Source: Acidobacteriota bacterium (GTDB lineage: Bacteria > Acidobacteriota > Terriglobia > Terriglobales > Acidobacteriaceae). Taken from it: a stretch of DNA of 64,000 bases. The notes below the pieces were generated by a model. The model was not told the DNA's origin. It saw only the letters and a program-made list of their open reading frames with translations, and searched no databases. How positions within the stretch are numbered: the first letter of the stretch is position 1; each line of letters opens with the position of its first letter. The stretch lies in contig JABCZH010000001.1 in the NCBI GenBank assembly GCA_013289795.1, positions 1 through 64,000 on the forward strand, in the 5' to 3' direction. Below, in pieces: positions 1 to 64,000 of the stretch. The translations under genes were made by a program, and so were the position numbers.

Positions 1-112
1 TGGACAACACCTTGGTGATGGCCGCCGTCAACGTGGTCTTGCCATGGTCAATGTGACCAATCGTCCCGACGTTGCAGTGCGGCTTATTTCGCTCAAATTT
101 TTCTTTCGCCAT
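1..112 (-). CDS. tuf: Elongation factor Tu, N-terminal fragment cut by the window edge
   Basis: The 37 visible codons begin [20 protein letters not shown] and continue into the P-loop GHIDHGKT, which binds GTP. This is the unmistakable amino terminus of EF-Tu, the GTPase that carries aminoacyl-tRNA to the ribosome. The gene runs off the left edge on the minus strand. It follows a tRNA cluster in the same direction, the arrangement known for tufB loci. Its leader carries a TAGCT-type repeat containing AGGAG about 12 nt before the ATG, so the repeat may supply the ribosome-binding site. Confidence 0.97.
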
Positions 113-118
113 GTTCGC

Positions 119-148
119 TTTTAGCTCCTAGCTTTTAGCTGCTAGCTC
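119..148. repeat. TAGCT-type short tandem repeat in the tuf leader
   Basis: Two near-identical units of the form TTTTAGCTSCTAGC follow each other directly, and CTAGC palindromes recur inside them. On the minus strand the repeat lies immediately 5' of tuf and contributes the only purine-rich SD-like block (AGGAG) before the start codon. I do not recognise a named family. Confidence 0.6.
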
Positions 149-159
149 AAACCCTTGTC

Positions 160-187
160 ATTCCGAACCGCGTCAGCGGTGAGGAAT
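160..187. repeat. Imperfect hairpin with tandem GA internal loop
   Basis: ATTCC (160-164) pairs with GGAAT (183-187), and ACCGC (167-171) pairs with GCGGT (176-180) around a GTCA loop. The two stems are separated by a symmetric GA/GA internal loop, which can form sheared G-A pairs in RNA. It lies between the 110-residue ORF and tuf on the minus strand. It has no T-run on either side, so it is not a classical terminator. It resembles a dispersed genomic repeat or an mRNA processing/stability element. Confidence 0.55.
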
Positions 188-197
188 CTGCTTTGCT

Positions 198-530
198 TCA
201 GTAATACCGAAACAGCTTCTGAAACTTGGTCCGCAGCGTCGCGTCCACTTCTTCCACCTGCGACAAATAAAACTCGCGCATCTGCGCCTGGTCCGAAACC
301 GGAAGCGCGTCGTACAACTGCCGCGCCGCAATGCCTTTCTCCTCGGCTACCTGTTCCAGGATGCGTTTCGTCAGCACCGAATCCCAGTCCCGCACCCGCA
401 CGCTTTCGCGATTCACTCGCGCAAGAAACTTCTCGACCCGGTCAGGACTGAAGGCATGACTCACCGCGCTCTTCAGTTCCTCGTATTCCTTTTCCTTTTC
501 AACCTTGATCGTCGCCTGCTCAAAGCCCAT
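198..530 (-). CDS. Conserved-looking small acidic/basic helical protein, unknown function
   Basis: A 110-residue ORF with a strongly charged, mostly helical composition and no signal peptide or membrane segment. It begins MGFEQATIKVEKEKEYEELK and ends with an aromatic tail (LFRYY). It sits between tRNA-Gly and tuf on the same strand, where classical tufB loci have no gene, so it is probably co-transcribed with them. GAGG lies upstream of the ATG. I recognise no family; a role linked to translation is only a guess from position. Confidence 0.6.
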   Translation of the reverse strand: MGFEQATIKVEKEKEYEELKSAVSHAFSPDRVEKFLARVNRESVRVRDWDSVLTKRILEQVAEEKGIAARQLYDALPVSDQAQMREFYLSQVEEVDATLRTKFQKLFRYY

Positions 531-548
531 CAGGCCAGCCTCGATATC

Positions 549-623
549 TGGAGCGGGAGACGGGAATCGAACCCGCGACCAACAGCTTGGAAGGCTGTGA
601 CTCTACCACTGAGTTACTCCCGC
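549..623 (-). tRNA. tRNA-Gly (anticodon TCC)
   Basis: Read on the minus strand, the 7-bp acceptor GCGGGAG/CTCCCGC closes the molecule. The anticodon loop is CTTCCAA and a canonical GGTTCGATTCC T-arm is present. The 3' CCA is encoded (551-549). It is the last tRNA of the cluster before the 110-residue ORF and tuf. Confidence 0.97.
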
Positions 624-642
624 CCTTCCCACTCCCAAATCC

Positions 643-718
<76 letters not shown>

Positions 719-786
719 AAATTCTGTCGCACTACCCTTTACGAGCTCCCGCTTCGCTCACACCAGCTAACCGATTCAATGTCGGC

Positions 787-966
787 TCATTGCTCGAAGT
801 CATTACCCTTGCCGTGCACCAAGTCCTTGCGACGCACCCATGTCTTCACTGCGAACATCACCAAGATCGCCAGTGTTGCCAGCCGAATCCGTGGGTCGCT
901 GATGGTCATCCAGGCCAAGACTCCCAAAGCCACGAATGCCGCCAGTCCTGCGTATAAGCGATTCAC
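787..966 (-). CDS. Small two-helix membrane protein inside the tRNA cluster
   Basis: A 59-codon ORF that starts with GTG at 966 and ends with TGA at 787-789. The product (first residues NRLYAGLAAFVALGVLAW after the start) has two predicted transmembrane helices with a short SDPRIR turn, and a basic then acidic tail ending GNDFEQ. The SD-like AGGA directly follows the CCA end of tRNA-Tyr, nine bases before the GTG, so the gene fits precisely between two tRNAs. I recognise no family. The fit between tRNAs, the SD and the hydrophobic profile argue that it is real, but it is short. Confidence 0.5.
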   Translation of the reverse strand: MNRLYAGLAAFVALGVLAWMTISDPRIRLATLAILVMFAVKTWVRRKDLVHGKGNDFEQ

Positions 967-974
967 ATCATTCC

Positions 975-1063
975 TGGTGCACAGGGAAGGATTCGAACCT
1001 TCGTACCTCGCTAGGAGGGACAGATTTACAGTCTGTTGGCTTTAACCACTCACCCACCTGTGC
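975..1063 (-). tRNA. tRNA-Tyr (anticodon GTA)
   Basis: A long-variable-arm class II tRNA on the minus strand. The acceptor is GCACAGG paired with CCTGTGC, and the anticodon stem-loop carries CTGTAAA. The variable arm contains CCCTCC...GCGAGG. CCA is encoded at 977-975. It is the second tRNA in the cluster after tRNA-Thr(TGT), the same order as thrU-tyrU in E. coli. Confidence 0.96.
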
Positions 1064-1277
1064 AGAAAAATCAACTCGGTAGCCAAGTGCGATCCCACCG
1101 TCGATCCACGTCTGCGCGGAAGACAATACTGCGGCGAATAAACAAGAATAGAAAACCAGGTGCGAACAAGACTTCTGTCCGCACGCACACACACTTGGAA
1201 ATGCTTCCTTATGGAGTGCTGTTGGGAAACCTGTACGCCGCGCCGCGCAAAACGCCTGCCTTCCGCAAAACCGATCC
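1064..1277. other. Spacer between tRNA-Thr(TGT) and tRNA-Tyr; nothing recognised
   Basis: The 214 bases between two co-directional tRNAs contain no convincing ORF. The longer open frames across it run into the tRNA genes. I see no terminator-like hairpin with a T-run. It is unusually long for an intra-operon tRNA spacer. Confidence 0.5.
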
Positions 1278-1353
1278 TGGAGCTGGCGAAGGGATTTGAA
1301 CCCCTGACCCTCTGATTACAAATCAGATGCTCTACCAGCTGAGCTACGCCAGC
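1278..1353 (-). tRNA. tRNA-Thr (anticodon TGT)
   Basis: Minus-strand cloverleaf. The acceptor GCTGGCG pairs with CGCCAGC, the anticodon stem TCTGA/TCAGA surrounds TTTGTAA, the T-arm reads GGGGTTCAAATCCC, and CCA is encoded at 1280-1278. It is the promoter-proximal gene of the Thr-Tyr-Thr-Gly-tuf cluster. Confidence 0.97.
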
Positions 1354-1426
1354 AGTCAGGGACACACACCCTCGTCGGGCATATTGATCCCCTTGATCCC
1401 TTCCGCTTGTCCGGGACAACTGTAAA

Positions 1427-1454
1427 AGTTATCACAACGGCAATTTACGTGCAA
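1427..1454 (-). promoter_or_regulatory. Candidate promoter of the tRNA-tuf operon
   Basis: On the minus strand TTGCAC (1454-1449) is followed after 16 bases by ATAACT (1432-1427), about 75 bases before the first tRNA. The -35 box is good and the -10 box is weak. The 16-bp spacer matches the other promoters I find in the window. Confidence 0.35.
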
Positions 1455-1590
1455 GGAGGCGGTTTCGCTTTCTCCCGGAATCACAGACTGGCCCACCTGT
1501 TTGGTGCCATTTTGGGTGCTATGATGACCTTCTCCGGCGGGCTTGCGTGCAATTCCCGTAAGCGGTGTCTTCGCCGCCCGCCATTCTGAC

Positions 1591-2640
1591 ATGCGAATTC
1601 GACGCAGCCTTCCCATCCTCTTAGCGGTTGCCCTGGTAGCTGCGGCCGTGGCACTGATGGTTGTGCTCCGCAAGCATGCCCCTCCCGAGCCGGCCCGTCT
1701 TCTTCCTGCCGGCGACGGATTTGCCTTCATCAATCTGCAATGGATGCGGCGGGCCGATATCACTGGTGAACTGCCGCCAGTGCCACACGCTCCAGATTAC
1801 GAACGGTTCATCAACGCCACCGGCTTTCAGTTCGAACGCGATTTGGATGAAGCCGCCATCGCGGTTCACTATCCTGAATCGATCGCCACTGCCGTCCCCG
1901 GTCAACCCAACGAGGCCCGTTTCTCCGAAGTGTTCGTGGGCAAGATACAGGGAGAGCGCTTCCGCGAATACCTCAGCAATCTGTCGCGTTCGGTCGAGAC
2001 CTACCGCGCCATTGAAATTTACACCATCCCCGTCGAAGATCGCACCGTACGGGTCGCGATCCTGGGTGTGGATACAGTCGCCGCGTCCAACCACCCCGAT
2101 CCCGGCGTGATCCACGGCATTGTTGACCGCTCGCGCAAACTGGCATCTCCCTTCGGCGGTCCTGCGCTTTTGCGGCAATACTACCCGCAGGTTCCATTCG
2201 GCAGCCTTGCGTGGACCATCTTCAGGATTCAACCTAGTACCGATCGTGCGGCTTCAATTCCAACCAATCTGTCTTTTCTTTTTGCCCAGCCGGCGGTCGT
2301 GGTCGCTTCGGTCCGCTATATTCGCGCCCTGCACCTGCGCGCGGTTGCTTTCACCGGAAGTAACGAAGAAGCCCAGCATCTGACCGAACAATTGAGCACG
2401 TTTCTCAACCTGTTTCAAGCCATGGATCACGCCACTGCACCCTCCGCGACCGATGCCGACGTCAAAGCTATCTTCGATAGCTTACAAGTCGAGCAGCAAA
2501 AGGACCGTGCCCTGCTGACCGCCAGCGTGCCCGTGGGCTTCATCCGCAATGCCCTGGCCGAGGCCCCAACCGTACTGCAGCCGCCCGCTTCGCCTCCGCC
2601 GCCTCCCGCTCGGAAGCCTAAACAAAAAGCCCGACCATGA
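1591..2640 (+). CDS. Membrane-anchored protein of unknown function with proline-rich tail
   Basis: The 349-residue product starts MRIRRSLPILLAVALVAAAV, a basic then hydrophobic signal-anchor, so the bulk is probably periplasmic. I chose the ATG at 1591 because the upstream in-frame extension lacks a signal-like context. The central part is a mixed alpha/beta globular region with no motif I recognise. The end is proline-rich followed by a basic cluster (KPKQKARP). It lies next to, but in the opposite direction from, the tRNA operon, and 134 bases before the ccdA operon. Function unknown. Confidence 0.7.
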   Translation: MRIRRSLPILLAVALVAAAVALMVVLRKHAPPEPARLLPAGDGFAFINLQWMRRADITGELPPVPHAPDYERFINATGFQFERDLDEAAIAVHYPESIATAVPGQPNEARFSEVFVGKIQGERFREYLSNLSRSVETYRAIEIYTIPVEDRTVRVAILGVDTVAASNHPDPGVIHGIVDRSRKLASPFGGPALLRQYYPQVPFGSLAWTIFRIQPSTDRAASIPTNLSFLFAQPAVVVASVRYIRALHLRAVAFTGSNEEAQHLTEQLSTFLNLFQAMDHATAPSATDADVKAIFDSLQVEQQKDRALLTASVPVGFIRNALAEAPTVLQPPASPPPPPARKPKQKARP

Positions 2641-2760
2641 ACCAGCCTGTTTGAAAAAGGGCCGAGTCACCCTCGCGCGATGCGACTTTTCTGCGTGGCC
2701 AACGTCGAATCAATAAAGGGACACAACCCGTTATTCGCTCTCGTTGCGCCTCCGGAAAGG

Positions 2761-2766
2761 TAGAAT
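2761..2766 (+). promoter_or_regulatory. -10-like box next to the ccdA start (possible leaderless transcript)
   Basis: TAGAAT lies eight bases before the ATG of ccdA, so initiation 6-8 bases downstream would begin within one or two bases of the start codon. The only purine-rich stretch (GGAAAGG) is too far from the ATG to act as an SD. No good -35 box is visible. Confidence 0.35.
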
Positions 2767-2774
2767 AACTCTAA

Positions 2775-3497
2775 ATGGCAACTCTTCCGCTTCCTATTGC
2801 CGCGTTTGTGGCAGGCTTGATCTCGTTTCTCTCGCCCTGCGTCCTGCCCCTGGTGCCGGGGTATGTGTCTCTTATTTCCGGTGCAGGGGTCGAGGAGATC
2901 AAGGCGCAAGAGTCGCGGCTGTTCCGCAAGATGATGTTGAACTCCGTCAGCTTCATCCTAGGATTCAGCGTCGTGTTCATTACCCTCGGCGCCATCTCCA
3001 CCGAGGTCGGGCAGTTGCTCGCCCGCTACAAATCCAGTCTGGCTCAAGTCGCAGGCGTCGTTATTATCCTGTTCGGCTTGCACTTGACGGGGATCTTTCG
3101 CATCAACGCTCTCTACGCCGACAAGCGCTTGCACAACGTAAAAGGCGGAAGCACTCCCGGCGGAGCGTTCTTGATCGGTTTCGCCTTCGCCTTCGGCTGG
3201 ACGCCCTGTGTGGGGCCGATTCTGGCCGTGATCCTGGGGTTTGCCGCTGCCCAGGATTCCGTGACCAAGGGAATCGTCCTTCTGTCCATTTATTCCCTGG
3301 GACTGGCGGTGCCGTTCCTTTTGACCTCATTTGCAATCGAGCGTTTCCTGAAGTTCTACGGCCGATTTAAGACGTTCATGCATGGCCTCGAAGTGTTCAG
3401 CGGCGCTTTGCTAATCGCATTGGGTGTGCTTCTGGTTCTCGGACGCTTCACCATCATTTCGAATTATCTTTCTTTCTTGAATCGTTTTGCCCTGTAG
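2775..3497 (+). CDS. ccdA: Cytochrome c biogenesis protein CcdA (DsbD-beta family)
   Basis: A 240-residue six-helix inner-membrane protein that passes electrons from cytoplasmic thioredoxin to periplasmic thiol proteins. The two redox cysteines are in the expected places: Cys22 in LSPCVLPLVPGY of helix 1 and Cys145 in FGWTPCVGPIL of helix 4. The length is typical of stand-alone CcdA. It is followed after 14 bases by a TlpA-like thioredoxin and then by a DsbD-alpha-like protein. Together these three supply the parts of the fused DsbD of proteobacteria. Confidence 0.95.
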   Translation: MATLPLPIAAFVAGLISFLSPCVLPLVPGYVSLISGAGVEEIKAQESRLFRKMMLNSVSFILGFSVVFITLGAISTEVGQLLARYKSSLAQVAGVVIILFGLHLTGIFRINALYADKRLHNVKGGSTPGGAFLIGFAFAFGWTPCVGPILAVILGFAAAQDSVTKGIVLLSIYSLGLAVPFLLTSFAIERFLKFYGRFKTFMHGLEVFSGALLIALGVLLVLGRFTIISNYLSFLNRFAL

Positions 3498-3511
3498 TTG
3501 GGAGTAGACCC

Positions 3512-4063
3512 GTGAAACGTGATCCGGTTGTCATTATCGTGGTGGCCATGGTGGTTTCTCTGATGCTGGTGTTCGGGTTCAACATGACCCGTAAGACCAG
3601 GAACAATTCCGTTCCCGGCCCCCAAACCAAAGGCGACACAGCTCCCGATTTCACACTGCAATCGCTCGAGGGCAAGAGCACCCGACTGTCCGATTTTCGC
3701 GGCCAAGCCGTGTTGCTCAACTTCTGGGCCACTTGGTGCGCCCCCTGCAAGATCGAGATGCCCTGGTTCGTCGAACTACAAAAACAGTACGGACCTCAGG
3801 GCCTGCAAATTGTCGGTGTAGCCATGGACGATGCCAGCACCAAGGACATAGCCGACTTCGCCAAGGAGATGGGCGTGAATTACCCAGTCTTGCTGGGGAA
3901 GGAATCTGTCGGCGATGCCTACGGCGGAGTGCAGTTCTTGCCCGAGAACTTCTATATCGATCGCAATGGCAAGTTGACCGCGAGAGCGTTCGGCCTTAAG
4001 AGCCGCAGTGAGATTGAGGACGACATCAGGGCCATCATTGCCTCGAAGGTAACGCCGAAATAG
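3512..4063 (+). CDS. TlpA/ResA-like membrane-anchored thioredoxin
   Basis: A 183-residue protein with an N-terminal membrane anchor (about residues 6-23) and an AhpC/TSA-like thioredoxin domain. The active site is WCAPC (Cys76 and Cys79) within NFWATWCAPCKIEMP. A later cis-proline region around QFLPENFYIDRNGK completes the fold. It is expected to reduce disulphides in the periplasm with electrons from the neighbouring CcdA, for example for cytochrome c maturation. It is separated from ccdA by 14 bases and from the next gene by 29, so it is one operon. Confidence 0.92.
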   Translation: MKRDPVVIIVVAMVVSLMLVFGFNMTRKTRNNSVPGPQTKGDTAPDFTLQSLEGKSTRLSDFRGQAVLLNFWATWCAPCKIEMPWFVELQKQYGPQGLQIVGVAMDDASTKDIADFAKEMGVNYPVLLGKESVGDAYGGVQFLPENFYIDRNGKLTARAFGLKSRSEIEDDIRAIIASKVTPK

Positions 4064-4092
4064 ACATACAAAATTGGGAGGAACCCGACCGC

Positions 4093-4638
4093 ATGCTGAG
4101 CACGCTCATCAAGACGATTCTAGGCATCAGTCTCCTCTCGGTTCTCTTGCCGGCTCAGGAACCTCCCGGCAAGAAGATCCCATCCGTTACCCTGTCGCCC
4201 CCGCCCTTGGCCTCCGTCACGCGCGGCAAACCGAACACCGTGGAACTGCAATTCCATGTGTCCTCCGGGTTTCACGTTAATTCCAACAAGCCCAGCGCGG
4301 AGTACCTGATTCCCACCGTGCTGAAACTCGACGCGCCCACCGATATCGTGCTGGGCCGCATCACTTATCCTGAGGGCGAGCAGATGAGCTTTGCCTTCGC
4401 TCCCGACGAAAAGCTCAGCGTATACAGTGGAGAGTTTGATCTCGCTGTGATGGTCAGGCCGTTGGCCAGTGTGCTACCCGGCAACTATGAGTTCCACGGA
4501 CAACTGAAATACCAGGCTTGCGACAACGCCGCTTGCTACCCGCCCAAACAGCTTCCCGTTCGTTTCGTGGTGAAGGTGGTGAAGGCGCCGCCTGCGCCTA
4601 AGAAAAACCCCGCGCAGAGCCCCCACATCCACAACTGA
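4093..4638 (+). CDS. Exported DsbD N-terminal (alpha) domain-like protein
   Basis: A 181-residue protein with a signal peptide ending near LLPAQ. The mature part resembles the immunoglobulin-like alpha domain of DsbD. The cysteine pair Cys143 and Cys148 lies in YQACDNAACYPPK, matching the active-site loop of nDsbD, where two cysteines separated by four residues precede a YPP motif. It is the third gene of the ccdA operon and the likely terminal thiol shuttle. AGGA sits before the ATG. The C-terminus is proline/lysine-rich and ends in a histidine-containing tail. Confidence 0.82.
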   Translation: MLSTLIKTILGISLLSVLLPAQEPPGKKIPSVTLSPPPLASVTRGKPNTVELQFHVSSGFHVNSNKPSAEYLIPTVLKLDAPTDIVLGRITYPEGEQMSFAFAPDEKLSVYSGEFDLAVMVRPLASVLPGNYEFHGQLKYQACDNAACYPPKQLPVRFVVKVVKAPPAPKKNPAQSPHIHN

Positions 4639-4645
4639 GGGAACT

Positions 4646-6028
4646 ATGAGGACGCTTCTGTTCGCGGCACTTGCGTGCGCAGCCTGTTGGGCGCAGGTGT
4701 CCGCCCCGCCTCTGATCATCGAAAACGTGACAGTGATCGACGCCACCGGCGCGCCTCCTCAACCCCATCGCACCGTGATCGTTCAGGACGGGCACATCAA
4801 AGGGATATACAAAACGAAACGCGTTCCCAAAGGCGCGCTTCACGTCAATGGCGCGGGCAAGTTTCTTATCCCTGGGCTTTGGGATATGCACGTCCACACT
4901 GTGTTCGGAGACTGGTTCCCTCACGGCAGGGAGATTGCCCTCCCGCTCTTCATTGCCAATGGCGTGACCGGTGTGCGTGATATGGGAGGGGAACTGGATG
5001 TGCTCCAACAATGGCGCAGGGAAATTGCCGCTGGCACGTTGCTCGGCCCGCGCATGGTCATTGCCGGCCCCATGCTCGATGGTCCCACGCCGCGGTTTCC
5101 CAGCTCAATCGCCATCACAACTCCCGAGGACGGCCTCCGTGCGGTTGACGATCTCAAGCGTCACGGCGTGGATTTCATCAAACTGCAATCACTGATTCCC
5201 CGCGATGCCGTCTTCGCCATCGCTGACGAAGCTAACAAGCAACGCATCCCCTTTGTCGGTCATGTGCCCGACGCGGTCCGCGCCTCCGAAGCTTCCAATG
5301 CCGGCCAGAAGAGCTTCGAACACCTGATCGGGATCTTTGAAGGTAGCTCGCCACTCGAAGATGAATTCCTCAAGGGGCCGAAGACGGAAACCAAGTTCCT
5401 CGCGACTTTCGACCCAGCCCGTGCGTCGAAACTGTTTGCGCTGCTGGCGAAGAACCGCACCTGGCAGTGCCCCACGCTAGTCTGGGAACGCGGCGGCAAT
5501 TTGATCGATCAAACCGACTTCACGCACGATTCCAGCGCCAAGTACGTCCCCGCATTTTGGAAGGATGTCACTTGGAAGCGCTTCACTGACGAAATCAAAC
5601 AAGGATTCAGCACCGACGACTTGGCCACCCGCCAGCGCTTTGTGGCCAAAGAACTGGAAGTAGTGAAGGCGATGCACGACGCCGGAATTCCATTTCTTGC
5701 CGGAACTGATACCGCTCCCGGAGTCTACATCTTTCCCGGCTTCAGCCTGCACGAAGAATTGCAACGTTTCGTGGCTGCCGGCTTCACGCCGATGGAAGCG
5801 TTGCAAACGGCTACGCTCAATCCGGTTACATTTCTTGGAATCGCCGACCGTCTCGGCACCGTTGAAAAAGGTAAGATCGCCGACCTCGTGCTGCTCGACG
5901 CCGATCCCCTCATAGACATCCGCGATACTCAAAGGATTTTCGCCGTGATCGTCAACGGCCGCTACCTCTCCCGCGCTGATCTCGACAGACTGCTTGCGGG
6001 AGTAGAAACCGCCGCCAAGGGGAAGTGA
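4646..6028 (+). CDS. Exported amidohydrolase, imidazolonepropionase/prolidase-like
   Basis: A 460-residue metal-dependent hydrolase with a signal peptide (MRTLLFAALACAACWAQ). Amidohydrolase landmarks are present: the beta-sandwich start ENVTVIDATG, the metal-binding strand WDMHVHTVFGD, the HVPDAV histidine, the catalytic AGTDTAP near residue 353, and the C-terminal VEKGKIADLVLLDADPL. The substrate is probably a dipeptide or cyclic amide in the periplasm but cannot be set from sequence. It begins 8 bases after the DsbD-alpha gene, so it may share that transcript. Two similar enzymes lie at 26.5 and 28.4 kb. Confidence 0.88.
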   Translation: MRTLLFAALACAACWAQVSAPPLIIENVTVIDATGAPPQPHRTVIVQDGHIKGIYKTKRVPKGALHVNGAGKFLIPGLWDMHVHTVFGDWFPHGREIALPLFIANGVTGVRDMGGELDVLQQWRREIAAGTLLGPRMVIAGPMLDGPTPRFPSSIAITTPEDGLRAVDDLKRHGVDFIKLQSLIPRDAVFAIADEANKQRIPFVGHVPDAVRASEASNAGQKSFEHLIGIFEGSSPLEDEFLKGPKTETKFLATFDPARASKLFALLAKNRTWQCPTLVWERGGNLIDQTDFTHDSSAKYVPAFWKDVTWKRFTDEIKQGFSTDDLATRQRFVAKELEVVKAMHDAGIPFLAGTDTAPGVYIFPGFSLHEELQRFVAAGFTPMEALQTATLNPVTFLGIADRLGTVEKGKIADLVLLDADPLIDIRDTQRIFAVIVNGRYLSRADLDRLLAGVETAAKGK

Positions 6029-6041
6029 CTCTCGCGTCCAC

Positions 6042-6075
6042 AAAAATGCCTGCGTCCCGGTTTCGGAACGCAGGC
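6042..6075 (-). terminator. Rho-independent terminator of the secreted-protein gene
   Basis: GCCTGCGT (6048-6055) pairs with ACGCAGGC (6068-6075), extended after one mismatch by CCG/CGG. On the minus strand the hairpin is followed by ATTTTTG. It ends the minus-strand gene at 6100 and may also block read-through from the convergent amidohydrolase. Confidence 0.8.
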
Positions 6076-6099
6076 AGAAGAACTTGGCGATATCAGGAG

Positions 6100-6783
6100 C
6101 TACTGTCCCAATACTGCGTAGCCTGGCAGAAGACCGTCGCTCGCTCCCCAAACTCCGCTCTTCGAGTTATATGAGGCGAAAGGATAGGAACGCATGTCGG
6201 TGCTGTTGAACGCCCAGGCATCGAATGTGTTTACGGTAGTACTAGAGGTACTCACCACCACCCAATACTGCGTGCCCCCGGTGAGCGGTATTCCGCTGCC
6301 GCCATGTGCAACCACTAGCGTGCAGCACGAACCATAATTTGACAGATTCGTCGCATTCAGGGTAGCCAGTGCCGGCCCTGGCAGGCCACTAGCGTCTGAG
6401 TTCAGGCTGAGAGTCACTCCGTTGGTTCCGTTACCTCCGTAGCCGACGGATACTTCGATCTTCTTGGCCGTGATGTTGGCGCTGGGAGTGAAAGGTATCG
6501 CGATCCAGAAAGCTTCGCCCAGAAACGATTGCGGGCCAGAGATGGTGTATCCATAGCAGCAGAAGAACACGCCGTTCGGGTACCTGCTCAGATTGCCCGC
6601 GATGGTGGTAAGGCCGGCAGGTTCGACAAAGGGTGTGGTGTGGGATGGGCCCTGCGTGGCAATGCTCAGCCGCCCATCTTGGCTTGTAACAATTCCATGG
6701 TGGCCAGCCGCAGCCAAAGCGACAATGCCAGCCAGCGTCAGTACAGACAAAACCAGCACGATGCGAACAACGGGTTTCCTCAT
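6100..6783 (-). CDS. Secreted protein, choice-of-anchor-R-like domain
   Basis: A 227-residue protein with a clear signal peptide (MRKPVVRIVLVLSVLTLAGIVALAAAG). The mature part is rich in Gly, Ser, Thr and Asn, with a motif around GEAFWIAIPFTPSANITAKKIEVSVGYGGNG and LTGGTQYWVVVST. That pattern occurs in bacterial secreted beta-sandwich domains often annotated choice-of-anchor R. Two CC pairs (FFCCYGY and GSCCTLV) suggest disulphides. It is monocistronic, with its own strong promoter at 6898-6925 and a terminator at 6042-6075. Confidence 0.75.
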   Translation of the reverse strand: MRKPVVRIVLVLSVLTLAGIVALAAAGHHGIVTSQDGRLSIATQGPSHTTPFVEPAGLTTIAGNLSRYPNGVFFCCYGYTISGPQSFLGEAFWIAIPFTPSANITAKKIEVSVGYGGNGTNGVTLSLNSDASGLPGPALATLNATNLSNYGSCCTLVVAHGGSGIPLTGGTQYWVVVSTSSTTVNTFDAWAFNSTDMRSYPFASYNSKSGVWGASDGLLPGYAVLGQ

Positions 6784-6897
6784 TTTCTTCTCTCCGTGTT
6801 TCGGTTCGTAAGTTTCGCCTCCGCCCAGCTGAAAATCCGTCAGGGGAACAACCCTCCGCCAGAGATCCGGTCAAGCGGGTTGGACGAGATGGGCGCG

Positions 6898-6925
6898 ATT
6901 CTAACTCAGTTCCGGCGTCTGTCAA
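6898..6925 (-). promoter_or_regulatory. Strong sigma70-type promoter (TTGACA-16-TAGAAT)
   Basis: On the minus strand a perfect TTGACA (6925-6920) is followed after 16 bases by TAGAAT (6903-6898). It faces the secreted-protein gene starting at 6783, leaving a leader of about 105 nt. I cannot assign the leader to a known riboswitch class, although it is long for this genome. Confidence 0.8.
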
Positions 6926-7051
6926 GCACAATCGCCGCCCAAATCCGGCTTTGGACGGGCTTTTTGCCGGGGAGGCACCCCCGATGATACCTACCGGAAT
7001 GAGGGCTGACGACTGACGATCTGGCCGCCAAAAGCTCGTGTCTCTTGGCGA

Positions 7052-8779
<1,728 letters not shown>

Positions 8780-8839
8780 GCTTGGTTTTCATTCTATAAC
8801 CACTTCCGAAAGGTGTGTCATCTCACCATCCACCGGGTT

Positions 8840-8885
8840 CCTCTGCGCACTCCGCGGATGTTCTCTGCGGCTCTGCGATTTAAGG
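8840..8885. repeat. Interspersed MTCYGYG repeat, CTCTGCG variant
   Basis: Units CTCTGCG, CTCCGCGG, CTCTGCGG and CTCTGCG followed by ATTTAAGG lie between the glnS start and the beta-helix gene. It is a four-unit member of the family seen at about fifteen gene boundaries in this window. Confidence 0.6.
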
Positions 8886-8969
8886 TTTTGCGTTTCCGAC
8901 ATCCGCTTTGACCTCACCCACCCCTCAGCATAGAATTCGCTTGCAATCGCTCAGTCCACCGGAGGTTCA

Positions 8970-10235
8970 ATGACCAGGCCCGACTTTCTGTGCTTTGCAG
9001 TCGCGGGAATGCTCCTCTGCTCCAGTTGTAACAAACCCGAGGATTTCCAGAAAGGCCTGCAAGAGAAGTTGATCAACGCCAAGTCAGGTGATGTCATCGA
9101 TCTGCCCGAAGGCAAATTTCATCTCGACCGCACGCTTTCACTTGCTGCCAACGGTGTCACGATTCGCGGCAAGGGTATGGACAAAACCATTCTCGCCTTC
9201 GCTGGACAGAAAACTGGCGCCCAAGGCGTGCTCATCAAAGCGAATGATTTCATCATCGAAGACATCGGCATTGAAGACACCGCCGGCGATGCACTCACCA
9301 TCCAGGACGGTTCCAACATCACCGTGCGCCGCGTGCGCACCGAGTGGACCCGCGGCCCCAAATCAGCTAACGGCCCTTACGGCATTTATCCCGTCAGCTG
9401 CAAGAACCTGCTGGTCGAGGATTCCGTCGCCCGCGGCGCTGCCGATGCCGGTATCTACGTCGGACAATCCGAAAATGTCATACTCCGCCGCAACCGTGTC
9501 GAGAACAACGTCGACGGCTTCGAGATCGAAAACACCGAGAACGTGGACGCCTACGAAAACGTTGCCACTCACAACACCGGCGGCATGGGAGTTTTCAATC
9601 TCCCCAATCTTCCCCGTCAGGGCGGACGCCACGTGCGCGTCTACAACAACCAGCTCGTCGACAACAACACTCCCAACTTTGCTCCCAAGAGCCTTGGGCC
9701 GATCTATTACTTGCCGACTGGCACCGGCATGTACATCATGGCTATCCGCGATGTTGAAGTGTCCAACAACAAGATTCAGAACAACAACACCGTCAACATC
9801 TACATCATCAACTACCACACCGGGGTGGATGAAGAATCGCTACGCGACACCGCCGCCTCCCCGATCACCCAGCAGGTTTTCGCGCCCGACGACAAGCGCT
9901 ACGATCCCTTCGTCCGCGACGTTTATCTCCATGACAATGACATCTCAGGTGGGGGCCAGTCGCCGGACAACCGCGTCGATGGGGTAAAGATGCTAGCCGC
10001 CGCTCTCGGCGGCAAGCTGCCCGACATTCTTTACGACGGAGTCGTCGACCCTGCCTGGGGTAAAAAGCCGAATTCGGGCCAGGTTTGCCTGTCTCAGAAT
10101 GGTGCTGCAAGTTTCTTGAATTTCGACGCGGGCGGTGGTATGAAGCATCCGGTTCACGACCTCAAGCGCTACGCGTGCACGCTGCCGGGGTTGACCGCGG
10201 TCACCATTCCAGAGGCCCCGGTCGGAGGCAAGTAA
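8970..10235 (+). CDS. Parallel beta-helix lipoprotein (TIGR03805-like)
   Basis: A 421-residue protein with a lipoprotein signal peptide (lipobox-like LLCSSC near residue 20). It is followed by many right-handed beta-helix turns with Asn ladders (for example VILRRNRVENNVDGFEIENTENVDAYENV and VEVSNNKIQNNNTVNIYI). It resembles the family that regularly sits beside a c-type cytochrome protein of the HNE_0200 type, and here the next gene is that partner. A role in binding or cleaving a polysaccharide-like ligand at the cell surface is likely but unproven. An SD (GGAGG) precedes the ATG. Confidence 0.82.
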   Translation: MTRPDFLCFAVAGMLLCSSCNKPEDFQKGLQEKLINAKSGDVIDLPEGKFHLDRTLSLAANGVTIRGKGMDKTILAFAGQKTGAQGVLIKANDFIIEDIGIEDTAGDALTIQDGSNITVRRVRTEWTRGPKSANGPYGIYPVSCKNLLVEDSVARGAADAGIYVGQSENVILRRNRVENNVDGFEIENTENVDAYENVATHNTGGMGVFNLPNLPRQGGRHVRVYNNQLVDNNTPNFAPKSLGPIYYLPTGTGMYIMAIRDVEVSNNKIQNNNTVNIYIINYHTGVDEESLRDTAASPITQQVFAPDDKRYDPFVRDVYLHDNDISGGGQSPDNRVDGVKMLAAALGGKLPDILYDGVVDPAWGKKPNSGQVCLSQNGAASFLNFDAGGGMKHPVHDLKRYACTLPGLTAVTIPEAPVGGK

Positions 10236-11317
10236 TGCGCCGCTGTTGGATGCGAAGTCTCTGCATCCTCGTTTTTCTCGTGTGCACTCTTTCAAGCTGC
10301 GGGCATTTGCTGGATCACAGTGTGCAGGCACACATTGAAAAACCATTTCCTAAGAAGCTTTCCGAGTGGGCATTGTTCAGGGTACGGGCCGGAGCTCTTA
10401 CTCCCAACAAGGGCGTCGTTCCTTACGACCTGAACACGCCGCTGTTCTCCGACTACGCGAGCAAATACCGTTTCGTCTGGATGCCAGATGGCACCGCTGC
10501 TCAATACCGTGAGGACGGGCCTTTGGAGTTTCCGGTGGGAACCGTGCTCGCCAAGACATTCGCTTTCCCGGTGGACGGTTCCAACACCGAAAGGTTGATC
10601 GAAACCCGTCTGCTGGTGCATGCGACCTCTGGCTGGACTCCGCTCCTCTATATCTGGGATGACAAGCAGCGCGACGCCGCTCTACAACTCGTACCGGACC
10701 CGGTGCCCATGAAGTGGACCGATGCCTCAGGCCGCCGTCACGAATTCAACTACGTGATTCCCAACGTGAACGAGTGTCATGAGTGCCATGACAATCAAAA
10801 GGTGTTTCTTCCCATCGGCCCCAAAGCGCGCAATCTGAACAAAGAGTATAAGTACGCCGAAGGAAGCGACAATCAGCTCGCCCACTGGGCCCGCATTGGA
10901 TATCTCCAGGGCCCGCCTGCGGTCGAAGCGCGCCCAAGAGCGGCCAAGTGGGACGATCCCAGCACCGGCTCACTCTCCGACCGCGCTGCCGCATACCTCG
11001 ACAACAACTGTGCCCACTGCCACCAGCCCGGCGGGCAAGCCGGCTACACCGGAGTCGATTTCCGCATCACCCAAACCGAAATCGCACGCCAAGGATTGTG
11101 CAAGCCGCCGAACTCCGCCGGCGAGGTCGGCTCTCTCCGCTACGACTTGGTCCCTGGCCGCCCCGATGAATCGATTTTGATTTACCGCCTGGAATCAACC
11201 GCCCCGAAGACTTCCATGCCGGCATTGAGCCGCGACGTCGTCCACGTAGAAGGCGTGGCGCTGCTGCGGCAATGGATTTCTTCGCTGCCCGGTGGATGTG
11301 GGAGTGGACGGAACTGA
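10235..11317 (+). CDS. Lipoprotein with two c-type haem sites (HNE_0200-like)
   Basis: A 360-residue protein translated from an ATG that overlaps the preceding stop as TAATG, implying translational coupling. The signal peptide ends at a lipobox-like LSSC. Two CxxCH haem motifs are visible: CHECH in NVNECHECHDNQKVF and CAHCH in DNNCAHCHQPGGQAG. The region between resembles the conserved family found next to beta-helix proteins. It probably acts in the periplasm as an electron-transfer partner of an oxidation step on whatever the beta-helix protein handles. Confidence 0.82.
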   Translation: MRRCWMRSLCILVFLVCTLSSCGHLLDHSVQAHIEKPFPKKLSEWALFRVRAGALTPNKGVVPYDLNTPLFSDYASKYRFVWMPDGTAAQYREDGPLEFPVGTVLAKTFAFPVDGSNTERLIETRLLVHATSGWTPLLYIWDDKQRDAALQLVPDPVPMKWTDASGRRHEFNYVIPNVNECHECHDNQKVFLPIGPKARNLNKEYKYAEGSDNQLAHWARIGYLQGPPAVEARPRAAKWDDPSTGSLSDRAAAYLDNNCAHCHQPGGQAGYTGVDFRITQTEIARQGLCKPPNSAGEVGSLRYDLVPGRPDESILIYRLESTAPKTSMPALSRDVVHVEGVALLRQWISSLPGGCGSGRN

Positions 11318-11327
11318 GTCCGCCGAC

Positions 11328-12347
11328 TTACCCGCCCATCGTCAACACCACCCGGAATCTCGCCTTTCCGCTGATCATCTGTTCGTAACCTTCGGCGACC
11401 TTTTCCAACGGGTAGCGCTCGATCATGGGACGCACTCCGCTCAGCGCGCTGAACAGCAACGTCTCCTCCGAATCTTTCGCGGTTCCCGACGGCCAGCCCT
11501 GAATCCCTCGGCGAGCCATGATGAGCTGCAACGGAGTGATGTTCAGTGGCTCCATGGTTGCACCCACCACCAGCAGCTTGCCACCCGGCGCAAGTCCGTC
11601 CACCAACGCTGACATGGATTTCGAATCAGGAGCGGTGGCCAGTATCACGCGGGCGCCTCCCAGTTTTTGCAGCGCAGCCGCTGGCTCTACGGCGCCGCTG
11701 TTAATATACTCATGCGCACCAAGTTTCCTGGCCAGCGCGTCCTTATCGCCACCGCGTCCGACGGCCACAGTGCGGAAGCCCATCTGCCGCGCGTACTGAA
11801 TTCCCAGATGTCCCAAGCCTCCAATGCCCTGCACGGCTACCAAGTCTCCGGCCCGCGCGCCTGCGTTGCGCATCGCGTTGAACACAGTAATCCCGGCGCA
11901 CATCAGTGGAGCAGCATGGTCCGCGGGCAATTCGTCAGGCATCGCAGCCACAGCTTCGGCAGGCACCACGATGTATTCGGCGTATCCGCCATCGAAATGG
12001 ATGGCCGTAATCCTCTCAACTTTGCAGAGGACGAAATCGCCACGCCGGCAAGGGTCGCACACAAAGCAATGACCGCCATGCCAGCCCACTCCCACGCGCT
12101 GGCCCGGCTTCCACTGCGTAACGTCGGAGCCGACCGCGTCAATCCGCCCAGCGATCTCATGACCGGGCACACGCGGATACTGCAAACCCGGCCACAGCCC
12201 ATCCTTGACCAGCACGTCGCTATGGCAGATGCCACACGCTTCCACTTTGATACGAACTTGCGCCCACCCCGGCTCAGGAATGGGGCGCTCTACGATCTCG
12301 AAATTACCTCCCGGCTTGCTAACCTGCACCGCCTTCATTTTCGACAT
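11328..12347 (-). CDS. Zinc-dependent alcohol dehydrogenase (MDR family)
   Basis: A 339-residue medium-chain dehydrogenase. The catalytic zinc ligands are Cys38 (with GICHSDV) and His63-Glu64 (PGHE). The structural zinc cysteines are in CFVCDPCRRGDFVLC, and the Rossmann motif is GIGGLGHLGIQYA. I moved the start to the ATG at 12347, which has GGAGGAAGG in front; the longer reading has no support. It follows gltX on the same strand after a 164-base gap. Substrate unknown; similar enzymes reduce or oxidise short alcohols and aldehydes. Confidence 0.92.
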   Translation of the reverse strand: MSKMKAVQVSKPGGNFEIVERPIPEPGWAQVRIKVEACGICHSDVLVKDGLWPGLQYPRVPGHEIAGRIDAVGSDVTQWKPGQRVGVGWHGGHCFVCDPCRRGDFVLCKVERITAIHFDGGYAEYIVVPAEAVAAMPDELPADHAAPLMCAGITVFNAMRNAGARAGDLVAVQGIGGLGHLGIQYARQMGFRTVAVGRGGDKDALARKLGAHEYINSGAVEPAAALQKLGGARVILATAPDSKSMSALVDGLAPGGKLLVVGATMEPLNITPLQLIMARRGIQGWPSGTAKDSEETLLFSALSGVRPMIERYPLEKVAEGYEQMISGKARFRVVLTMGG

Positions 12348-12511
12348 GATTCCTTCCTCCGTAGAGAGACCGAGAGTTGTGAAGCAGACCTTCGCGTCCG
12401 CAGCAAAAGTGGCTGGAAACACTGCTATAGATGGCTGAGCCACAAGCGGGGATGCAGAAAACGGCAGCAGCGAGAAATCGGACGCGACGAGCAGCACACA
12501 AAAGCAACAGC

Positions 12512-13984
12512 CTATTGGATCTTCGCAATCGCTTGCTCGACTCTCGCCAGCGTCGTCTCCTTCCCCAACACTTCCAGCGTCTCAAACAGTGGCGGGGCAT
12601 TCTTGCGGCCGCAGACTGCGACCCGAATCGGTTGGAACATCTGGCCGGCTTTGACCGCGAGCTCCTGCGCAGCGGGACGGAGAGCGGCGTCCAAAAGATC
12701 GTGTTTGAACTCGGTCTTCTCCAGTACCTCGCGGGCGCGCTGCAAGACCTTCTTCGCCATAGCCAGGTCTCCCTTTTGTGGGATGAGTTCAGCCGGGTCA
12801 TACGGCGCCAGATGATCCACGAAGAAGAAATCGGCAACCACCAGCACGTCGCGCAGCAGCTTGATGCGCTCACGGATGAGCGGCGTAACCCTCAGCATCT
12901 TGCCCGGATCAACGCTAAACCCGGCCTGGCAAGCGATGGGCAGCAGCCGCGCACTCAGGTCTTCGACGGTCGACGCCCGGATGTGCTCGGCGTTCAGCCA
13001 TACCGCCTTGGCATCGAAGGGATCTTCCTGAGTGAAATTGACCACCGCGTTCGCCCGATTAATGCCTTCGAGCGAGAACGCCTGAGTCAACTCCGGCACA
13101 CTCATTTGCTCGCGGTCATTCTTCGGGGACCAGCCCAGTAAGCACAAAAAGTTGACAAACGCTTCGGACAAAAACCCCGCGTCGCGATACGTTGTTACGC
13201 TAACCACCGGCCCGTGGCGCCGCTTGGAAAGCTTCGTCCCATCCGGCGCGACCAACAATGGCAGATGGGCAAATTGCGGCGGTTTCACACCCACCGCTTC
13301 GAAGATCAATACATGCTTGAAAGTATTGGTCAGGTGATCCTGGCCGCGAATGATGTGGCTGATGCGCAGGTCGGCGTCGTCTGCGCACGATGCCAGATGA
13401 TAAGTTGGCATTCCGTCGCTGCGCAGCAGGGCAAAGTCCTCAATGTCGGCCGCCGACTTTGCCTGCTCGCCATAAACCGCATCGTTGAAACAAACCGGCT
13501 GTCCGGCTTCGCGAGGCACTCGAAAGCGCAGAGCAAATGTTTCTCCGGCCGCTGCCCTGCGATCGCTCTCCCCGCGAGAAAGCTCTCGCATTCCCAGGTT
13601 AAACAGCCACGCAGCCTGCGTGCCTGACCGGTCAGCTTCCCCCGCATGTGCCGGAGTAAAGTCACGGTACGCCAGGCCTTTTTCGAAAATCGCCAAGGCA
13701 ATCTTGCGATGCAATTCCAACCGTTCCGATTGCTTGTATTCCTCGTCCCAACTCAGACCCAGCCATTTCAGGCCTTCGAAAATAGAACTTACCGAAGCTT
13801 CCGTATTGCGCTCCACGTCGGTGTCGTCGAGCCGCAGGATCATGGTACCGCCATTGTGGCGAGCATAAAGCCAGTTGAAGATGAACGTGCGGGCGCTGCC
13901 GACGTGCAAAAAGCCCGTCGGCGAGGGGGCAAAACGCACACGAGGGCCGCTCCCCGAGACTGCCAGATGCAAAGGATGGCTCAT
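12512..13984 (-). CDS. gltX: Glutamyl-tRNA synthetase
   Basis: A 490-residue class I synthetase. The HIGH element appears as [22 protein letters not shown] and the KMSKS element as [12 protein letters not shown]. The C-terminal helical anticodon-binding domain follows. The length is standard for bacterial GluRS. It diverges from the large signalling gene that starts at 14199. Confidence 0.97.
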
Positions 13985-14048
13985 ACAAAGGTGGTCACTT
14001 GCGATGTTACGGGCCAGCGAAAAGCACCGTCAAGCTGCTCAATCCTTG

Positions 14049-14067
14049 GTAACCGGCGATCGGTTAC
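14049..14067. promoter_or_regulatory. Perfect inverted repeat between gltX and the c-di-GMP receptor
   Basis: GTAACCG (14049-14055) and CGGTTAC (14061-14067) are separated by GCGAT. It lies in the divergent intergenic region, 65 bases before gltX and about 130 before the signalling gene. It could be an operator for a dimeric regulator. It is not followed by a T-run, so it is not a terminator. Confidence 0.4.
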
Positions 14068-14198
14068 TGCGGAGGAACCAACTGGTTCTTCAGGATCATC
14101 CAAAACTGTTGTGTTGTGCGGGATCGTATGAAAACATAGCACTCACAGATTCGAGCCTGGTGGCTGCGGGAAAAAAGAATCGTAGATTTCCGTCTATT

Positions 14199-17100
14199 AT
14201 GAACAGTTTTGCCCTCAGTATGGTAATCGTGCCCGGGGTCGTCGCCCTGTTGTTGGTGCTGCTCTTCACCTATCTCTACGAGCAGAGTCGGCAACAATAC
14301 TTCCGCGCATGGCAACTCGCCTGGGCGTTCTACACCCTGCACTATGGCCTCGACGCCTGGGAGGCCCTCAATCATCCTGCGGCGCCGGTTTCATTTCTCG
14401 GGTCCCTCCTTCTGGTGGCCATGGCGATCTGCATCTACGTCTCTACCCGGCTAATGCGCGAAAAGTACCGCCTGCGCTGGGATGACATCGCTCTTGCCCT
14501 GGCCGGGATCGGCCTCGCCTGGTGGACTCTGTGGACGCAGATGGTTGGCGGCGCCTTTCAGCCAGCCATCTCCTCAACTCCACATTTGCCTCTGAACGTG
14601 GGCATCGGCGTGGTGCTCCTCTACTGCTCCGCCTATTTCTACCGTCACGCTCATCGCAAGAATTCCCTGGCCTTCACCCTGCTGGCCGTGTCGTTGGCTT
14701 TGTGGGCTGTGCTGCTGGTCTTCGGCGAGGTGCATGACCCGTTTGTCGTCATCTTCGGAAGCGCGGGCCATTTTCTCGGGCCCATTCCGCAGATGCTGCT
14801 CGGCATCGCCATGGTAATGGTGCTCTTTGAGAACGAGCGCAACGCCGTCCAGGAAAACGCGCTCGCCTTCTCCACCCTCGGGGTTGATCCCACACGGCTT
14901 CTCTCCGCCGAAGACCTGGTTCCGAGCTTGCAGAGCATTTTGGACCGCTTGGTGGCGCCGCTGCCCACCGCGCGGGCAATGATCTACGTTTCCGAGCGCT
15001 GGCGCGCCATTCTCCCTTCTGTGCAGCGCGGCTTTTCGCCCGAACTCGTGAACAACATGAAGAGGACGGGCGCCGGCGAATACATTGCCGAGCTGGCCTA
15101 CCGGCGTGGTGGATTCGTCACCTTTCGCAACGTCTCGGAAATGTCGGAGCCGCTTCCCGCCTTCCCGGGCGCCAAGTTTGAGCAGTTCCGCGAGGTCATG
15201 AAGCAGGAGAATGTCCGCAACTTCACTGCCGTCAGCCTGCAGACTCGCGAGCACAATTTCGGCGTCATCTTCTTTCCGGATGCAGCGCGCCACATGTTCG
15301 GGTCCTCCAACTTGCGCCTGCTGATCGGTCTGGCTCTGCAGATCGGACTGACCCTGGAAAACTACGTGATCATGCACGACGCCCAGCGTCGTACCAAGGA
15401 ATACGAACTCCTCACTCAGATCGGTCAGGCCATCAGCTCCCGGCTCGACCAGGATGAAATCCTGCGGACCGTCCACAAGGAACTGGGCCAGATATTCGAT
15501 ACCGGGAACTTCTACGTCGCGTTCGAGGAAGGGGATGAGATTCGCTTCGAGTTCGACGTGGAAGCCGGCCAGATCATGGCCAAGCGCTCTCGCCGTATCG
15601 ACAACGGGTTGACCGAGTACATTCTGCGCACTGGGCAGCCCTTGCTGATTCGCTCCGATCTGGAGAAAACCCGCGAACGCCTGGGGGTTACCTACATCCC
15701 CCCGCGTCCGGCGAAATGTTTCTGTGGCGCTCCCATTCTGCTCGGAGGAAAACCCGCCGGGGTCATGGCCGCCATGAACATGGACCGCGAACACGTTTTC
15801 GAGCAACGCGATCTGGAAGTGATGCAGACCGCCGCCGGCCAGGTCTCGGTCGCGGTCGAGAACGCCCGCTTGTTTGCCGAAGAGCAGCGGCGCTCGCGCC
15901 AGTTGGCGTTTCTCAACAGCATTTCGAAGACTGCCATCTCCAGCGGAGACTCCGAGCAAATGCTGTTGGAGATCGTCGGACACCTGCAGAAAAACTTCCG
16001 CTTCGATCACATCGGCATCGGAATCTTCGACTACATCCGCAAGGATATTGAGATCAAGGCCGAGGCCGGCATCACCGCCAAGGCCCTGGGCAAACGCATT
16101 CCGCTCGGCGTGGGCATTCTGGGACGTGTCGCCCGCACTGGCGAGAGCGCATTGGTGCAGACCACCGGTGAAGAAAACCTGCACGGCGTGCTCTCCGATT
16201 CGCGCTCTGTGCTGTGTATCCCCATCGCCTATGGCGAAACCTTGCTGGGCATACTGAACATTGAGAGCCACGAGGAAGATGCATTTTCACCCGATGACGT
16301 CTTGATCATGAACACGCTGGCCGACTTGCTGGCCACGGCGCTGCATAATTCCTTCGTGTTCCAGAAGCTGCAGCAACAATCGATTACGGACGGACTCACG
16401 GGCATCAAGACCCGGCGCTTCTTCTGGGAAGCTCTTACCTCGGAGTGGAAACGGGCATCACGCTCTGGCCGTCCGTTCTCGGTGGTACTGATCGATCTGG
16501 ACAAGTTCAAAGAGGTGAATGACAGTCTGGGTCACTTGGAAGGCGATTTGGTCCTGGCTCGCGTCGGCCGCTTGCTCGAGCAAAAGTGCCGCCAGTCGAA
16601 CGTGGTCGCCCGCTACGGAGGCGACGAATTTGTGATCCTCATGCCTGAAACCGGCATGGATCAGTCCCACAGCCTGGCCGAACGACTGCGGCAGTGGCTC
16701 TCGTCCGACCCCATGCTGCAGGAGCATCACATCACCGGCAGTTTTGGCGTGGCCAGTTTTCCCGTGCACGGCCTGTCCGTCGAGGACATCATTCGCGTCG
16801 CCGATTCCGGAATGTACGTTTCCAAGCACCACGGCGGGGACCGCGTTTCCATCTCTGATGAATTCGCCTCCGATGAGATCGGAGCGCTGCAACGGCAACA
16901 GATTTCCGCTTTCATTGAAGGCTTTTTGCAGCGGGAGCACAACGGCCCCGAGCATCTGGACGAGCTGCTCACCACCCTGAAAAAACTGTGCATCCGGGAA
17001 GATGGTGAGCAGGATTTCAATACCCAAGTATTGCGCGAAGCCATTGAGGCCCTGGCTCGTGCCGCGGAATTGCGGGAATTGAACGGCACTGGCCATGGTG

Positions 17101-17606
17101 AACTGGTGTCGCGCTACGCCCAACTGATCGCCCGCGCCCTGGGTCTCTCGCCCGAGGACCAGGATGACCTGGTTTACGCAGCCCGCATACATGACGTGGG
17201 AAAGATCTTCGTTCCCAACCGCATTCTCAACAAATCCGGCCCGTTGACCGAAGAAGAGTTTTACATGGTGAAATTGCACGCGCACATCGGGGCTGAGATT
17301 GTGGCCACCATCCCCGGAAGCGAGTCGCTGCGAGACGCCATCGAGCATCACCATGAGGCTTTCGATGGAAGTGGCTACCCCGATGGACTCCGCGGCGAAC
17401 AGATCCCTCTTTGGGGTCGTATCCTCGCCATCGCTGACGCCTACGTCAACATGACCACCGAGCGTTCCTTCGCTGGGGCCAAGAGCAGCGAACAAGCTCT
17501 AGCCGAGATGGAAGAACTGAGCGGTATCCGCTACGACGGGATGCTGGTGCGCCTCCTCTTCCACGAATTGAAAAGCGAGCGCACTCACCCCAGCCTGGGA
17601 GACTAA
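14199..17606 (+). CDS. Membrane receptor with GAF domains, GGDEF and HD-GYP (c-di-GMP turnover)
   Basis: I place the start at the ATG at 14199 (MNSFALSMVIVPGVVALLLV), giving 1135 residues. Residues 1-210 form about seven membrane helices. Two or three GAF-like domains follow (about 240-390, 400-560, 570-720). The GGDEF domain is intact (RYGGDEFVILMPETG), but the product-inhibition I-site reads RQSN rather than RxxD. The C-terminal HD-GYP domain keeps IHDVGK and HHHEAFDGSGYPDG. The protein may both make and degrade cyclic di-GMP in response to a membrane or small-molecule signal. It ends two bases before the convergent lytTR gene. Confidence 0.92.
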   Translation: MNSFALSMVIVPGVVALLLVLLFTYLYEQSRQQYFRAWQLAWAFYTLHYGLDAWEALNHPAAPVSFLGSLLLVAMAICIYVSTRLMREKYRLRWDDIALALAGIGLAWWTLWTQMVGGAFQPAISSTPHLPLNVGIGVVLLYCSAYFYRHAHRKNSLAFTLLAVSLALWAVLLVFGEVHDPFVVIFGSAGHFLGPIPQMLLGIAMVMVLFENERNAVQENALAFSTLGVDPTRLLSAEDLVPSLQSILDRLVAPLPTARAMIYVSERWRAILPSVQRGFSPELVNNMKRTGAGEYIAELAYRRGGFVTFRNVSEMSEPLPAFPGAKFEQFREVMKQENVRNFTAVSLQTREHNFGVIFFPDAARHMFGSSNLRLLIGLALQIGLTLENYVIMHDAQRRTKEYELLTQIGQAISSRLDQDEILRTVHKELGQIFDTGNFYVAFEEGDEIRFEFDVEAGQIMAKRSRRIDNGLTEYILRTGQPLLIRSDLEKTRERLGVTYIPPRPAKCFCGAPILLGGKPAGVMAAMNMDREHVFEQRDLEVMQTAAGQVSVAVENARLFAEEQRRSRQLAFLNSISKTAISSGDSEQMLLEIVGHLQKNFRFDHIGIGIFDYIRKDIEIKAEAGITAKALGKRIPLGVGILGRVARTGESALVQTTGEENLHGVLSDSRSVLCIPIAYGETLLGILNIESHEEDAFSPDDVLIMNTLADLLATALHNSFVFQKLQQQSITDGLTGIKTRRFFWEALTSEWKRASRSGRPFSVVLIDLDKFKEVNDSLGHLEGDLVLARVGRLLEQKCRQSNVVARYGGDEFVILMPETGMDQSHSLAERLRQWLSSDPMLQEHHITGSFGVASFPVHGLSVEDIIRVADSGMYVSKHHGGDRVSISDEFASDEIGALQRQQISAFIEGFLQREHNGPEHLDELLTTLKKLCIREDGEQDFNTQVLREAIEALARAAELRELNGTGHGELVSRYAQLIARALGLSPEDQDDLVYAARIHDVGKIFVPNRILNKSGPLTEEEFYMVKLHAHIGAEIVATIPGSESLRDAIEHHHEAFDGSGYPDGLRGEQIPLWGRILAIADAYVNMTTERSFAGAKSSEQALAEMEELSGIRYDGMLVRLLFHELKSERTHPSLGD

Positions 17607-17608
17607 CC

Positions 17609-18379
17609 CTACTTCGCACGCGTCTGGTCGAGAAACTCCCGCAACCGCGCGTATCCGCTTCGGCTCACCGGCAGCTGCGTTCCGTTGCTCAGCACCACCA
17701 TGTGATTATCTTTGCTGTAGGGTTCGACCTTGGTCACTTTCTCCAGATTCACAATGTACGAGCGATGAATACGCAAAAAGCGCGAGGGATCGAGCATGCC
17801 CTCCAGGCTCGAGATCGTCTGTTGCTTGAGGTGCTTCTTCCCTTCACTGGCTAGGGCAACGTAATCGTCTTGCGCTTCGGCGTAGTCCAATTTGGCGACC
17901 GGGATAATAAAGACTCGGCTGCCGTCCCTGACCACAATGCGCTCCAGGGGTTGCGAGGGCGGCCGGGCGCTGGATGAAAGTTCCGTCGGAGCCGGCAGCT
18001 TCCCGCCCAGCCGCTGGCGGGCGCGGTGCAGAGCCGTCTCGAAACGCTCAGCACTGAATGGTTTCAGCAGATAGTCAACGGCGTGGATGTCGAACGCACG
18101 AATGGCGTATTCATCATAGGCAGTCACAAAAACCACCGCCCGGTCGGTGCCAATCAATTCCAATACTTCGAAACCATCCAGCTTGGGCATCTGGATGTCG
18201 AGAAAAACCAGGTCCGGTTTCAGCTCGGTCACGGCTTTCACTGCCTCGAAGCCATTGGCGCACTCCGCCGCAATCTCAATCTCCTGATGGCCGGAAAGGA
18301 ATTCGCGCAGCATTTGCCGCGCCAGCTCTTCGTCATCCACGATTACTGCCCGGATTTTCTTGTCCATCGCTCCCCTCAT
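17609..18379 (-). CDS. LytTR-family response regulator
   Basis: A 256-residue regulator. The receiver domain has the acidic pair VDDEE, the phosphorylation site FLDIQMP and the conserved Lys in YLLKPF. The C-terminal LytTR DNA-binding domain contains FLRIHRSYIVNLEKV and the end LPVSRSGYARLREFL. Its ATG overlaps the stop of the upstream kinase gene as ATGA, so the two are translationally coupled and surely cognate. Likely targets are cell-envelope or surface genes, including perhaps its own operon. Confidence 0.95.
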   Translation of the reverse strand: MRGAMDKKIRAVIVDDEELARQMLREFLSGHQEIEIAAECANGFEAVKAVTELKPDLVFLDIQMPKLDGFEVLELIGTDRAVVFVTAYDEYAIRAFDIHAVDYLLKPFSAERFETALHRARQRLGGKLPAPTELSSSARPPSQPLERIVVRDGSRVFIIPVAKLDYAEAQDDYVALASEGKKHLKQQTISSLEGMLDPSRFLRIHRSYIVNLEKVTKVEPYSKDNHMVVLSNGTQLPVSRSGYARLREFLDQTRAK

Positions 18380-19446
18380 GCCAAGGCTCCGTTTGATTGC
18401 GCCGGCAGGCGCAGGCTTACCCGAAAACGATTGCCCTCGGTGCCCACTGAGACGCTCGCGTCATGTCCATAGCGGGTATCCAGACGTTGCCGTATGTTGT
18501 CCAGTCCCAGACCGGTTTTCAAAGGCGCAGGAGATTCAGGATCGAAGCTGTTCTCGACCAGAATGGTGACTACATTAGCCTTCTCCAGCGCGCTGAGCCG
18601 GATGACCCCGCCTTCCGGCAGATTTGCGATTCCGTGCCGGATCGCGTTTTCCACCAGCGGTTGCAGCAGTAAGGGAGGAATCAGCACTGCCATCGTTTTC
18701 TTCTCCACGTCCTCTTCCATGTGGAGACGGGCGCCAAACCGTACTTTCTCAATGGCCAGATAGCCCCTCACCAAGGCCAGTTCCTCTTCCAGTGTGATCG
18801 TTTCTTTCCCGCCCAGCCTCAATGTGGTGCGGAGAAAATCCGCCAGCAGAATGCACATTTCGCGAGCCTTGCCGGCGTCGGAACTGGTGAGTGCGCTGAC
18901 CGAATGCAGGCAGTTGAACAGGAAATGCGGATTCACCTGCGCCCGCAGCGCCTTCAATTCGGCATCCCGCGCCAGAACCCGGGCCTGAAGAGCGCGCGCC
19001 TGTGCTTCCCGCGAAGCTTGTTCGGCCAGCAGCACGTAATGGAATGTCACCGAAAGCACATACAGCAGGATTCCCGTCACCCACAACAGGGGAATGAATC
19101 TTTCCAGCCGCTGTTCGAGTCCGGCGAAGCTTGGCCAGCGCATAAAGCCGATGGCCAACTCCTGGATCATGTGCACCCATAGCGTGCTGAGCAGGACCGC
19201 CGCAGTCAGATGCGTCAGCAGCAGTTTGACGAACCCGGATTTTTCCAACGGAGTGGCCCGGCACGGATACCACGCGGCCAGACAGACAAACGCGTAGGCC
19301 AGACACGGTCCCACGATAAGCGCCGTTGCTTCGCCCCATTTCAGCCCGGCCGGTCCGGTCAGTAAGAACACCAGGATTCCGGCCAGCGGAATCCAGGCCA
19401 GCAAGTACAAACCCAATTGTCGAGGCCGGGTGAGGAGTGGATGCAT
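18376..19446 (-). CDS. LytS/YpdA-type sensor histidine kinase
   Basis: A 356-residue kinase. The first 170 residues hold about four membrane helices. A short coiled coil (AQARALQARVLARDAELKAL) leads to the His_kinase box QVNPHFLFNCLHSV, with the phospho-accepting histidine. The ATPase domain follows, with LQPLVENAIRHG (N-box) and TGLGLDNIRQRL (G-box). There is no large extracytoplasmic sensor, so it likely senses inside the membrane or through the LiaF-like protein encoded just upstream. It pairs with the overlapping LytTR regulator. Confidence 0.95.
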   Translation of the reverse strand: MHPLLTRPRQLGLYLLAWIPLAGILVFLLTGPAGLKWGEATALIVGPCLAYAFVCLAAWYPCRATPLEKSGFVKLLLTHLTAAVLLSTLWVHMIQELAIGFMRWPSFAGLEQRLERFIPLLWVTGILLYVLSVTFHYVLLAEQASREAQARALQARVLARDAELKALRAQVNPHFLFNCLHSVSALTSSDAGKAREMCILLADFLRTTLRLGGKETITLEEELALVRGYLAIEKVRFGARLHMEEDVEKKTMAVLIPPLLLQPLVENAIRHGIANLPEGGVIRLSALEKANVVTILVENSFDPESPAPLKTGLGLDNIRQRLDTRYGHDASVSVGTEGNRFRVSLRLPAQSNGALA

Positions 19447-19455
19447 AATGCAGTC

Positions 19456-20130
19456 TCAGTTCCTGACTTCGATGCCGCCCATGATGGCGACGCCTTTTAC
19501 GACCAGCGTCTTCGTGGGCTGAACGCCCTCTCGAGCCTTGAGGCTGTGTCCGCCCATAAAGGCGGTGACTCGCATGGAAACCGCCCAGGTCTCGGGAACT
19601 CGAATGACACCGCCACCCATCAATGCGTTTACTGTGATGACTGCCTCGCTGCCTTCGATCTCCGCATCCCGCAGATCCACGTCGAACCCGCCCATGAAAG
19701 CGACCAGATCCCCGCCGCGGAAGTTCTTGGCGCGGATGCGGTATTCGCCGCCACCCAGCACCGCAAACACATTGAGGTGCGGCGACAGAATGCCGCTGCT
19801 TTCCGTCGGCGACCCGTGGTAAGCGCGCAAAAGCAAAATCACGCCCGCTGCAATCACGAACACCGGCCAGGTGCGATCGAGACTCAGGTGCAAGCGGCCT
19901 AAGTGTTCGAGTTCGAAGGCTACGCCAGCCCCCAACAGCAGGCCACCCCACAGACGACCCGACTTGTCGTGCGACTGGAAAATCTTGAGGAGCCCCGCGA
20001 CGGTAAAAATCAACGCCCAGAAGTCGAAGCTGATAATGTTCATCTGGTCGAGCAGCAGCAGCACTCCCACGACGATGAGAGCGCTGCCGTTCAGGACCGC
20101 GGGGTTGATGCACTTCTGGTTCTCACTCAT
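19456..20130 (-). CDS. LiaF-like membrane protein
   Basis: A 224-residue protein with four predicted N-terminal membrane helices in the LiaI/LiaF transmembrane pattern. A C-terminal soluble domain follows, built from repeating strands that turn at GG pairs (LGGGEY, FMGGFDV, LMGGGVI, FMGGHSL, IMGGIEV). In Firmicutes LiaF restrains a LiaS kinase under envelope stress. Here it lies 9 bases upstream of a LytS-type kinase, so a similar inhibitory role is a fair inference. Its ATG overlaps the stop of the small upstream gene. Confidence 0.82.
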   Translation of the reverse strand: MSENQKCINPAVLNGSALIVVGVLLLLDQMNIISFDFWALIFTVAGLLKIFQSHDKSGRLWGGLLLGAGVAFELEHLGRLHLSLDRTWPVFVIAAGVILLLRAYHGSPTESSGILSPHLNVFAVLGGGEYRIRAKNFRGGDLVAFMGGFDVDLRDAEIEGSEAVITVNALMGGGVIRVPETWAVSMRVTAFMGGHSLKAREGVQPTKTLVVKGVAIMGGIEVRN

Positions 20131-20384
20131 GATCGTCCTTCTTTCGGCCGCCGGTTGGTGGGCGGCGCAGATTCTGCCGTCGTTCGCTCCTGGTCTGCGA
20201 ACAGAAGGCCTACTGCCAGGACCACCGCGAGCACAGGCGCCGCATGCAGAGTCGCCTGCCAGGAAAGCATTCCGCTCCGCACAAGGGAGCCAAGTTTATC
20301 AAACATGAACAGCGTACCTGCCACTGCCATGGCGGCGGCAACGATTGCTGATTCCCAACGCTCGGGTTGATTTTGCTTTGCCAT
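20127..20384 (-). CDS. Small LiaI-like two-helix membrane protein, first gene of the operon
   Basis: An 85-residue protein starting MAKQNQPERWESAIVAAAMA with GGAGA upstream of the ATG at 20384. It has two transmembrane helices and a polar, proline-containing tail. The longer in-frame reading upstream is arginine-rich and lacks support. The gene overlaps the LiaF-like gene by four bases (ATGA). It is likely a membrane partner of that protein, but no family match is certain. Confidence 0.65.
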   Translation of the reverse strand: MAKQNQPERWESAIVAAAMAVAGTLFMFDKLGSLVRSGMLSWQATLHAAPVLAVVLAVGLLFADQERTTAESAPPTNRRPKEGRS

Positions 20385-20498
20385 TTGCCGTCTCCTTCCC
20401 CGTTTCCTTCTGACCTGACGCAAGCCTAGCCGTGCCCGCCGCCTGCGTCTCGCCCTTTTCGGCGAATAGCCGCCCCCTACCGGCGATTGGCGATGGCT

Positions 20499-20531
20499 CC
20501 TCTGTGAAACTGTGTGTCCTCTGTGGTTCAG
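20499..20531. repeat. Interspersed MTCYGYG repeat, CTCTGTG variant
   Basis: CCTCTGTG, CTGTGTG and CCTCTGTGG units at about 10-bp spacing, ending GGTTCAG. It lies in the divergent region between the small LiaI-like gene and the SDR gene, where it could overlap promoter sequence. Confidence 0.65.
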
Positions 20532-20606
20532 TTCTTTGCCATTCCCGAGGCAGTCCCGAACGCAAGCCGCTTGCAACTCGCCCCTGGAAACGACACACTG
20601 TCCTTC

Positions 20607-21377
20607 ATGCCCATTTCGCTCTCACTCGACAACCAAGTCGCCCTCATCACCGGCGGCTCGCGTGGTATCGGCGCAGCCACAGTCCGCATGTTCGTCGCGG
20701 CCGGTGCGAAAGTAATGTTCAGTTTTCAGAGGGCCCACGAGCCCGCCCAGCAATTGGTCGAAGCACTCGACAAAACGAAGTGCGCCGCCCTCGCAGCCGA
20801 CCTTTCCCAGCCCGAGAATGCCGCCAAGCTGGTTGCTGCGACCATAGAAACCTACGGCCGTCTCGACATTCTGGTCGCCAATCACGGAATTTGGGAATCC
20901 GCCGACGTTCCCATCGACCAGATGTCCGACGACCAATGGCGCCGCACGCTGACCATCAATCTGGAGAGTGTTTTCGCCCTGATCAAGCATTCGGTGGCGC
21001 AAATGAAAAAGCAGCGAAAATCCGGACACATCGTGCTGGTGAGTTCCACTGCCGGGCAGCGCGGCGAAGCTTTCCACTGCGACTACGCCGCCAGCAAAGG
21101 TGCTCTGATCAGCATGGTGAAAGGGCTCTCCACCGAGCTGGCGCGAGACGGAATCTACGTGAATTGCGTGGCGCCAGGCTGGGTCGAAACCGACATGTCC
21201 GTTCCCGCCCTCAGCGATCCCCAGACTCGTCCGAAGATCTTTGCCACCATTCCGATTGGCCGAGTGGCCAAGCCCGAGGAAATTGCCGCACCCATTCTGT
21301 TTCTGTGTACGCCACACGCCGGCTTCATCACTGGTGAGATTTTCAACGTCAACGGCGGGGCCGTGCTGGTGGGATAA
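20607..21377 (+). CDS. Short-chain dehydrogenase/reductase (FabG-like)
   Basis: A 256-residue SDR. Cofactor motif TGGSRGIG (residues about 15-22), NHG in VANHGIWES, catalytic Ser in VLVSSTAG, and the YxxK pair in CDYAASKGAL are all present. The C-terminal end (GEIFNVNGGAVLVG) is typical. It uses NAD(P)H to reduce a keto group or the reverse; substrate unknown. I chose the ATG at 20607 because the family begins a few residues before the nucleotide-binding strand. Confidence 0.92.
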   Translation: MPISLSLDNQVALITGGSRGIGAATVRMFVAAGAKVMFSFQRAHEPAQQLVEALDKTKCAALAADLSQPENAAKLVAATIETYGRLDILVANHGIWESADVPIDQMSDDQWRRTLTINLESVFALIKHSVAQMKKQRKSGHIVLVSSTAGQRGEAFHCDYAASKGALISMVKGLSTELARDGIYVNCVAPGWVETDMSVPALSDPQTRPKIFATIPIGRVAKPEEIAAPILFLCTPHAGFITGEIFNVNGGAVLVG

Positions 21378-21427
21378 CGATACGTCGAGGCAGCTACAAT
21401 GGGTTCTCAGGCGTCTTACCTAGAAGA

Positions 21428-22231
21428 ATGAAGCTCTTGCTTTCCATCCTGTTTTTCGCCGCAGTGGGGACCGCGCAGACCAATCCCCCGGCTGCCCCAG
21501 CCATCCCCATCGACCAGCAAAATGCCGCCAAAGCTCGCACCTTGCTCGACCAAACCATTGAGGCACTCGGTGGCAACGCTTATCTAAATATTGAAGACAT
21601 GACCCAGGATGGGCGTTCCTACAGCTTTCATCATGGCGAGCCCAGCGGCGCCGGTGGTCTGTTCTGGCGCTTTTATCGGTTTCCTGACAAGGAGCGCATT
21701 GAACTCACCAAGAAGCGCGACGTTGCGTACGTCTATCGCGGAGACGAAGGGTTCGAAATTACCTACAAAGGCGTTCGTTCGGACGAGCCCAAGGCCGTGG
21801 CCGATTTCGTGCGGCGCCGCAAATATTCTCTGGACTGGGTGCTCCGCAAATGGCTTCATGAACCCGGCATCGCACTGTTCTACGACGGCGCCAGTGTCGC
21901 CGCCGAGAAAGACACGCAGCAGGTTACGCTCGTGAACACTCACAACGAGTCCGTCACTCTCTACCTCGATACCACCAGTCACCTTCCGGTGAAGAAGACC
22001 TTTTCCTGGCGCGATCCCACCGACAAAGAACGCAACCTGGAAGGAGAGGTTTACGACAACTACAAGCCCGTCGAAGGCGTAATGACTCCCTTCAGCGTCA
22101 CTCGTTTCTACAACGGCGACATGGCCAGCCAGCGCTTCCTCAACTCCGTTCGTTACAACACCGGCTTGAATGATTCCCTGTTCAACGTCAGGGTGACCTA
22201 CGATGCCAACCAGCCCGCCCCGAGGAAGTAA
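21428..22231 (+). CDS. Exported protein, LolA/outer-membrane-lipoprotein-sorting-like
   Basis: A 267-residue protein with a signal peptide (MKLLLSILFFAAVGTAQ). The mature domain starts with a helix (AKARTLLDQTIEALGG) and continues as alternating strands, including DKERIELTKKRDVAYVYRGDEGFEITY and LPVKKTFSWRDP. That layout resembles LolA/LolB-like half-barrels in Acidobacteria. Function unknown; it may bind a lipid or act at the outer membrane. It begins 50 bases after the SDR gene. Confidence 0.68.
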   Translation: MKLLLSILFFAAVGTAQTNPPAAPAIPIDQQNAAKARTLLDQTIEALGGNAYLNIEDMTQDGRSYSFHHGEPSGAGGLFWRFYRFPDKERIELTKKRDVAYVYRGDEGFEITYKGVRSDEPKAVADFVRRRKYSLDWVLRKWLHEPGIALFYDGASVAAEKDTQQVTLVNTHNESVTLYLDTTSHLPVKKTFSWRDPTDKERNLEGEVYDNYKPVEGVMTPFSVTRFYNGDMASQRFLNSVRYNTGLNDSLFNVRVTYDANQPAPRK

Positions 22232-22272
22232 CTGTCCACGAAATGTACGAACTCGGCAGGGACCCGGTGTTC

Positions 22273-22300
22273 TTGGCAGATCACGCGGCGAGTGTATAGT
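22273..22300 (+). promoter_or_regulatory. Sigma70-type promoter (TTGGCA-16-TATAGT)
   Basis: TTGGCA (22273-22278) and TATAGT (22295-22300) are separated by 16 bases. It precedes the orphan gene at 22343 by about 40 bases, which gives that gene its own transcript. Confidence 0.7.
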
Positions 22301-22342
22301 TCTTAGTGCTTTCGGGCCTTCTGTGTATTCGGGTTGCTTCAT

Positions 22343-23257
22343 ATGGCCACATCTTACGCTCGACGGTTCCGCACTTGGCTGCATCGACTAGCCAATAAAT
22401 ACAAATATCAAATATCCAACGAGCAACGCGCCTCCGATCCCACCGTAGAAAAGCACGAATCCAAGCCGATTATCAACGAACTTCATATTTCTGATTCCAC
22501 GATAGATCGAATAAAGCGAAAGACCGGAGATGAGAGACGCCATGAGAATTTCAAGGATAGGCTTGATGCTCTGGCGGTTTTTGTACTCGCGCTCTATACG
22601 ATATTTGCGGCCTGTCAGTGGATCGAACTCAACACTCAAAATATCAACCAATCGGCGGCGAATATGAATGCCGTTGTCAATGCGCAAAAGGCAGAAAGAC
22701 TTTCGCGCGATACTTTGATAGCCGCTAATCGACCCTGGGTAGGTATCCGTGATCCCTTCAAAAAGATGCGGATTGAATTTGTTCCAAACAGGGTCAATCC
22801 AAATGCTAGCGATCCGATTTCCATTAACAGTGAAATTACTTATGTGTTGGAGAATGTCGGTAACGCTCCAGCGCGAAAAGTAAGAGGCGGCGTATTCGCA
22901 TTCGCCTCCGAAACCACAACCGTTCCGAGAACATGGCAGGATATGACTTGTGCCGGGAGTGAGCAAGAATCGAAAAACCCACAAGCGTCGTCGTTTTTTA
23001 TTCTCCCAAAGTCCACCGTCATAGAAACTTCCCCAAGCGAGGGAGGGATTCCCTCTATCGTGCACGAGGTGAAGTACACTTGGTTGATCGCCTGCATTGT
23101 CTATCAAGATACCGTTGGAGGGGGCCTGCATCATACCAAGTTGCTCTATCGCTCGGTTCCAAATGGCAAACCGCCAGTCGTTGCAATGTCTGCCCCATAT
23201 AAACTCACCTATATTCCCTTCGATCGGTTTGCGTTGTTTGATAGCGATGTTGACTAG
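22343..23257 (+). CDS. Single-pass membrane protein of unknown function, AT-richer than its surroundings
   Basis: A 304-residue product with a polar N-terminal region (about 70 residues), one membrane helix (LDALAVFVLALYTIFAACQWI), a short coiled region and a C-terminal beta-rich domain beginning AANRPWVGI. That motif recurs in uncharacterised bacterial membrane proteins. Codon use and base composition differ visibly from neighbours (many AAT, ATA, AAA), so recent transfer is plausible. The opposite strand also has a long open frame, but its product lacks a sensible start and reads as the shadow. I prefer the ATG at 22343; the upstream in-frame TTG lacks an SD. Confidence 0.65.
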   Translation: MATSYARRFRTWLHRLANKYKYQISNEQRASDPTVEKHESKPIINELHISDSTIDRIKRKTGDERRHENFKDRLDALAVFVLALYTIFAACQWIELNTQNINQSAANMNAVVNAQKAERLSRDTLIAANRPWVGIRDPFKKMRIEFVPNRVNPNASDPISINSEITYVLENVGNAPARKVRGGVFAFASETTTVPRTWQDMTCAGSEQESKNPQASSFFILPKSTVIETSPSEGGIPSIVHEVKYTWLIACIVYQDTVGGGLHHTKLLYRSVPNGKPPVVAMSAPYKLTYIPFDRFALFDSDVD

Positions 23258-23337
23258 AAGCCCTGTCACGGCAAGCAAAAGAACCTGCACAATAACTGGG
23301 GGGGCCTGCCCATAAACCCCTACTCACCTGACACTTC

Positions 23338-23434
23338 CGTGGCCCTTGTTGGGCAAAGCCACGAACTGTGGCTAATTTGCCACAGACAGCATTTCGTCCT
23401 CTCGCTGTAATCTATTCAAACCGCCACAGATAGC
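23338..23434 (+). promoter_or_regulatory. lpxC leader with competing hairpins
   Basis: Four segments can pair in different ways. CGTGGC (23338-23343) pairs with GCCACG (23358-23363). AGCCAC (23357-23362) pairs with GTGGCT (23368-23373). GTGGC (23368-23372) pairs with GCCAC (23379-23383). The last two hairpins share one strand and exclude each other. GCCACAGAYAGC then occurs twice (from 23379 and 23423). The layout is that of an attenuator or RNA switch, but there is no T-run and no family I recognise. It ends close to the lpxC start. Confidence 0.4.
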
Positions 23435-23445
23435 GAAGCCTGACT

Positions 23446-24348
23446 CTGAAACACGAGCAAACAATTCGTGCTGCCGTGGAGTGCGTCGGTGTGGGTTTAC
23501 ACAGCGGCGCCCCGGTTCAACTGCGCATACTTCCAGCCCCCGCCGGTGCCGGCATCGTGTTCCGCCGCACCGATCTGGATGGCTTTGAAGTCGAGGCCGT
23601 CGGCCGCAACGTCGCCCGCGTCAGCTATGCCACCAGCCTGATGAAGAAGGGCGTTTTGATCTCCACCACCGAGCATTTGCTCTCCGCCTTCATCGGCACT
23701 GGCATCGATAACGCCATCGTCGAGCTCGACAATCTGGAACTGCCCATTCTCGACGGCAGCGCCCGGCCGTTCGTGGAGCTGATCAAGAAAGCTGGCATTC
23801 GTACCCAACGCCGTCCCCGGACTCACCTGCGCATCCGTCGCGAGCTCGAATTGCGCGAGGGCAACAAATTCATCGCCGTCTACCCTTCCGATACCTATTC
23901 TGTCTCCTACACCATCAACTTCCCGCACCCGCTGATCGGCAAGGAAAGTTTCCGGGTTGATCTACAGGACGGCAACTACCTGCGCGAGATTGCGCCCGCC
24001 CGCACCTTCGGTTCGCGGGAAGATGAACAAGCCATGCGCGACATGGGCCTGATCCGCGGTGCTTCGCGCGACAACTGCATCGTTCTTACCCGCACCGGAA
24101 TGGAGAATCCGCCGCTGCGCTTCGCCGATGAATTCGTCCGCCACAAAGTCCTCGACCTCATAGGCGATCTGGCGCTGCTGGGCAAGCAAATCTTGGGCAA
24201 CGTGGTCGCCGACCGCGCCGGCCACGCCATGCATACCGCGCTGGTCTCGCGCCTTTTGCGCGATCGTTCTTTGTGGGAGGAAACCACTCTGGAAGAAGAC
24301 GTCAGGCCAATCCCCGTACCCTTACGCGCCGCCAGCCAAACTGCCTGA
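23446..24348 (+). CDS. lpxC: UDP-3-O-acyl-N-acetylglucosamine deacetylase
   Basis: LpxC performs the committed step of lipid A synthesis. Zinc and catalytic residues are in STTEHLLSA, HKVLDLIGD and GHAMHT. The conserved start region TIRAAVECVGVGLHSG is encoded upstream of the first GTG (23476), so a GTG start would remove the first conserved strand. The frame opens after a TAG at 23431 and offers no ATG, GTG or TTG before 23476. I therefore extend to a CTG at 23446 (LKHEQTIRAAV); the CTG at 23440 is equally possible. About 300 residues, normal for LpxC. Confidence 0.9.
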   Translation: MKHEQTIRAAVECVGVGLHSGAPVQLRILPAPAGAGIVFRRTDLDGFEVEAVGRNVARVSYATSLMKKGVLISTTEHLLSAFIGTGIDNAIVELDNLELPILDGSARPFVELIKKAGIRTQRRPRTHLRIRRELELREGNKFIAVYPSDTYSVSYTINFPHPLIGKESFRVDLQDGNYLREIAPARTFGSREDEQAMRDMGLIRGASRDNCIVLTRTGMENPPLRFADEFVRHKVLDLIGDLALLGKQILGNVVADRAGHAMHTALVSRLLRDRSLWEETTLEEDVRPIPVPLRAASQTA

Positions 24349-24379
24349 TGAGTCCTGGTCTTAGCAGAGCAGGAGAGGA

Positions 24380-24610
24380 TCAATCCGCGGCTTGCGGAGT
24401 TCGATCGTTGGAATCCCACAAGGAAACTTGTTCGATCAACTTTTCCAACTCCGCCCGCGTCCGGGCCCGCAAGTCCGCAGCATAGTCTTTCGCTGAGCGC
24501 TGGCGTTCCTCGGTCAAGGGTGCAACCCGCACCGCCAATAGCGGCGCGTCTTCTTCCAACATGCGTAGCAAACGCTGGGTACGGTCGATTTTGCTATGAA
24601 TGGAGAGCAT
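24380..24610 (-). CDS. Small charged protein of unknown function
   Basis: A 76-residue ORF starting MLSIHSKIDRTQRLLRMLEE and made of charged amphipathic helices (RSAKDYAADLRARTRAELEKLI), with no signal or membrane segment. It lies between lpxC and folK on the opposite strand. The SD is weak (GGAAG). Coding potential looks reasonable, but I recognise no family. Confidence 0.45.
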   Translation of the reverse strand: MLSIHSKIDRTQRLLRMLEEDAPLLAVRVAPLTEERQRSAKDYAADLRARTRAELEKLIEQVSLWDSNDRTPQAAD

Positions 24611-24687
24611 AGAATAGCTTCCGTCGGCGGCCGCTCCACCACAAGTCTAAAACTCGATACCCAGGGCCAGAAGGGCTGAAACGACTC

Positions 24688-25170
24688 TTGCACAACACCG
24701 TCTATCTCTCACTAGGCTCGAACCTTGGCGATCGTGCCGCCAACCTGAATTCCGCCATCAAACGCCTTCGTACTCTCGGAGAAGTCCTTCAGGTTTCGGC
24801 CCTGTACGAAACCGAACCCGTCGAATTCACTGCTCAACCCTGGTTCTTGAATTGTGCAATCGACCTGCGTACCGAACAGACGCCGCAACAACTGATGTCG
24901 GCAATTCTGGAAATCGAACAGCAGATGGGAAGAACACGCATCCAGAAAAAGGGCCCGCGCAGCATCGACATTGACATTCTGCTGTTTGGGGATTCGACGG
25001 TCGAAACTGATGGCCTGACCATCCCTCACCCCGGATTGCAAGAACGACGCTTCGTACTCGAGCCGCTGGCGGAGATCGCCCCTGACGTGTGCCACCCGGC
25101 GTTGAAGCGCACGATTACCGAACTACGGGACGCTCTGCCGCCAGGGCAGGCGGTACGCAAGTTCGTTTGA
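24688..25170 (+). CDS. folK: 2-amino-4-hydroxy-6-hydroxymethyldihydropteridine pyrophosphokinase
   Basis: A 160-residue HPPK of folate synthesis. It transfers pyrophosphate from ATP to the pterin. Hallmarks are YLSLGSNLGDR at the N-terminus and KKGPRSIDIDILLFGD with the magnesium-binding Asp pair. The end IPHPGLQERRFVLEPLAEIAPD is also typical. The start is a TTG at 24688, since no ATG or GTG occurs in frame before the conserved strand; AAGGG lies upstream. It is relevant to the CADD-like gene at 43.3 kb, which may supply the pABA used later in the same pathway. Confidence 0.95.
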   Translation: MHNTVYLSLGSNLGDRAANLNSAIKRLRTLGEVLQVSALYETEPVEFTAQPWFLNCAIDLRTEQTPQQLMSAILEIEQQMGRTRIQKKGPRSIDIDILLFGDSTVETDGLTIPHPGLQERRFVLEPLAEIAPDVCHPALKRTITELRDALPPGQAVRKFV

Positions 25171-25173
25171 TGG

Positions 25174-25201
25174 ATCTGCGTTCATCAGCGAAATCTGCGG
25201 C
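25174..25201. repeat. Interspersed MTCYGYG repeat, ATCTGCG variant
   Basis: ATCTGCG, ATCAGCG and ATCTGCGG at 10- and 9-bp spacing, followed by CTAGAAT. It begins three bases after the folK stop codon, between two convergent genes. Confidence 0.65.
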
Positions 25202-25206
25202 TAGAA

Positions 25207-25929
25207 TCAGGGCACAATCAGCCGGCTGCCCGCCTCTTCCGGCGCGGCAATTGCCGGCTGCTCGGGAAACTGAGCCACGGTGAAATCCACGAACGCACGC
25301 GCTTTTGGCCTGCCGGAGGTCCGTGCATATCCCATGCGCAGCAGAAACACCAGGGCCTTCAGCACATCAGACTCCCGCAGCCGTGAGTACCCTAGATGCT
25401 TCTCCTCCGCCTCGCGATATTCCTTCAACATCTTTTGTATTTCTGCGGCAATGGCCTGCTGGCTCAGGCTGGTGGTCGGAGCCTCATAGTGCAATCCTGA
25501 ATTCGCCAAAGTCTCGTGAGTCTTGGTAATCGCCCCGAGCGCGGCGATCATATCGGTATCATTGATCCCGCGATCCGCACGCGCACACTTGGCCAGCGCA
25601 AAGGTCAGCCCTACAATCAGATGTTCATGTTCGTAGAGAAACCGGTCGCCGATTTCGATCTGCGGGAACAGCGCTGCCTGGTCCAAATCCCGCAACTCGC
25701 GCGGCTTTTCGTGCTCTCGCGCCTGCTGCAGATAGACACAGTCGCTCGGGCAATCCAGCGTTCCCTCGCGCTGCTCACCGCAACATTGCGCGCAAATGCG
25801 GCCGTGCATCGCCGGGCAGAAGCGCTTCTCTTTGCGTTTTTCGCAGATGGCGCAACTCACAGATGTGGTCTCCGTGAGTCCATTATCCCACGCAGGGACG
25901 CCTTCCTCGGACTCGCCGACGAAGGTCAT
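25207..25929 (-). CDS. Cysteine-rich zinc-binding-like protein of unknown function
   Basis: A 240-residue protein. The N-terminal 70 residues carry a cysteine cluster (CAICEKRKEKRFCPAMHG, then CAQCCGE, then CPSDC) that should bind one or two zinc ions. The rest is helical and soluble, with a conserved-looking stretch IEIGDRFLYEHEHLIVGLTFALAKC. I chose the ATG at 25929 because GGGGGT precedes it; an in-frame TTG at 25956 would add nine residues. No catalytic motif is visible. I do not recognise the family by name. Confidence 0.7.
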   Translation of the reverse strand: MTFVGESEEGVPAWDNGLTETTSVSCAICEKRKEKRFCPAMHGRICAQCCGEQREGTLDCPSDCVYLQQAREHEKPRELRDLDQAALFPQIEIGDRFLYEHEHLIVGLTFALAKCARADRGINDTDMIAALGAITKTHETLANSGLHYEAPTTSLSQQAIAAEIQKMLKEYREAEEKHLGYSRLRESDVLKALVFLLRMGYARTSGRPKARAFVDFTVAQFPEQPAIAAPEEAGSRLIVP

Positions 25930-26015
25930 ACCCCCACTGGAAACAGGGGTTTCCAAGTCCGAAAGGGCAAGAATAGCTGTTTTTGTGGGCTTTTGTGGTT
26001 CCTATTTGAAAATAA

Positions 26016-26067
26016 CCGCATAAAATGCGGAGAAAACAGTGTTTTTCCACAGCAACGCTGATATAAG
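26016..26067 (+). promoter_or_regulatory. Candidate operator and extended -10 box before the HU-like gene
   Basis: CCGCAT (26016-26021) and ATGCGG (26025-26030) form an inverted repeat around AAA. Farther down, TGATATAAG contains TATAAG (26062-26067) with a TG one base upstream, an extended -10 pattern that can work without a good -35. The gene start is 46 bases later. The assignment is tentative. Confidence 0.35.
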
Positions 26068-26112
26068 ATCGCAGCTACCGCAGGAAAATCTATTCGTTGT
26101 ACAGGAGGAAGC

Positions 26113-26412
26113 ATGGCTTCAGGTATGACCAAGACTCAACTCGTCCGCCATTTGGCCGAGAAACTCGAGAGCAACAACAAGACCGCAGCGGCATTCATTG
26201 AGCACCTGGTTGACACGGCGGTAAAAGAGACCAAGAAGAACGGCGTGTTCGTCGTGCCCGGACTGGGCCGCCTGGTAAAGGCCCACCGCAAGGCCCGCAT
26301 GGGACGCAATCCGCAGACCGGCGAACCGATTCAGATCAAGGCCAAGACCGTAGTGAAGTTCCGCGTGGCGAAGGCTACCAAAGACGCAATCGCCCCTTCA
26401 CCCAAGAAGTAG
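26113..26412 (+). CDS. HU/IHF-family DNA-binding protein
   Basis: A 99-residue histone-like protein that bends and compacts DNA as a dimer. Typical features are the N-terminal helices MTKTQLVRHLAEKL and the beta-arm region RKARMGRNPQTGEPIQIKAKTVVKFRVAK, with the intercalating proline. The C-terminus is lysine-rich (SPKK). A perfect SD (AGGAGGAAGC) precedes the ATG and a strong terminator follows, so it is a highly expressed single-gene unit. Confidence 0.95.
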   Translation: MASGMTKTQLVRHLAEKLESNNKTAAAFIEHLVDTAVKETKKNGVFVVPGLGRLVKAHRKARMGRNPQTGEPIQIKAKTVVKFRVAKATKDAIAPSPKK

Positions 26413-26433
26413 TGCTCGGATTTTGTTTAGTGC

Positions 26434-26465
26434 AAAGGCCGGCCTCGAGCCGGCCTTTTGCTTTT
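26434..26465 (+). terminator. Rho-independent terminator of the HU-like gene
   Basis: AAAGGCCGGC (26434-26443) pairs with GCCGGCCTTT (26449-26458) around CTCGA, a 10-bp stem followed by TGCTTTT. Confidence 0.92.
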
Positions 26466-26468
26466 GCA

Positions 26469-26546
26469 GCCGCAGATCTTCGCTGATGAACGCAGATCAA
26501 CCCAATGAAAAAGAATTATGTGCGTTGATCCGCGTAGATCTGCGGC
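26469..26546. repeat. Inverted pair of ATCTGCG repeats (long hairpin)
   Basis: The left arm (26469-26500) is the reverse complement of the right arm (26521-26546). The right-hand 26 bases match with three mismatches. Each arm is a member of the MTCYGYG family with the ATCTGCG spelling and ends at GCGGC. The loop is about 20 A-rich bases. It sits just after the HU terminator and six bases before the stop of the convergent amidohydrolase gene, so it could act as a terminator-like or RNA-stabilising structure. Confidence 0.75.
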
Positions 26547-26551
26547 GGCAT

Positions 26552-27856
26552 TTACTTCCCGTACTCGTTCTTCACCACCACGCCGCCTTTCATAACGAAC
26601 TTCACCCGCTCAAGCGTAGTGACGTCTTGCAGCGGATCGCTGTCCACTGCCACAATGTCCGCCCACTTACCGGCTTCAAGCGCCCCAACCTTGCCAGACC
26701 AGCCCACCAGGTCCGCTGCGTTGACGGTTGCCGCCTGAATAGCCTGGAGTGGACTCAGCCCCACCTTCACCATCACTGCGAATTCATGCGCATTCATACC
26801 GTGAGGATAGACTCCCGCATCCGTTCCAAACGCCACCTTTACTCCGCCCGCGAATGCACGAGCAATGTTCTTGCGCGCAATCGGCAGGACTTCACGGGCT
26901 TTGCTTAGCATGTTGGCCGTCAGGTGCATGCGCTCGGCGTTGTCCACTACCCATTCGGCCACATAAAGGGTGGGCACCAGGTAGGTGCCGTTCTTCTTCA
27001 TCTCGGCAATGCCGGCGTCGTCAATGTAAGACCCGTGTTCGACCGAATCCACGCCTGCCTCCGACGCCCACAGAATTCCCTGCGCGCCGTGTGCATGCGC
27101 CGCCACTCTTCGCCCCAAGCGGTGTGCATCGGCCACAATGGCCCTCATCTCTTCGAGCGTGTACTGCGAAGCCTGCGGATCGTCGCCTTGCGAGAGCACT
27201 CCACCAGTGGCGCACACCTTTATGAGATCTGCCCCATACTTAATGTTCTCGCGTACCTTGTGCTGCACAGCTGCGATGCCATCGGCCACGCCGTCCCCGG
27301 TAGCGTGATACTCGAACGGCAGCAGGTTGTTATCGCAGTGGCCGCCGGTGATGCTTAGCGCAGGACCACTCACCAGCATGCGCGGTCCCGGAATTTCGCC
27401 TGCATTGATGGCATCGCGCAGGGCCACGTCGCTGAAGCCATCGGCACCCACGTTCCGTATGGTAGTGAAGCCCGCCTCCAACGTGGCCCGGGCATTACGC
27501 GCACCAATCAGCGCATGCCGCGGCACCGAAACTGCCAATCCAGGGTAGCCATGATTCTCGGGACCTTCGTCGAGGTGGGTGTGCGCGTCAATTAGCCCCG
27601 GCAGCACGGTGGCCTGCGGAAGCTCGATGATCTGATCACCGGCGGCGGTCTTGACTTCGGCGATCGGCCCCACGCTGACAATCTTCCCACCCTCGATCAC
27701 AATCGCCTGATTGACGAGCGTCTTCCCGCTTTTCGTGTCCAGCAAATGCCCAGCACGAACCACAACCCGCGGCGCGGACTGCTGTGCGAAAATCGTCGAA
27801 CACAAAATGCACAGCCCTCCGATCAAAAACCATACATTGACGTACGCTCTCTTCAT
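26552..27856 (-). CDS. Exported amidohydrolase, imidazolonepropionase-like
   Basis: A 434-residue metal-dependent hydrolase with a signal peptide (VNVWFLIGGLCILCSTIFAQ). Metal ligands appear in PGLIDAHTHLDEGPE, RRVAAHAHGAQG and VEHGSYIDD, with the catalytic Asp in FGTDAGVYPHG. The C-terminus has the usual GALEAGKWADIVAVDSDPL. Two adjacent ATGs exist; the second (27856) is better spaced from AAGGAG. It resembles the enzyme at 28.4 kb closely enough to suggest duplication; both probably cleave peptides or amides in the periplasm. Confidence 0.9.
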   Translation of the reverse strand: MKRAYVNVWFLIGGLCILCSTIFAQQSAPRVVVRAGHLLDTKSGKTLVNQAIVIEGGKIVSVGPIAEVKTAAGDQIIELPQATVLPGLIDAHTHLDEGPENHGYPGLAVSVPRHALIGARNARATLEAGFTTIRNVGADGFSDVALRDAINAGEIPGPRMLVSGPALSITGGHCDNNLLPFEYHATGDGVADGIAAVQHKVRENIKYGADLIKVCATGGVLSQGDDPQASQYTLEEMRAIVADAHRLGRRVAAHAHGAQGILWASEAGVDSVEHGSYIDDAGIAEMKKNGTYLVPTLYVAEWVVDNAERMHLTANMLSKAREVLPIARKNIARAFAGGVKVAFGTDAGVYPHGMNAHEFAVMVKVGLSPLQAIQAATVNAADLVGWSGKVGALEAGKWADIVAVDSDPLQDVTTLERVKFVMKGGVVVKNEYGK

Positions 27857-27873
27857 CATTTCTCCTTGGGGTT

Positions 27874-27920
27874 GTCTCCGCGTTCCCCAGCGCTCTTCTC
27901 AGCGCTCTCTGCGTTTCAGG
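27874..27920. repeat. Interspersed MTCYGYG-like repeat, degenerate CTCYGCG variant
   Basis: CTCCGCG, CCCAGCG, CTCAGCG and CTCTGCG units occur with irregular 10- to 15-bp spacing. The repeat overlaps the stop codon of the DoxX gene on the minus strand. Confidence 0.45.
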
Positions 27921-28392
27921 ATCTTAGCCGCCACCCATCCAGGCCCCACACTCTCCCCGCATCAGAAGCATAGAAGATCACAAACAGAAGCAGCATCGGC
28001 AGATGATCAAGTTCCGCCCCGAAGTAGCGCCACACCGGAACGTTGTGTCCAACCTCCCACCACGTTGCCAGTGTCATGCTCAACATGTGCAGCACGCCTA
28101 ACACCGACGCCGCCCGCACCCAAATCCCGAGCAACAGCGACACGCCGATGAACATCTCCACAGCCCCAACCGTATACCCCAGCAAAACCGCATGAGGCAA
28201 CACCACATGCGCCAGAATTGGCCGGTAGAAGCCGACTGCTGATCCTTCAATGTAACCGCGCAGATATTCCTGAAATCCGCCGTGGGAGAATCCTGGTCCG
28301 AAGAGTTTGTATTCGCCGAAGAGAATGAAGAAAACGGACGTCGCTATGCGCACTACCGAAATCGTCCTAGCTACAACTCGACCGTCAGGCAT
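27916..28392 (-). CDS. DoxX-family membrane protein
   Basis: A 158-residue protein with four predicted membrane helices. DoxX landmarks are the N-terminal RIATSVFFILFGEYKLFGPGF and the central GAVEMFIGVSLLLGIWVRAASVLGVL. DoxX proteins are quinone-linked or thiol-stress membrane proteins, and the exact role is unclear. Its ATG overlaps the TGA of the upstream amidohydrolase (TGATG), so the two are translationally coupled. That suggests a link between this membrane protein and the exported hydrolase. Confidence 0.85.
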   Translation of the reverse strand: MPDGRVVARTISVVRIATSVFFILFGEYKLFGPGFSHGGFQEYLRGYIEGSAVGFYRPILAHVVLPHAVLLGYTVGAVEMFIGVSLLLGIWVRAASVLGVLHMLSMTLATWWEVGHNVPVWRYFGAELDHLPMLLLFVIFYASDAGRVWGLDGWRLRS

Positions 28393-29723
28393 CAGGGGAT
28401 GACTTTACCACCGCTCTTAAAGACCTTTCCGCTTTTCATCACGAACTGCACATTTTCGAGGATCTTGACGTCGCGCACCGGATCGCCATCGACAGCAACT
28501 ATGTCGGCCAGCGCCCCCGCCGTGATCGCACCGATCTGCCCTTGCATCCCCAGCATCTCTGCCGGACGCGAGGTCGCGCTCTTGATGGCGTCCATCGGCG
28601 ACATCCCAAGGCGAACCATTTGCGAGAATTCCTGCGCAATCGACTCGCTCCAGGGAATGCCTCCCATGTCGGTGCCGAAGACAATCTTCACTCCTGCATG
28701 CAGCGCTTTGGGAAACGACACTTCGTGCACCGCCGCACGCTTGCGGTCCCGCTGCCCCGCAGCCGTGTCGGCCGGACCCCAATCGGTGTAGTACACGCCG
28801 ATGGTCGGGCAGTACCACGTGCCCTGCTTGAGCATTTGCGCGATGGCAGCATCATCCAGGTCAAGTCCGTGCTCAATCGAATCACAACCGCCGTCCAACG
28901 CGCGGTGCAGGCCGATTCCGCCATACGCATGGCACGCGACTTTCTTGCCCCAACCGTGGGTTTCATCCACGACAGCCTTCAGTTCCTCAACTGTCAGCGT
29001 GGGCTGTGAAACCAGTTCGCCGTCCTTTCCCAGCCACGACCGGTGCGTCATGTAGACTTTGATCCAGTCCGCTCCGTGATCCAGTTGCTCCCGCGCCGCT
29101 TTACGCGCCTCGACCGGCCCATCGACGATCTGCGCCCCTTTCGGCATCGTGAGTTCCGGCGCATAATCCTCCAGCATGTATCCACCCGTCGTCGAAATCG
29201 CACGCGTCGCCACAAACAGCCTCGGCCCCGGAGAGTAACCCTCCTCAATGGCCATTTTGATGCCGATGTCACCGTAGCCAGCACCCTCGGTCTCCACGTC
29301 ACGCAAGGTCGTGAAGCCTTGTTCCAGCGCACGGCGCGCAACCACAGCCGCCCGGACCGCCCGATATGCCAGCGGGTATTTCAAGATGTTCGCGTCATAT
29401 CCGCCCCGTGCCGGATCTTCTCCTTGCAGAAAAATGTGGGTATGCGAATCGATTAATCCGGGCAGTACTGTTGCATGAGAAAGGTCGATGACCTCGGCGT
29501 TGGCGGGAATCTTTGCCGTGGCGCTGTCCGAAATGCTCTCAATCCGGTCACCGCGAATCACAATTACCTGATCGCGACGAGGCGAGTCGGACTTTCCGTC
29601 AATCAGCACTCCTGCCCGGATCACCGTGAACGAATGCAACGCGGGCGCGCTACTGTTCTGTTGCGCCAGAAGTGGAATCACCAATGCGACCAAGAGGAAC
29701 AATGTCCGTACGCAAGCTTTCAT
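28392..29723 (-). CDS. Exported amidohydrolase, imidazolonepropionase-like
   Basis: A 443-residue enzyme with a signal peptide (MKACVRTLFLLVALVIPLLAQ). The ATG at 29723 has GGAGGG four bases upstream, while the longer reading is less well supported. Key motifs are PGLIDSHTHIFLQGEDPARGGYD, KKVACHAYGGIG, SIEHGLDLDD and the catalytic VFGTDMGGIPWSE. It is the first gene of a coupled pair with the DoxX protein. Likely substrate: a peptide or amide in the periplasm, as in the related Xaa-Pro dipeptidase-type amidohydrolases. Confidence 0.9.
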   Translation of the reverse strand: MKACVRTLFLLVALVIPLLAQQNSSAPALHSFTVIRAGVLIDGKSDSPRRDQVIVIRGDRIESISDSATAKIPANAEVIDLSHATVLPGLIDSHTHIFLQGEDPARGGYDANILKYPLAYRAVRAAVVARRALEQGFTTLRDVETEGAGYGDIGIKMAIEEGYSPGPRLFVATRAISTTGGYMLEDYAPELTMPKGAQIVDGPVEARKAAREQLDHGADWIKVYMTHRSWLGKDGELVSQPTLTVEELKAVVDETHGWGKKVACHAYGGIGLHRALDGGCDSIEHGLDLDDAAIAQMLKQGTWYCPTIGVYYTDWGPADTAAGQRDRKRAAVHEVSFPKALHAGVKIVFGTDMGGIPWSESIAQEFSQMVRLGMSPMDAIKSATSRPAEMLGMQGQIGAITAGALADIVAVDGDPVRDVKILENVQFVMKSGKVFKSGGKVIP

Positions 29724-29754
29724 CTCGCCCTCCACGCCTCGAAAACCTCTCCTG

Positions 29755-30144
29755 CTAGCTTCCGATCACTGCGTCCGCCTCAATCTCTACCAGCATCTCT
29801 GGAGAAATCAACTTACTCACTTCCACCATCGAAGTCGCCGGCCGGATGTCACGAAAGAACTCCCCGTGCGCTTTGCCGATCTTCTCCCAATCCGCAATGT
29901 TGGTCACGAACATCCGGGTCCGCACCACATCTTTCATGGTGGCCCCGGCTTTCTGCAGGGCCGCTTCAATGTTCTTCAGAGTCTGGATCGCCTGGGCGTA
30001 GCTGTCGCCGACACCCACGATCTTGCCGTCAGCGCCGGTCGCTGTCGTCCCCGCCACGTAAACGTTGTTGTCAATCCTGACCGCGCGCGAGTATCCCACA
30101 ACCGGCTCCCATGTCGTACCGCTCGATATGTTCTTCCGTTCCAA
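29755..30144 (-). CDS. RidA-family protein
   Basis: A 129-residue protein of the RidA/YjgF family, which hydrolyses reactive enamine/imine intermediates. The start is a TTG ([21 protein letters not shown]) because the frame is closed just upstream and GGAGGG lies at a suitable distance. The substrate-binding Arg is in [12 protein letters not shown], and the C-terminal motif [20 protein letters not shown] is typical. It follows the amidohydrolase gene on the same strand with 31 bases between, so it may belong to that transcript upstream. Confidence 0.92.
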
Positions 30145-30394
30145 AATTCATGTCCCTCCGTGGCCGATATTGTACTGGACGGCCACGCCCGAAATTGGCA
30201 GCCGATCACACTGACTGCCAACAGAAAGTCGGTAAAACCTTTGCACATAGTCACACCTTCTAATCATGTAGCACGAACGTGGGGTGCCGAAACACAGAAG
30301 TCACTTGCGTTCGCGGTTAAGGTGAGTTATGTATCACTCAATGTTAGCGGCGTCTCCCTGCGCCGCCAGCGGGTTTTACGGAGGTGAGCCCCGC

Positions 30395-30949
30395 ATGATT
30401 CCCGAATCGCATCCCTTGCAGAAGCTCTTCATTGAACTCGTCGGACGCCACTATGCCGAGGAAATCGGCATTCGCGATCCTCAAATCGTCAACTATGTCG
30501 CTCATTTACTGGCGGAGTTCTGTGAGGTCGAACAGCTACTCAAGATTCGCAGCGCCACGGCTGCGCGGCCGCTGACCGACGTTGGCGAGATGCTGCTCGA
30601 AGCCGATCCCGTATTCGGGCCAGCGCCTTCATTCGACCGCGAACGCCAGGTTCGCAAACACGTCGGCGACTACACGCTGTTCTTCACCGGCATGTTCCCG
30701 GAGAGCATTAACCAATTTCGCTTGCGCCGCAACCGTCTGGAGAATTTTGTGGATTGGATGAAAGCCGGCAAAGAGAGCTATTACATCGTCTCCAAGTTCG
30801 ATTGCTTCGAATACACCAAGGTCGCGCCGCTCTTCGCCAGCCTCTCCAGCCATTTCGAGCAGTGTGTCTACGGGCTGAACCGGGTGAAGAACGATCTGCA
30901 GGAGATGCAGCACCCCATAGTGCGCCGGGTAAATGAAATCGTGATGTAG
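30395..30949 (+). CDS. Conserved-looking soluble protein of unknown function
   Basis: A 184-residue protein starting MIPESHPLQKLFIELVGRHY with an excellent SD (GGAGGTGAG) before the ATG at 30395. It is acidic, helical and free of signal or membrane segments. The stretches VNYVAHLLAEFCEVEQLLKIR, HVGDYTLFFTGMFPESINQFRLRRN and KESYYIVSKFDCFEYTKVAPLF look conserved. I recognise no family or catalytic motif. It stands alone between divergent and convergent neighbours. Confidence 0.75.
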   Translation: MIPESHPLQKLFIELVGRHYAEEIGIRDPQIVNYVAHLLAEFCEVEQLLKIRSATAARPLTDVGEMLLEADPVFGPAPSFDRERQVRKHVGDYTLFFTGMFPESINQFRLRRNRLENFVDWMKAGKESYYIVSKFDCFEYTKVAPLFASLSSHFEQCVYGLNRVKNDLQEMQHPIVRRVNEIVM

Positions 30950-30953
30950 CCCC

Positions 30954-31859
30954 TCACCGCAGACTCGGCGAATATCCCTTGAACTCAAATTGCAGCAGCA
31001 TCCCCGGCGAAAGCTCGACGATCTTTTCGATGTCAACGCTCACCAGCCGCCGTGCGCCACGGAACTCCGCGATCTGCGGGCCTTCCCAGATGATGCTCGC
31101 CGCCCCGGTAATCTGCAGCGTCGCTCCCGACCTGAAGTCCGGAAAAAGCAATCCCGCCCGCGGATAGGAAGTAATGTTGCCCAGCGAATTGAACATGTTG
31201 TTGCCGGCGTAGTCAGGAAACACGAAACGCTTCTCGTTCTCCACCCGCACAAACCCCGGCTTGCCTCCGCGATGGGACGCGTCCACTCCCGACTCTGGAT
31301 GCGCGGTCGCTAGAAAGAACGTATCTGCATTCTCCAGCCATCGGCGCAACCTCTCGTCCAGAAGTTCTGTCTGGCAGGTCCGGCTGGATTCGGCCTCGCG
31401 CTCCCCATGCACCTCGCGCGCCTGGATGTACTGCGGACAGTTCCCATAAACCTGATTCAAACTCACTCGGATGCGCCCGTCGGTATCGATCTGACCTTCT
31501 CCGTTCAAACGCACACGATGCCGTAGCGCAAGATTGATGACCAGCACTCCAGCCGGCCCTGGCTTTGCCAAATTCGCGATCAAAGGATCGTCCTGATTTA
31601 CGTATCCTCCAATCTCAAGCGTGTGCTCATCCAGAACCCGCAGAAACCCGGGCTGGCCGGAACGCAGCGAGGCCCACGGCCGCCCTTTCCCATCTAAGGT
31701 GGCAACCGCCGCAAGTTGCTGGGCAGCGAGAAAATGCTGTACCCCCGCAGCCATCGCCGGACGATACATCTCATGCGCACCCAAACCATCAGCACCCACT
31801 CCCACCCGCGTCTGAACCGCCAGTTCACCTTCGTGATATCTAAGATGGTCCATCATCAT
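30954..31859 (-). CDS. Pyridoxamine 5'-phosphate oxidase-like FMN-binding protein
   Basis: A 301-residue split-barrel flavin protein. Two PNPOx-like halves are visible: LAAVATLDGKGRPWASLRSGQPGFLRVLDEHTLEIGG near residue 50, and ADTFFLATAHPESGVDASHRGGKPGFVRVENEKRFVFPDYAGNNMFNSLGN in the second half. The start is one of three consecutive ATGs that overlap the stop of rsmD, a sign of coupling. Such proteins are usually oxidoreductases of unknown substrate. Confidence 0.82.
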   Translation of the reverse strand: MMMDHLRYHEGELAVQTRVGVGADGLGAHEMYRPAMAAGVQHFLAAQQLAAVATLDGKGRPWASLRSGQPGFLRVLDEHTLEIGGYVNQDDPLIANLAKPGPAGVLVINLALRHRVRLNGEGQIDTDGRIRVSLNQVYGNCPQYIQAREVHGEREAESSRTCQTELLDERLRRWLENADTFFLATAHPESGVDASHRGGKPGFVRVENEKRFVFPDYAGNNMFNSLGNITSYPRAGLLFPDFRSGATLQITGAASIIWEGPQIAEFRGARRLVSVDIEKIVELSPGMLLQFEFKGYSPSLR

Positions 31860-32422
31860 CCCCTGCGATAGAAACTCAAAGCCGCGTCTCCCTGCTTAAG
31901 CAGCCGGTATCGTTGTAAAGACGCAACCTGCTCGCCGGGATCGACTTTCTTTTGATGCTCGACCATCACAATAGTCTCGGGCAGCAGGAACGCCGAACTT
32001 GCAAGCGTGGTAAGAGCTTGCGCGTAAGCCGCTTCCATGACATACGGCGGATCCATGAATACAAAGTTGGTCTGTATCCCGCTCTTGCCCCACGCCTGTA
32101 ACGCCCGGATGGCGTCTTGCCTAAGAACCTGGAATGCGCTTGTTATCCCGAGTGTCAGCAGATTCTTACGAATCAGCTCAGCGGCATCCGACGCCGCTTC
32201 CACGAAGTAAACCATTCCCGCGCCCCGGCTCAGCGCCTCGATCCCCACAGCGCCAGTCCCTGCGTAAAGATCGATCCAAACTGTTCCCTCCAGCGCCGCG
32301 GGATTGCCCGCGGTGAGGATATCGAAAAGCGTCTCCCGCAGCCGGTCACTGGTTGGACGCAACTCCATCCCAGGTAGTGACTGTAGCCTTCGGCTGCGAT
32401 ATTTCCCTGCGATCACTCTCAT
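31856..32422 (-). CDS. rsmD: 16S rRNA (guanine(966)-N2)-methyltransferase
   Basis: A 188-residue SAM-dependent methyltransferase that modifies G966 in the 30S subunit. It has the RsmD start MRVIAGKYRSRRL, the SAM loop DLYAGTGAVGIEALSRGA, and the N2-guanine catalytic motif DPPY in FVFMDPPYVMEAA. The length and order of motifs match the family. The next gene (PNPOx-like) overlaps its stop. Confidence 0.94.
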   Translation of the reverse strand: MRVIAGKYRSRRLQSLPGMELRPTSDRLRETLFDILTAGNPAALEGTVWIDLYAGTGAVGIEALSRGAGMVYFVEAASDAAELIRKNLLTLGITSAFQVLRQDAIRALQAWGKSGIQTNFVFMDPPYVMEAAYAQALTTLASSAFLLPETIVMVEHQKKVDPGEQVASLQRYRLLKQGDAALSFYRRG

Positions 32423-32529
32423 AGTTCTTGGCCAAACCAGCAGCCTTGTACTTCCGACTGGGCAAGCGGCATCCCGCGTCGCGCCCCGGTGTCTAAAACT
32501 ATATAGAATGGAAGGGCAGGGGTTTGCGA

Positions 32530-33654
32530 ATGAGAAATTGGTCCATTCCGGCGGGTCGGGTCTTCGGAGTCGAACTCCGCATCCATCTGACCTTTTTCTT
32601 TCTACTGCTGTTCGTGTGGCTGACTGAGTCGGCGTCGCATGGGCCCGCCAGCGCGGGCCGTGGCTTGGCGCTTGTGGGAATTGTCTTCGCCTCCGTCTTG
32701 CTGCACGAACTAGGACACGCCCTCGTAGCGACCCACGCCGGGGTTCCTGCCAAGGCCATCATCCTGCTTCCCATCGGCGGAATCACTCTCCTCGATGAAA
32801 CTCAGCAACCGGTCGAGCCCGGTGTCCTGACCTGGAAGCGCGATGTTCGCATCGCCATTGCCGGCCCGGTAGTGAATCTCGCAATTGCTTTTGCCGCCGC
32901 CAGCATTCTGCTGGCTGTCGCCCCCGAGATCCACCTCTGGACGAAACCGTGGGACCTGCAATCCGGCAATCTGCCGCGGGCCCTCGTCTGGTCCAACCTG
33001 TGGCTGGGCCTGTTCAATCTGTTGCCCGCCTATCCTCTGGATGGCGGAAAGATTCTACGCGCGCTTTTCAGCCGCCGCATGGATTCCGTCCGCGCCACCC
33101 GCCGGGCCATCGCCATCGGCCAGGCCTTTGCCACCCTGTTCATGCTGACCGGCATGTTGTGGAACATCTGGCTGACCATGATCGGCTTCTTCCTGTTCAT
33201 CGCAGCGCAACTGGAAGAGCGCTCCGCGGTATTTCAGTCGGTGCTCGAAACGGTGCGCCTGGAAGACATCATGTTGACCGATTTCGCCACCCTCTCGCCG
33301 GCCGACACTCTGGAAGACGCGCTCGATAAGGCTGTCCACTCCTTGCAGGATGATTTTCCCGTCATCCGCGGCAGTGACATGGTGGGGGTGATCTCCAAGC
33401 AGCGGATCCTCCAAGCCCTGCGCGCCGAAGGCAACGGCTACGTGCAGGCGGTCATGAACCGCCTGTTCGAAGTGGCCCAAAAGAACGAATCGCTGGCGTC
33501 GGCTTTCCGGAAACTCACCGCTCGCAATCTGAGCATCATTCCGGTAGTTGAAGATCAGCGGCTGGTGGGCATCGTGACCCTGCAAAACCTGATGCACTCC
33601 ATGGCTTTGCTGGCCGAGAGCCGCAAACTCCGCAAAGCCGCACTGAACTCCTAG
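32530..33654 (+). CDS. Site-2 protease (M50) with C-terminal CBS domains
   Basis: A 374-residue polytopic membrane metalloprotease. The zinc motif HELGH is in SVLLHELGHALVATH near residue 59, and the third ligand region appears as NLLPAYPLDGGKILRAL. Two CBS domains follow from residue about 240 (ILTDF-like ATLSPADTL...GVISKQRILQAL, then LSIIPVVEDQRLVGIVTLQNL). They probably tune activity by binding a nucleotide. The class cleaves membrane-embedded substrates such as anti-sigma factors. I chose the ATG at 32530 over the TTG two codons upstream. Confidence 0.93.
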   Translation: MRNWSIPAGRVFGVELRIHLTFFFLLLFVWLTESASHGPASAGRGLALVGIVFASVLLHELGHALVATHAGVPAKAIILLPIGGITLLDETQQPVEPGVLTWKRDVRIAIAGPVVNLAIAFAAASILLAVAPEIHLWTKPWDLQSGNLPRALVWSNLWLGLFNLLPAYPLDGGKILRALFSRRMDSVRATRRAIAIGQAFATLFMLTGMLWNIWLTMIGFFLFIAAQLEERSAVFQSVLETVRLEDIMLTDFATLSPADTLEDALDKAVHSLQDDFPVIRGSDMVGVISKQRILQALRAEGNGYVQAVMNRLFEVAQKNESLASAFRKLTARNLSIIPVVEDQRLVGIVTLQNLMHSMALLAESRKLRKAALNS

Positions 33655-33668
33655 GTCTTGTTTTTCAG

Positions 33669-33736
33669 ATCCGTGTTGATGTGCAAATCCGTGGCCCGGG
33701 TTTCCTCTGTGCGCTTCTGTGTCCCCTGTGGTTAAG
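33669..33736. repeat. Two adjacent MTCYGYG repeats (ATCCGTG then CTCTGTG variants)
   Basis: The first copy (33669-33695) has ATCCGTG, a truncated ATGTG and ATCCGTGGC. The second (33704-33736) has CTCTGTG, TTCTGTG and CCCTGTGG followed by TTAAG. They lie side by side in the same orientation between two convergent genes, showing that the variants belong together. Confidence 0.7.
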
Positions 33737-33751
33737 TCCTTCCTGGCTCTA

Positions 33752-34417
33752 CTAAAACCTGAACACAATCCCAACCGACGGCTCGGCCATGTGTTGTCTG
33801 CCACCGGTAAAGAAGCTCACCGTGCTACCGGAATTCGCATCGATTTTGAAGTCGGGCGCTTTGTAGAGAAAGCCGCGGTATTGCAGTCGCAGTGAAAGTC
33901 TTGAAAACTTCGGCAGCCGGTAATCCACTCCCAGCCCGTACAGAAACGCCAGCTCAGTTTGCTTGGCCGCTCCCAGGTTGACCTGCACCCGATCGGGCAC
34001 ATTGTCCGGCAGATTGGGGAAAAAGTCCCAGGTGCTGCTGGGACCAAAAATCAACACTCCACCGCCCGCCAGGATAAAAGGTTCAAACTTGCCGTTGGGG
34101 AACGGACTGAAGACATACGCCCCGCTGACCTCCGAGATCGAGTTCAGAACGTGGAAGTTGCCGCCAGCCAGGTAGGTCTGCGAATTTCTTGTCCGCCCGT
34201 AATTGAATATCAAAGAGTGCTTAGCTTTGAGGTTGTAGCGAAAAGTGCCAAAGATGACCGGGCCCGCCGTAGCGTTTTGCGTAACCGCGTTCCCGCTGGC
34301 CGTGTTGGTAAACACCTCGCCGCCGTTAATGCTGGCGTCGAACCGCCCATCTTGACCAAGGGCACTTGAAGTTAGAAAAAACATCACTGTCAACGCAATC
34401 CCTGCTCGCTTGAGCAT
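33752..34417 (-). CDS. Outer-membrane beta-barrel protein
   Basis: A 221-residue protein starting MLKRAGIALTVMFFLTSSALGQ (signal peptide) with GAGGAG before the ATG. The mature part has about eight amphipathic strands and ends in phenylalanine after GIVFRF, the usual C-terminal signal for barrel insertion. It resembles OmpA-like or OmpW-like barrels without a periplasmic domain. Function unknown. Confidence 0.8.
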   Translation of the reverse strand: MLKRAGIALTVMFFLTSSALGQDGRFDASINGGEVFTNTASGNAVTQNATAGPVIFGTFRYNLKAKHSLIFNYGRTRNSQTYLAGGNFHVLNSISEVSGAYVFSPFPNGKFEPFILAGGGVLIFGPSSTWDFFPNLPDNVPDRVQVNLGAAKQTELAFLYGLGVDYRLPKFSRLSLRLQYRGFLYKAPDFKIDANSGSTVSFFTGGRQHMAEPSVGIVFRF

Positions 34418-34475
34418 CCGTTCTCCTCTTTTCATGTTTGATGCAGAATTGTGCCACACAACCCGCCACGTCGGG

Positions 34476-36074
34476 CTATGTCAACCGGATCGCCTTGGCC
34501 CGCGCGATTGCCGGCACCTTCCTGAGCGCAGCCAGAACTCGGTCAGGCACAGTCCCGTCCACGTGCACTACTGCAATCGCCTCGCGCTTCCCAGCCGGCC
34601 CGTTTCCCGTCCGCCGCCCCAGCGAGAAATCGGCAATATTGATCTTGTGGTCGCCAAGAATCGTGCCCACTTTGCCAATCACGCCGGGCACATCGCGGTT
34701 GCTGAGGAAAATCAAGTTCCGTTCCAGCGGCGCTTCTACCTCGATTCCATCCACATGCAGCAAGCGCGGCGTCTGGCCATGCAACACTGCGCCCTTGACC
34801 ATGTGTTCCTCGGTCTGAGTCTTCATAACGATGGAAAGCACGCTGCCCGCGCCGCCAGTCGAGGTCTTGGCCTTGCGCGCCTCATGCACCCGCAGCCCGC
34901 GCGAAGCGGCGATGGCCGCTGCATTCACCAGGTTGGCTTTCTCTTCCAGCGCCTCGTTCAGAATGCCCTTGATCGCGGCGTTGCGGATCAAATCCGTTTT
35001 CCATTCCGCGATATGCCCGCTGTACCGCAACGAAATCTCTTCCAGCGCTCCCTCGCTGACTTGGGCAAGGAATGAGCCTAGCTTCTCCGCCAGCACGATG
35101 TAGGGCTGCAGTTCCACAAACTCGTCGTGCGACACTGAAGGAACATTCACCGCATTTTGGATCACGCCACTCTTCAGATACTCCTTCACTTGCAACGCAA
35201 TCTGATAGCCCACCGCCTCCTGCGCCTCAAAAGTTGACCCGCCGATATGCGGTGTCAGAATCACGTTGTCCAACGAAGCCAGCGGCGAATTCTTCAACGG
35301 CTCTTCGGCAAAGACGTCCAATGCGGCTCCCGCGACCTGGCCCTGCTTCACTGCCTGGGCCAACGCTGCCTCGTCAATCAGTTCGCCGCGCGCGCAGTTC
35401 ACCAGCCGCACACCCCGCCTCATCTTCCTTATCGTTTCTGCGTTGATCATCTCCGTGGTCTGGGGCGTGAGGCCAACGTGCAGAGTCACATAGTCCGCGG
35501 CGGCGTAGAGTTCTTCCAAACTCGCCATCCGGATCCCTTGCTCTTTTGCAACCACGACCGAGACGAAGGGATCATGGCCCACAATTTCCATCTCGAACGC
35601 CCGGGCGCGGCGTGCAACTTCCATCCCCACTCGCCCCAGACCGACGATGCCCAGTGTTTTGGCGCGCAGTTCCGTTCCTTGCAACGATTTCTTTTCCCAT
35701 TTGCCGCAATGCATCAGGTCGTTGGCCCGGCACAAGTGACGCGCCATAACCAGCATCATGGCCAGTGTGTGTTCGGCCACGGCCACGGCGTTCGCGCCGG
35801 GCGTATTCATCACCGCGATACCCTGGCGAGTGGCGGGATCTAGGTCAATATTGTCCACGCCCACGCCGGCCCGGCCGATCACTCGCAGCTTGCGCGCCTT
35901 GGACAGCAACTCCGCATTCACTTGCACCGCCGAGCGCACGATCAGCGCATCCGCCGACTCGAGTTGCGCCCCGAGGCCACCCTCCATGTTGTCGGGCGTT
36001 ATCACGACCCAGCGCGGCTCGCGCAGCAGGTCCACAGCAGAGGCGGAGATTTTTTCAGCTACGACAATCTTCAT
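34476..36074 (-). CDS. serA: D-3-phosphoglycerate dehydrogenase (long form)
   Basis: A 532-residue NAD-dependent enzyme that oxidises 3-phosphoglycerate at the start of serine synthesis. The Rossmann motif is GIVGLGRVGMEVARRA, and the catalytic His is in LTPHIGGSTFEAQ. The C-terminal half includes the allosteric substrate-binding domain and an ACT domain (VPGVIGKVGTILGDHKINIADFSLGR) that binds serine for feedback control. It is the second gene after a class V aminotransferase, 46 bases upstream on the same strand. Confidence 0.96.
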   Translation of the reverse strand: MKIVVAEKISASAVDLLREPRWVVITPDNMEGGLGAQLESADALIVRSAVQVNAELLSKARKLRVIGRAGVGVDNIDLDPATRQGIAVMNTPGANAVAVAEHTLAMMLVMARHLCRANDLMHCGKWEKKSLQGTELRAKTLGIVGLGRVGMEVARRARAFEMEIVGHDPFVSVVVAKEQGIRMASLEELYAAADYVTLHVGLTPQTTEMINAETIRKMRRGVRLVNCARGELIDEAALAQAVKQGQVAGAALDVFAEEPLKNSPLASLDNVILTPHIGGSTFEAQEAVGYQIALQVKEYLKSGVIQNAVNVPSVSHDEFVELQPYIVLAEKLGSFLAQVSEGALEEISLRYSGHIAEWKTDLIRNAAIKGILNEALEEKANLVNAAAIAASRGLRVHEARKAKTSTGGAGSVLSIVMKTQTEEHMVKGAVLHGQTPRLLHVDGIEVEAPLERNLIFLSNRDVPGVIGKVGTILGDHKINIADFSLGRRTGNGPAGKREAIAVVHVDGTVPDRVLAALRKVPAIARAKAIRLT

Positions 36075-36079
36075 GATTT

Positions 36080-36108
36080 ATCCGTGCCGATCCGTGAACA
36101 TCCGTGGC
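36080..36108. repeat. Interspersed MTCYGYG repeat, ATCCGTG variant
   Basis: Three ATCCGTG units at exact 10-bp spacing (separators CCG and AAC), ending GGC. It lies in the 46-base gap between the aminotransferase and serA, so it may be part of their mRNA. Confidence 0.8.
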
Positions 36109-36120
36109 TGGTCTTGGGGC

Positions 36121-37302
36121 TCACTTGCGTGCAACCATCGCAGTTTTCGCATAAACCTCCTGAGCCGCTCCCACCGCCGCACCATACTCGACCTTGCGTC
36201 GCGCCCCTGCCATCACATGCTCCAGCGCAGCCAGTATCCCGATCGTATCGAGATAGTCGTAATAGCCGAGGTGCGCGATGCGGAACAGTTTGCCCTTCAT
36301 CTCCGCTTGCCCATTCGCGACCACCGCACCGAAGACCTCGCGGAACTGCTTGACCATCGCACTCGAGTCCACGCCATCGGGAGCTTGAATCGCAGTAAGC
36401 GCGGCCGCCGGACACGTCGGAGCAAACAGCTCAAGCCCCAGAGCCTTCGCCCCAGCCCGCGTCATCTCGGCTGCCAGCTCTGCGTTCTCGATCAACGCCA
36501 CGCGGCCCGCGGCTACGTCTCCGTTTCCCATCTGCCGAATGAAGTCCAGCGCCGCGGCCAATGCGGCGAACAACGACGTCGCCGGCGTGAACGCAGACTC
36601 GCCCTTGGCTGCAGCTTTTCTCTCTTTGCGGAAATCGAAGTAGTAGCGCGGAGACTTAGCGGTCTCCATCCGTTTCCAAGCGCGCTCGCTGACGGCGCAA
36701 TAAGCAAGTCCCGGCGGGATCATCAACGCCTTCTGCGAGCCTCCGATGATCACGTCAATCCCCCAGCCATCCACATCAAACCGCGTCGTGCCCAGGCCAG
36801 TTATGCCGTCCACCACCAGCAATGTGTCATCACCGCTCTTCCGCACCAGCCGGGCAATCGCCTCCACATCATGCCGCGCCCCCGTCGAACTCTCGGTCGC
36901 CTGCATGTAAATGGCGCGCATATCCGCAGTCAGCTTCCCGCGAATCGCGTCCAGCGAAAACGTCTCGCCATATGGTGCGCTGACCACCTCGACCACGCAT
37001 CCGAAAGCCTGCGCCAGATCCCGCCAACGTTCGCCGAACTTGCCCGCACTGAGCACCAGAACTTTGTCGCCGGGGGAAGTCAGGTTCGAGACACAACCTT
37101 CCATCACGCCCGTCCCCGAAGACGCCAGCACCAGCACATCGTTCTTCGTGCCGATGAACTCCTTCATGTCGGACAACACGCGCGCATACAGCGCCCGAAA
37201 ATCGGCTGTGCGATGGTGCATGGCAAACGATGCCATCGCGGTCTGGGCCGAAGGAAGAATAGGTGTCGGGCCGGGAGTAAAGAGACGATTCTTGCGCAGC
37301 AT
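36121..37302 (-). CDS. Class V aminotransferase, probable phosphoserine/serine aminotransferase
   Basis: A 393-residue PLP enzyme. The start MLRKNRLFTPGPTPILPS is the signature of the alanine-glyoxylate/serine-pyruvate group. The PLP lysine lies in IDVIIGGSQKALMIPPGLAY, and VVDGITGLGTTRFDVD holds the cofactor-binding Asp. The immediate neighbour is serA, so the likely role is transamination of 3-phosphohydroxypyruvate from glutamate, replacing SerC. That role is inferred from context, and glyoxylate aminotransferase activity is the alternative. I used the ATG at 37302; the longer reading lacks support. Confidence 0.87.
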   Translation of the reverse strand: MLRKNRLFTPGPTPILPSAQTAMASFAMHHRTADFRALYARVLSDMKEFIGTKNDVLVLASSGTGVMEGCVSNLTSPGDKVLVLSAGKFGERWRDLAQAFGCVVEVVSAPYGETFSLDAIRGKLTADMRAIYMQATESSTGARHDVEAIARLVRKSGDDTLLVVDGITGLGTTRFDVDGWGIDVIIGGSQKALMIPPGLAYCAVSERAWKRMETAKSPRYYFDFRKERKAAAKGESAFTPATSLFAALAAALDFIRQMGNGDVAAGRVALIENAELAAEMTRAGAKALGLELFAPTCPAAALTAIQAPDGVDSSAMVKQFREVFGAVVANGQAEMKGKLFRIAHLGYYDYLDTIGILAALEHVMAGARRKVEYGAAVGAAQEVYAKTAMVARK

Positions 37303-37382
37303 GAGGATGTGTCCTAGTTTACCCCACGAGCCACGCTGCAATGGCCGCCGTAGAGACGCAGCTTGCCGCGTCTGCTTCCCGC

Positions 37383-37388
37383 TATAAT
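37383..37388 (+). promoter_or_regulatory. Consensus -10 box placing the start site at the yqeY ATG
   Basis: A perfect TATAAT is followed by six bases and then ATG, so the predicted first transcribed base is the A of the start codon at 37395. There is no SD before that ATG. The -35 region is weak. Confidence 0.5.
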
Positions 37389-37394
37389 CCATCC

Positions 37395-37853
37395 ATGAGC
37401 ATGATCGAGCAGATTCAGAAGGACATCACTACGGCCATGAAGGCCCGCGAGGAGCACCGCCTCTCTACTCTGCGCATGGTGAAGACCGCCCTCAAGAACC
37501 GCGAGATCGAAAAAATGGCTCCGCTCGACGACAAGGAATCCCAGCAAGTGCTCAGCACGCTGATCAAACAGCGCAAAGAATCCGTCGAGCAGTTCCTAAA
37601 AGGCGGCCGCAAAGAAATGGCGGACAAAGAGGCCGCCGAAATTGTCCTGATCGAAGCCTACCTGCCTAAAGCCGCCACCGAAGAGCACATTGCAGCCGGA
37701 GTCAAAGCTGTAATCGCAGAAATGGGTTCGCCCACGATAAAGGAAATGGGCACCGTGATGAAGAATGTCATGGCCCGCTTCACCGCCGAAGGCATTCGGG
37801 TAGATGGAAAAGTGGTCAGCGATGCCGTCAAGCGTGAATTGACTCCAAAATAG
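37395..37853 (+). CDS. yqeY: GatB/YqeY domain protein
   Basis: A 152-residue YqeY protein, related to the tail of the GatB amidotransferase subunit. Family features include MIEQIQKDITTAMKAREEHRLSTLRMVKTALKN at the start and IVLIEAYLPKAATEEHIAAGVKAVI. The role is uncertain; proposed links are to tRNA-dependent amidation or tRNA binding. The gene appears leaderless. It is followed after 12 bases by a secreted beta-propeller gene. Confidence 0.9.
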   Translation: MSMIEQIQKDITTAMKAREEHRLSTLRMVKTALKNREIEKMAPLDDKESQQVLSTLIKQRKESVEQFLKGGRKEMADKEAAEIVLIEAYLPKAATEEHIAAGVKAVIAEMGSPTIKEMGTVMKNVMARFTAEGIRVDGKVVSDAVKRELTPK

Positions 37854-37865
37854 CGAGGGAACCAC

Positions 37866-38915
37866 ATGTCTGAAGCGCGACCGCGCAAGGAACGGCGTCT
37901 CAGATTCCTTTTCTCTCTAATTGGCTGCGCATTGTTTTTCGCTGCCGCTCCTCGGTATGCTGCGGCCCAGTTCAAGACCTGGGTCATGGCCAAGCTCCCC
38001 GACACACCCGAGGGTCTCGGCGTCGATTCGCGCGGCAACCTCTACGCGACCCTGATGCATATTGGGGAAGTCGTCATGCTCAAGGATGACGGCAGCTACG
38101 ATCACATCGCCTGGGTACCCTCGAAGGAAGAAAGCGGAATGGGAGATCTGATCGGACTCGACCTCGACCAGTCTGGCAACATCTACGTCGCATACACCGG
38201 CCACTCGAAACGCGACTTTAGGCAGGACTTGGGAAATCCGTTCCATCCCGCTTGCCGCGACGCCACGGTGACCAGCTCCGGCGTCTATAAGATCGAAGCC
38301 AAGACACGCCAAGTGACGCCGCTCGCGACCAAAGCGGAAGGCTGGCCATTCTGCTATCCCGACGATGTTGCCATCGATTCGAACGGCAACGTGTACATGA
38401 CCGACCTCACCTACTCGGGAATTTGGAAAATTGCACCGGACGGCAAGAAGGTGGACCTATGGTCGGCACACTCTCTGCTCAATTGGTCCCCCAAGCCTTA
38501 TTCGGGATTTCCCCTCGGCGTCAATGACCTCGTGCTCGATAAGCAACAGAAGAACATCTATGCAGTCACCGACGGCGATCCCCTGGTACTCAGGATTCCG
38601 ATCAAGGACGACGGGACGGCCGGTGAACCCGTGGCCCTGCCGTACGGGTTTTCGGCATTCGACGGCATCGAACTCGACGCCAAAGGAAACATCTACGTAT
38701 CTGAGCTTTTGCTAAACCAGATTTGGGTGCTTTCGCCCGACGGTTCCCAACGCATCCTGATAGCAACCAAGCAGAACGCGCCGCTCGACAACAATACCAG
38801 CCTGGTTATGAAAGGAGATGTCCTCTGCACAGCAAACCTCGGCTTCACCCACGCCACACCCGAGGAGGCTGACCGCACCGTGGTCTGCATGAAAGGCTTC
38901 CCAGTGCCGAAATAG
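37866..38915 (+). CDS. Exported SMP-30/NHL-like beta-propeller protein
   Basis: A 349-residue protein with a signal peptide (basic start, then FLFSLIGCALFFAAAPRYAAAQ). Repeating blades have the form GLGVDSRGNLYATL, GLDLDQSGNIYVAY, DVAIDSNGNVYMTD and GIELDAKGNIYVSE. This pattern is shared with gluconolactonase-like and NHL propellers. It probably binds or hydrolyses a small ligand in the periplasm, but no catalytic set is clear. Confidence 0.82.
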   Translation: MSEARPRKERRLRFLFSLIGCALFFAAAPRYAAAQFKTWVMAKLPDTPEGLGVDSRGNLYATLMHIGEVVMLKDDGSYDHIAWVPSKEESGMGDLIGLDLDQSGNIYVAYTGHSKRDFRQDLGNPFHPACRDATVTSSGVYKIEAKTRQVTPLATKAEGWPFCYPDDVAIDSNGNVYMTDLTYSGIWKIAPDGKKVDLWSAHSLLNWSPKPYSGFPLGVNDLVLDKQQKNIYAVTDGDPLVLRIPIKDDGTAGEPVALPYGFSAFDGIELDAKGNIYVSELLLNQIWVLSPDGSQRILIATKQNAPLDNNTSLVMKGDVLCTANLGFTHATPEEADRTVVCMKGFPVPK

Positions 38916-38963
38916 TGGGTCAGAACACACGATACTTAGAAGAGCCTTCGGACCAACGCGATA

Positions 38964-39845
38964 TCACTTGCTCCTCTGCAACTCCCGATACGCCTCGCTC
39001 TTCGACACGCCCATCTCCTTCGCAATCTTCTTGAGCGCAGCCTTTTCGTCCAGCTTTTCGTCGTTCATTAGTTGCTCAAGTCGTTGGCGCAGGCTCGCTC
39101 GCGACGGCACAGCTTTCTTCTCCGTCTCCTCTGCCTTACCAATAATCAGCGTGATCTCGCCCTTGACATCGCCCCGCGCCTTCAACGTCTCCAGCACATC
39201 CCTCGCATGCCCTCGCAAGAATTCCTCATGCAGCTTTGTGACTTCGCGCGCCACCACTACATGCCGCAACGCTCCCAGCACCTCGACAATGTCTTCCAGC
39301 GCTTCTTTCACCCGGTGGGGAGCTTCATAGAACACCTGCGTTCGCGGCGAGTCGCGCACGCTTTCCAGTAGCGCCCGTCGCTGACCCTGCTTCGCCGGGA
39401 GAAATCCGCTGAAGCGAAAGGCATCCGTCGGCAAGCCACTCGCCACCAGCGCCGCCAGAAAGGCTGATGCACCAGGAATTGGCACCACCGGCACGCGATG
39501 CCGAATCGCCAATCCAATCAGCCGAAACCCCGGATCCGATATTCCCGGCATGCCCGCGTCCGTCACCAGCGCGATGCGAGCCCCCTGCTCCAGATCAAGC
39601 ACCAACTCCGGCGCTCGCGTCAGCTCGTTGTGTTCGTGGTAACTCGTGGTCCGCGTACCTATGCCGTAATGATTTAGCAGCTTCTGTGTTTGCCGGGTGT
39701 CTTCGCAGGCAATCACATCGGCTTCCTTCAACACTCGCACCGCCCGCAGCGTGATGTCTTCCAAGTTCCCAATCGGCGTCGCCACCAGATACAGTCCGGG
39801 CGCCAAGGGGTTGGTAGCTCCCGCCGGCGGCTTTTCACTCGTCAT
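38964..39845 (-). CDS. rsmI: 16S rRNA (cytidine(1402)-2'-O)-methyltransferase
   Basis: A 293-residue tetrapyrrole-methylase-fold enzyme that methylates C1402 in the ribosomal P-site region. RsmI signatures are LYLVATPIGNLEDITLRAVRVLKEADVIACEDTRQT, ALVTDAGMPGISDPG and PGASAFLAALVASGLP. I prefer the ATG at 39845 (MTSEKPPAG); two upstream starts (39872, 39878) are in frame. A TAGACT box seven bases before the chosen ATG could make this gene leaderless too. Confidence 0.94.
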   Translation of the reverse strand: MTSEKPPAGATNPLAPGLYLVATPIGNLEDITLRAVRVLKEADVIACEDTRQTQKLLNHYGIGTRTTSYHEHNELTRAPELVLDLEQGARIALVTDAGMPGISDPGFRLIGLAIRHRVPVVPIPGASAFLAALVASGLPTDAFRFSGFLPAKQGQRRALLESVRDSPRTQVFYEAPHRVKEALEDIVEVLGALRHVVVAREVTKLHEEFLRGHARDVLETLKARGDVKGEITLIIGKAEETEKKAVPSRASLRQRLEQLMNDEKLDEKAALKKIAKEMGVSKSEAYRELQRSK

Positions 39846-39885
39846 GGAGCCGAGTCTACCATCCGATTGCATAAGCACTTGAAGT

Positions 39886-39908
39886 CCTCTGTGCCCTCTG
39901 TGGTGAAG
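39886..39908. repeat. Interspersed MTCYGYG repeat, CTCTGTG variant
   Basis: Two CTCTGTG units at 9-bp spacing ending in GGTGAAG, a shortened copy. It lies in the divergent region between rsmI and the DUF486 gene. Confidence 0.65.
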
Positions 39909-39937
39909 AATTAACGAATTGGTAGAAAATAGACGAC

Positions 39938-40267
39938 ATGACCACCATCATCCTTCTCACCATCTCCAACATCTTCATGACCTTCGCCTGGTACGGCCAC
40001 CTGAAATACCGCCACGCGCCGCTGTTCAAGGTCATTCTGATTAGCTGGGTCATTGCCTTCGCGGAATATTGTTTCCAGGTCCCGGCCAACCGCATCGGTT
40101 CCTACGAGTTCACCGCCGCCCAGCTCAAGACCATTCAGGAAGTCATCACCCTGACGGTGTTCTCGGTCTTCTCCATCTTGTATCTCAAGGAACCGATGCG
40201 ATGGAACTACGCGGTCGGTTTTGTCATGATGGTGGCTGCCGTCTTCGTGATCTTCAAGAAATGGTAA
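39938..40267 (+). CDS. DUF486-family small membrane protein
   Basis: A 109-residue protein with four predicted transmembrane helices. It matches the DUF486 pattern: IFMTFAWYGHLKYR at the start, SWVIAFAEYCFQVPANRIGSYEFTAAQLKTIQE in the middle and FVMMVAAVFVIFKKW at the end. The family is related to small drug/metabolite transporters, but its substrate is unknown. AAAATAG-like sequence precedes the ATG and no SD is visible. Confidence 0.92.
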   Translation: MTTIILLTISNIFMTFAWYGHLKYRHAPLFKVILISWVIAFAEYCFQVPANRIGSYEFTAAQLKTIQEVITLTVFSVFSILYLKEPMRWNYAVGFVMMVAAVFVIFKKW

Positions 40268-40361
40268 GCCCAGCCCGCAACCGCCCCGCAAAATTGACGG
40301 CAGAGAAGCGCACACCCTAGAATCAAAACAGAATCGAGAGGCAGAGTTAATCTAGGAGTCC

Positions 40362-40679
40362 ATGCCACTTTACGAATACGAGTGTCAGAAGTGCCACCAT
40401 CGCTTCGAGCGTATCCAAACGTTCGCGGCGCGTCATACGAAGAAATGTCCGGAATGCGGCGGTCCAATCAAGCAAATGATCTCCGCTCCCGCCGTGCAAT
40501 TCAAAGGTTCAGGATGGTACGTGACCGACTACCCTAAGAAGTCGTCGGGCGAGTCAGCGTCCTCCTCCGAAACTAGGTCGAAGTCCGATTCGAAAAATGA
40601 ATCCAGTTCGAAGTCCGAATCCAAAAAAGACGAAAAGCCGAAGTCGGAATCCTCAAGCAAGAAGACCGAAAAAAAGTGA
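40362..40679 (+). CDS. FmdB-family zinc-ribbon protein with low-complexity tail
   Basis: A 105-residue protein. The first 55 residues are a zinc ribbon (MPLYEYECQKCHHRFE...KKCPECGGPIKQMISAPAVQFKGSGWY) as in FmdB-type regulators. The last 45 residues are a Ser/Lys/Glu repeat (KSDSKNESSSKSESKKDEK) of no fixed fold. FmdB-like proteins are annotated as regulators, with little direct evidence. AGGAG precedes the ATG closely. Confidence 0.92.
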   Translation: MPLYEYECQKCHHRFERIQTFAARHTKKCPECGGPIKQMISAPAVQFKGSGWYVTDYPKKSSGESASSSETRSKSDSKNESSSKSESKKDEKPKSESSSKKTEKK

Positions 40680-40750
40680 GCGGATGCTCGACCTCCCGAG
40701 TCCTGTTCAATATCCGCAAGGAAACTCTCTGTTCGTCCGACCTCGCGAGC

Positions 40751-41833
40751 CTACTGCGGCGTCAACAGGAACGCATGGTTCTCCCCGTTGATGGTGCCGT
40801 AACCCGTAATCTGTCCAGAATTGTTAATCCAATTCGCCAGCACCAGTACCCACCCAGAGTTGGGAGGGATCAGGCTATTCAGGTCCTTCATGCCGCCCTT
40901 CTGGGTCCAGATCATGGCGTCGCTGGTACTCGTGACCGTGTTTGAAAATCCCACGATTTGGTTCGAGTCATTAATATCGTAGGCAGCGCTGCTCGTGCCA
41001 CCAGGCAAGGTCCCGAGGTTGTGAATCTTCCCGCTCGGGTCCCACGCTACGGTCACGAAGTTCGACCCGCTGGTGGAACTGTTGGAATAACCGGCGATCA
41101 CTCCCGACGCGTTAATCCCTTGCGCGTTACTAAGCGTGCCGCCGAGAAGTGCTCCCAGATCTTTGGCACCCTTGGTTGTAACCCGAAAACCATGGTATTC
41201 CCCAGAACTGAGCACGGCTAACCCAGCCCCTTCGTTGCTATTGTTGACGTAGCAACACAAAGTGACCACCGCCCCGGGAACAGTCGGTAATAGGAGGATC
41301 TTGTAAGTGTTCCCGCTCTTGATCCACGCAATGGGAACGATTACTGACGGGTTGGCGCCGGAGTTGGAGGAGCCGGTGATTATGCCCTTAGAAGTTATTC
41401 CACCCGCAAGACCGTAGGTTGCACCCGGCAGGGTGGGCAGGGCGGTCATGCCAGTACTCTTCGTCCAGATAAAAGGGGCACTATTGCCTGAACTGTTTAC
41501 AGATATACCGGTGACTTGGTCGGAGTCACTGACGTACAAAGCCTCGCTGAAAACGTCACCGATGTTCAGTACGCCCAGGTCCTGCATGGTACCGTTGCTC
41601 CAGAAGAACGCATGGCCGGGGAAAGCCTCGGTACAGGGAAACCCGCTGATGTCGGAGGTGTCGGCACAGCCCACTACGTGGCCGGAAGAGTTAACTGCGA
41701 TGCCCTCGCTCGCCGTGTCGCCAGACAACACGCCCAGGTCAGTCACAGAGTAGGTCTGCGCTGTGGCTATAGAAGACAACGTTGTTAACGCAATCACCAG
41801 AATGATTCCTACGCAACCATCGTTCTTTCGCAT
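40751..41833 (-). CDS. Secreted HAF-repeat protein
   Basis: A 360-residue protein with a signal peptide (VGIILVIALTTLSSIATAQ). It has about eight HAF repeats, each close to DLGVLSGDTASEGIAVNSSGHVVG, with the typical HAF triad in GHAFFWSNG and NHAFLLTP at the end. The fold is expected to be a beta-propeller outside the cell. Function unknown. A GGAGGAG SD lies upstream. A second HAF-like gene is at 58.7 kb. Confidence 0.9.
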   Translation of the reverse strand: MRKNDGCVGIILVIALTTLSSIATAQTYSVTDLGVLSGDTASEGIAVNSSGHVVGCADTSDISGFPCTEAFPGHAFFWSNGTMQDLGVLNIGDVFSEALYVSDSDQVTGISVNSSGNSAPFIWTKSTGMTALPTLPGATYGLAGGITSKGIITGSSNSGANPSVIVPIAWIKSGNTYKILLLPTVPGAVVTLCCYVNNSNEGAGLAVLSSGEYHGFRVTTKGAKDLGALLGGTLSNAQGINASGVIAGYSNSSTSGSNFVTVAWDPSGKIHNLGTLPGGTSSAAYDINDSNQIVGFSNTVTSTSDAMIWTQKGGMKDLNSLIPPNSGWVLVLANWINNSGQITGYGTINGENHAFLLTPQ

Positions 41834-42178
41834 GGAAATTCTCCTCCAGTTCAGAGCTCAAGAAATTGTCTTAGGATTCGATCGGCCGACTGCTCTCGGC
41901 TCGACAGGCAACAGCGGGGGGAGCTGCCCACGGCCCGAGCGCAGGGGATTTTCCTCCGCCGTGAACGGGAAGTCAAGAGCGACTTTTCGTGGAACTCGCT
42001 TGCAGTCTGATCAGAATGAAAGCAGGCCGGTGGCAAAAAACAGGCTGGCAGTCGCCGAAGTCGTTCCTTCACAAATACTTGCCGACCGTCGGGGCCGAGC
42101 CCTCAGCCCCACCGGAACGCGGTTCACGGTTTCGATTTATCTGCGCTTTTCTGCGGAGTCAGCGGCTGGTATCAGAGG
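41834..42178. other. Intergenic region with one repeat and no gene
   Basis: The 345 bases between the HAF gene and the IPT/TIG gene contain no convincing ORF. The right end (42139-42166) holds a diverged ATCTGCG-type MTCYGYG repeat whose last unit is AGCGGCTG, ending about twelve bases from the IPT gene stop. The left end holds the HAF gene SD. I see no terminator with a T-run. Confidence 0.5.
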
Positions 42179-43072
42179 CTAGAACTTCATCCCGCCGATG
42201 TCTGTAAACTCCGCCTCCTGCCAGCGGTCTGAGGGAAAATACCAGTTACTGGCGCCAGCTTCATGACTGTTTCCGGGTCCGTACTCGACCGTCGGATTGC
42301 GCCAATAATCCATTCCCATTTGCAACAATGCGCCAGGAGAAATTTTGACTCGCGCCTTCACCGTGCAACCCTCCAAATGCCCGCTAGGCAAAGCCTGGCG
42401 GGGAGACAGCGGCCAGAAGTGCCAGACTTTGTCAGGACGCTGTCCCACGCGCAAAGTCACCGCATGATTTGCAAGATCGAGCGTCATCGGCAGGGGCTCA
42501 TGATCGTTGATTCCAAACCATGGATTGCGCCGGTAGAGACCGCCGCGCAGGCCGCCGCGGTCGTCGTTGAGCACGACCTCGCGGCCATCCGCCAGGCAGG
42601 AAAGCTGGGTCCACCCGACTGCAACGGTCGCCGACGCATATCCCGAAACCCGCGTATCGGCAATCGCAATTCCCCACAGCAGGACGGACGAAAATCCCTC
42701 CGGAGCAGGCATCGAATTTACATACCCGGCCTTATAGCTCGCTTCATCCGGCACCCGCGGATCGCTCAGCACAACAAACGGAAACGGACTGGCCGCTCGC
42801 GCCTGCGGCGTGATAAGCGTAATAACCGACGTTGCCGTCCGATGCGGCACAATCGCTACTAACTCCTCGGACGACACGATCTTGAAATCAGCGTCGGTTG
42901 TGTGAAAGACCACTCGCTTCACTTCCTTCAGATTTCTGCCCGAGATCTCAACCCGCGTGCCTTCCGGCCCACCAGTTGGCGAGATTTGAATGATCTCAGG
43001 CGTCTCGCCGGATCCCGCAATACCGAATCCCGATACCAGCAAAAATGCGGCCAAGAAGACATGCTCTTTCAT
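42179..43072 (-). CDS. Secreted IPT/TIG-domain protein
   Basis: A 297-residue protein with a signal peptide (MKEHVFLAAFLLVSGFGIAGSG). Residues about 25-105 form an IPT/TIG immunoglobulin-like domain (PEIIQISPTGGPEGTRVEISGRNLKEVKRVVF). The rest is unassigned, with aromatic-rich strands (GGLYRRNPWFGINDHEPLPMTLDLANHAVTLRVG) resembling a carbohydrate-binding beta-sandwich. I use the ATG at 43072; a GTG lies directly before it. Function unknown. Confidence 0.78.
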   Translation of the reverse strand: MKEHVFLAAFLLVSGFGIAGSGETPEIIQISPTGGPEGTRVEISGRNLKEVKRVVFHTTDADFKIVSSEELVAIVPHRTATSVITLITPQARAASPFPFVVLSDPRVPDEASYKAGYVNSMPAPEGFSSVLLWGIAIADTRVSGYASATVAVGWTQLSCLADGREVVLNDDRGGLRGGLYRRNPWFGINDHEPLPMTLDLANHAVTLRVGQRPDKVWHFWPLSPRQALPSGHLEGCTVKARVKISPGALLQMGMDYWRNPTVEYGPGNSHEAGASNWYFPSDRWQEAEFTDIGGMKF

Positions 43073-43086
43073 CACCCCACCTGCTC

Positions 43087-43134
43087 TTCTCCGCGTTCTC
43101 TGGGCGACGTTTCTCTGCGCCCTCTGCGATCAGC
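43087..43134. repeat. Interspersed MTCYGYG repeat, CTCYGCG variant
   Basis: CTCCGCG, CTCTGGGCG, CTCTGCG and CTCTGCG units, the last two at 9-bp spacing, ending ATCAGC. It lies in the divergent region between the IPT gene and the CADD-like gene. Confidence 0.55.
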
Positions 43135-43288
43135 TTTTGGACTCTTCCCATTCATTATTCTCCCAATCCCACCCGCCGCCACCGTCGCCCGCACAAAATA
43201 CCCGAACCAATTCCCAAAACAAGAATTCCTCACCCCCAGTTGCCACACTGCTCCGCGCCTCGTATATTGTTTCTTTCCGGAGGCCGCC

Positions 43289-43993
43289 ATGAATCACACC
43301 GAATTCTTCCAGCAACTCGAGTCCCGCATCGCCAAGTACGATCTGCTTTGCCACCCTTTTTACCAAGCCTGGACCGCGGGCAAGCTCACCCGCGACGATC
43401 TGCGCGGGTACGCTCAGGACTACTACCACCACGTCGAAGCCTTCCCCACCTACCTCGCCGAGTTGGGCGTACGCCTGGACGAAGGTGAGCTCCGCCGCGC
43501 CGTTTTGGCCAACTTGGCCGATGAAAAGGGCGGTGAGGACCTTTTCGGCGAGCCCGCCCGCGCCCACTCCGAAATATGGCTGGACTTCGCCGAGGGCATG
43601 GGCTCAGGCCGTAACTTGCGCCGCCATTCCCCGCTGCCGGAAATCAGGCAGCTCACCACTTTCTTCCATCGTGTAGCCAGCGAAGGCACGCCGGAAGAGG
43701 CTCTCGCCGCCTTCTACGCCTACGAATCGCAAGTACCCCGCGTAGCCAAGGAGAAAGCCCGTGGCCTGCAACAGATGTACGGAGCCGATCAGCGTACTGC
43801 AGCCTATTTCACGCTGCACACCACCGCCGACGTGCAGCATTCGCAAGTCTGGCGCCAGCAATTGGCCAAGCAGCTAGAAGCGCGTCCGGAAAATGCCGAG
43901 AAGGCACTGAATGCCACCGAGAACGCCGCCAAGGCTCTATGGCAAGGGCTGGACGGAATCGAAGCCCGACGGGTGGCGAAGGCAGCCGCGTAG
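43289..43993 (+). CDS. CADD-like/TenA-fold di-metal oxygenase, putative pABA-forming enzyme
   Basis: A 234-residue helical protein starting at the ATG at 43289 with GGAGG upstream; the longer open frame before it is noncoding. It aligns well with the Chlamydia CADD family. Shared blocks are YAQDYYHHVEAFPTYLAELGVR, AAFYAYESQVPRVAKEKARGL and YFTLHTTADVQHSQVW, with likely metal ligands (Glu, His, Asp) in these helices. Tyr25 in HPFYQAW lines up with the tyrosine that CADD uses as substrate to make p-aminobenzoate, and a Lys-rich REK-like motif is kept. I infer a role in folate pABA supply. PqqC-like or thiaminase-like roles are less likely. Confidence 0.82.
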   Translation: MNHTEFFQQLESRIAKYDLLCHPFYQAWTAGKLTRDDLRGYAQDYYHHVEAFPTYLAELGVRLDEGELRRAVLANLADEKGGEDLFGEPARAHSEIWLDFAEGMGSGRNLRRHSPLPEIRQLTTFFHRVASEGTPEEALAAFYAYESQVPRVAKEKARGLQQMYGADQRTAAYFTLHTTADVQHSQVWRQQLAKQLEARPENAEKALNATENAAKALWQGLDGIEARRVAKAAA

Positions 43994-44071
43994 TCCAAGG
44001 AATAGCGTCGAGATGAGAGCCGGTGATTCTATGGAATCATTGGCTCTTTTCTTTCTAAGGAGCCCTGCAAC

Positions 44072-44467
44072 ATGCCCAAGCCTATCCCCATCGGCACTCG
44101 CAGCACAGCCGGAGAAACTGTAGCGTTCGAACACACGCTGGAGTCGCGGCACCCCAACCTGCCTCCGGTCTATTCCACTCCCGACATGATTCGCCTCATG
44201 GAGATCGCCGCCTTCCATGCCCTGCAACCGTATATGGAAGGCGACGAAATAACCGTGGGCACAGCCATCCACATCGAACACCGCGCCGCCAGCGGCATTG
44301 GAGCCAGAATTCGAGCCGAGGCCACGCTTGAATCCTTCGATGGCCGCTTCTACACCGTCAGCGTCGTCGCACGCGACGATGCTCAGGAGATCGGCCGCGG
44401 CACCGTCGGTCGCGCCGTCGTGAGCGTCGGCAAGTTCGTGGAAAAGATGAAGAGAAAGAAAGCCTGA
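44072..44467 (+). CDS. Thioesterase, fluoroacetyl-CoA-thioesterase-like hot-dog fold
   Basis: A 131-residue single-domain hot-dog protein. The motif HPNLPPVYSTPDMIRLMEIAAFHALQPYM and the strand pair EITVGTAIHIEHRAASGIGARIRAEATLESFDGRFY match FlK-like thioesterases. They hydrolyse acyl-CoA, and the substrate here is unknown. AAGGAG precedes the ATG. It ends 62 bases before the next gene. Confidence 0.85.
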   Translation: MPKPIPIGTRSTAGETVAFEHTLESRHPNLPPVYSTPDMIRLMEIAAFHALQPYMEGDEITVGTAIHIEHRAASGIGARIRAEATLESFDGRFYTVSVVARDDAQEIGRGTVGRAVVSVGKFVEKMKRKKA

Positions 44468-44493
44468 TAAAGAACGCGCGCCCTCGTCCGTCT

Positions 44494-44523
44494 TTGTCTG
44501 TTCCAATCACCGTCTCTTACAAT
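44494..44523 (+). promoter_or_regulatory. Promoter giving a leaderless mRNA for the PEP mutase-like gene
   Basis: TTGTCT (44494-44499) and TACAAT (44518-44523) are separated by 18 bases. The ATG follows TACAAT after six bases, so the first base of the mRNA would be the A of the start codon. No SD is present between them. Confidence 0.45.
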
Positions 44524-44529
44524 CAACTC

Positions 44530-45369
44530 ATGCCCGAACTCCTCCTACAGAAAGCCAACACTCTCCGCGCCCTGCATCACACCGGCAAAGCCCTGCTCCT
44601 CCCCAACGTCTGGGACGTAACCAGCGCCCGCATCATCGAAGAAGCCGGCTTTCCCGCCATCGCCACCACCAGCGCCGGCATCGCCTTCTCCCTCGGTTAT
44701 CCTGATGGACAGAAGATCTCGCGCTCCGAGATGCTAACCCAGGTGGCTCGCATCGCCCGCGCCGTGAAGGTCCCGGTCACCGCCGACGCCGAAGCTGGTT
44801 ACGGAGATTCTTCAGAAGACGCTGCCCAAACCGCCCGTGAGGTGATTGCCGCTGGTGCCGTCGGGATGAACTTCGAAGATGGCACCGACGATCCCCAGCG
44901 TCCCCTGATCGATCTGCCATTGCAGTTGGAGCGAATCCGTGCCATTCGTGAAGTCGCGGAGAAGTCCGGTGTCCCTCTCGTGCTCAATGCCCGAACCGAC
45001 GTTTATCTGGCTGAGGTGGGACCGGCGGAAACACGCTACGAGCATGCTGTGCGGCGCCTGCAAGCCTATCGTGATGCCGGAGCCGACTGTGTTTTCGTTC
45101 CCGGAGTGCGTGACTCCGAAACCATCAGGCAACTCGTCAAAGACGCGCAATGTCCGGTAAACATCCTCGCTGGCCCGGGCTCGCTCTCGGTGAATGAGAT
45201 GGAGAAAATGGGCGTGGCGCGTGTCAGCCTGGGCTCGGCTCCCATGCGGGCCACGCTTGGCCTGCTCCGCCGGATGCCGGACGAGTTGAAGAGTTCGGGC
45301 ACTTACCGGGCTCTGGAGGGCGCACCCGCACACGGCGATGTGAACAAGATGCTGGCGAAGCAGGAATAG
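44530..45369 (+). CDS. Isocitrate lyase/phosphoenolpyruvate mutase family protein
   Basis: A 279-residue TIM-barrel enzyme. Family motifs are LLLPNVWDVTSARIIEEAGFPAIATTS, PVTADAEAGYGD with the metal-binding Asp/Glu, and VGMNFEDGTDD. A C-terminal GPGSLSVNEMEKMGVARVSLG completes the pattern. Related enzymes cleave or isomerise C-C or C-P bonds (methylisocitrate, oxaloacetate, carboxy-PEP). The exact reaction is not set by sequence. It starts 62 bases after the thioesterase gene and ends 20 bases before tilS. Confidence 0.87.
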   Translation: MPELLLQKANTLRALHHTGKALLLPNVWDVTSARIIEEAGFPAIATTSAGIAFSLGYPDGQKISRSEMLTQVARIARAVKVPVTADAEAGYGDSSEDAAQTAREVIAAGAVGMNFEDGTDDPQRPLIDLPLQLERIRAIREVAEKSGVPLVLNARTDVYLAEVGPAETRYEHAVRRLQAYRDAGADCVFVPGVRDSETIRQLVKDAQCPVNILAGPGSLSVNEMEKMGVARVSLGSAPMRATLGLLRRMPDELKSSGTYRALEGAPAHGDVNKMLAKQE

Positions 45370-45389
45370 AGACCGGTAAGAGATGTACC

Positions 45390-46784
45390 ATGTTTCGCGT
45401 GCAGCCCCTCGCCACCACCGTCCTCGCCTACAGCCGCAAGCACGCGCTGTTGAAGGCCGGAGACCGCGTGGGCGTGGCTGTCTCCGGTGGGGCTGATTCG
45501 GTTGCGCTGCTGCGCTTGTTGGTCGACCTGCGCCCTGAACTCGGTGTTGTTCTTTCCGTCGTCCACTTCAATCACCAGCTGCGCGGGGCCGCCTCCGACG
45601 CCGACGCCCAATTCGTCGCAGATCTTGCTCAGCACCATAAGTTGGTCCTGCTCTGTGAGAGCGGCGACACCGCTGCCTACGCTGCACAAGAGCGGTTGAG
45701 TATCGAGACCGCTGCCCGTGAACTGCGCTATCAATACTTCCGACGTTTGCTCGCCCAAGCTCTCTTGAACCGAATTGCCACCGCTCACACTCTCGACGAC
45801 CAAGCCGAAACGGTTCTGCTCAAGATCACGCGCGGCGCCGGTAGCCGCGGGTTGGCGGGCATTTACCCCGAGCTGTCAATCCCAGATGCAAAGAATCGTG
45901 CAACCATCATCCGTCCGCTCTTGGCGTCCAAGCGGAAAGATCTGGAAGTTTACCTAAACAGCCTTGGCCAACCTTGGCGCGAAGATGCCAGCAACCGTGA
46001 CCTGCGGCATGCCCGCAACCGGGTGCGGCATGGCATCCTTCCACGGCTGGAACGCTTTCTGAATCCAGCGGTCCGCGAGGCCATGGCTGAAACAGCCGAA
46101 ATCGCTCGCGCCGAAGAAGACTATTGGCAACGCGAAGTCGCAGGACTGCTCCCGCAACTCTGGACCCAGCAATCCGCCACGCTGAAGTCAGAAGCTCTGA
46201 ACACCCTGCCTCTTGCCCTGCAACGGCGCATTGTCAGAGCGGCCTGCGAATCCCTGGGCTTGCGCCTCGAGTTCCATCACGTGGAGGAAATCCTGGCCCT
46301 GGCTTCCTCTCCCACGGCCAAATCAACTGAGCTACCGGCGGGCTGGGTCGTGTCGCGCAAAGAGCACGCCCTGCGCCTGGAGCGTAAGCCCGCAGCCGCC
46401 GCTTCTGACTACGAGTATCCTTTGCCGGTCCCCGGCTCGACCGTGGTTCCAGAGATCAATTCGCGATTTGAAGCGGTCTTGGTTCCAAGAAGCCGTATCG
46501 AGGGATATAATCCCGATCATTTGCTGAACCGTGCTTTGTTGGGCAAGGAGTTGCAGGTACGGAATTGGCGTCCGGGAGATCGCTTTTGGCCGGCTCATAC
46601 CAAAGCTCCCAAGAAGATCAAGGAACTCCTGCCAGGGGGAGAATTGAGTTCCGAACGCAGGCTGTGGCCGGTAGTCGTCAGTGAAAACGAGGTGGTCTGG
46701 GTCCGCGGTTTACCGACGCCGGCAAAGTTGCGACCGCGGGATGGAGATCAGGCAACGCTGATTCAAGAGGCGCCTCTGGAATAA
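45390..46784 (+). CDS. tilS: tRNA(Ile)-lysidine synthase
   Basis: A 464-residue enzyme that turns C34 of tRNA-Ile(CAU) into lysidine with lysine and ATP. The PP-loop is VGVAVSGGADSVALLRLL. Other signatures are VVHFNHQLRG, IATAHTLDDQAETVLLKITRGAG and the C-terminal TilS domain (VRNWRPGDRFWP...KKIKELL). The length is standard. It is the first gene of the tilS-hpt-ftsH order that is common in bacteria. Confidence 0.95.
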   Translation: MFRVQPLATTVLAYSRKHALLKAGDRVGVAVSGGADSVALLRLLVDLRPELGVVLSVVHFNHQLRGAASDADAQFVADLAQHHKLVLLCESGDTAAYAAQERLSIETAARELRYQYFRRLLAQALLNRIATAHTLDDQAETVLLKITRGAGSRGLAGIYPELSIPDAKNRATIIRPLLASKRKDLEVYLNSLGQPWREDASNRDLRHARNRVRHGILPRLERFLNPAVREAMAETAEIARAEEDYWQREVAGLLPQLWTQQSATLKSEALNTLPLALQRRIVRAACESLGLRLEFHHVEEILALASSPTAKSTELPAGWVVSRKEHALRLERKPAAAASDYEYPLPVPGSTVVPEINSRFEAVLVPRSRIEGYNPDHLLNRALLGKELQVRNWRPGDRFWPAHTKAPKKIKELLPGGELSSERRLWPVVVSENEVVWVRGLPTPAKLRPRDGDQATLIQEAPLE

Positions 46785-46827
46785 CCGCACCCTCCCGCCC
46801 CAAAATCTGAGAAGATGGTACGTCACC

Positions 46828-47367
46828 ATGAATCCCGTTGCAAAAGCCGAGCAGCTTCGTACCGTGATCTCCGCCGAGCAGATTCAGAAGCGCGTACGTG
46901 AGATCGCGCGGCAAATCTCCGACGACTATCAGAGCAACACCATTCATGCTCTGGCACTCCTGGAGAATGGCTTCATGTTCATGGCTGACCTGGTGCGTGC
47001 CCTGGAGACCCCAGTCATCTGTCAATTCATAAAACCTCGCTATCGCAGAGAAAAAGAGGGCAGGCCGGAGGGCTTTCTCGAGATCTTTTTCAGCCACGAT
47101 GCCGACATTCGTGACCAGCACATCTTGCTGGTGGAGGGCCTGATCCATTCCGGTGTCACAACGGAATTCCTGATGAGCGATCTACGCAGTCGTGGCGCGG
47201 CTTCGGTAAAGGTGGCCACTTTGCTCGACCGCCAATCCGCCCGGCGCGTCCAGTTGCAGCCAGATTATTTCGGGTTCTTGGTGGACGAGGCGTTCCTGGT
47301 CGGTTATGGCCTGGGCTCTGCCGGCCAGACCCACCGCAACCTGGCTTATCTGGGCTCTGCAACCTAA
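46828..47367 (+). CDS. Hypoxanthine phosphoribosyltransferase-like protein, active-site motif altered
   Basis: A 179-residue protein of the type I PRT fold in the position where hpt normally stands, between tilS and ftsH. The fold is recognisable (HALALLENGFMFMADLVRAL; DQHILLVEGLIHSGVTTEFLMSDL; HRNLAYLG). But the PRPP motif, normally VEDIIDTG or VEDIIDSG, reads VEGLIHSG (Val102-Gly109). The second acidic residue and the catalytic Asp (general base) are Gly104 and His107. The LKGA-type pyrophosphate loop reads LENG. It may be a non-catalytic or re-specialised PRT. Confidence 0.85.
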   Translation: MNPVAKAEQLRTVISAEQIQKRVREIARQISDDYQSNTIHALALLENGFMFMADLVRALETPVICQFIKPRYRREKEGRPEGFLEIFFSHDADIRDQHILLVEGLIHSGVTTEFLMSDLRSRGAASVKVATLLDRQSARRVQLQPDYFGFLVDEAFLVGYGLGSAGQTHRNLAYLGSAT

Positions 47368-47375
47368 GGTATCTG

Positions 47376-47411
47376 CGTGACTTAAGTCACGGCGAGAACG
47401 CTCTCCTTTTT
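47376..47411 (+). terminator. Palindrome and possible weak terminator between hpt and ftsH
   Basis: CGTGACTTAAGTCACG (47376-47391) is a perfect 16-bp palindrome. It is followed by GAGA-ACGC-TCTC (47394-47405) and then CTTTTTT. The second stem is only 4 bp, so termination would be partial at best. The palindrome could also be an operator. Confidence 0.35.
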
Positions 47412-47425
47412 TCGCCAATACGCGG

Positions 47426-47471
47426 TAAAATACGACAGGTGTCGGAATTTCGCTAATCGAAATGCGCCGAC
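47426..47471 (+). promoter_or_regulatory. ftsH -10-like box and 5'-terminal hairpin
   Basis: TAAAAT (47426-47431) would start transcription near 47438-47440. Immediately downstream GTCGG (47441-47445) pairs with CCGAC (47467-47471), and ATTTCG (47447-47452) pairs with CGAAAT (47458-47463), a long 5' stem-loop. Such 5' hairpins commonly slow mRNA decay. The ftsH start is 73 bases further on, so the hairpin does not cover the SD. Confidence 0.45.
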
Positions 47472-47544
47472 GGGCATCTAAGACTACAGTGCAGAAGCTG
47501 TGGTTCGCTTTGGAATGACACGTTTCTTCCCGAGGAGTTGTTAG

Positions 47545-49452
47545 GTGAACTCGACAGTCAAGACGGTGGTTTTCTGGTTGGTGATCGTGGTTTCGGCATT
47601 CCTGCTATGGACGGTTGTCAAGCAGGGCAGTTCCGGCCAAAAAGACAAAGAAGTCAACTTCTCGCAGTTCATGCTGGATGTTGACCAGGGCAGCGTCAAC
47701 GACGTCACCATCATCGGGATGGAGGTCCGGGGCAAACTCCGGAATGACGGTTCGCTATTCCACACCACTGTACCCGCAAACTACCCCGACATGATCAAGA
47801 CGCTTCGCGACAAGGGCGTCACCATCACCATCAAAGACATCAGCAACGGAAGCTGGCCCAGTTGGCTGCTCAACCTCGCCCCGCTGGTCCTGCTCGCAGC
47901 CCTTTGGTTCTTCATGATTCGCCAGATGCAAACTGGTGGAAATAAAGCACTTTCGTTTGGCAAGAGCCGTGCGCGCCTGCTCTCCATGCAGCAGAAGAAA
48001 GTCACATTCAAAGACGTTGCCGGCGTCGAGGAAGCCAAAGAAGAACTGAAAGAAATTATCGAGTTCCTGCGCGAAGCGCAGAAGTTCCAAAAGCTGGGCG
48101 GACGAATTCCCAAGGGCGTGCTCCTGGTCGGCCCTCCCGGAACCGGCAAGACATTGCTGGCTCGAGCGGTTGCCGGCGAAGCCAACGTTCCCTTCTTCTC
48201 AATCTCTGGCTCCGATTTTGTCGAGATGTTCGTAGGCGTCGGCGCAAGCCGGGTGCGCGATCTTTTCGAGCAAGGCAAGAAGAATGCTCCCTGCATCATC
48301 TTCATTGACGAAATCGATGCTGTGGGACGTCATCGCGGCGCTGGCCTCGGCGGCGGTCACGACGAGCGCGAACAGACTCTGAACCAGTTGCTGGTCGAAA
48401 TGGACGGCTTCGAATCCAACGAAGGCGTCATTCTCATGGCCGCCACCAACCGGCCCGACGTGCTCGACCCCGCCCTCCTGCGCCCCGGACGCTTTGATCG
48501 CCGCGTAGTAGTGAGCCGCCCCGACGTGCGTGGGCGTGAAGAGATTCTGCGTGTCCACACCCGCAAGATTCCTCTCGCCGACGACGTCGATCTCTCTGTC
48601 CTCGCCCGCGGCACACCCGGTTTTTCAGGCGCCGACCTGGCCAACATGGTCAACGAAGCCGCTCTGGCCGCAGCCCGCCAGAACCGCAAAGCCGTGCTTA
48701 TGTACGACTTTGAGCTGGCCAAGGACAAAGTCCTGATGGGCGTGGAACGCAAGTCGCTCCTGCTTTCAGAGGACGAAAAGAAAGTCACCGCCTATCACGA
48801 GGCCGGACATGCTTTGGTCGCCGCCAAGCTGCCCAACTCTGATCCTCTGCACAAGGTCACCATCATTCCCCGTGGTATGGCTTTGGGCGTAACCATGCAG
48901 TTGCCGATCGACGACAAGCACAACTACACCAAGGAATATCTAGAGACCGAAATCGCCATCATGATGGGCGGCCGGATCGCTGAAGAAATGTTCCTCAATC
49001 AAATGAGCACCGGCGCCGGTAACGACATTGAGCGAGCCACCGAAATGGCCCGCAAGATGGTTTGTGAGTTCGGCATGAGCGATCTGGGCCCACTCACCTT
49101 TGGCAAGAAAGAAGAGCAGATCTTCCTCGGCCGCGAGATTGCCCAGCACCGCGACTACAGTGAAGCCACTGCTGTCAAGATTGACGAAGAAGTGCGGCGC
49201 ATGATCGGTAAGGGCTACGACACGGCCAAGAGCATTCTGGGCGGAAATCACGATACCCTGATTCGGATCGCACTGGCATTGCTGGACCGCGAAGTGCTCG
49301 ATGCCAACGAAATCAAACTGATTATCGATGGAAAAGAACTGCCGAAGCTCACCCCACCGCCCCGCCAGGACGACGGTGTGCAGCAGGTTCTCAAGCCCGA
49401 GCCCGGGCGCCCGGGAATCGCCAAGGGCGGCGAAAGCCCGGCGCGAGCATAG
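47545..49452 (+). CDS. ftsH: ATP-dependent zinc metalloprotease FtsH
   Basis: A 635-residue membrane AAA+ protease. Two transmembrane helices flank a periplasmic segment (residues about 5-25 and 105-125). Walker A is [18 protein letters not shown] and Walker B is [12 protein letters not shown]. The SRH appears as [21 protein letters not shown], and the zinc site is [13 protein letters not shown]. It degrades misfolded membrane proteins and regulatory targets such as LpxC, whose gene is also in this window. The start is a GTG with GAGGAG upstream. A strong terminator follows. Confidence 0.97.
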
Positions 49453-49474
49453 TTTCTGGTTTCGTTTCTCGCTT

Positions 49475-49504
49475 GGGCGGCCTTTTCAGGCCGCCCTGTT
49501 TCTT
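49475..49504 (+). terminator. Rho-independent terminator of ftsH
   Basis: GGGCGGCC (49475-49482) pairs with GGCCGCCC (49489-49496) around TTTTCA, followed by TGTTTCTT. Confidence 0.88.
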
Positions 49505-49505
49505 G

Positions 49506-49527
49506 TAGGCACGGGCGTCCTCCGTGC
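49506..49527. repeat. TGTAGGC-CGGGCG short repeat, copy 1
   Basis: GTAGGCACGGGCGTCCTCCGTGC, in which GCACGG (49509-49514) pairs with CCGTGC (49522-49527). A second copy lies at 50841-50866. It follows the ftsH terminator and lies 20 bases from the stop of the convergent membrane-protein gene. Confidence 0.5.
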
Positions 49528-49547
49528 GAAGTTGCCAGGATCGTGCT

Positions 49548-50024
49548 CTACCCTTGAACCTGCTCCGCTGCCGTCAGTCCGCGATAGATAGCAAAGAGCG
49601 CGTACGCATGGAATCCCATTCCCAGGTAGTCTTTCGCTCCAAATAGCAGCAGGCCATCCAGAGCGTAAAGCCCCATCCCCACCATGAATGCCCACTTCTG
49701 CGTCTTCACCGCGAAGTATCCGAACAGCGCGAATGCCCCGGACACGAAACCGTTGATCACGATGTCCAGCACGCTGCCCATGCTGCCAGCTTGCCGTGCC
49801 ATCGCGTCCACCACAGAAGTAACGCCGAGTCCGACGACAAAATGAAAGTTGCTGCCGGAAATGACCGCCAACGAATTCACCATCGACAGCCCGGCGATCC
49901 AGTAAAACCACTTGGCACCTGCCCGAGCCCGGGTCGCAGTCACCATTTTTGTAACTGCCGCCCGCTGGTCAACCTGCTGGGCGCGTTCATTGGCCTGTAC
50001 CGGGGCCATCCCTGTGCTTGCCAT
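49548..50024 (-). CDS. Four-helix membrane protein of unknown function
   Basis: A 158-residue protein with a polar, glutamine-rich N-terminus (about 35 residues) and four predicted transmembrane helices (WFYWIAGLSMVNSLAVISG; LDIVINGFVSGAFALFGYFAV; WAFMVGMGLYALDGLLLFG; FHAYALFAIYRGLTAAEQ). I recognise no named family. An AAGGAGG SD precedes the ATG. Its leader has an unusual pair of interleaved helices at 50046-50116, so it may be regulated at the RNA level. Confidence 0.75.
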   Translation of the reverse strand: MASTGMAPVQANERAQQVDQRAAVTKMVTATRARAGAKWFYWIAGLSMVNSLAVISGSNFHFVVGLGVTSVVDAMARQAGSMGSVLDIVINGFVSGAFALFGYFAVKTQKWAFMVGMGLYALDGLLLFGAKDYLGMGFHAYALFAIYRGLTAAEQVQG

Positions 50025-50045
50025 AGTTCCTCCTTAAGGTTTCGG

Positions 50046-50116
50046 AAATTCCAAGCGAGGGAGGGCCGTCCGGCTGGCGACGGAGAGAGTTGGAATTTTG
50101 AGAAGGGTACGGCCCT
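50046..50116 (-). promoter_or_regulatory. Structured leader with interleaved perfect helices (pseudoknot-like)
   Basis: AAATTCCAA (50046-50054) pairs with TTGGAATTT (50090-50098), 9 bp. AGGGCCGT (50062-50069) pairs with ACGGCCCT (50109-50116), 8 bp. The two helices interleave, so together they form an H-type pseudoknot. A third stem, CCGTC (50066-50070) with GACGG (50079-50083), competes with the second. The whole lies 5' of the minus-strand gene starting at 50024, ending about 12 bases before its SD. It matches no RNA class I know. Confidence 0.5.
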
Positions 50117-50331
50117 GGGCGCCAGCGCACCAGATATCTGCCGGACATGGCCCCCTGCACGCCCCTATGCAGCTGTTCTTAAGGCGGTTACCCGGTTATG
50201 CTCGCCGTCATCTGCTCCGGTTGGCGCTGCCCTGACGCCATCGCTAAGGGAAAAACAGCGACGGGGCAGGAAGCAAGAATCACAGAGTCATCTTGATATC
50301 ATCCCACATCATAAGAGCATTCGGTGCACCC

Positions 50332-50844
50332 ATGACCAGCGTCCCAGTGTGGTTCGAGCGCAAATTCGAATTTACCTTCCCGGTGGAGCAGTATCCCAAC
50401 CTGTGCGTACGCTTGCGAGGAACTCCCGCACGCCTGGAAGAGATGTTGCGCGCCAGCTCCCATGACCGCCTGATCAAGAAACCAGGAGACAAGTGGTCGG
50501 CGCAGGAGCACGCTGGACACCTGCTCGATCTCGAACCCTTATGGACAGCTCGCGTGGAGGACTTCCTGGCAGGCGGCGATACGCTGACGGCCGCCGATCT
50601 CGGCAATCGCAAAACTCACGACGCCAATCACAATGCTCGCTCCCTGGTCGATATTCTGGACGAGTTTCGTCAGGCCCGCCTGCGCTTGGTGGATCGCGTC
50701 GGAGAATTCGAGCCGGAGTTGTTCTCCCGCTCCATGTTGCATCCGCGCCTGAAACAACCTATGCGCCTGGTGGACCATCTCTACTTCGTCGCCGAACACG
50801 ATGATCACCACCTGGCCAAGATCTGGGGGTTGATCGAGATGTAG
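50332..50844 (+). CDS. DinB-family putative metal-dependent hydrolase
   Basis: A 170-residue four-helix-bundle protein. The metal-binding histidines are in KWSAQEHAGHLLDLE and FVAEHDDHHLAKIWGLI, the usual DinB pattern. The family includes thiol-dependent transferases (bacillithiol/mycothiol S-transferases) and proteins of unknown activity. I use the ATG at 50332; the upstream in-frame start lacks an SD. A second, unrelated DinB protein is at 61.4 kb. Confidence 0.87.
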   Translation: MTSVPVWFERKFEFTFPVEQYPNLCVRLRGTPARLEEMLRASSHDRLIKKPGDKWSAQEHAGHLLDLEPLWTARVEDFLAGGDTLTAADLGNRKTHDANHNARSLVDILDEFRQARLRLVDRVGEFEPELFSRSMLHPRLKQPMRLVDHLYFVAEHDDHHLAKIWGLIEM

Positions 50845-50866
50845 GCGCGGGCGTGCTCGCCCGTGC
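50841..50866. repeat. TGTAGGC-CGGGCG short repeat, copy 2 (bidirectional hairpin)
   Basis: GCGCGGGCG (50845-50853) pairs with CGCCCGTGC (50858-50866) with one G-T pair around TGCT. It occupies the gap between the stops of two convergent genes (DinB and selD) and could terminate both, although T-runs are short. Confidence 0.5.
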
Positions 50867-50874
50867 ACTTCGCT

Positions 50875-51921
50875 TCAGGCTGAAACGGTGATCAACGGCC
50901 TACCCTCAGGCAGCACTTCCCCGATTTCTACCGCTGGAACTCCCGCCCCGTTCAGCGCTCGCGTCAGTTCCGCACTATCTTTGGCAGCCACTGACATCAG
51001 CAACCCTCCCGCAGTCTGCGGATCGAAGAGCATCGTCTTGACCTCCTCGCTGATTTCATTCTCGTAGCCGACCACGCACTCGGCAAACTCCCGATTGGCC
51101 TTCAGCCCCCCCGGAATATGTCCGGCGCGAACGCAATCCAACGCACCCTCGATCACGGGAATCCGTCCCGCGTACAACCGCAGGGAGGCCTTCGAAGCCA
51201 AAGCCATCTCCCGCGCATGGCCGATCAGCCCGAAGCCGGTGACGTCGGTCAGCCCATGTACAGGAACTTTTGTGATCACTTCAGCCGCCGCCTTGTTCAG
51301 CGTCGTCATCGACGCGACCGCCGCATCAATCCAGCTCTGCTTCGCGACGCCTTTCTTGATCGCCGTCGAAATCACTCCCGTCCCCAGCGACTTGGTAAAC
51401 AACAACCGATCGCCCACTTGCGCACCACCGTTGGTCAAAACTTTCGCAGGATCAACGACACCCGTAACCGCGTACCCAAACTTGGTTTCGTCGTCGCGGA
51501 TGCTATGCCCGCCGATCACCGTGCAGCCCGCTTCCATCATCTTGGAAAGCCCGCCCGCCAGAATGCGCTCCAGGATTTCCAGGTCACCCTTCTCCGGGAA
51601 ACACACCATCGCCAGGGAAGTAAGCGGCTTTCCACCCATGGCATACACGTCACTCAACGCGTTGGTCGCCGCAATCTGGCCGAACGTGTAAGGATCGTCC
51701 ACGATCGGCGTGAAGAAATCGACCGTCTGAACCAGCGCGGTGCCGGGCCCGAGTCGATACACTCCGGCGTCGTCGGCGTGGTCAAAGCCGACCAGTACAT
51801 TCGGGTCATGTTGCCGGGCTAATTTCCCAAGCACCGTGTCCAGCGCCGCCGGACTCAGCTTGGAAGCTCAACCCGCGGCTTTCACCGACTCCGTCAACCG
51901 AAACGGCTTTGCATCAGGCAT
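50875..51921 (-). CDS. selD: Selenophosphate synthetase containing selenocysteine (UGA at codon 18)
   Basis: SelD makes selenophosphate from selenide and ATP for Sec and selenouridine synthesis. An ordinary frame starts at a GTG at 51834, but the true N-terminus lies upstream. From the ATG at 51921 the protein reads MPDAKPFRLTESVKAAG, then UGA (51870-51868), then ASKLSPAALDTVLGKL. The UGA falls at the catalytic Cys/Sec position, and Lys21 three residues later matches the essential SelD lysine. Other motifs include ALVQTVDFFTPIVDDPY, TNALSDVYAMGG and GGHSIRDDE. The full length is 348 residues, normal for SelD. A bSECIS-like hairpin follows the UGA. Confidence 0.93.
51827..51863 (-). promoter_or_regulatory. 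bSECIS-like stem-loop directing UGA to selenocysteine
   Basis: On the minus strand, four bases after the UGA, CCAAGC (51863-51858) pairs with GCTTGG (51832-51827). Inside it GTCCGGC (51854-51848) pairs with GCTGGAC (51844-51838) with one G-U pair, around a GGC loop. The internal loops are UGA and ACGGU. The 37-nt size and position are what bacterial SelB requires. Confidence 0.78.
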
Positions 51922-51946
51922 GAGCCATTCTAACCACAAACACACG

Positions 51947-52063
51947 GCCACGGATTTGCACGGATTTTCACGGATCAAGAAACAGAAAAGGAAAAGATTT
52001 ATCCGTGAGAATCCGTGTAAATCCGTGGCGTTGTTCTGCGTTGATCTGGGAAATCTGCGGCTA
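51947..52063. repeat. Inverted pair of ATCCGTG repeats plus an ATCTGCG copy
   Basis: The left arm (51947-51975) and right arm (52001-52029) each hold three ATCCGTG units at 10-bp spacing. They are reverse complements over 29 bases with only two mismatches, separated by a purine-rich loop. An ATCTGCG copy (52034-52063) follows directly. The block fills the gap between selD and the next minus-strand gene and would form a very stable hairpin in RNA. Confidence 0.82.
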
Positions 52064-52573
52064 TTATTTTAGACTGACATCTGTGACTTGCAGCTCAGGG
52101 TACGCGTGGTTCCAGTCCGCGCTCACGTGCTCAAAGATCAGGCGAAACGGCTTGCTCTGGTGAGGCGGCAAGGGCGACGCACTGAGATCGACCGCGTCGG
52201 GATACGGCCCACTGGTCTGCAAGACACGCAGGGAAACGTCTTCGGCCTGCGCGATCTGGTCCATGGAGTTCTTGAAATTCACGTGCACCACGGCGTGGAT
52301 CACAGTCTTGTCACCATCGTTGGCTACCGTGCCGTCGATGTAGGTGACCGTCGCACCCACGAAATTCACCGCCGCGCTCATTTTCAAGTCGGATAACTTC
52401 AGGCTGGAAACATAAGGGTTGCGCGCAACAGGAGGTTTTGGACTTGTACGGGACAATAAGGCGATGATGCCAACTGCACAGAGCACCGCGACAATTCCGA
52501 TGACAATGGCTCGAACATTGGAGTCAGGTTGCGCTTCTTCCACCAACGGAGATGGCTCGGTCAGCCCGCCCAT
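52064..52573 (-). CDS. Single-pass membrane protein of unknown function
   Basis: A 169-residue protein with one N-terminal membrane helix (VRAIVIGIVAVLCAVGIIALLS, about residues 20-41) and a C-terminal periplasmic beta-sandwich-like domain. The segment NFVGATVTYIDGTVANDGDKTVIHAVVHVNFKN resembles FxLYD/DUF2393-type domains, but I am not certain. It lies upstream of selD, separated by the repeat block. Function unknown. Confidence 0.7.
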   Translation of the reverse strand: MGGLTEPSPLVEEAQPDSNVRAIVIGIVAVLCAVGIIALLSRTSPKPPVARNPYVSSLKLSDLKMSAAVNFVGATVTYIDGTVANDGDKTVIHAVVHVNFKNSMDQIAQAEDVSLRVLQTSGPYPDAVDLSASPLPPHQSKPFRLIFEHVSADWNHAYPELQVTDVSLK

Positions 52574-52651
52574 GAGGCGATTGTAGATGGTTGGAATTTG
52601 ATTGTCGATTTATAGCGCCAGCGTTACGTTTCTGTTAACCTTTTGCCCGTC

Positions 52652-53554
52652 ATGCCTAACACCACGCCTATAAGGATGTCGATCATAGCGTTCATTTTGG
52701 CGGCTGGCCTCGCCACTGCACAGGATACGACCTGCACCGCGCTGCGAACGATGTTGACGGTTCCAGGCAAAGAGATGCAATCGTTTGCTCCCCGTCTTAC
52801 TTCTGGGGATCTTCACATTAAACTGGGCAAAGAAGAAATAAAGAACGCATCTATCGTTCCACGCTCCACTCCACTCAACATCGCAATTGTGGGGGATGTA
52901 GGGGCGAGTCACAACAAGACGACCTGGACGGTTACACAGGAGGCCCTCCGCAGGCTCATTTCTTTATTCCCCGCGGATACGAGAGTCTCATTGGTGACGT
53001 TCGACGACAGGGTCAATCAACAATTAGCGCTCACACCCAATCGAGAATCTATTAATGGGGCCCTGATGGCGATTGCGCAGTCCAAGGGCAAAGAGAGCGA
53101 AGAAACAATTGGTCAGGCCATAACTGCCGGAGTGTCTTCACTAGGAACGGCAAACCTGGGAGACGTGGAGGTCTTAGTGACTGCACGGGACCGCGGAGAG
53201 CCTGACAAATACAGGGCAGCGCTACAAGCTTTGGCAGCGGCCGGAGTGCGTCTTTTCGTGATTTCCTTCGATCGTTCGGGACTGCCTGGCACGCCTCCTG
53301 GCCCCATGTCGATTAGCATAAACAGGCCAACGCCGTTGGGCGCTATCGCACGGTTCTCGGGAGGTGTAGGCATTGTGGCAGCCAACGGCGTTGAAGCAGA
53401 AGGCCTTGCCAAGGGGACAGTGGGCACAATCGGGGATGTTTACGGTCTAACCGCGCAACTTGGTCGAGCCATCGCCAAGCCTGAGTCTTTGAAGATTGAC
53501 GTCAAGGGTCGCGTCATGGTTTTTTACCCGGCATTCTCCCCCCCATGCCGTTAG
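52652..53554 (+). CDS. Exported VWA-like protein with degenerate metal site
   Basis: A 300-residue protein with a signal peptide (about MSIIAFILAAGLATAQ). The mature part resembles the VWFA-related domain common in Acidobacteria. The first strand reads IAIVGDVGASHNKTTW where an intact MIDAS would read DxSxS, so metal binding is doubtful. Later strands (VSLVTFDDRV; VEVLVTARDRG; VRLFVISFDRS) keep the Rossmann-like fold. I chose the ATG at 52652; an in-frame ATG at 52676 directly before the hydrophobic core is the alternative. Function unknown. Confidence 0.65.
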   Translation: MPNTTPIRMSIIAFILAAGLATAQDTTCTALRTMLTVPGKEMQSFAPRLTSGDLHIKLGKEEIKNASIVPRSTPLNIAIVGDVGASHNKTTWTVTQEALRRLISLFPADTRVSLVTFDDRVNQQLALTPNRESINGALMAIAQSKGKESEETIGQAITAGVSSLGTANLGDVEVLVTARDRGEPDKYRAALQALAAAGVRLFVISFDRSGLPGTPPGPMSISINRPTPLGAIARFSGGVGIVAANGVEAEGLAKGTVGTIGDVYGLTAQLGRAIAKPESLKIDVKGRVMVFYPAFSPPCR

Positions 53555-53558
53555 GCTT

Positions 53559-54947
53559 TTACTCGCCCCCGACCGTCAACCCCTCAATCCTGATCGTCGG
53601 ACACGCCATCGCCCCGCGAAACTCCAGATCGTTCCCAATCTCCGAGATGTTGAAGAACATCTCTTTCAAATTGCCCGCCACCGTAATCTCTTCCACCGGG
53701 TAAGCCAATTCTCCGCCCACAATCCACATTCCCGAGGCACCGCGGGAGTAGTCGCCCGTCACCAGATTCGCGCCATGTCCGAGGAACTCGGTTAGATACA
53801 ACCCGTCCTTTATCTCGGAAATGATCTGCTGTGGCGTCTTCGTTCCTGGCTGCAGAAAATAATTGCCCGGCCCAATCCCTGGCGTTCCCGCCAGCCCACG
53901 CGACGCATTGCCGGTAGTTTGCAAACCTAGTTTCTTGGCGGTATAGGTATTCAGCAGGTAAGACTTCAACACTCCATTTTCGATGACGACGGTTCTTCGC
54001 GTGGGAATCCCCTCCCCATCAAACGGGCTCGTCCCGAAACCGCCGACCATGGTTCCATCGTCAATCACCGTCACACTCTCACCCGCGATCTTCTCGCCCA
54101 GCTTGCCAGCCAGAAACGAGGCCCCGCGATACACCGAGTCTCCATTCACGCCTTCGAAAATATGGTCAAGCATCGAAGCCGCCACCAGCGGATCAAGCAC
54201 CACCGGCACATGCGCCGTCTTGCCCTTGCGTGCTCCCAACCGCCGCAAGGTGCGCTGGGCGGCCACCGTTCCCACATGCTCAGGCGATTCCAGCCGACCC
54301 AGGTTCCGCGCTACCGAAAACCAATAGTCGCGCTGCATGGTGCCGTTTTCATTCCGCGCGATCGGCACCGCCGCCACCGAACAATACGACCGCCGGTATT
54401 CACCGACGAATCCATGCGAATTGGCCAACACTTTGTGGCCGGTGGCCGCGTCGAACGATCCGCCTTCAGAATTCTTGATCCGCGGATCGTAATCGAGCGC
54501 CGCTTTCTCTGCCCGCCGCGCGTAGCTGATGCGCTCTTCCGCCGGCAGCGAGTAAACATCGGCCGAGTAAAGATCGAGGTCCCCAGACAAAGATCCCAGT
54601 TGCGACGCCTCGGGAATTCCGCCAAATGGATCTTCAGAAGTGATCTTCGCAAGCTCAAGCGCCGACTTCACCATGCGGTCGAGCCCCTCGCGGGAGAAAT
54701 CGCTCGAATAGGTGCTGGCCGCACGCTTGCCATTAAACACCCGCACGCCAATGGCCCTCGAACCTGCTTCCTTAAGTGTCTCCACCTGCCCCAATCGAAC
54801 CAAAGTGGAGAATTCATCACCTTCGCGAACCACACACTCCGCCGCCGTCGCCCCGCCAGCCATAGCCCCGCGGACGATGTCCTGGGCAAGCTCCCGAAGA
54901 TCAGTTTCCAGTTTCTGGTTTCCAGTTTCCAGTTGAGTAGAAGACAT
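53559..54947 (-). CDS. pmbA: TldE/PmbA metalloprotease-like subunit
   Basis: A 462-residue protein of the TldD/PmbA family. With TldD it forms a heterodimeric protease that degrades unfolded or modified peptides. Features include MVKSALELAKITSEDPFGGIPE, VPVVLDPLVAASMLDHIFEGVNGDSVYRGASFL and GTSPFDGEGIPTRRTVVIENGVLKSYLLNTYTAKKLG. PmbA lacks the zinc HExxxH, as expected. Its N-terminus (SSTQLETGNQKLETDL) is encoded by a CTGGAAA repeat, so the true start may have been captured from the repeat. It follows tldD by 53 bases. Confidence 0.93.
   Translation of the reverse strand: MSSTQLETGNQKLETDLRELAQDIVRGAMAGGATAAECVVREGDEFSTLVRLGQVETLKEAGSRAIGVRVFNGKRAASTYSSDFSREGLDRMVKSALELAKITSEDPFGGIPEASQLGSLSGDLDLYSADVYSLPAEERISYARRAEKAALDYDPRIKNSEGGSFDAATGHKVLANSHGFVGEYRRSYCSVAAVPIARNENGTMQRDYWFSVARNLGRLESPEHVGTVAAQRTLRRLGARKGKTAHVPVVLDPLVAASMLDHIFEGVNGDSVYRGASFLAGKLGEKIAGESVTVIDDGTMVGGFGTSPFDGEGIPTRRTVVIENGVLKSYLLNTYTAKKLGLQTTGNASRGLAGTPGIGPGNYFLQPGTKTPQQIISEIKDGLYLTEFLGHGANLVTGDYSRGASGMWIVGGELAYPVEEITVAGNLKEMFFNISEIGNDLEFRGAMACPTIRIEGLTVGGE
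54899..54933. repeat. CTGGAAA short tandem repeat at the 5' end of pmbA
   Basis: CAGTTTC, CAGTTTCTGG, TTTCCAGTTTCC and AGTTG units repeat with 7- to 8-bp period. On the minus strand they encode the first residues of PmbA (LETGNQKLET). It is a second short-repeat type, unlike the MTCYGYG family. Confidence 0.6.
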
Positions 54948-54962
54948 GAATTGTTTTGAATT

Positions 54963-54991
54963 ATCCGTGTTGATCCGTGCAAATCCGTGGC
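54963..54991. repeat. Interspersed MTCYGYG repeat, ATCCGTG variant
   Basis: Three ATCCGTG units at exact 10-bp spacing (separators TTG and CAA), ending GGC and continuing GTTGTT like the copy at 52021-52035. It lies in the gap between tldD and pmbA. Confidence 0.85.
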
Positions 54992-55000
54992 GTTGTTGAC

Positions 55001-56452
55001 CTACTGCATGAAGCCGCCAATTTCTTTCTTCGCCGTTCCACCAACCGTCAGCCGGTCAATCTTTATAGTCGGGATGCCCACGCCCACCGGCACCGCCTGA
55101 CCATCTTTACCGCAGGTCCCAACGCCTTCGTCCAGTCTTAGATCGTTGCCCACCATGGACACCCGCGTCAGCACATCCGGCCCATTTCCAATTAACGTCG
55201 CTCCCTTGATAGGCGCCGTGATCTGCCCGTCTTCGATCAAATAAGCCTCCGACGCCGAGAACACGAACTTGCCGTTGGTGATATCCACCTGCCCGCCGCC
55301 AAAATTAACCGCATAAACGCCACGCTTCACCGAACGCACAATGTCCTGCGGATCATCCTGCCCCGCCAGCATGTATGTGTTGGTCATCCGCGGCATGGGA
55401 ATATGCTCGTAACTCTCGCGCCGGCCGTTGCCGGTGTTGGCCATTCCCATCAGCTTCGCCGACAGCTTATCGCTCAAATAACCCTTCAAAATTCCTTTTT
55501 CGATCAGCACCGTGTCCTGCGTGGCGTTGCCTTCGTCATCCACATTCAGCGATCCGCGCCGCCACGGCATTGTGCCATTGTCTACCACCGTGCACTTTTC
55601 GCTGGCCACGCGCTTGCCGATCAATCCCGCAAACGCCGAAGTCTGTTTGCGATTGAAGTCTGCCTCCAGCCCATGCCCGACCGCCTCGTGTAACAGCACG
55701 CCCGGCCAGCCGGGGCCAAGCACAACTTCCATCTCGCCCGCCGGAGCTTCGCGTGCGTCGAGTTGCAAGACCGCCTGCCGCGACGCTTCCTTGGCAAAAT
55801 ATTCCGGTGTTTTCTCTCCGAAAAAGAAATCCAGCGCCACCCGCCCGCCGCCGCCCGCGCTACCCCGCGCCGAGTTGCCCTCAGTCTTGGCGATGCAGGC
55901 CACGTTCAATCGCGCCAACGGCTGCGAGTCTTCGGCAAAGGTTCCGTCCGACCCCACCACCAGAATGTTGCGTAGCTCATCGGCATAGCTGGCGCGCACT
56001 TCCTTGATCCGCGGATCGTACGCCCGCGCCGCCTGATCTGCGCGCATCACCAGTTCAACCTTGGCAGTGATCTCCGCATCAACCGACGGCAACGTGACCG
56101 GATACAAACAGCGCGCAGCTTTTTCCTGGAAACCAACGCTGGGGGTCTTGGCTGGCCCGCTGGCAATCAAGGCTGCAGTGCGTGCAGCGTGCAGAATTCG
56201 TTCGGCGGAAAGATCGTCGGTGTAGGCGTATCCAGTACGTTCGCCAGAAATCACTCGCACTCCGCATCCGGCGGAGATTCCCTGCGAAGCCGACTTCACC
56301 ATCGACTCATCCACCATCAGCGAAGTCGAGGAAAGATACTCAAAATACAGGTCCGCGTAGTCGCCGCCAGCCGAGAACGCCGCCGCCAAATAGCGCTCCA
56401 GATCGTGCTCCGTTAGCCCGTAGTGATCGAAAAAGAACCGGTTCTTGTTCAT
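55001..56452 (-). CDS. tldD: TldD zinc metalloprotease
   Basis: A 483-residue protein, the catalytic partner of PmbA. The zinc motif is HEAVGHGLEADFNRKQTSAFAG, with HExxxH form and the distant Cys in SEKCTVVDNGT. The C-terminal end (VGTCGKDGQAVPVGVGIPTIKIDRLTVGGTAKK) is characteristic. The order tldD then pmbA on one strand is common where both exist. The dimer processes peptide precursors (for example microcins or CcdA antitoxin in E. coli). No peptide-natural-product genes are seen nearby. Confidence 0.96.
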   Translation of the reverse strand: MNKNRFFFDHYGLTEHDLERYLAAAFSAGGDYADLYFEYLSSTSLMVDESMVKSASQGISAGCGVRVISGERTGYAYTDDLSAERILHAARTAALIASGPAKTPSVGFQEKAARCLYPVTLPSVDAEITAKVELVMRADQAARAYDPRIKEVRASYADELRNILVVGSDGTFAEDSQPLARLNVACIAKTEGNSARGSAGGGGRVALDFFFGEKTPEYFAKEASRQAVLQLDAREAPAGEMEVVLGPGWPGVLLHEAVGHGLEADFNRKQTSAFAGLIGKRVASEKCTVVDNGTMPWRRGSLNVDDEGNATQDTVLIEKGILKGYLSDKLSAKLMGMANTGNGRRESYEHIPMPRMTNTYMLAGQDDPQDIVRSVKRGVYAVNFGGGQVDITNGKFVFSASEAYLIEDGQITAPIKGATLIGNGPDVLTRVSMVGNDLRLDEGVGTCGKDGQAVPVGVGIPTIKIDRLTVGGTAKKEIGGFMQ

Positions 56453-56534
56453 ATTGATTTACGTATTAGATGCCCCAGAGCGAGGAACGCTCCATCGCGG
56501 GATACTTTCAATTATCCCACAGCCCAGCGCTTTT

Positions 56535-56567
56535 CTCTGTGATCCTCTGTGCCCTCTGTGGTTAAGG
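56535..56567. repeat. Interspersed MTCYGYG repeat, CTCTGTG variant
   Basis: Three CTCTGTG units at 10- and 9-bp spacing followed by GGTTAAGG. It lies in the divergent region between tldD and the nuclease-like gene. Confidence 0.75.
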
Positions 56568-56637
56568 TTTTTCCAATAACCTCAATCGATGGTCACTCAT
56601 CACAGACGCCCACTCATTCCCCTGAAACAATCTTCCC

Positions 56638-58182
56638 ATGACTCCGGAACAGCTCACCCGAACCCTCGAAGACTTTCTCGCCAGCGCCCACAACGCCGTC
56701 ATCCTCGAAGATGGCGCCGTGCTGTTCGACCTCGCCCAGTCGAAGTATTCCATCTCCGGAGAACGCAACAAGTGCCTGCTGCACGTCTGGTCGCCGGAAC
56801 GCAATGTGGTTCGGCGCGTCATCGAGGCCGAAATCAGGAACGAGACTCTCCGCCTGGCCGTGCAGCGCCTCGGCCAATCCCGGCCCAGCAAGCTCGAAAT
56901 CTTCCGCGAACAGGATCGCCGCACGCCCACCGTGAAACGCCTGGCTCGTCTCGCTTATCAACGTATCTTGCAGCGAGTCCTGCAACGCTGGTTCCCCTCA
57001 TCTCACACAGCTCCGCTGCGCACTTCGATGGATCTCGAGCGCTCCTTCGGGCCGATCTACTCCCGCGGACTGCTGCACCAAGGGCAGTCGGCATTCGCCG
57101 TCCTGGGTGTGAACGGACAGGAAACCCAGTCATCCATCGACGCCGCCCTGACCTTCGCGATCTTGTGGCTCGACGTCTGCCGCCAAAGCCAGGAGGGAAA
57201 GTTCGTCGTCGAAGGACTCAAACTGTTCTTGCCCGTCGGCAGCGGGGCCTTGACCCGCGAGCGTATGGCCCACCTGAATTCTCAAGCCGCCAAATGGCAT
57301 CTGTACGAACTCGAAGAACGCGATGACAGCCTGAAAGAGTTGGACGCTTCGGACTGCGGCAACGTCGCCACTCGCCTGGTGCACTGCATCGAAGAATCCA
57401 GCACCCGCAGCCGGTTTGCCGTGCCCATCGCGCAGATTCAGGCCCTGATCCCCGAGGCCGAAATCGCCGTTTTGTCACCCGCTGAAATTGCCTTTCGCTG
57501 CCATGGCCTGGAGTTTGCCCGCGCCCGGCTCGCCCACGAACCCGAGTCCTTCCGCAGCACCACCGAAATCGTATTCGGAACCGGCCCCCAGGAAACTGTC
57601 CTTTGCGAGGCCAATCTTGACCGCTTCACGCAAATGGTGCACAGCATTGGCGAGGTCCGGCATCCCGAGGGCCCGCGCGATCACCCGCTCTGGCGGCTGC
57701 ATCCCGAGCGCTGGCTGGAATCCCTGGTCGTTCAAAATGTCGCTGCCGTGGATGAAATCCTCGACCCGGCATGCTTCTATTCCCAGGTGCCAGCTTTTTC
57801 TGCCGCTGACCGGGCCATGATTGATGTACTGGCAGTCACCCGGGCAGGGCGGCTCACCGTCGTCGAACTAAAAGCCGATGAAGACATTCACCTGCCTTTG
57901 CAGGGTCTGGATTACTGGTCGCGCGTCGCCTGGCATCACGCCCGTGGCGAGTTCCAGCGCTTCGGATATTTTCCGCTCCGCGAACTTAGTCCGGCTGAGC
58001 CTTTGCTGTTTCTGGTCGCCCCAGCTCTGCACGTCCATCCCACCGCCGACACGTTGTTGCACTATTTTTCGCCACAGATTCAGTGGGAGCTGTTGGGGAT
58101 TGACGAACGTTGGCGCCAGGGCGTCAAAATCGTGTTCCGGAAAAGGCCACTCAGGAATCCGGTTCACCAGCACGCCGCCTGA
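56638..58182 (+). CDS. Large protein with C-terminal PD-(D/E)XK nuclease-like domain
   Basis: A 514-residue soluble protein. Residues 1-360 are unassigned and rich in charged helices. From about residue 390, DVLAVTRAGRLTVVELKADEDIHLPLQGLDYWSRVAWH fits the PD-(D/E)XK fold: Asp397, then Glu410-x-Lys412 on the next strand, then a helix with Gln. The layout is like the NucS/DUF91 or restriction-endonuclease-like core. A DNA-repair or defence nuclease is possible, but no methylase or helicase is next to it. It stands alone between divergent and long noncoding sequence. Confidence 0.68.
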   Translation: MTPEQLTRTLEDFLASAHNAVILEDGAVLFDLAQSKYSISGERNKCLLHVWSPERNVVRRVIEAEIRNETLRLAVQRLGQSRPSKLEIFREQDRRTPTVKRLARLAYQRILQRVLQRWFPSSHTAPLRTSMDLERSFGPIYSRGLLHQGQSAFAVLGVNGQETQSSIDAALTFAILWLDVCRQSQEGKFVVEGLKLFLPVGSGALTRERMAHLNSQAAKWHLYELEERDDSLKELDASDCGNVATRLVHCIEESSTRSRFAVPIAQIQALIPEAEIAVLSPAEIAFRCHGLEFARARLAHEPESFRSTTEIVFGTGPQETVLCEANLDRFTQMVHSIGEVRHPEGPRDHPLWRLHPERWLESLVVQNVAAVDEILDPACFYSQVPAFSAADRAMIDVLAVTRAGRLTVVELKADEDIHLPLQGLDYWSRVAWHHARGEFQRFGYFPLRELSPAEPLLFLVAPALHVHPTADTLLHYFSPQIQWELLGIDERWRQGVKIVFRKRPLRNPVHQHAA

Positions 58183-58537
58183 CGGAGATTCTGATCGCCA
58201 ACTCGCACGGCCCTTCCCGTCGAGTTGCTGGTGCCCAGTCCACAGTCCTGCGCGCGAACCACGAAAGGCAGGAATCACGAGACTAACTAGTGGGACATTG
58301 ATCACGTCAGCCGTTCGCAGGAGGCTTTTCGAGCACGAATGAGAGGGTTGAAGTGGGAGTGCGGATTTTCCCAGCCTTGGGCCGCGCTCCCAGCATCACG
58401 AAAGCCAAGAATCGGAACCGTTAATATGTGGAGTGGCGAGCCGTCCTCCACCAAGATTCCCGCCCTTCAAGTGGGACGACGGCGCCTCTCCTGGTGCTAA
58501 GAAAGATGGCTACCGACGGTATCCCCAACCCTCGCTC
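58183..58537. other. Long noncoding region with no recognised feature
   Basis: The 355 bases after the nuclease-like gene have no convincing ORF. Short inverted repeats (for example GTGGAG with CTCCAC near 58430-58453) occur without T-runs. The region ends at the promoter at 58538. Confidence 0.45.
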
Positions 58538-58565
58538 TTGACACCACGCCGGTTTGCTATATAGT
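58538..58565 (+). promoter_or_regulatory. Strong sigma70-type promoter (TTGACA-16-TATAGT)
   Basis: TTGACA (58538-58543) and TATAGT (58560-58565) are separated by 16 bases. The predicted start near 58572 leaves a leader of about 90 nt before the HAF-like gene. Confidence 0.82.
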
Positions 58566-58662
58566 TCCTGCGCTTGACTTTCTCAACGCCTGCGAACCCG
58601 CTATAGAAGCCAGGTTTGGCCTGGGTGGGGTGGGGAAGGATCCCTTTGATGGAGAGCAACGA

Positions 58663-59532
58663 ATGAAAAACTGGAGCTCAGGTATTGGTCGGTTGTTTCT
58701 GTTGGTCGGGTTGCTATCGGTGGCGACCGCCGCCGTCGGACCGGCGTTAACCTTCAAGTTCCGCACCGAAAGTATTCCGGGAGCAACCGAGACGGATGTT
58801 TTTGGAGTGAACAATTCCGAGGTAGGGGTCGGCTCCTACCTGGACAGCAGTGGCGTCCGCCATGGTTTCATGGCCAGCAGAGGAACAGTCACCACGCTTG
58901 ACGATCCGAATGGCTCCAACACCTACTGCTTCGGAATCAACAATCTGGGTGCCATCGTCGGCTATTACACAACTTCGAGTTTCAGCGCTCAGGCGTTCTT
59001 GTATCAGAACGGAACCTTCACCGACATTGGACCCGCGGGTGGTGTGGGATCACAAGCAATTGGGATCAACGACAACGGAGATGTCAACGGCAACTACAGC
59101 GACTCGAGCGGCGGCGGGCACGGATTTCTGCTGAAGGGTGGCACCTACACCAAGATCGATGTGCCGGGAGCGCTGTTTACCCTGGGTGGCGGGATCAACA
59201 ACGCGGACATCATGACTGAAGTGTGGATTGATTCGGCGGGAAACGCCGAGTCGTCGGTTTATAACGGCACGAAGTTCACGACCATCAACGTTCCTGGGGC
59301 GCAGAGTTCGTCGGCGGGCGCGATCACCAACGGCAACGACATTGTCTTTTCCTGGGAGGATTCGAGCGAGGAATATTATGGTGCGTTGCTGCACGCGGGG
59401 AAGTTTACCAACTTCCAAGAGCCCAAGGGTGATAGAACGTGGGGCTACGGGATCAATGATCATCATGTGATCGTAGGATCGTATCGGCCGACCGGCAACC
59501 AGACCAACACAGGGTTCGCGGCGACCTACTGA
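58663..59532 (+). CDS. Secreted HAF-like repeat protein
   Basis: A 289-residue protein starting MKNWSSGIGRLFLLVGLLSVATAAVG, a signal peptide, at the ATG at 58663 with GGAGAG upstream. Six repeats of the form VFGVNNSEVGVGSYLDSSGVRHGFMASRG, FGINNLGAIVGYYTTS and IGINDNGDVNGNYSDSSGGGHGFLLKGG match the HAF-type propeller blades seen in the protein at 40.8 kb, but the HAF triplet is more often HGF. Extracellular; function unknown. Confidence 0.85.
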   Translation: MKNWSSGIGRLFLLVGLLSVATAAVGPALTFKFRTESIPGATETDVFGVNNSEVGVGSYLDSSGVRHGFMASRGTVTTLDDPNGSNTYCFGINNLGAIVGYYTTSSFSAQAFLYQNGTFTDIGPAGGVGSQAIGINDNGDVNGNYSDSSGGGHGFLLKGGTYTKIDVPGALFTLGGGINNADIMTEVWIDSAGNAESSVYNGTKFTTINVPGAQSSSAGAITNGNDIVFSWEDSSEEYYGALLHAGKFTNFQEPKGDRTWGYGINDHHVIVGSYRPTGNQTNTGFAATY

Positions 59533-59544
59533 AGGGACGGGGGC

Positions 59545-60576
59545 TCAGCGATCAGTGAAGCGCACGATCAGGCCTTTGGGCCCGACGGCTAAGATTTCTC
59601 CGGAGGGACTGATGCTGACGGCGTTGAGGTTGAGGTCCCAGATCTTCTGCCACTTCGTTGCTGTGATCTCGGCCAGGGCGGCATGAGCAGTGCCAAGAGC
59701 GAAGAGGGCGTGAGCCGGGCGGTTTGTGGAGAACGCGACCGCGGAGAAATACCACTGTGGTGAAATAGCCGCGAGGCTCCAGGTGCGGCCGCCGTCGTCG
59801 GTGAATGCGAGGTTGGGTCCGTCTTTTTCGGGCTGCTGGTAGTCGCCGCCAGCGATGACGCCATGCGTCGAGTCACGGAAGACGATAGAGAAGATGCCAG
59901 CGGAATCGGCTCCGTGAACGATGGAAGTGTCGGCCACCGTCCAGCTCTTGCCCGCATCGGTGGAACGAAATACGCGTGCCGCTTTTCCTCCTGTAGCAAA
60001 CCACACATTTTTCTTTCCCTGAACAGCAATGCAGCTTCCACTGGCGGCAAAGGCACCTTCGCCGGCGACGGCGGGCGGGAGTTTGCTGGACGGAATCGGC
60101 TTCCAGGTCTTGCCACCGTCTTCGGTTGTGATCAGCTCAAACTTTCCCTGCCCATCCTTGTCAAAGACCGGATCCCCTACAGCGATACCGTGATCGGGAT
60201 TCCAGAAGGCCATGCAATCGAAAAAACCCTTGGGGTCTTTATTGGTGAATTGCAGGGACCAGGTTTTGCCACCGTCGGTGGTCTTGTAGATGCGCGATTG
60301 ATCTCCGGGGCCGGCTGCGAGCAGATAGGTTAGATCTGCGCTCAAGGCTTCAACGTCGCGGAAGTCGAGAGATTCGGCGCCGGGGACTTGCGCTGTTTGC
60401 CAAGTGGCGCCACCGTCGGTGGTGCGGAGATAGATCCCGTGAGTGCCGCTCGCCCAAGCGACGTTAGCAGCGGGCGTACTGACACCGCGAAGGTTCTCCG
60501 CGGTGTTGGACTTCAGGATGGTCGAAGTTTGCGCGAAAAGGGACGTGGCAAGAAAGATGAAGGTGCACAAGCGCAT
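59545..60576 (-). CDS. Exported BNR/Ycf48-like beta-propeller protein
   Basis: A 343-residue protein with a signal peptide (MRLCTFIFLATSLFAQ). Asp-box (BNR) motifs repeat: RTTDGGATWQ, KTTDGGKTWS, TTEDGGKTWK, RSTDAGKSWT and FTDDGGRTWS, one per propeller blade. The family contains sialidases and photosystem assembly factor Ycf48, but the catalytic residues of sialidases are not apparent. I use the ATG at 60576; an upstream TTG is in frame. Function unknown. Confidence 0.87.
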   Translation of the reverse strand: MRLCTFIFLATSLFAQTSTILKSNTAENLRGVSTPAANVAWASGTHGIYLRTTDGGATWQTAQVPGAESLDFRDVEALSADLTYLLAAGPGDQSRIYKTTDGGKTWSLQFTNKDPKGFFDCMAFWNPDHGIAVGDPVFDKDGQGKFELITTEDGGKTWKPIPSSKLPPAVAGEGAFAASGSCIAVQGKKNVWFATGGKAARVFRSTDAGKSWTVADTSIVHGADSAGIFSIVFRDSTHGVIAGGDYQQPEKDGPNLAFTDDGGRTWSLAAISPQWYFSAVAFSTNRPAHALFALGTAHAALAEITATKWQKIWDLNLNAVSISPSGEILAVGPKGLIVRFTDR

Positions 60577-60623
60577 AGCGGTTGCCCAACATGATAGCGT
60601 GTTGCGTGGCAAAGGTGATTTCG

Positions 60624-61370
60624 ATGGCTAACATTCTCCTGGAGATTTGCTGCGGATCAATAGATGACGCGATCCAGGCCGAAAAAGGTGGCGCCGACCG
60701 GGTGGAGTTGTGCTCGGCGCTGTTTCTGGGCGGGCTGACGCCGTCGATTGGCACCATCCAAGAAGCGAAACGCAGGTTGAAGATTCCGGTGATGGTCATG
60801 GTCCGTCCAAGAGGCGGCGGATTCTGCTACACCGAAGCCGAAATGGCCACCATGGAGCGCGACGTGGAAGCCGCCATCGACAGCGGCGCCGATGGGATCG
60901 TTTTCGGAATCTTGCAGGCTGATGGCAAGATTGACGAGAAACGAACCAAGCGAATGCGCCGGCTGATTGGCAAGCGGCAGGCTGTCGTTCACCGCGCATT
61001 CGACGTCACTCCAGATCCATTCAAAGCGCTGGAACAGTTAGTGGACCTTGGCATCACACGGATTCTGACCAGCGGCCAAAGAGACTCGGTCCAAGAGGGA
61101 GCGGATCTGATAGCTGAACTGATCGAGCGCGCAGGCAAAAGGATCGAGATACTGCCCGGAGGCGGGATTCGACCGTTCAATGTGCGCGAGGTAGTAGATA
61201 AGACTGGTTGCCGTCAGGTCCATCTGACCGCATGGAGCACGGTGCAGGATTCGTCGACGCACGCCCGTCCGGAGGTAACGTTTGGAGGGGCGCTGCATCC
61301 GCCGGAAGATCTGTATGAAATGACGGATGCGAAGTTGGTGCGAGAGATTGCGACGAAACTACGCGGCTGA
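60624..61370 (+). CDS. cutC: CutC-family copper homeostasis protein
   Basis: A 248-residue TIM-barrel protein. CutC landmarks are MANILLEICCGSIDDAIQAEKGGADRVELCSALFLGGLTPSIG, MVMVRPRGGGFCYTEAEMATMERD, VVHRAFDVTPDP and ILTSGQRDSVQEGADLI. The link to copper tolerance is disputed, and the biochemical role is unknown. AAGGTGA precedes the ATG at 60624. It diverges from the propeller gene. Confidence 0.94.
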   Translation: MANILLEICCGSIDDAIQAEKGGADRVELCSALFLGGLTPSIGTIQEAKRRLKIPVMVMVRPRGGGFCYTEAEMATMERDVEAAIDSGADGIVFGILQADGKIDEKRTKRMRRLIGKRQAVVHRAFDVTPDPFKALEQLVDLGITRILTSGQRDSVQEGADLIAELIERAGKRIEILPGGGIRPFNVREVVDKTGCRQVHLTAWSTVQDSSTHARPEVTFGGALHPPEDLYEMTDAKLVREIATKLRG

Positions 61371-61384
61371 GGCGCGGGGCTTGC

Positions 61385-61867
61385 TTAACTCGGCCAGTCG
61401 CCGAGCAGACGGCGGAGGTCAATCATCTGGCCTAGATGATGGGAGTTGTGGTCGGCCACCAATAGGGCCTCACGCATCACAGTCTGGCCCTCCCCCCAGG
61501 GGATGCGCGCGAAGAGATCGGCCTTGGGATTCTTCACCAGCTTCTGAAAAGCCTTGAGGTCAGCACGGAATTTCCTGATGCTGCCATTCCACGCTACCGG
61601 AGTGGGCGGTGCTGCCGTCTTGGGCCAATAACCTTCCGGCCACTTCGGTGAGATGTGCTTTGGGTCACGGCTGAACTCGAGGATATCCGACTGCGCAATG
61701 CGCATGTGCTCGAGCAGCATCCATAACGAATGCGGCAAACCCTTCTGTTTCTTGCCGCGAATTGTCGCCGGCACATTGGCGATGACGGCCTCGAAGGTGG
61801 CGTGCGCGCTTCCACCTTCAAGAAGCTCGCTGAGATGTTGGCGGAGGGATTTGTCGTGGTCGGTCAT
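61385..61867 (-). CDS. DinB-family protein
   Basis: A 160-residue four-helix-bundle protein with the DinB histidines in HSLWMLLEHMRIAQSDIL and LLVADHNSHHLGQMIDLRRLLG. It is not closely similar to the DinB protein at 50.3 kb. Likely a metal-dependent thiol transferase or related protein. Preceded by Hsp15-like and UvrC-like genes on the same strand. Confidence 0.87.
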   Translation of the reverse strand: MTDHDKSLRQHLSELLEGGSAHATFEAVIANVPATIRGKKQKGLPHSLWMLLEHMRIAQSDILEFSRDPKHISPKWPEGYWPKTAAPPTPVAWNGSIRKFRADLKAFQKLVKNPKADLFARIPWGEGQTVMREALLVADHNSHHLGQMIDLRRLLGDWPS

Positions 61868-61910
61868 GGCGTGGTGTTTGAATTCTAGCTCGACTGGGCC
61901 TCAATCGGTG

Positions 61911-62291
61911 TCAAGCTCTCCCCCGAAACTGGATGATCCTCCGGCGATCGCGTTTTGATGGTCTGCCAGCGGGTAACTCTTCAAACTGCTTCATTGCTCT
62001 ACGCTCCGCCGCCACCTTGAGGCGCAACTCCTTGCTTTCCTCCGTCTCGCGGTAAAGCGTTTGCGCCACCGAAGCCGGACCGCGCACCTCGCCGAGAAGC
62101 AGCACTTCCACCTGAAAGTCTCCCCCGCCGTTGGTGACTCGCAACATGTCTCCGATCCGGACGTCGCGAGCAGGCTTGGCGGGCTGGCCGTTGGATTGAA
62201 TTCTGCCAAGTTCACAAGCTTTTGCCGCCAATGACCGCGTCTTGAAGAATCTCGCGGCCCACAGCCACTTGTCCATGCGCACCGAGGTCAT
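61911..62291 (-). CDS. hslR: Hsp15-like S4-domain RNA-binding protein
   Basis: A 126-residue protein with an S4 domain (MDKWLWAARFFKTRSLAAKACELGRIQSNGQPAKPARDVRIGDMLRV), then a charged basic tail ending FRGRA. Hsp15 binds stalled 50S subunits that carry nascent-chain tRNA. The ATG overlaps the stop of the upstream UvrC-like gene as ATGA, so they are coupled. Confidence 0.9.
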   Translation of the reverse strand: MTSVRMDKWLWAARFFKTRSLAAKACELGRIQSNGQPAKPARDVRIGDMLRVTNGGGDFQVEVLLLGEVRGPASVAQTLYRETEESKELRLKVAAERRAMKQFEELPAGRPSKRDRRRIIQFRGRA

Positions 62292-63463
62292 ACTCTATTT
62301 TCTCCGGGGTGGACCGTCGTGGGCGGTATCGGCTCGTTTTCCGGTCTCTCGCCGCGATAGACGCGGGCAATGCCGCGCACGATACGGCGAAAGGGCAGCA
62401 CCCCTTTTTCATCCGCGAAGAAGATTTCGCCAACCCGATGGCTGCGATAGTACCAACGCTTCAGCAGGGCGAGATGTTCCATGGTTTCGAGAGCATTCTT
62501 CGGGTCGGCGGGTGGCGATGCGTTTAGTGTTTCCTGCACCCGCGATTCGATCGACTGCGACTTGGTATGTTCGGCAGATTGGATGGGGAAAACCAGCGGA
62601 CCATCAATGCTGGCGGCATGGATGTGAAAGAAGTTGACGCACGTCGGACTGGCGCTGGGTTGCACCATCAAGGCGGAGAGCCGATCGATGCGGCGGACGA
62701 TGTCCGGGAGCTGGCTGAGCGTGGGCTGGAGTTTCTCCAGACGAGCATGAATGGCAGCGGCGGCTTCGAAATCCAGATTGGTTGAGGCAGCATCGCGCTG
62801 GGTGGAAATTTCGTGCAACAGAGACGTGCCGCCGGAGTCGAAATAGGACTGCACGCGGGAAACCTCGGTGCGGTATTCCTCGTCGGTACAGCCTCTGAAG
62901 CAGGGCGCGAGGCACATTTTCATTTCGGAGTAGATGCAGCCGGGGAACTGGGGGTCGGGATTCAGGTCTTCGACGCAGCGGCGCATCTTAAAGAAGTCCA
63001 GCGAATCGTTGGCGTACTTCTCGGCGGCCGCGCGAGAGGGAAACGGCCCGTAGTAAATGGATTTCCCTTGCCGGCGGCCGAGCCGGGTAGTAACCGAGGC
63101 CCGCGGATACTGGTTTTCCATGTGGAGCTTGACCAGGGGAGCGAAGCGCAAGCGCAGTCGATCGGCATAAGTCTGGGGAAGCGAGGCTCGGAGCAGTCGA
63201 TAGAGCAGGAAGCCGGATTCGAAGTCGGAGCCGGTGGCGATGAATTCAATGTGACGGACACGGTTGCGCAGGTTGAGTCGCTTGCTGTGTTCCGTAGCCG
63301 GACCCAAAAGGCGTTGCAAACGCCGCCGCAGGTTGGCAGTCTTAGTGATGTAAGGCTCGGCCTGGGGGTCGTGACCACGGAGGAGAAAGACAGCAGGGGC
63401 CGCCGGCACAGAAGCGAAGACCTCGGCGTCGCGGGCAGGGACGAAGTCGAGGTGGCTGAGCAC
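62288..63463 (-). CDS. Shortened UvrC-like nuclease (GIY-YIG and UVR, no C-terminal endonuclease)
   Basis: A 391-residue homologue of the N-terminal half of UvrC. A GIY-YIG domain lies at residues about 20-100 but is degenerate (PAVFLLRG and PYITKTANLRRRL in place of PGVYLFRD and YVGKAKNLRKRV). A cysteine motif follows (CVEDLNPDPQFPGCIYSEMKMCLAPCFRGC), then a UVR motif (DFEAAAAIHARLEKLQ). The RNase H-like and HhH domains of UvrC are missing. It resembles Cho-type proteins more than true UvrC. A full UvrC is presumably encoded elsewhere. Confidence 0.87.
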   Translation of the reverse strand: MLSHLDFVPARDAEVFASVPAAPAVFLLRGHDPQAEPYITKTANLRRRLQRLLGPATEHSKRLNLRNRVRHIEFIATGSDFESGFLLYRLLRASLPQTYADRLRLRFAPLVKLHMENQYPRASVTTRLGRRQGKSIYYGPFPSRAAAEKYANDSLDFFKMRRCVEDLNPDPQFPGCIYSEMKMCLAPCFRGCTDEEYRTEVSRVQSYFDSGGTSLLHEISTQRDAASTNLDFEAAAAIHARLEKLQPTLSQLPDIVRRIDRLSALMVQPSASPTCVNFFHIHAASIDGPLVFPIQSAEHTKSQSIESRVQETLNASPPADPKNALETMEHLALLKRWYYRSHRVGEIFFADEKGVLPFRRIVRGIARVYRGERPENEPIPPTTVHPGENRV

Positions 63464-63489
63464 GAGGCTATTCTAGCGGCAAAGGCTTG

Positions 63490-63509
63490 GCCGCGGATTT
63501 ACACGGATT
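63490..63509. repeat. Interspersed MTCYGYG repeat, short ATCCGYG copy
   Basis: On the minus strand, two units ATCCGTG and ATCCGCGGC at 10-bp spacing. It lies between the DnaC-like gene and the UvrC-like gene. Confidence 0.55.
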
Positions 63510-63519
63510 GAACAGGCAT

Positions 63520-64000
63520 CTAACGGAAGCTGGCGCTGCGGAACTTCTGGCGGAAGTCTTCACCGTCCATCTTCACGACGCGGCACATTTCATGTAGGCG
63601 GGAGCGCATGCGCTCGGTAATGCGGTCCCCGAGAGTCTCGGAGCGCGCCGCCGCCCGGGCAGGCGAAATAGAACGCACAACGCCAGCCGCGGGCTCGTCG
63701 TCAAAGTTGGTTGTAATTACGGTGGTGCGATTGTCATTGAAGCGTGCATTGAGGATCAGGCTCACTGTGTCCCAAACCCACTCGGTAGGCTTCATCACAC
63801 CGAGTTCATCCAGCACCAGAACGTCGGTTTCAAAGACCGGCCGCAACAGTTCCAGCTCTGTCACCTGGACCGAATCGTTATAAGAATTCTGAATTTGTTT
63901 CAGCAGCTCGCGATAGTCAACGAAGAGACACGGAATGCCCTTTTTCAGAATGAGCGCCTTCACCACGCCCACAGCTAGATGAGTCTTTCCCACGCCGAGG
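63520..64000 (-). CDS. DnaC/IstB-like ATPase, C-terminal part cut by the window edge
   Basis: About 160 residues are visible. The frame enters with LGVGKTHLAVGVVKALI, the Walker A motif, and continues DVLVLDELGVMKPTEWVWDTVSLILNARFNDNRTTVITTNF (Walker B and sensor 1). The arginine finger region RITERMRSRLHEMCRVVKMDGEDFR ends the protein. It is a helicase-loader-like or transposase-accessory-like AAA+ ATPase. No transposase is seen beside it, so a DnaC-like role in replication is favoured. Confidence 0.92.
   Translation of the reverse strand, partial: LGVGKTHLAVGVVKALILKKGIPCLFVDYRELLKQIQNSYNDSVQVTELELLRPVFETDVLVLDELGVMKPTEWVWDTVSLILNARFNDNRTTVITTNFDDEPAAGVVRSISPARAAARSETLGDRITERMRSRLHEMCRVVKMDGEDFRQKFRSASFR

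Follow-up and report, generated by a model that had tools for sequence, protein, structure and literature searches.

The locus raises the question of where a bacterium obtains p-aminobenzoate (pABA) when it is equipped to use this compound and is without the usual enzymes to make it, and whether a relative of the Chlamydia protein CADD supplies it here. Self-sacrificing pABA synthesis has been demonstrated in two enzymes, from Chlamydia and Nitrosomonas (PMC11965152, PMC13108848), and further bearers, namely Wolbachia, Rickettsia, Chloroflexi, Sphingomonas and Nitrosomonas, are named on bioinformatic grounds in PMC11965152. The sacrificed residues reported in the same source are Tyr27 and Lys152 in CADD and Tyr25 and Lys159 in NePabS, the Nitrosomonas enzyme, in which after the reaction Tyr25 is found as glycine and Lys159 as aminoadipate. 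The analysed DNA is a stretch of 64,000 nucleotides, called the window hereafter, for which an original prediction made from the letters had proposed a CADD-like protein forming pABA from its own tyrosine. We consider it highly probable that this gene (Table 1) encodes a CADD-family self-sacrificing pABA synthase, which probably supplies the bacterium with pABA; what we infer, partly by analogy with the two studied enzymes, is the chemistry, the limit of one turnover and the part that the enzyme plays in the cell's supply.

Table 1. Features of the window around the predicted pABA synthase and the folK gene
Feature	Coordinates	Strand	Evidence and remarks
folK (HPPK)	24688..25170	+	TIGR01498 144.3 bits (cut-off 54.1); PF01288 143.5 bits
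GGAGG, likely ribosome binding site	43279..43283	+	five bases 5' of ATG; read in sequence
CADD-family self-sacrificing p-aminobenzoate synthase (predicted)	43289..43993	+	234 aa; TIGR04305, PDB matches, alignments, AlphaFold2
FlK-type hotdog thioesterase	44072..44467	+	PF22636 99.8 bits; also follows CADD in close relatives
PEP mutase / isocitrate lyase family protein	44494..45369	+	PF13714 297.7 bits on 44530-45369; neighbour in many close relatives

The CADD gene lies in an open frame that, at its longest, begins upstream at 42902, and the ATG that follows the GGAGG, taken as residue 1, is where the tblastn matches start in many relatives. In profile search the protein matched NCBIfam TIGR04305 (fol_rel_CADD, 'CADD family putative folate metabolism protein') at 3e-59 with 200.2 bits, 0.2 bits above the cut-off of 200. 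Its sequence matches in the PDB were led by CT610/CADD (1rcw, 8va9), together with 9pj4, at 6e-36 to 2e-33, which is far beyond chance; 9pj4 is a 4-aminobenzoate synthase whose sequence contains the NePabS peptides printed in PMC11965152. The strong similarity to CADD claimed in the original prediction is thus borne out by the family profile as well as by the PDB matches, and identity with the Chlamydia and Nitrosomonas pABA synthases is about 36%. Pfam matches were to Haem_oxygenas_2 and TENA_THI-4. Among 250 genomes of the family the TIGR04305 cut-off was passed in 58, while copies of at least 161 bits were present in 118; roughly one in two likely orthologues thus falls below the cut-off of 200 and may go without its proper name in automatic annotation. 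A further TIGR04305 match of the genome, at C3:30169 with 51.9 bits, might have been another synthase but proved to be PqqC (334.6 bits), lying beside PqqE.

Tyr25 of the window protein aligns with CADD Tyr27 and with the NePabS tyrosine in HPFYIAW, in agreement with the place predicted for the sacrificed tyrosine. The second sacrificed residue, a lysine which the prediction had left unnamed, is present as Lys156 and aligns with CADD Lys152 and NePabS Lys159. Also kept are Tyr41, Tyr45 and Trp97, the counterparts of NePabS Tyr41, Tyr45 and Trp99; Tyr25, Tyr41 and Lys159 are reported to be essential in NePabS, and both Tyr45Phe and Trp99Phe to lower its pABA production significantly (PMC11965152). 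We tabulated these positions over 116 distinct sequences of phylum members, the window protein included and the Nitrosomonas row excluded (one record, L149, is titled Actinobacteria). The loci with CADD number 128, of which 80 were found with peptide patterns and 48 with profile searches (18 from a phylum survey and 30, the best-scoring only, from a family survey); the more distant L024 and L025 (about 100 bits) and loci for which tblastn gave no match at E 1e-12 stand outside the residue counts. Tyr25, Tyr41, Tyr45, His93, Trp97, Glu146, His177 and His184 were observed in all 116 sequences, conservation at Tyr25, as at Tyr145, being partly by construction since the 80 loci were retrieved with patterns containing one or the other tyrosine. 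Lys156, Asp181 and Glu79 were each present in 115, the exceptions being one Arg, one Gly and one gap, respectively. The three histidines and three carboxylates which we take to be the metal ligands (Glu79, His93, Glu146, His177, Asp181 and His184) are therefore present and near-invariant in relatives, as expected from the conserved metal-ligand helices of the original prediction; the ligand assignment presumed for CADD fits the alignment. Leaving position 173 aside, the tabulated catalytic positions show departures in four sequences, L128, L131, L142 and L143, all within the pattern-found 80. Lys156 is replaced by Arg in the copy of L131 (6001-6672), Asp181 by Gly in that of L128 (5861-6559) and Tyr145 by Phe in that of L142 (6001-6699), and these single departures may represent decaying genes, assembly errors or variants.

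An AlphaFold2 model of the protein, computed with 48 window and locus sequences as input, reached a mean pLDDT of 97.3 and a pTM of 0.93. Foldseek placed CADD structures first (TM 0.84-0.85 by query length), and VIA-align superposed the model on CADD with Z 29.7-30.2 at 1.4 A (212 residues for Z 30.2), the next family being PqqC with Z 26.6 over 225 residues at 2.2 A. A common fold by itself is not evidence of function; the predicted one is a heme-oxygenase-like helical bundle, and the three histidines and three carboxylates of the sequence are its putative metal ligands.

NePabS carries Phe148 and Phe177 and prefers Fe/Fe, and according to PMC11965152 its preference turns to Mn/Fe when both are changed to Tyr, as in CADD, while Phe148Tyr alone makes it cambialistic. 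In alignments the corresponding pair of the window protein is Tyr145/Tyr173, and because of this pair we predict that its cofactor is probably Mn/Fe rather than Fe/Fe. Position 145 is Tyr in 115 of the 116 distinct sequences, subject to the bias of retrieval noted above, and at position 173 there are 110 sequences with Tyr and six with Phe (L006 to L011), the latter being those that the phylum survey contributed from outside the family. Our tree, a quick one in which column 173 was kept while its changes were counted, requires two or more changes at this position. For Chlamydia, the use of Mn is proposed in PMC11965152 to reflect iron limitation by the host. Record titles of the acidobacterial relatives name bog, palsa, fen, soil, depth-marked and groundwater samples, and a few isolates; as natural Tyr/Tyr and Tyr/Phe pairs occur in lineages titled bog, palsa, fen, soil and groundwater, the idea of host iron limitation becomes testable here.

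By analogy with what is published on CADD and NePabS, O2 would be activated by the dimetal centre of three histidines and three carboxylates, and the oxidising equivalent would reach Tyr25 by way of aromatic residues, the candidates being Tyr145, Tyr173, Tyr45 and Trp97. Tyr41, essential in NePabS with its role there unexplained, is a further candidate for this radical path. The side chain of Tyr25, the presumed carbon donor, would be cut between C-alpha and C-beta so that glycine remains; the carboxylate of pABA would receive two oxygens from O2, and its nitrogen would come from Lys156. Each protein would yield one pABA and would then be spent, and FolP would couple this pABA to the pterin activated by FolK.

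The original prediction would lose ground if the genome carried a complete pabABC set, and we examined the draft (4.67 Mb, 33 contigs, 99.91% complete, 1.41% contaminated) for pabA, pabB and pabC. Profile searches of this nearly complete draft found no PabB and no PabC over cut-off, so that a complete set is not there. One chorismate-binding enzyme was found, which is TrpE, and one TrpG/PabA-type amidotransferase over cut-off, located about 1.3 kb from TrpE on the same contig and the other strand. Class-IV aminotransferases number two, both over the branched-chain model cut-offs and far below those for aminodeoxychorismate lyase. Among the other folate genes the search covered folK and folP; FolP is present (290.7 bits), and the folK which had been noticed in the window was confirmed (Table 1), 18 kb from the CADD gene and without a shared operon. 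With FolP and FolK present and PabB and PabC absent, the cell has the means to use pABA but not the usual enzymes to make it.

We then compared the distribution of CADD and PabB among relatives. In a survey of 297 genomes of the phylum, CADD was detected at 174 bits or more in 19, the next match being 103 bits; PabB was over cut-off in 82 genomes of the survey and in none of the 19 with CADD (p 0.003), counts which are weaker than those for the family since the TIGR00553 cut-off may miss divergent PabB. Among 43 genomes examined PabB was over cut-off in 16, and these 16 all belong to the 18 family members that lack CADD, as against none of the 13 family genomes with CADD (p 5e-7), and it was likewise over cut-off in none of the six CADD genomes outside the family. 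A larger sample of 250 family genomes, overlapping with these 13 and 18, contained CADD at 161 bits or more in 118 genomes and a partial copy, counted as present, in five more (G341, G381, G438, G439, G477), while PabB was over cut-off in 52. Both genes, CADD only, PabB only and neither were found in 4, 119, 48 and 79 of these genomes (Fisher p 1.5e-12), or in 4, 114, 48 and 84 without the five partial copies (p 1.6e-11), and in 3, 68, 41 and 38 of the 150 genomes with a completeness of 95% or more and a contamination of 5% or less (p 1.7e-11), all of these per-genome p-values being overstated as the genomes are related. With one genome taken from each of the 56 genera of the 150, the counts were 2, 37, 7 and 10 (p 0.002). 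Throughout the family, CADD and PabB thus tend to exclude each other. Within the 150, genomes with CADD only and genomes with PabB only occur inside single genera, namely g4 (four CADD, eight PabB), g7 (one CADD, eight PabB, two neither) and g8 (two CADD, one PabB). Two genomes scoring 90-95 bits (G411, G493) were counted as without CADD on score alone. The genomes with both genes over cut-off are G328, G394, G415 and G440, two of which share genus g220, whose other members have CADD only. The PabB proteins that were opened, L053 and L054, are PabB-PabC fusions, and the named CADD relatives are titled Terriglobia, Acidobacteriaceae, Candidatus Sulfotelmatobacter, Edaphobacter, Paracidobacterium and the like. 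CADD is also present in two cultured relatives, Edaphobacter lichenicola X5P2 (L165) and Paracidobacterium acidisoli 4G-K13 (L138).

Of the genomes with neither gene (among them G300, G322, G342, G073, G171, G490 and G507), 33 were examined and FolP was over cut-off in 32, the exception being G489; as these relatives keep folP, absence of PabB alone is no proof that CADD is the source. The same 33 genomes gave a single match to the PabB model in 28 cases and two in five (G332, G357, G455, G464, G507), which may reflect a single gene that is split or a PabB that stays under the cut-off. Genomes of this group may rely on uptake and hence depend on pABA, may have a third route or, in a few cases, may carry a PabB below cut-off.

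These genomes are also an argument for supposing that the window protein does make pABA, with uptake or an unrecognised route as the main supply and CADD as an auxiliary or conditional one; the four genomes with both CADD and PabB point the same way. The strong mutual avoidance of CADD and PabB, the near-complete conservation of the sacrificed residues and the closeness of folK to CADD in some relatives speak against it, and we regard this reading as unlikely. It could be argued instead that TrpE and a branched-chain aminotransferase double as the aminodeoxychorismate route and that the function of CADD is unrelated. TrpE and TrpG are indeed encoded in the genome, and a single PabB-model match, as in the 28 genomes above, is what TrpE also gives. 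The enzyme is, however, over the anthranilate synthase cut-off (TIGR00564, 553.1 bits against 517.7) and under both PabB models (TIGR00553, 295.5 against 328.4; PabB-clade2, 363.8 against 408.55), and the two aminotransferases are both of the branched-chain type, which makes such doubling most improbable.

PqqC and HrmI structures rank next after CADD in the comparison of the predicted model, and the protein also gives weak matches to the PqqC model TIGR02111 (47.7 bits) and to NF042919 for BesC, a 4-chloro-allylglycine synthase (55.6 bits), so that it might be a dimetal oxidase of the heme-oxygenase-like type with kinship to PqqC or BesC, whose target would be a small external molecule instead of the protein itself. 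Both matches fall far short of the curated cut-offs of 240 and 500, which speaks against membership in either family, and the genome has a true PqqC of its own, as described above. Moreover, Tyr25 and Lys156 are kept in the window protein, whereas the more distant L024 and L025 are without both. We consider an oxidase of external substrates very unlikely. For the self-sacrificing synthase, on the other hand, the absence of PabB and PabC, the mutual avoidance of CADD and PabB and the position of CADD beside folK in relatives lend support to the earlier proposal that this organism may use the CADD route, which we infer from these distributions.

The genes directly downstream of CADD (Table 1) were considered as parts of the pathway; we know of no link of FlK-type thioesterases or PEP-mutase family proteins to folate, none was found here, and we treat them as context only. 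In some close relatives tilS, hpt and ftsH are also downstream of CADD. Further evidence on folate came from folK, which in other relatives precedes CADD on the same strand. Between its stop and the beginning of the CADD match there are 78-92 bp in 17 loci (representing 11 distinct CADD sequences), 245-293 bp in three (two distinct) and 2.7-3.3 kb in five (five distinct). In total folK is near CADD in 26 of the 128 loci (115 distinct CADD sequences), many of which have short flanks. All seven folK-adjacent rows that were kept in the tree fall in one clade with 97% SH-aLRT, and hence the linkage may represent one event in the phylum. According to PMC1971073, the CT610 homologues of Chlamydia and Wolbachia cluster with folABKP. 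In L149 (586-1278), the bog-sample record titled Actinobacteria bacterium, folK is 1.2 kb downstream of CADD and the tree branch is long; this copy may be a transfer or a mislabelled bin.

On the quick tree the CADD sequences of the family form two groups, L056-L065 and all others, which suggests separate acquisitions. Aligned members of the smaller group share 38-41% identity with the window protein. Carriage of CADD on mobile elements found no support: the window protein had no match among 50,697 phage records, and of 13 stretches of viral contigs that matched a pattern none was confirmed. Ten plasmid records matched at 25-30% identity (one annotated pqqC, three iron-containing redox enzymes, six unannotated), which we take for other superfamily members. 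CADD may nonetheless have been transferred in the past.

In open-licence PubMed Central we found no paper joining CADD and pABA with Acidobacteriota, nor one joining pabB and p-aminobenzoate with Acidobacteriota, and a search there for pABA auxotrophy in Acidobacteriota returned only matches that were off-topic by title; further searches brought up no title on Acidobacteriota. The enzyme family is already known; its role and probable Mn preference in an acidobacterial family are now testable. Gene content and neighbourhood suggest that CADD is the likely way to pABA for roughly half the genomes of a large acidobacterial family, and the survey exposed many family genomes that keep FolP without either known route to pABA. 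Tentatively, and with somewhat less than even confidence, we propose that in this largely free-living family a Mn/Fe self-sacrificing synthase is a main source of pABA and has been exchanged several times with PabB-PabC, that in environmental lineages, too, two tyrosines determine the use of Mn, which would then not be an answer to host iron restriction, and that the genomes with neither gene would point to pABA dependence or a third route.

When compared with known systems, the window protein resembles CADD (CT610 of Chlamydia trachomatis, Mn/Fe), with which it shares the fold, as predicted (Z 30 for 212 residues at 1.4 A), the sacrificed Tyr and Lys, the ligand positions, a genome without the usual pab genes, and Tyr at both metal-tuning positions (Tyr141/Tyr170 in CADD). 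It differs from CADD in sequence, with 36% identity in the structural alignment and seven extra residues between Glu79 and His93, in its acidobacterial host as opposed to an obligate intracellular pathogen, and in a locus without a folate cluster, folK being close in relatives only. With NePabS (ne1434 of Nitrosomonas europaea, Fe/Fe) it has in common Tyr25, Tyr41, Tyr45, the tryptophan (Trp99) and the lysine (Lys159); identity is again 36%, the extra loop of NePabS is missing, and Tyr replaces Phe at both metal-setting positions, Mn/Fe being predicted accordingly. PqqC, the pyrroloquinoline-quinone synthase, shares the heme-oxygenase-like fold (Z 26.6) and is set apart by the TIGR02111 cut-off and by the presence of a separate true PqqC in the genome. 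Finally, the PabB-PabC fusion of L053 and L054, composed of chorismate-binding and class-IV aminotransferase domains, is predicted to serve the same metabolic step, although it is an unrelated enzyme, and PabB occurs together with CADD in four of the 250 family genomes.
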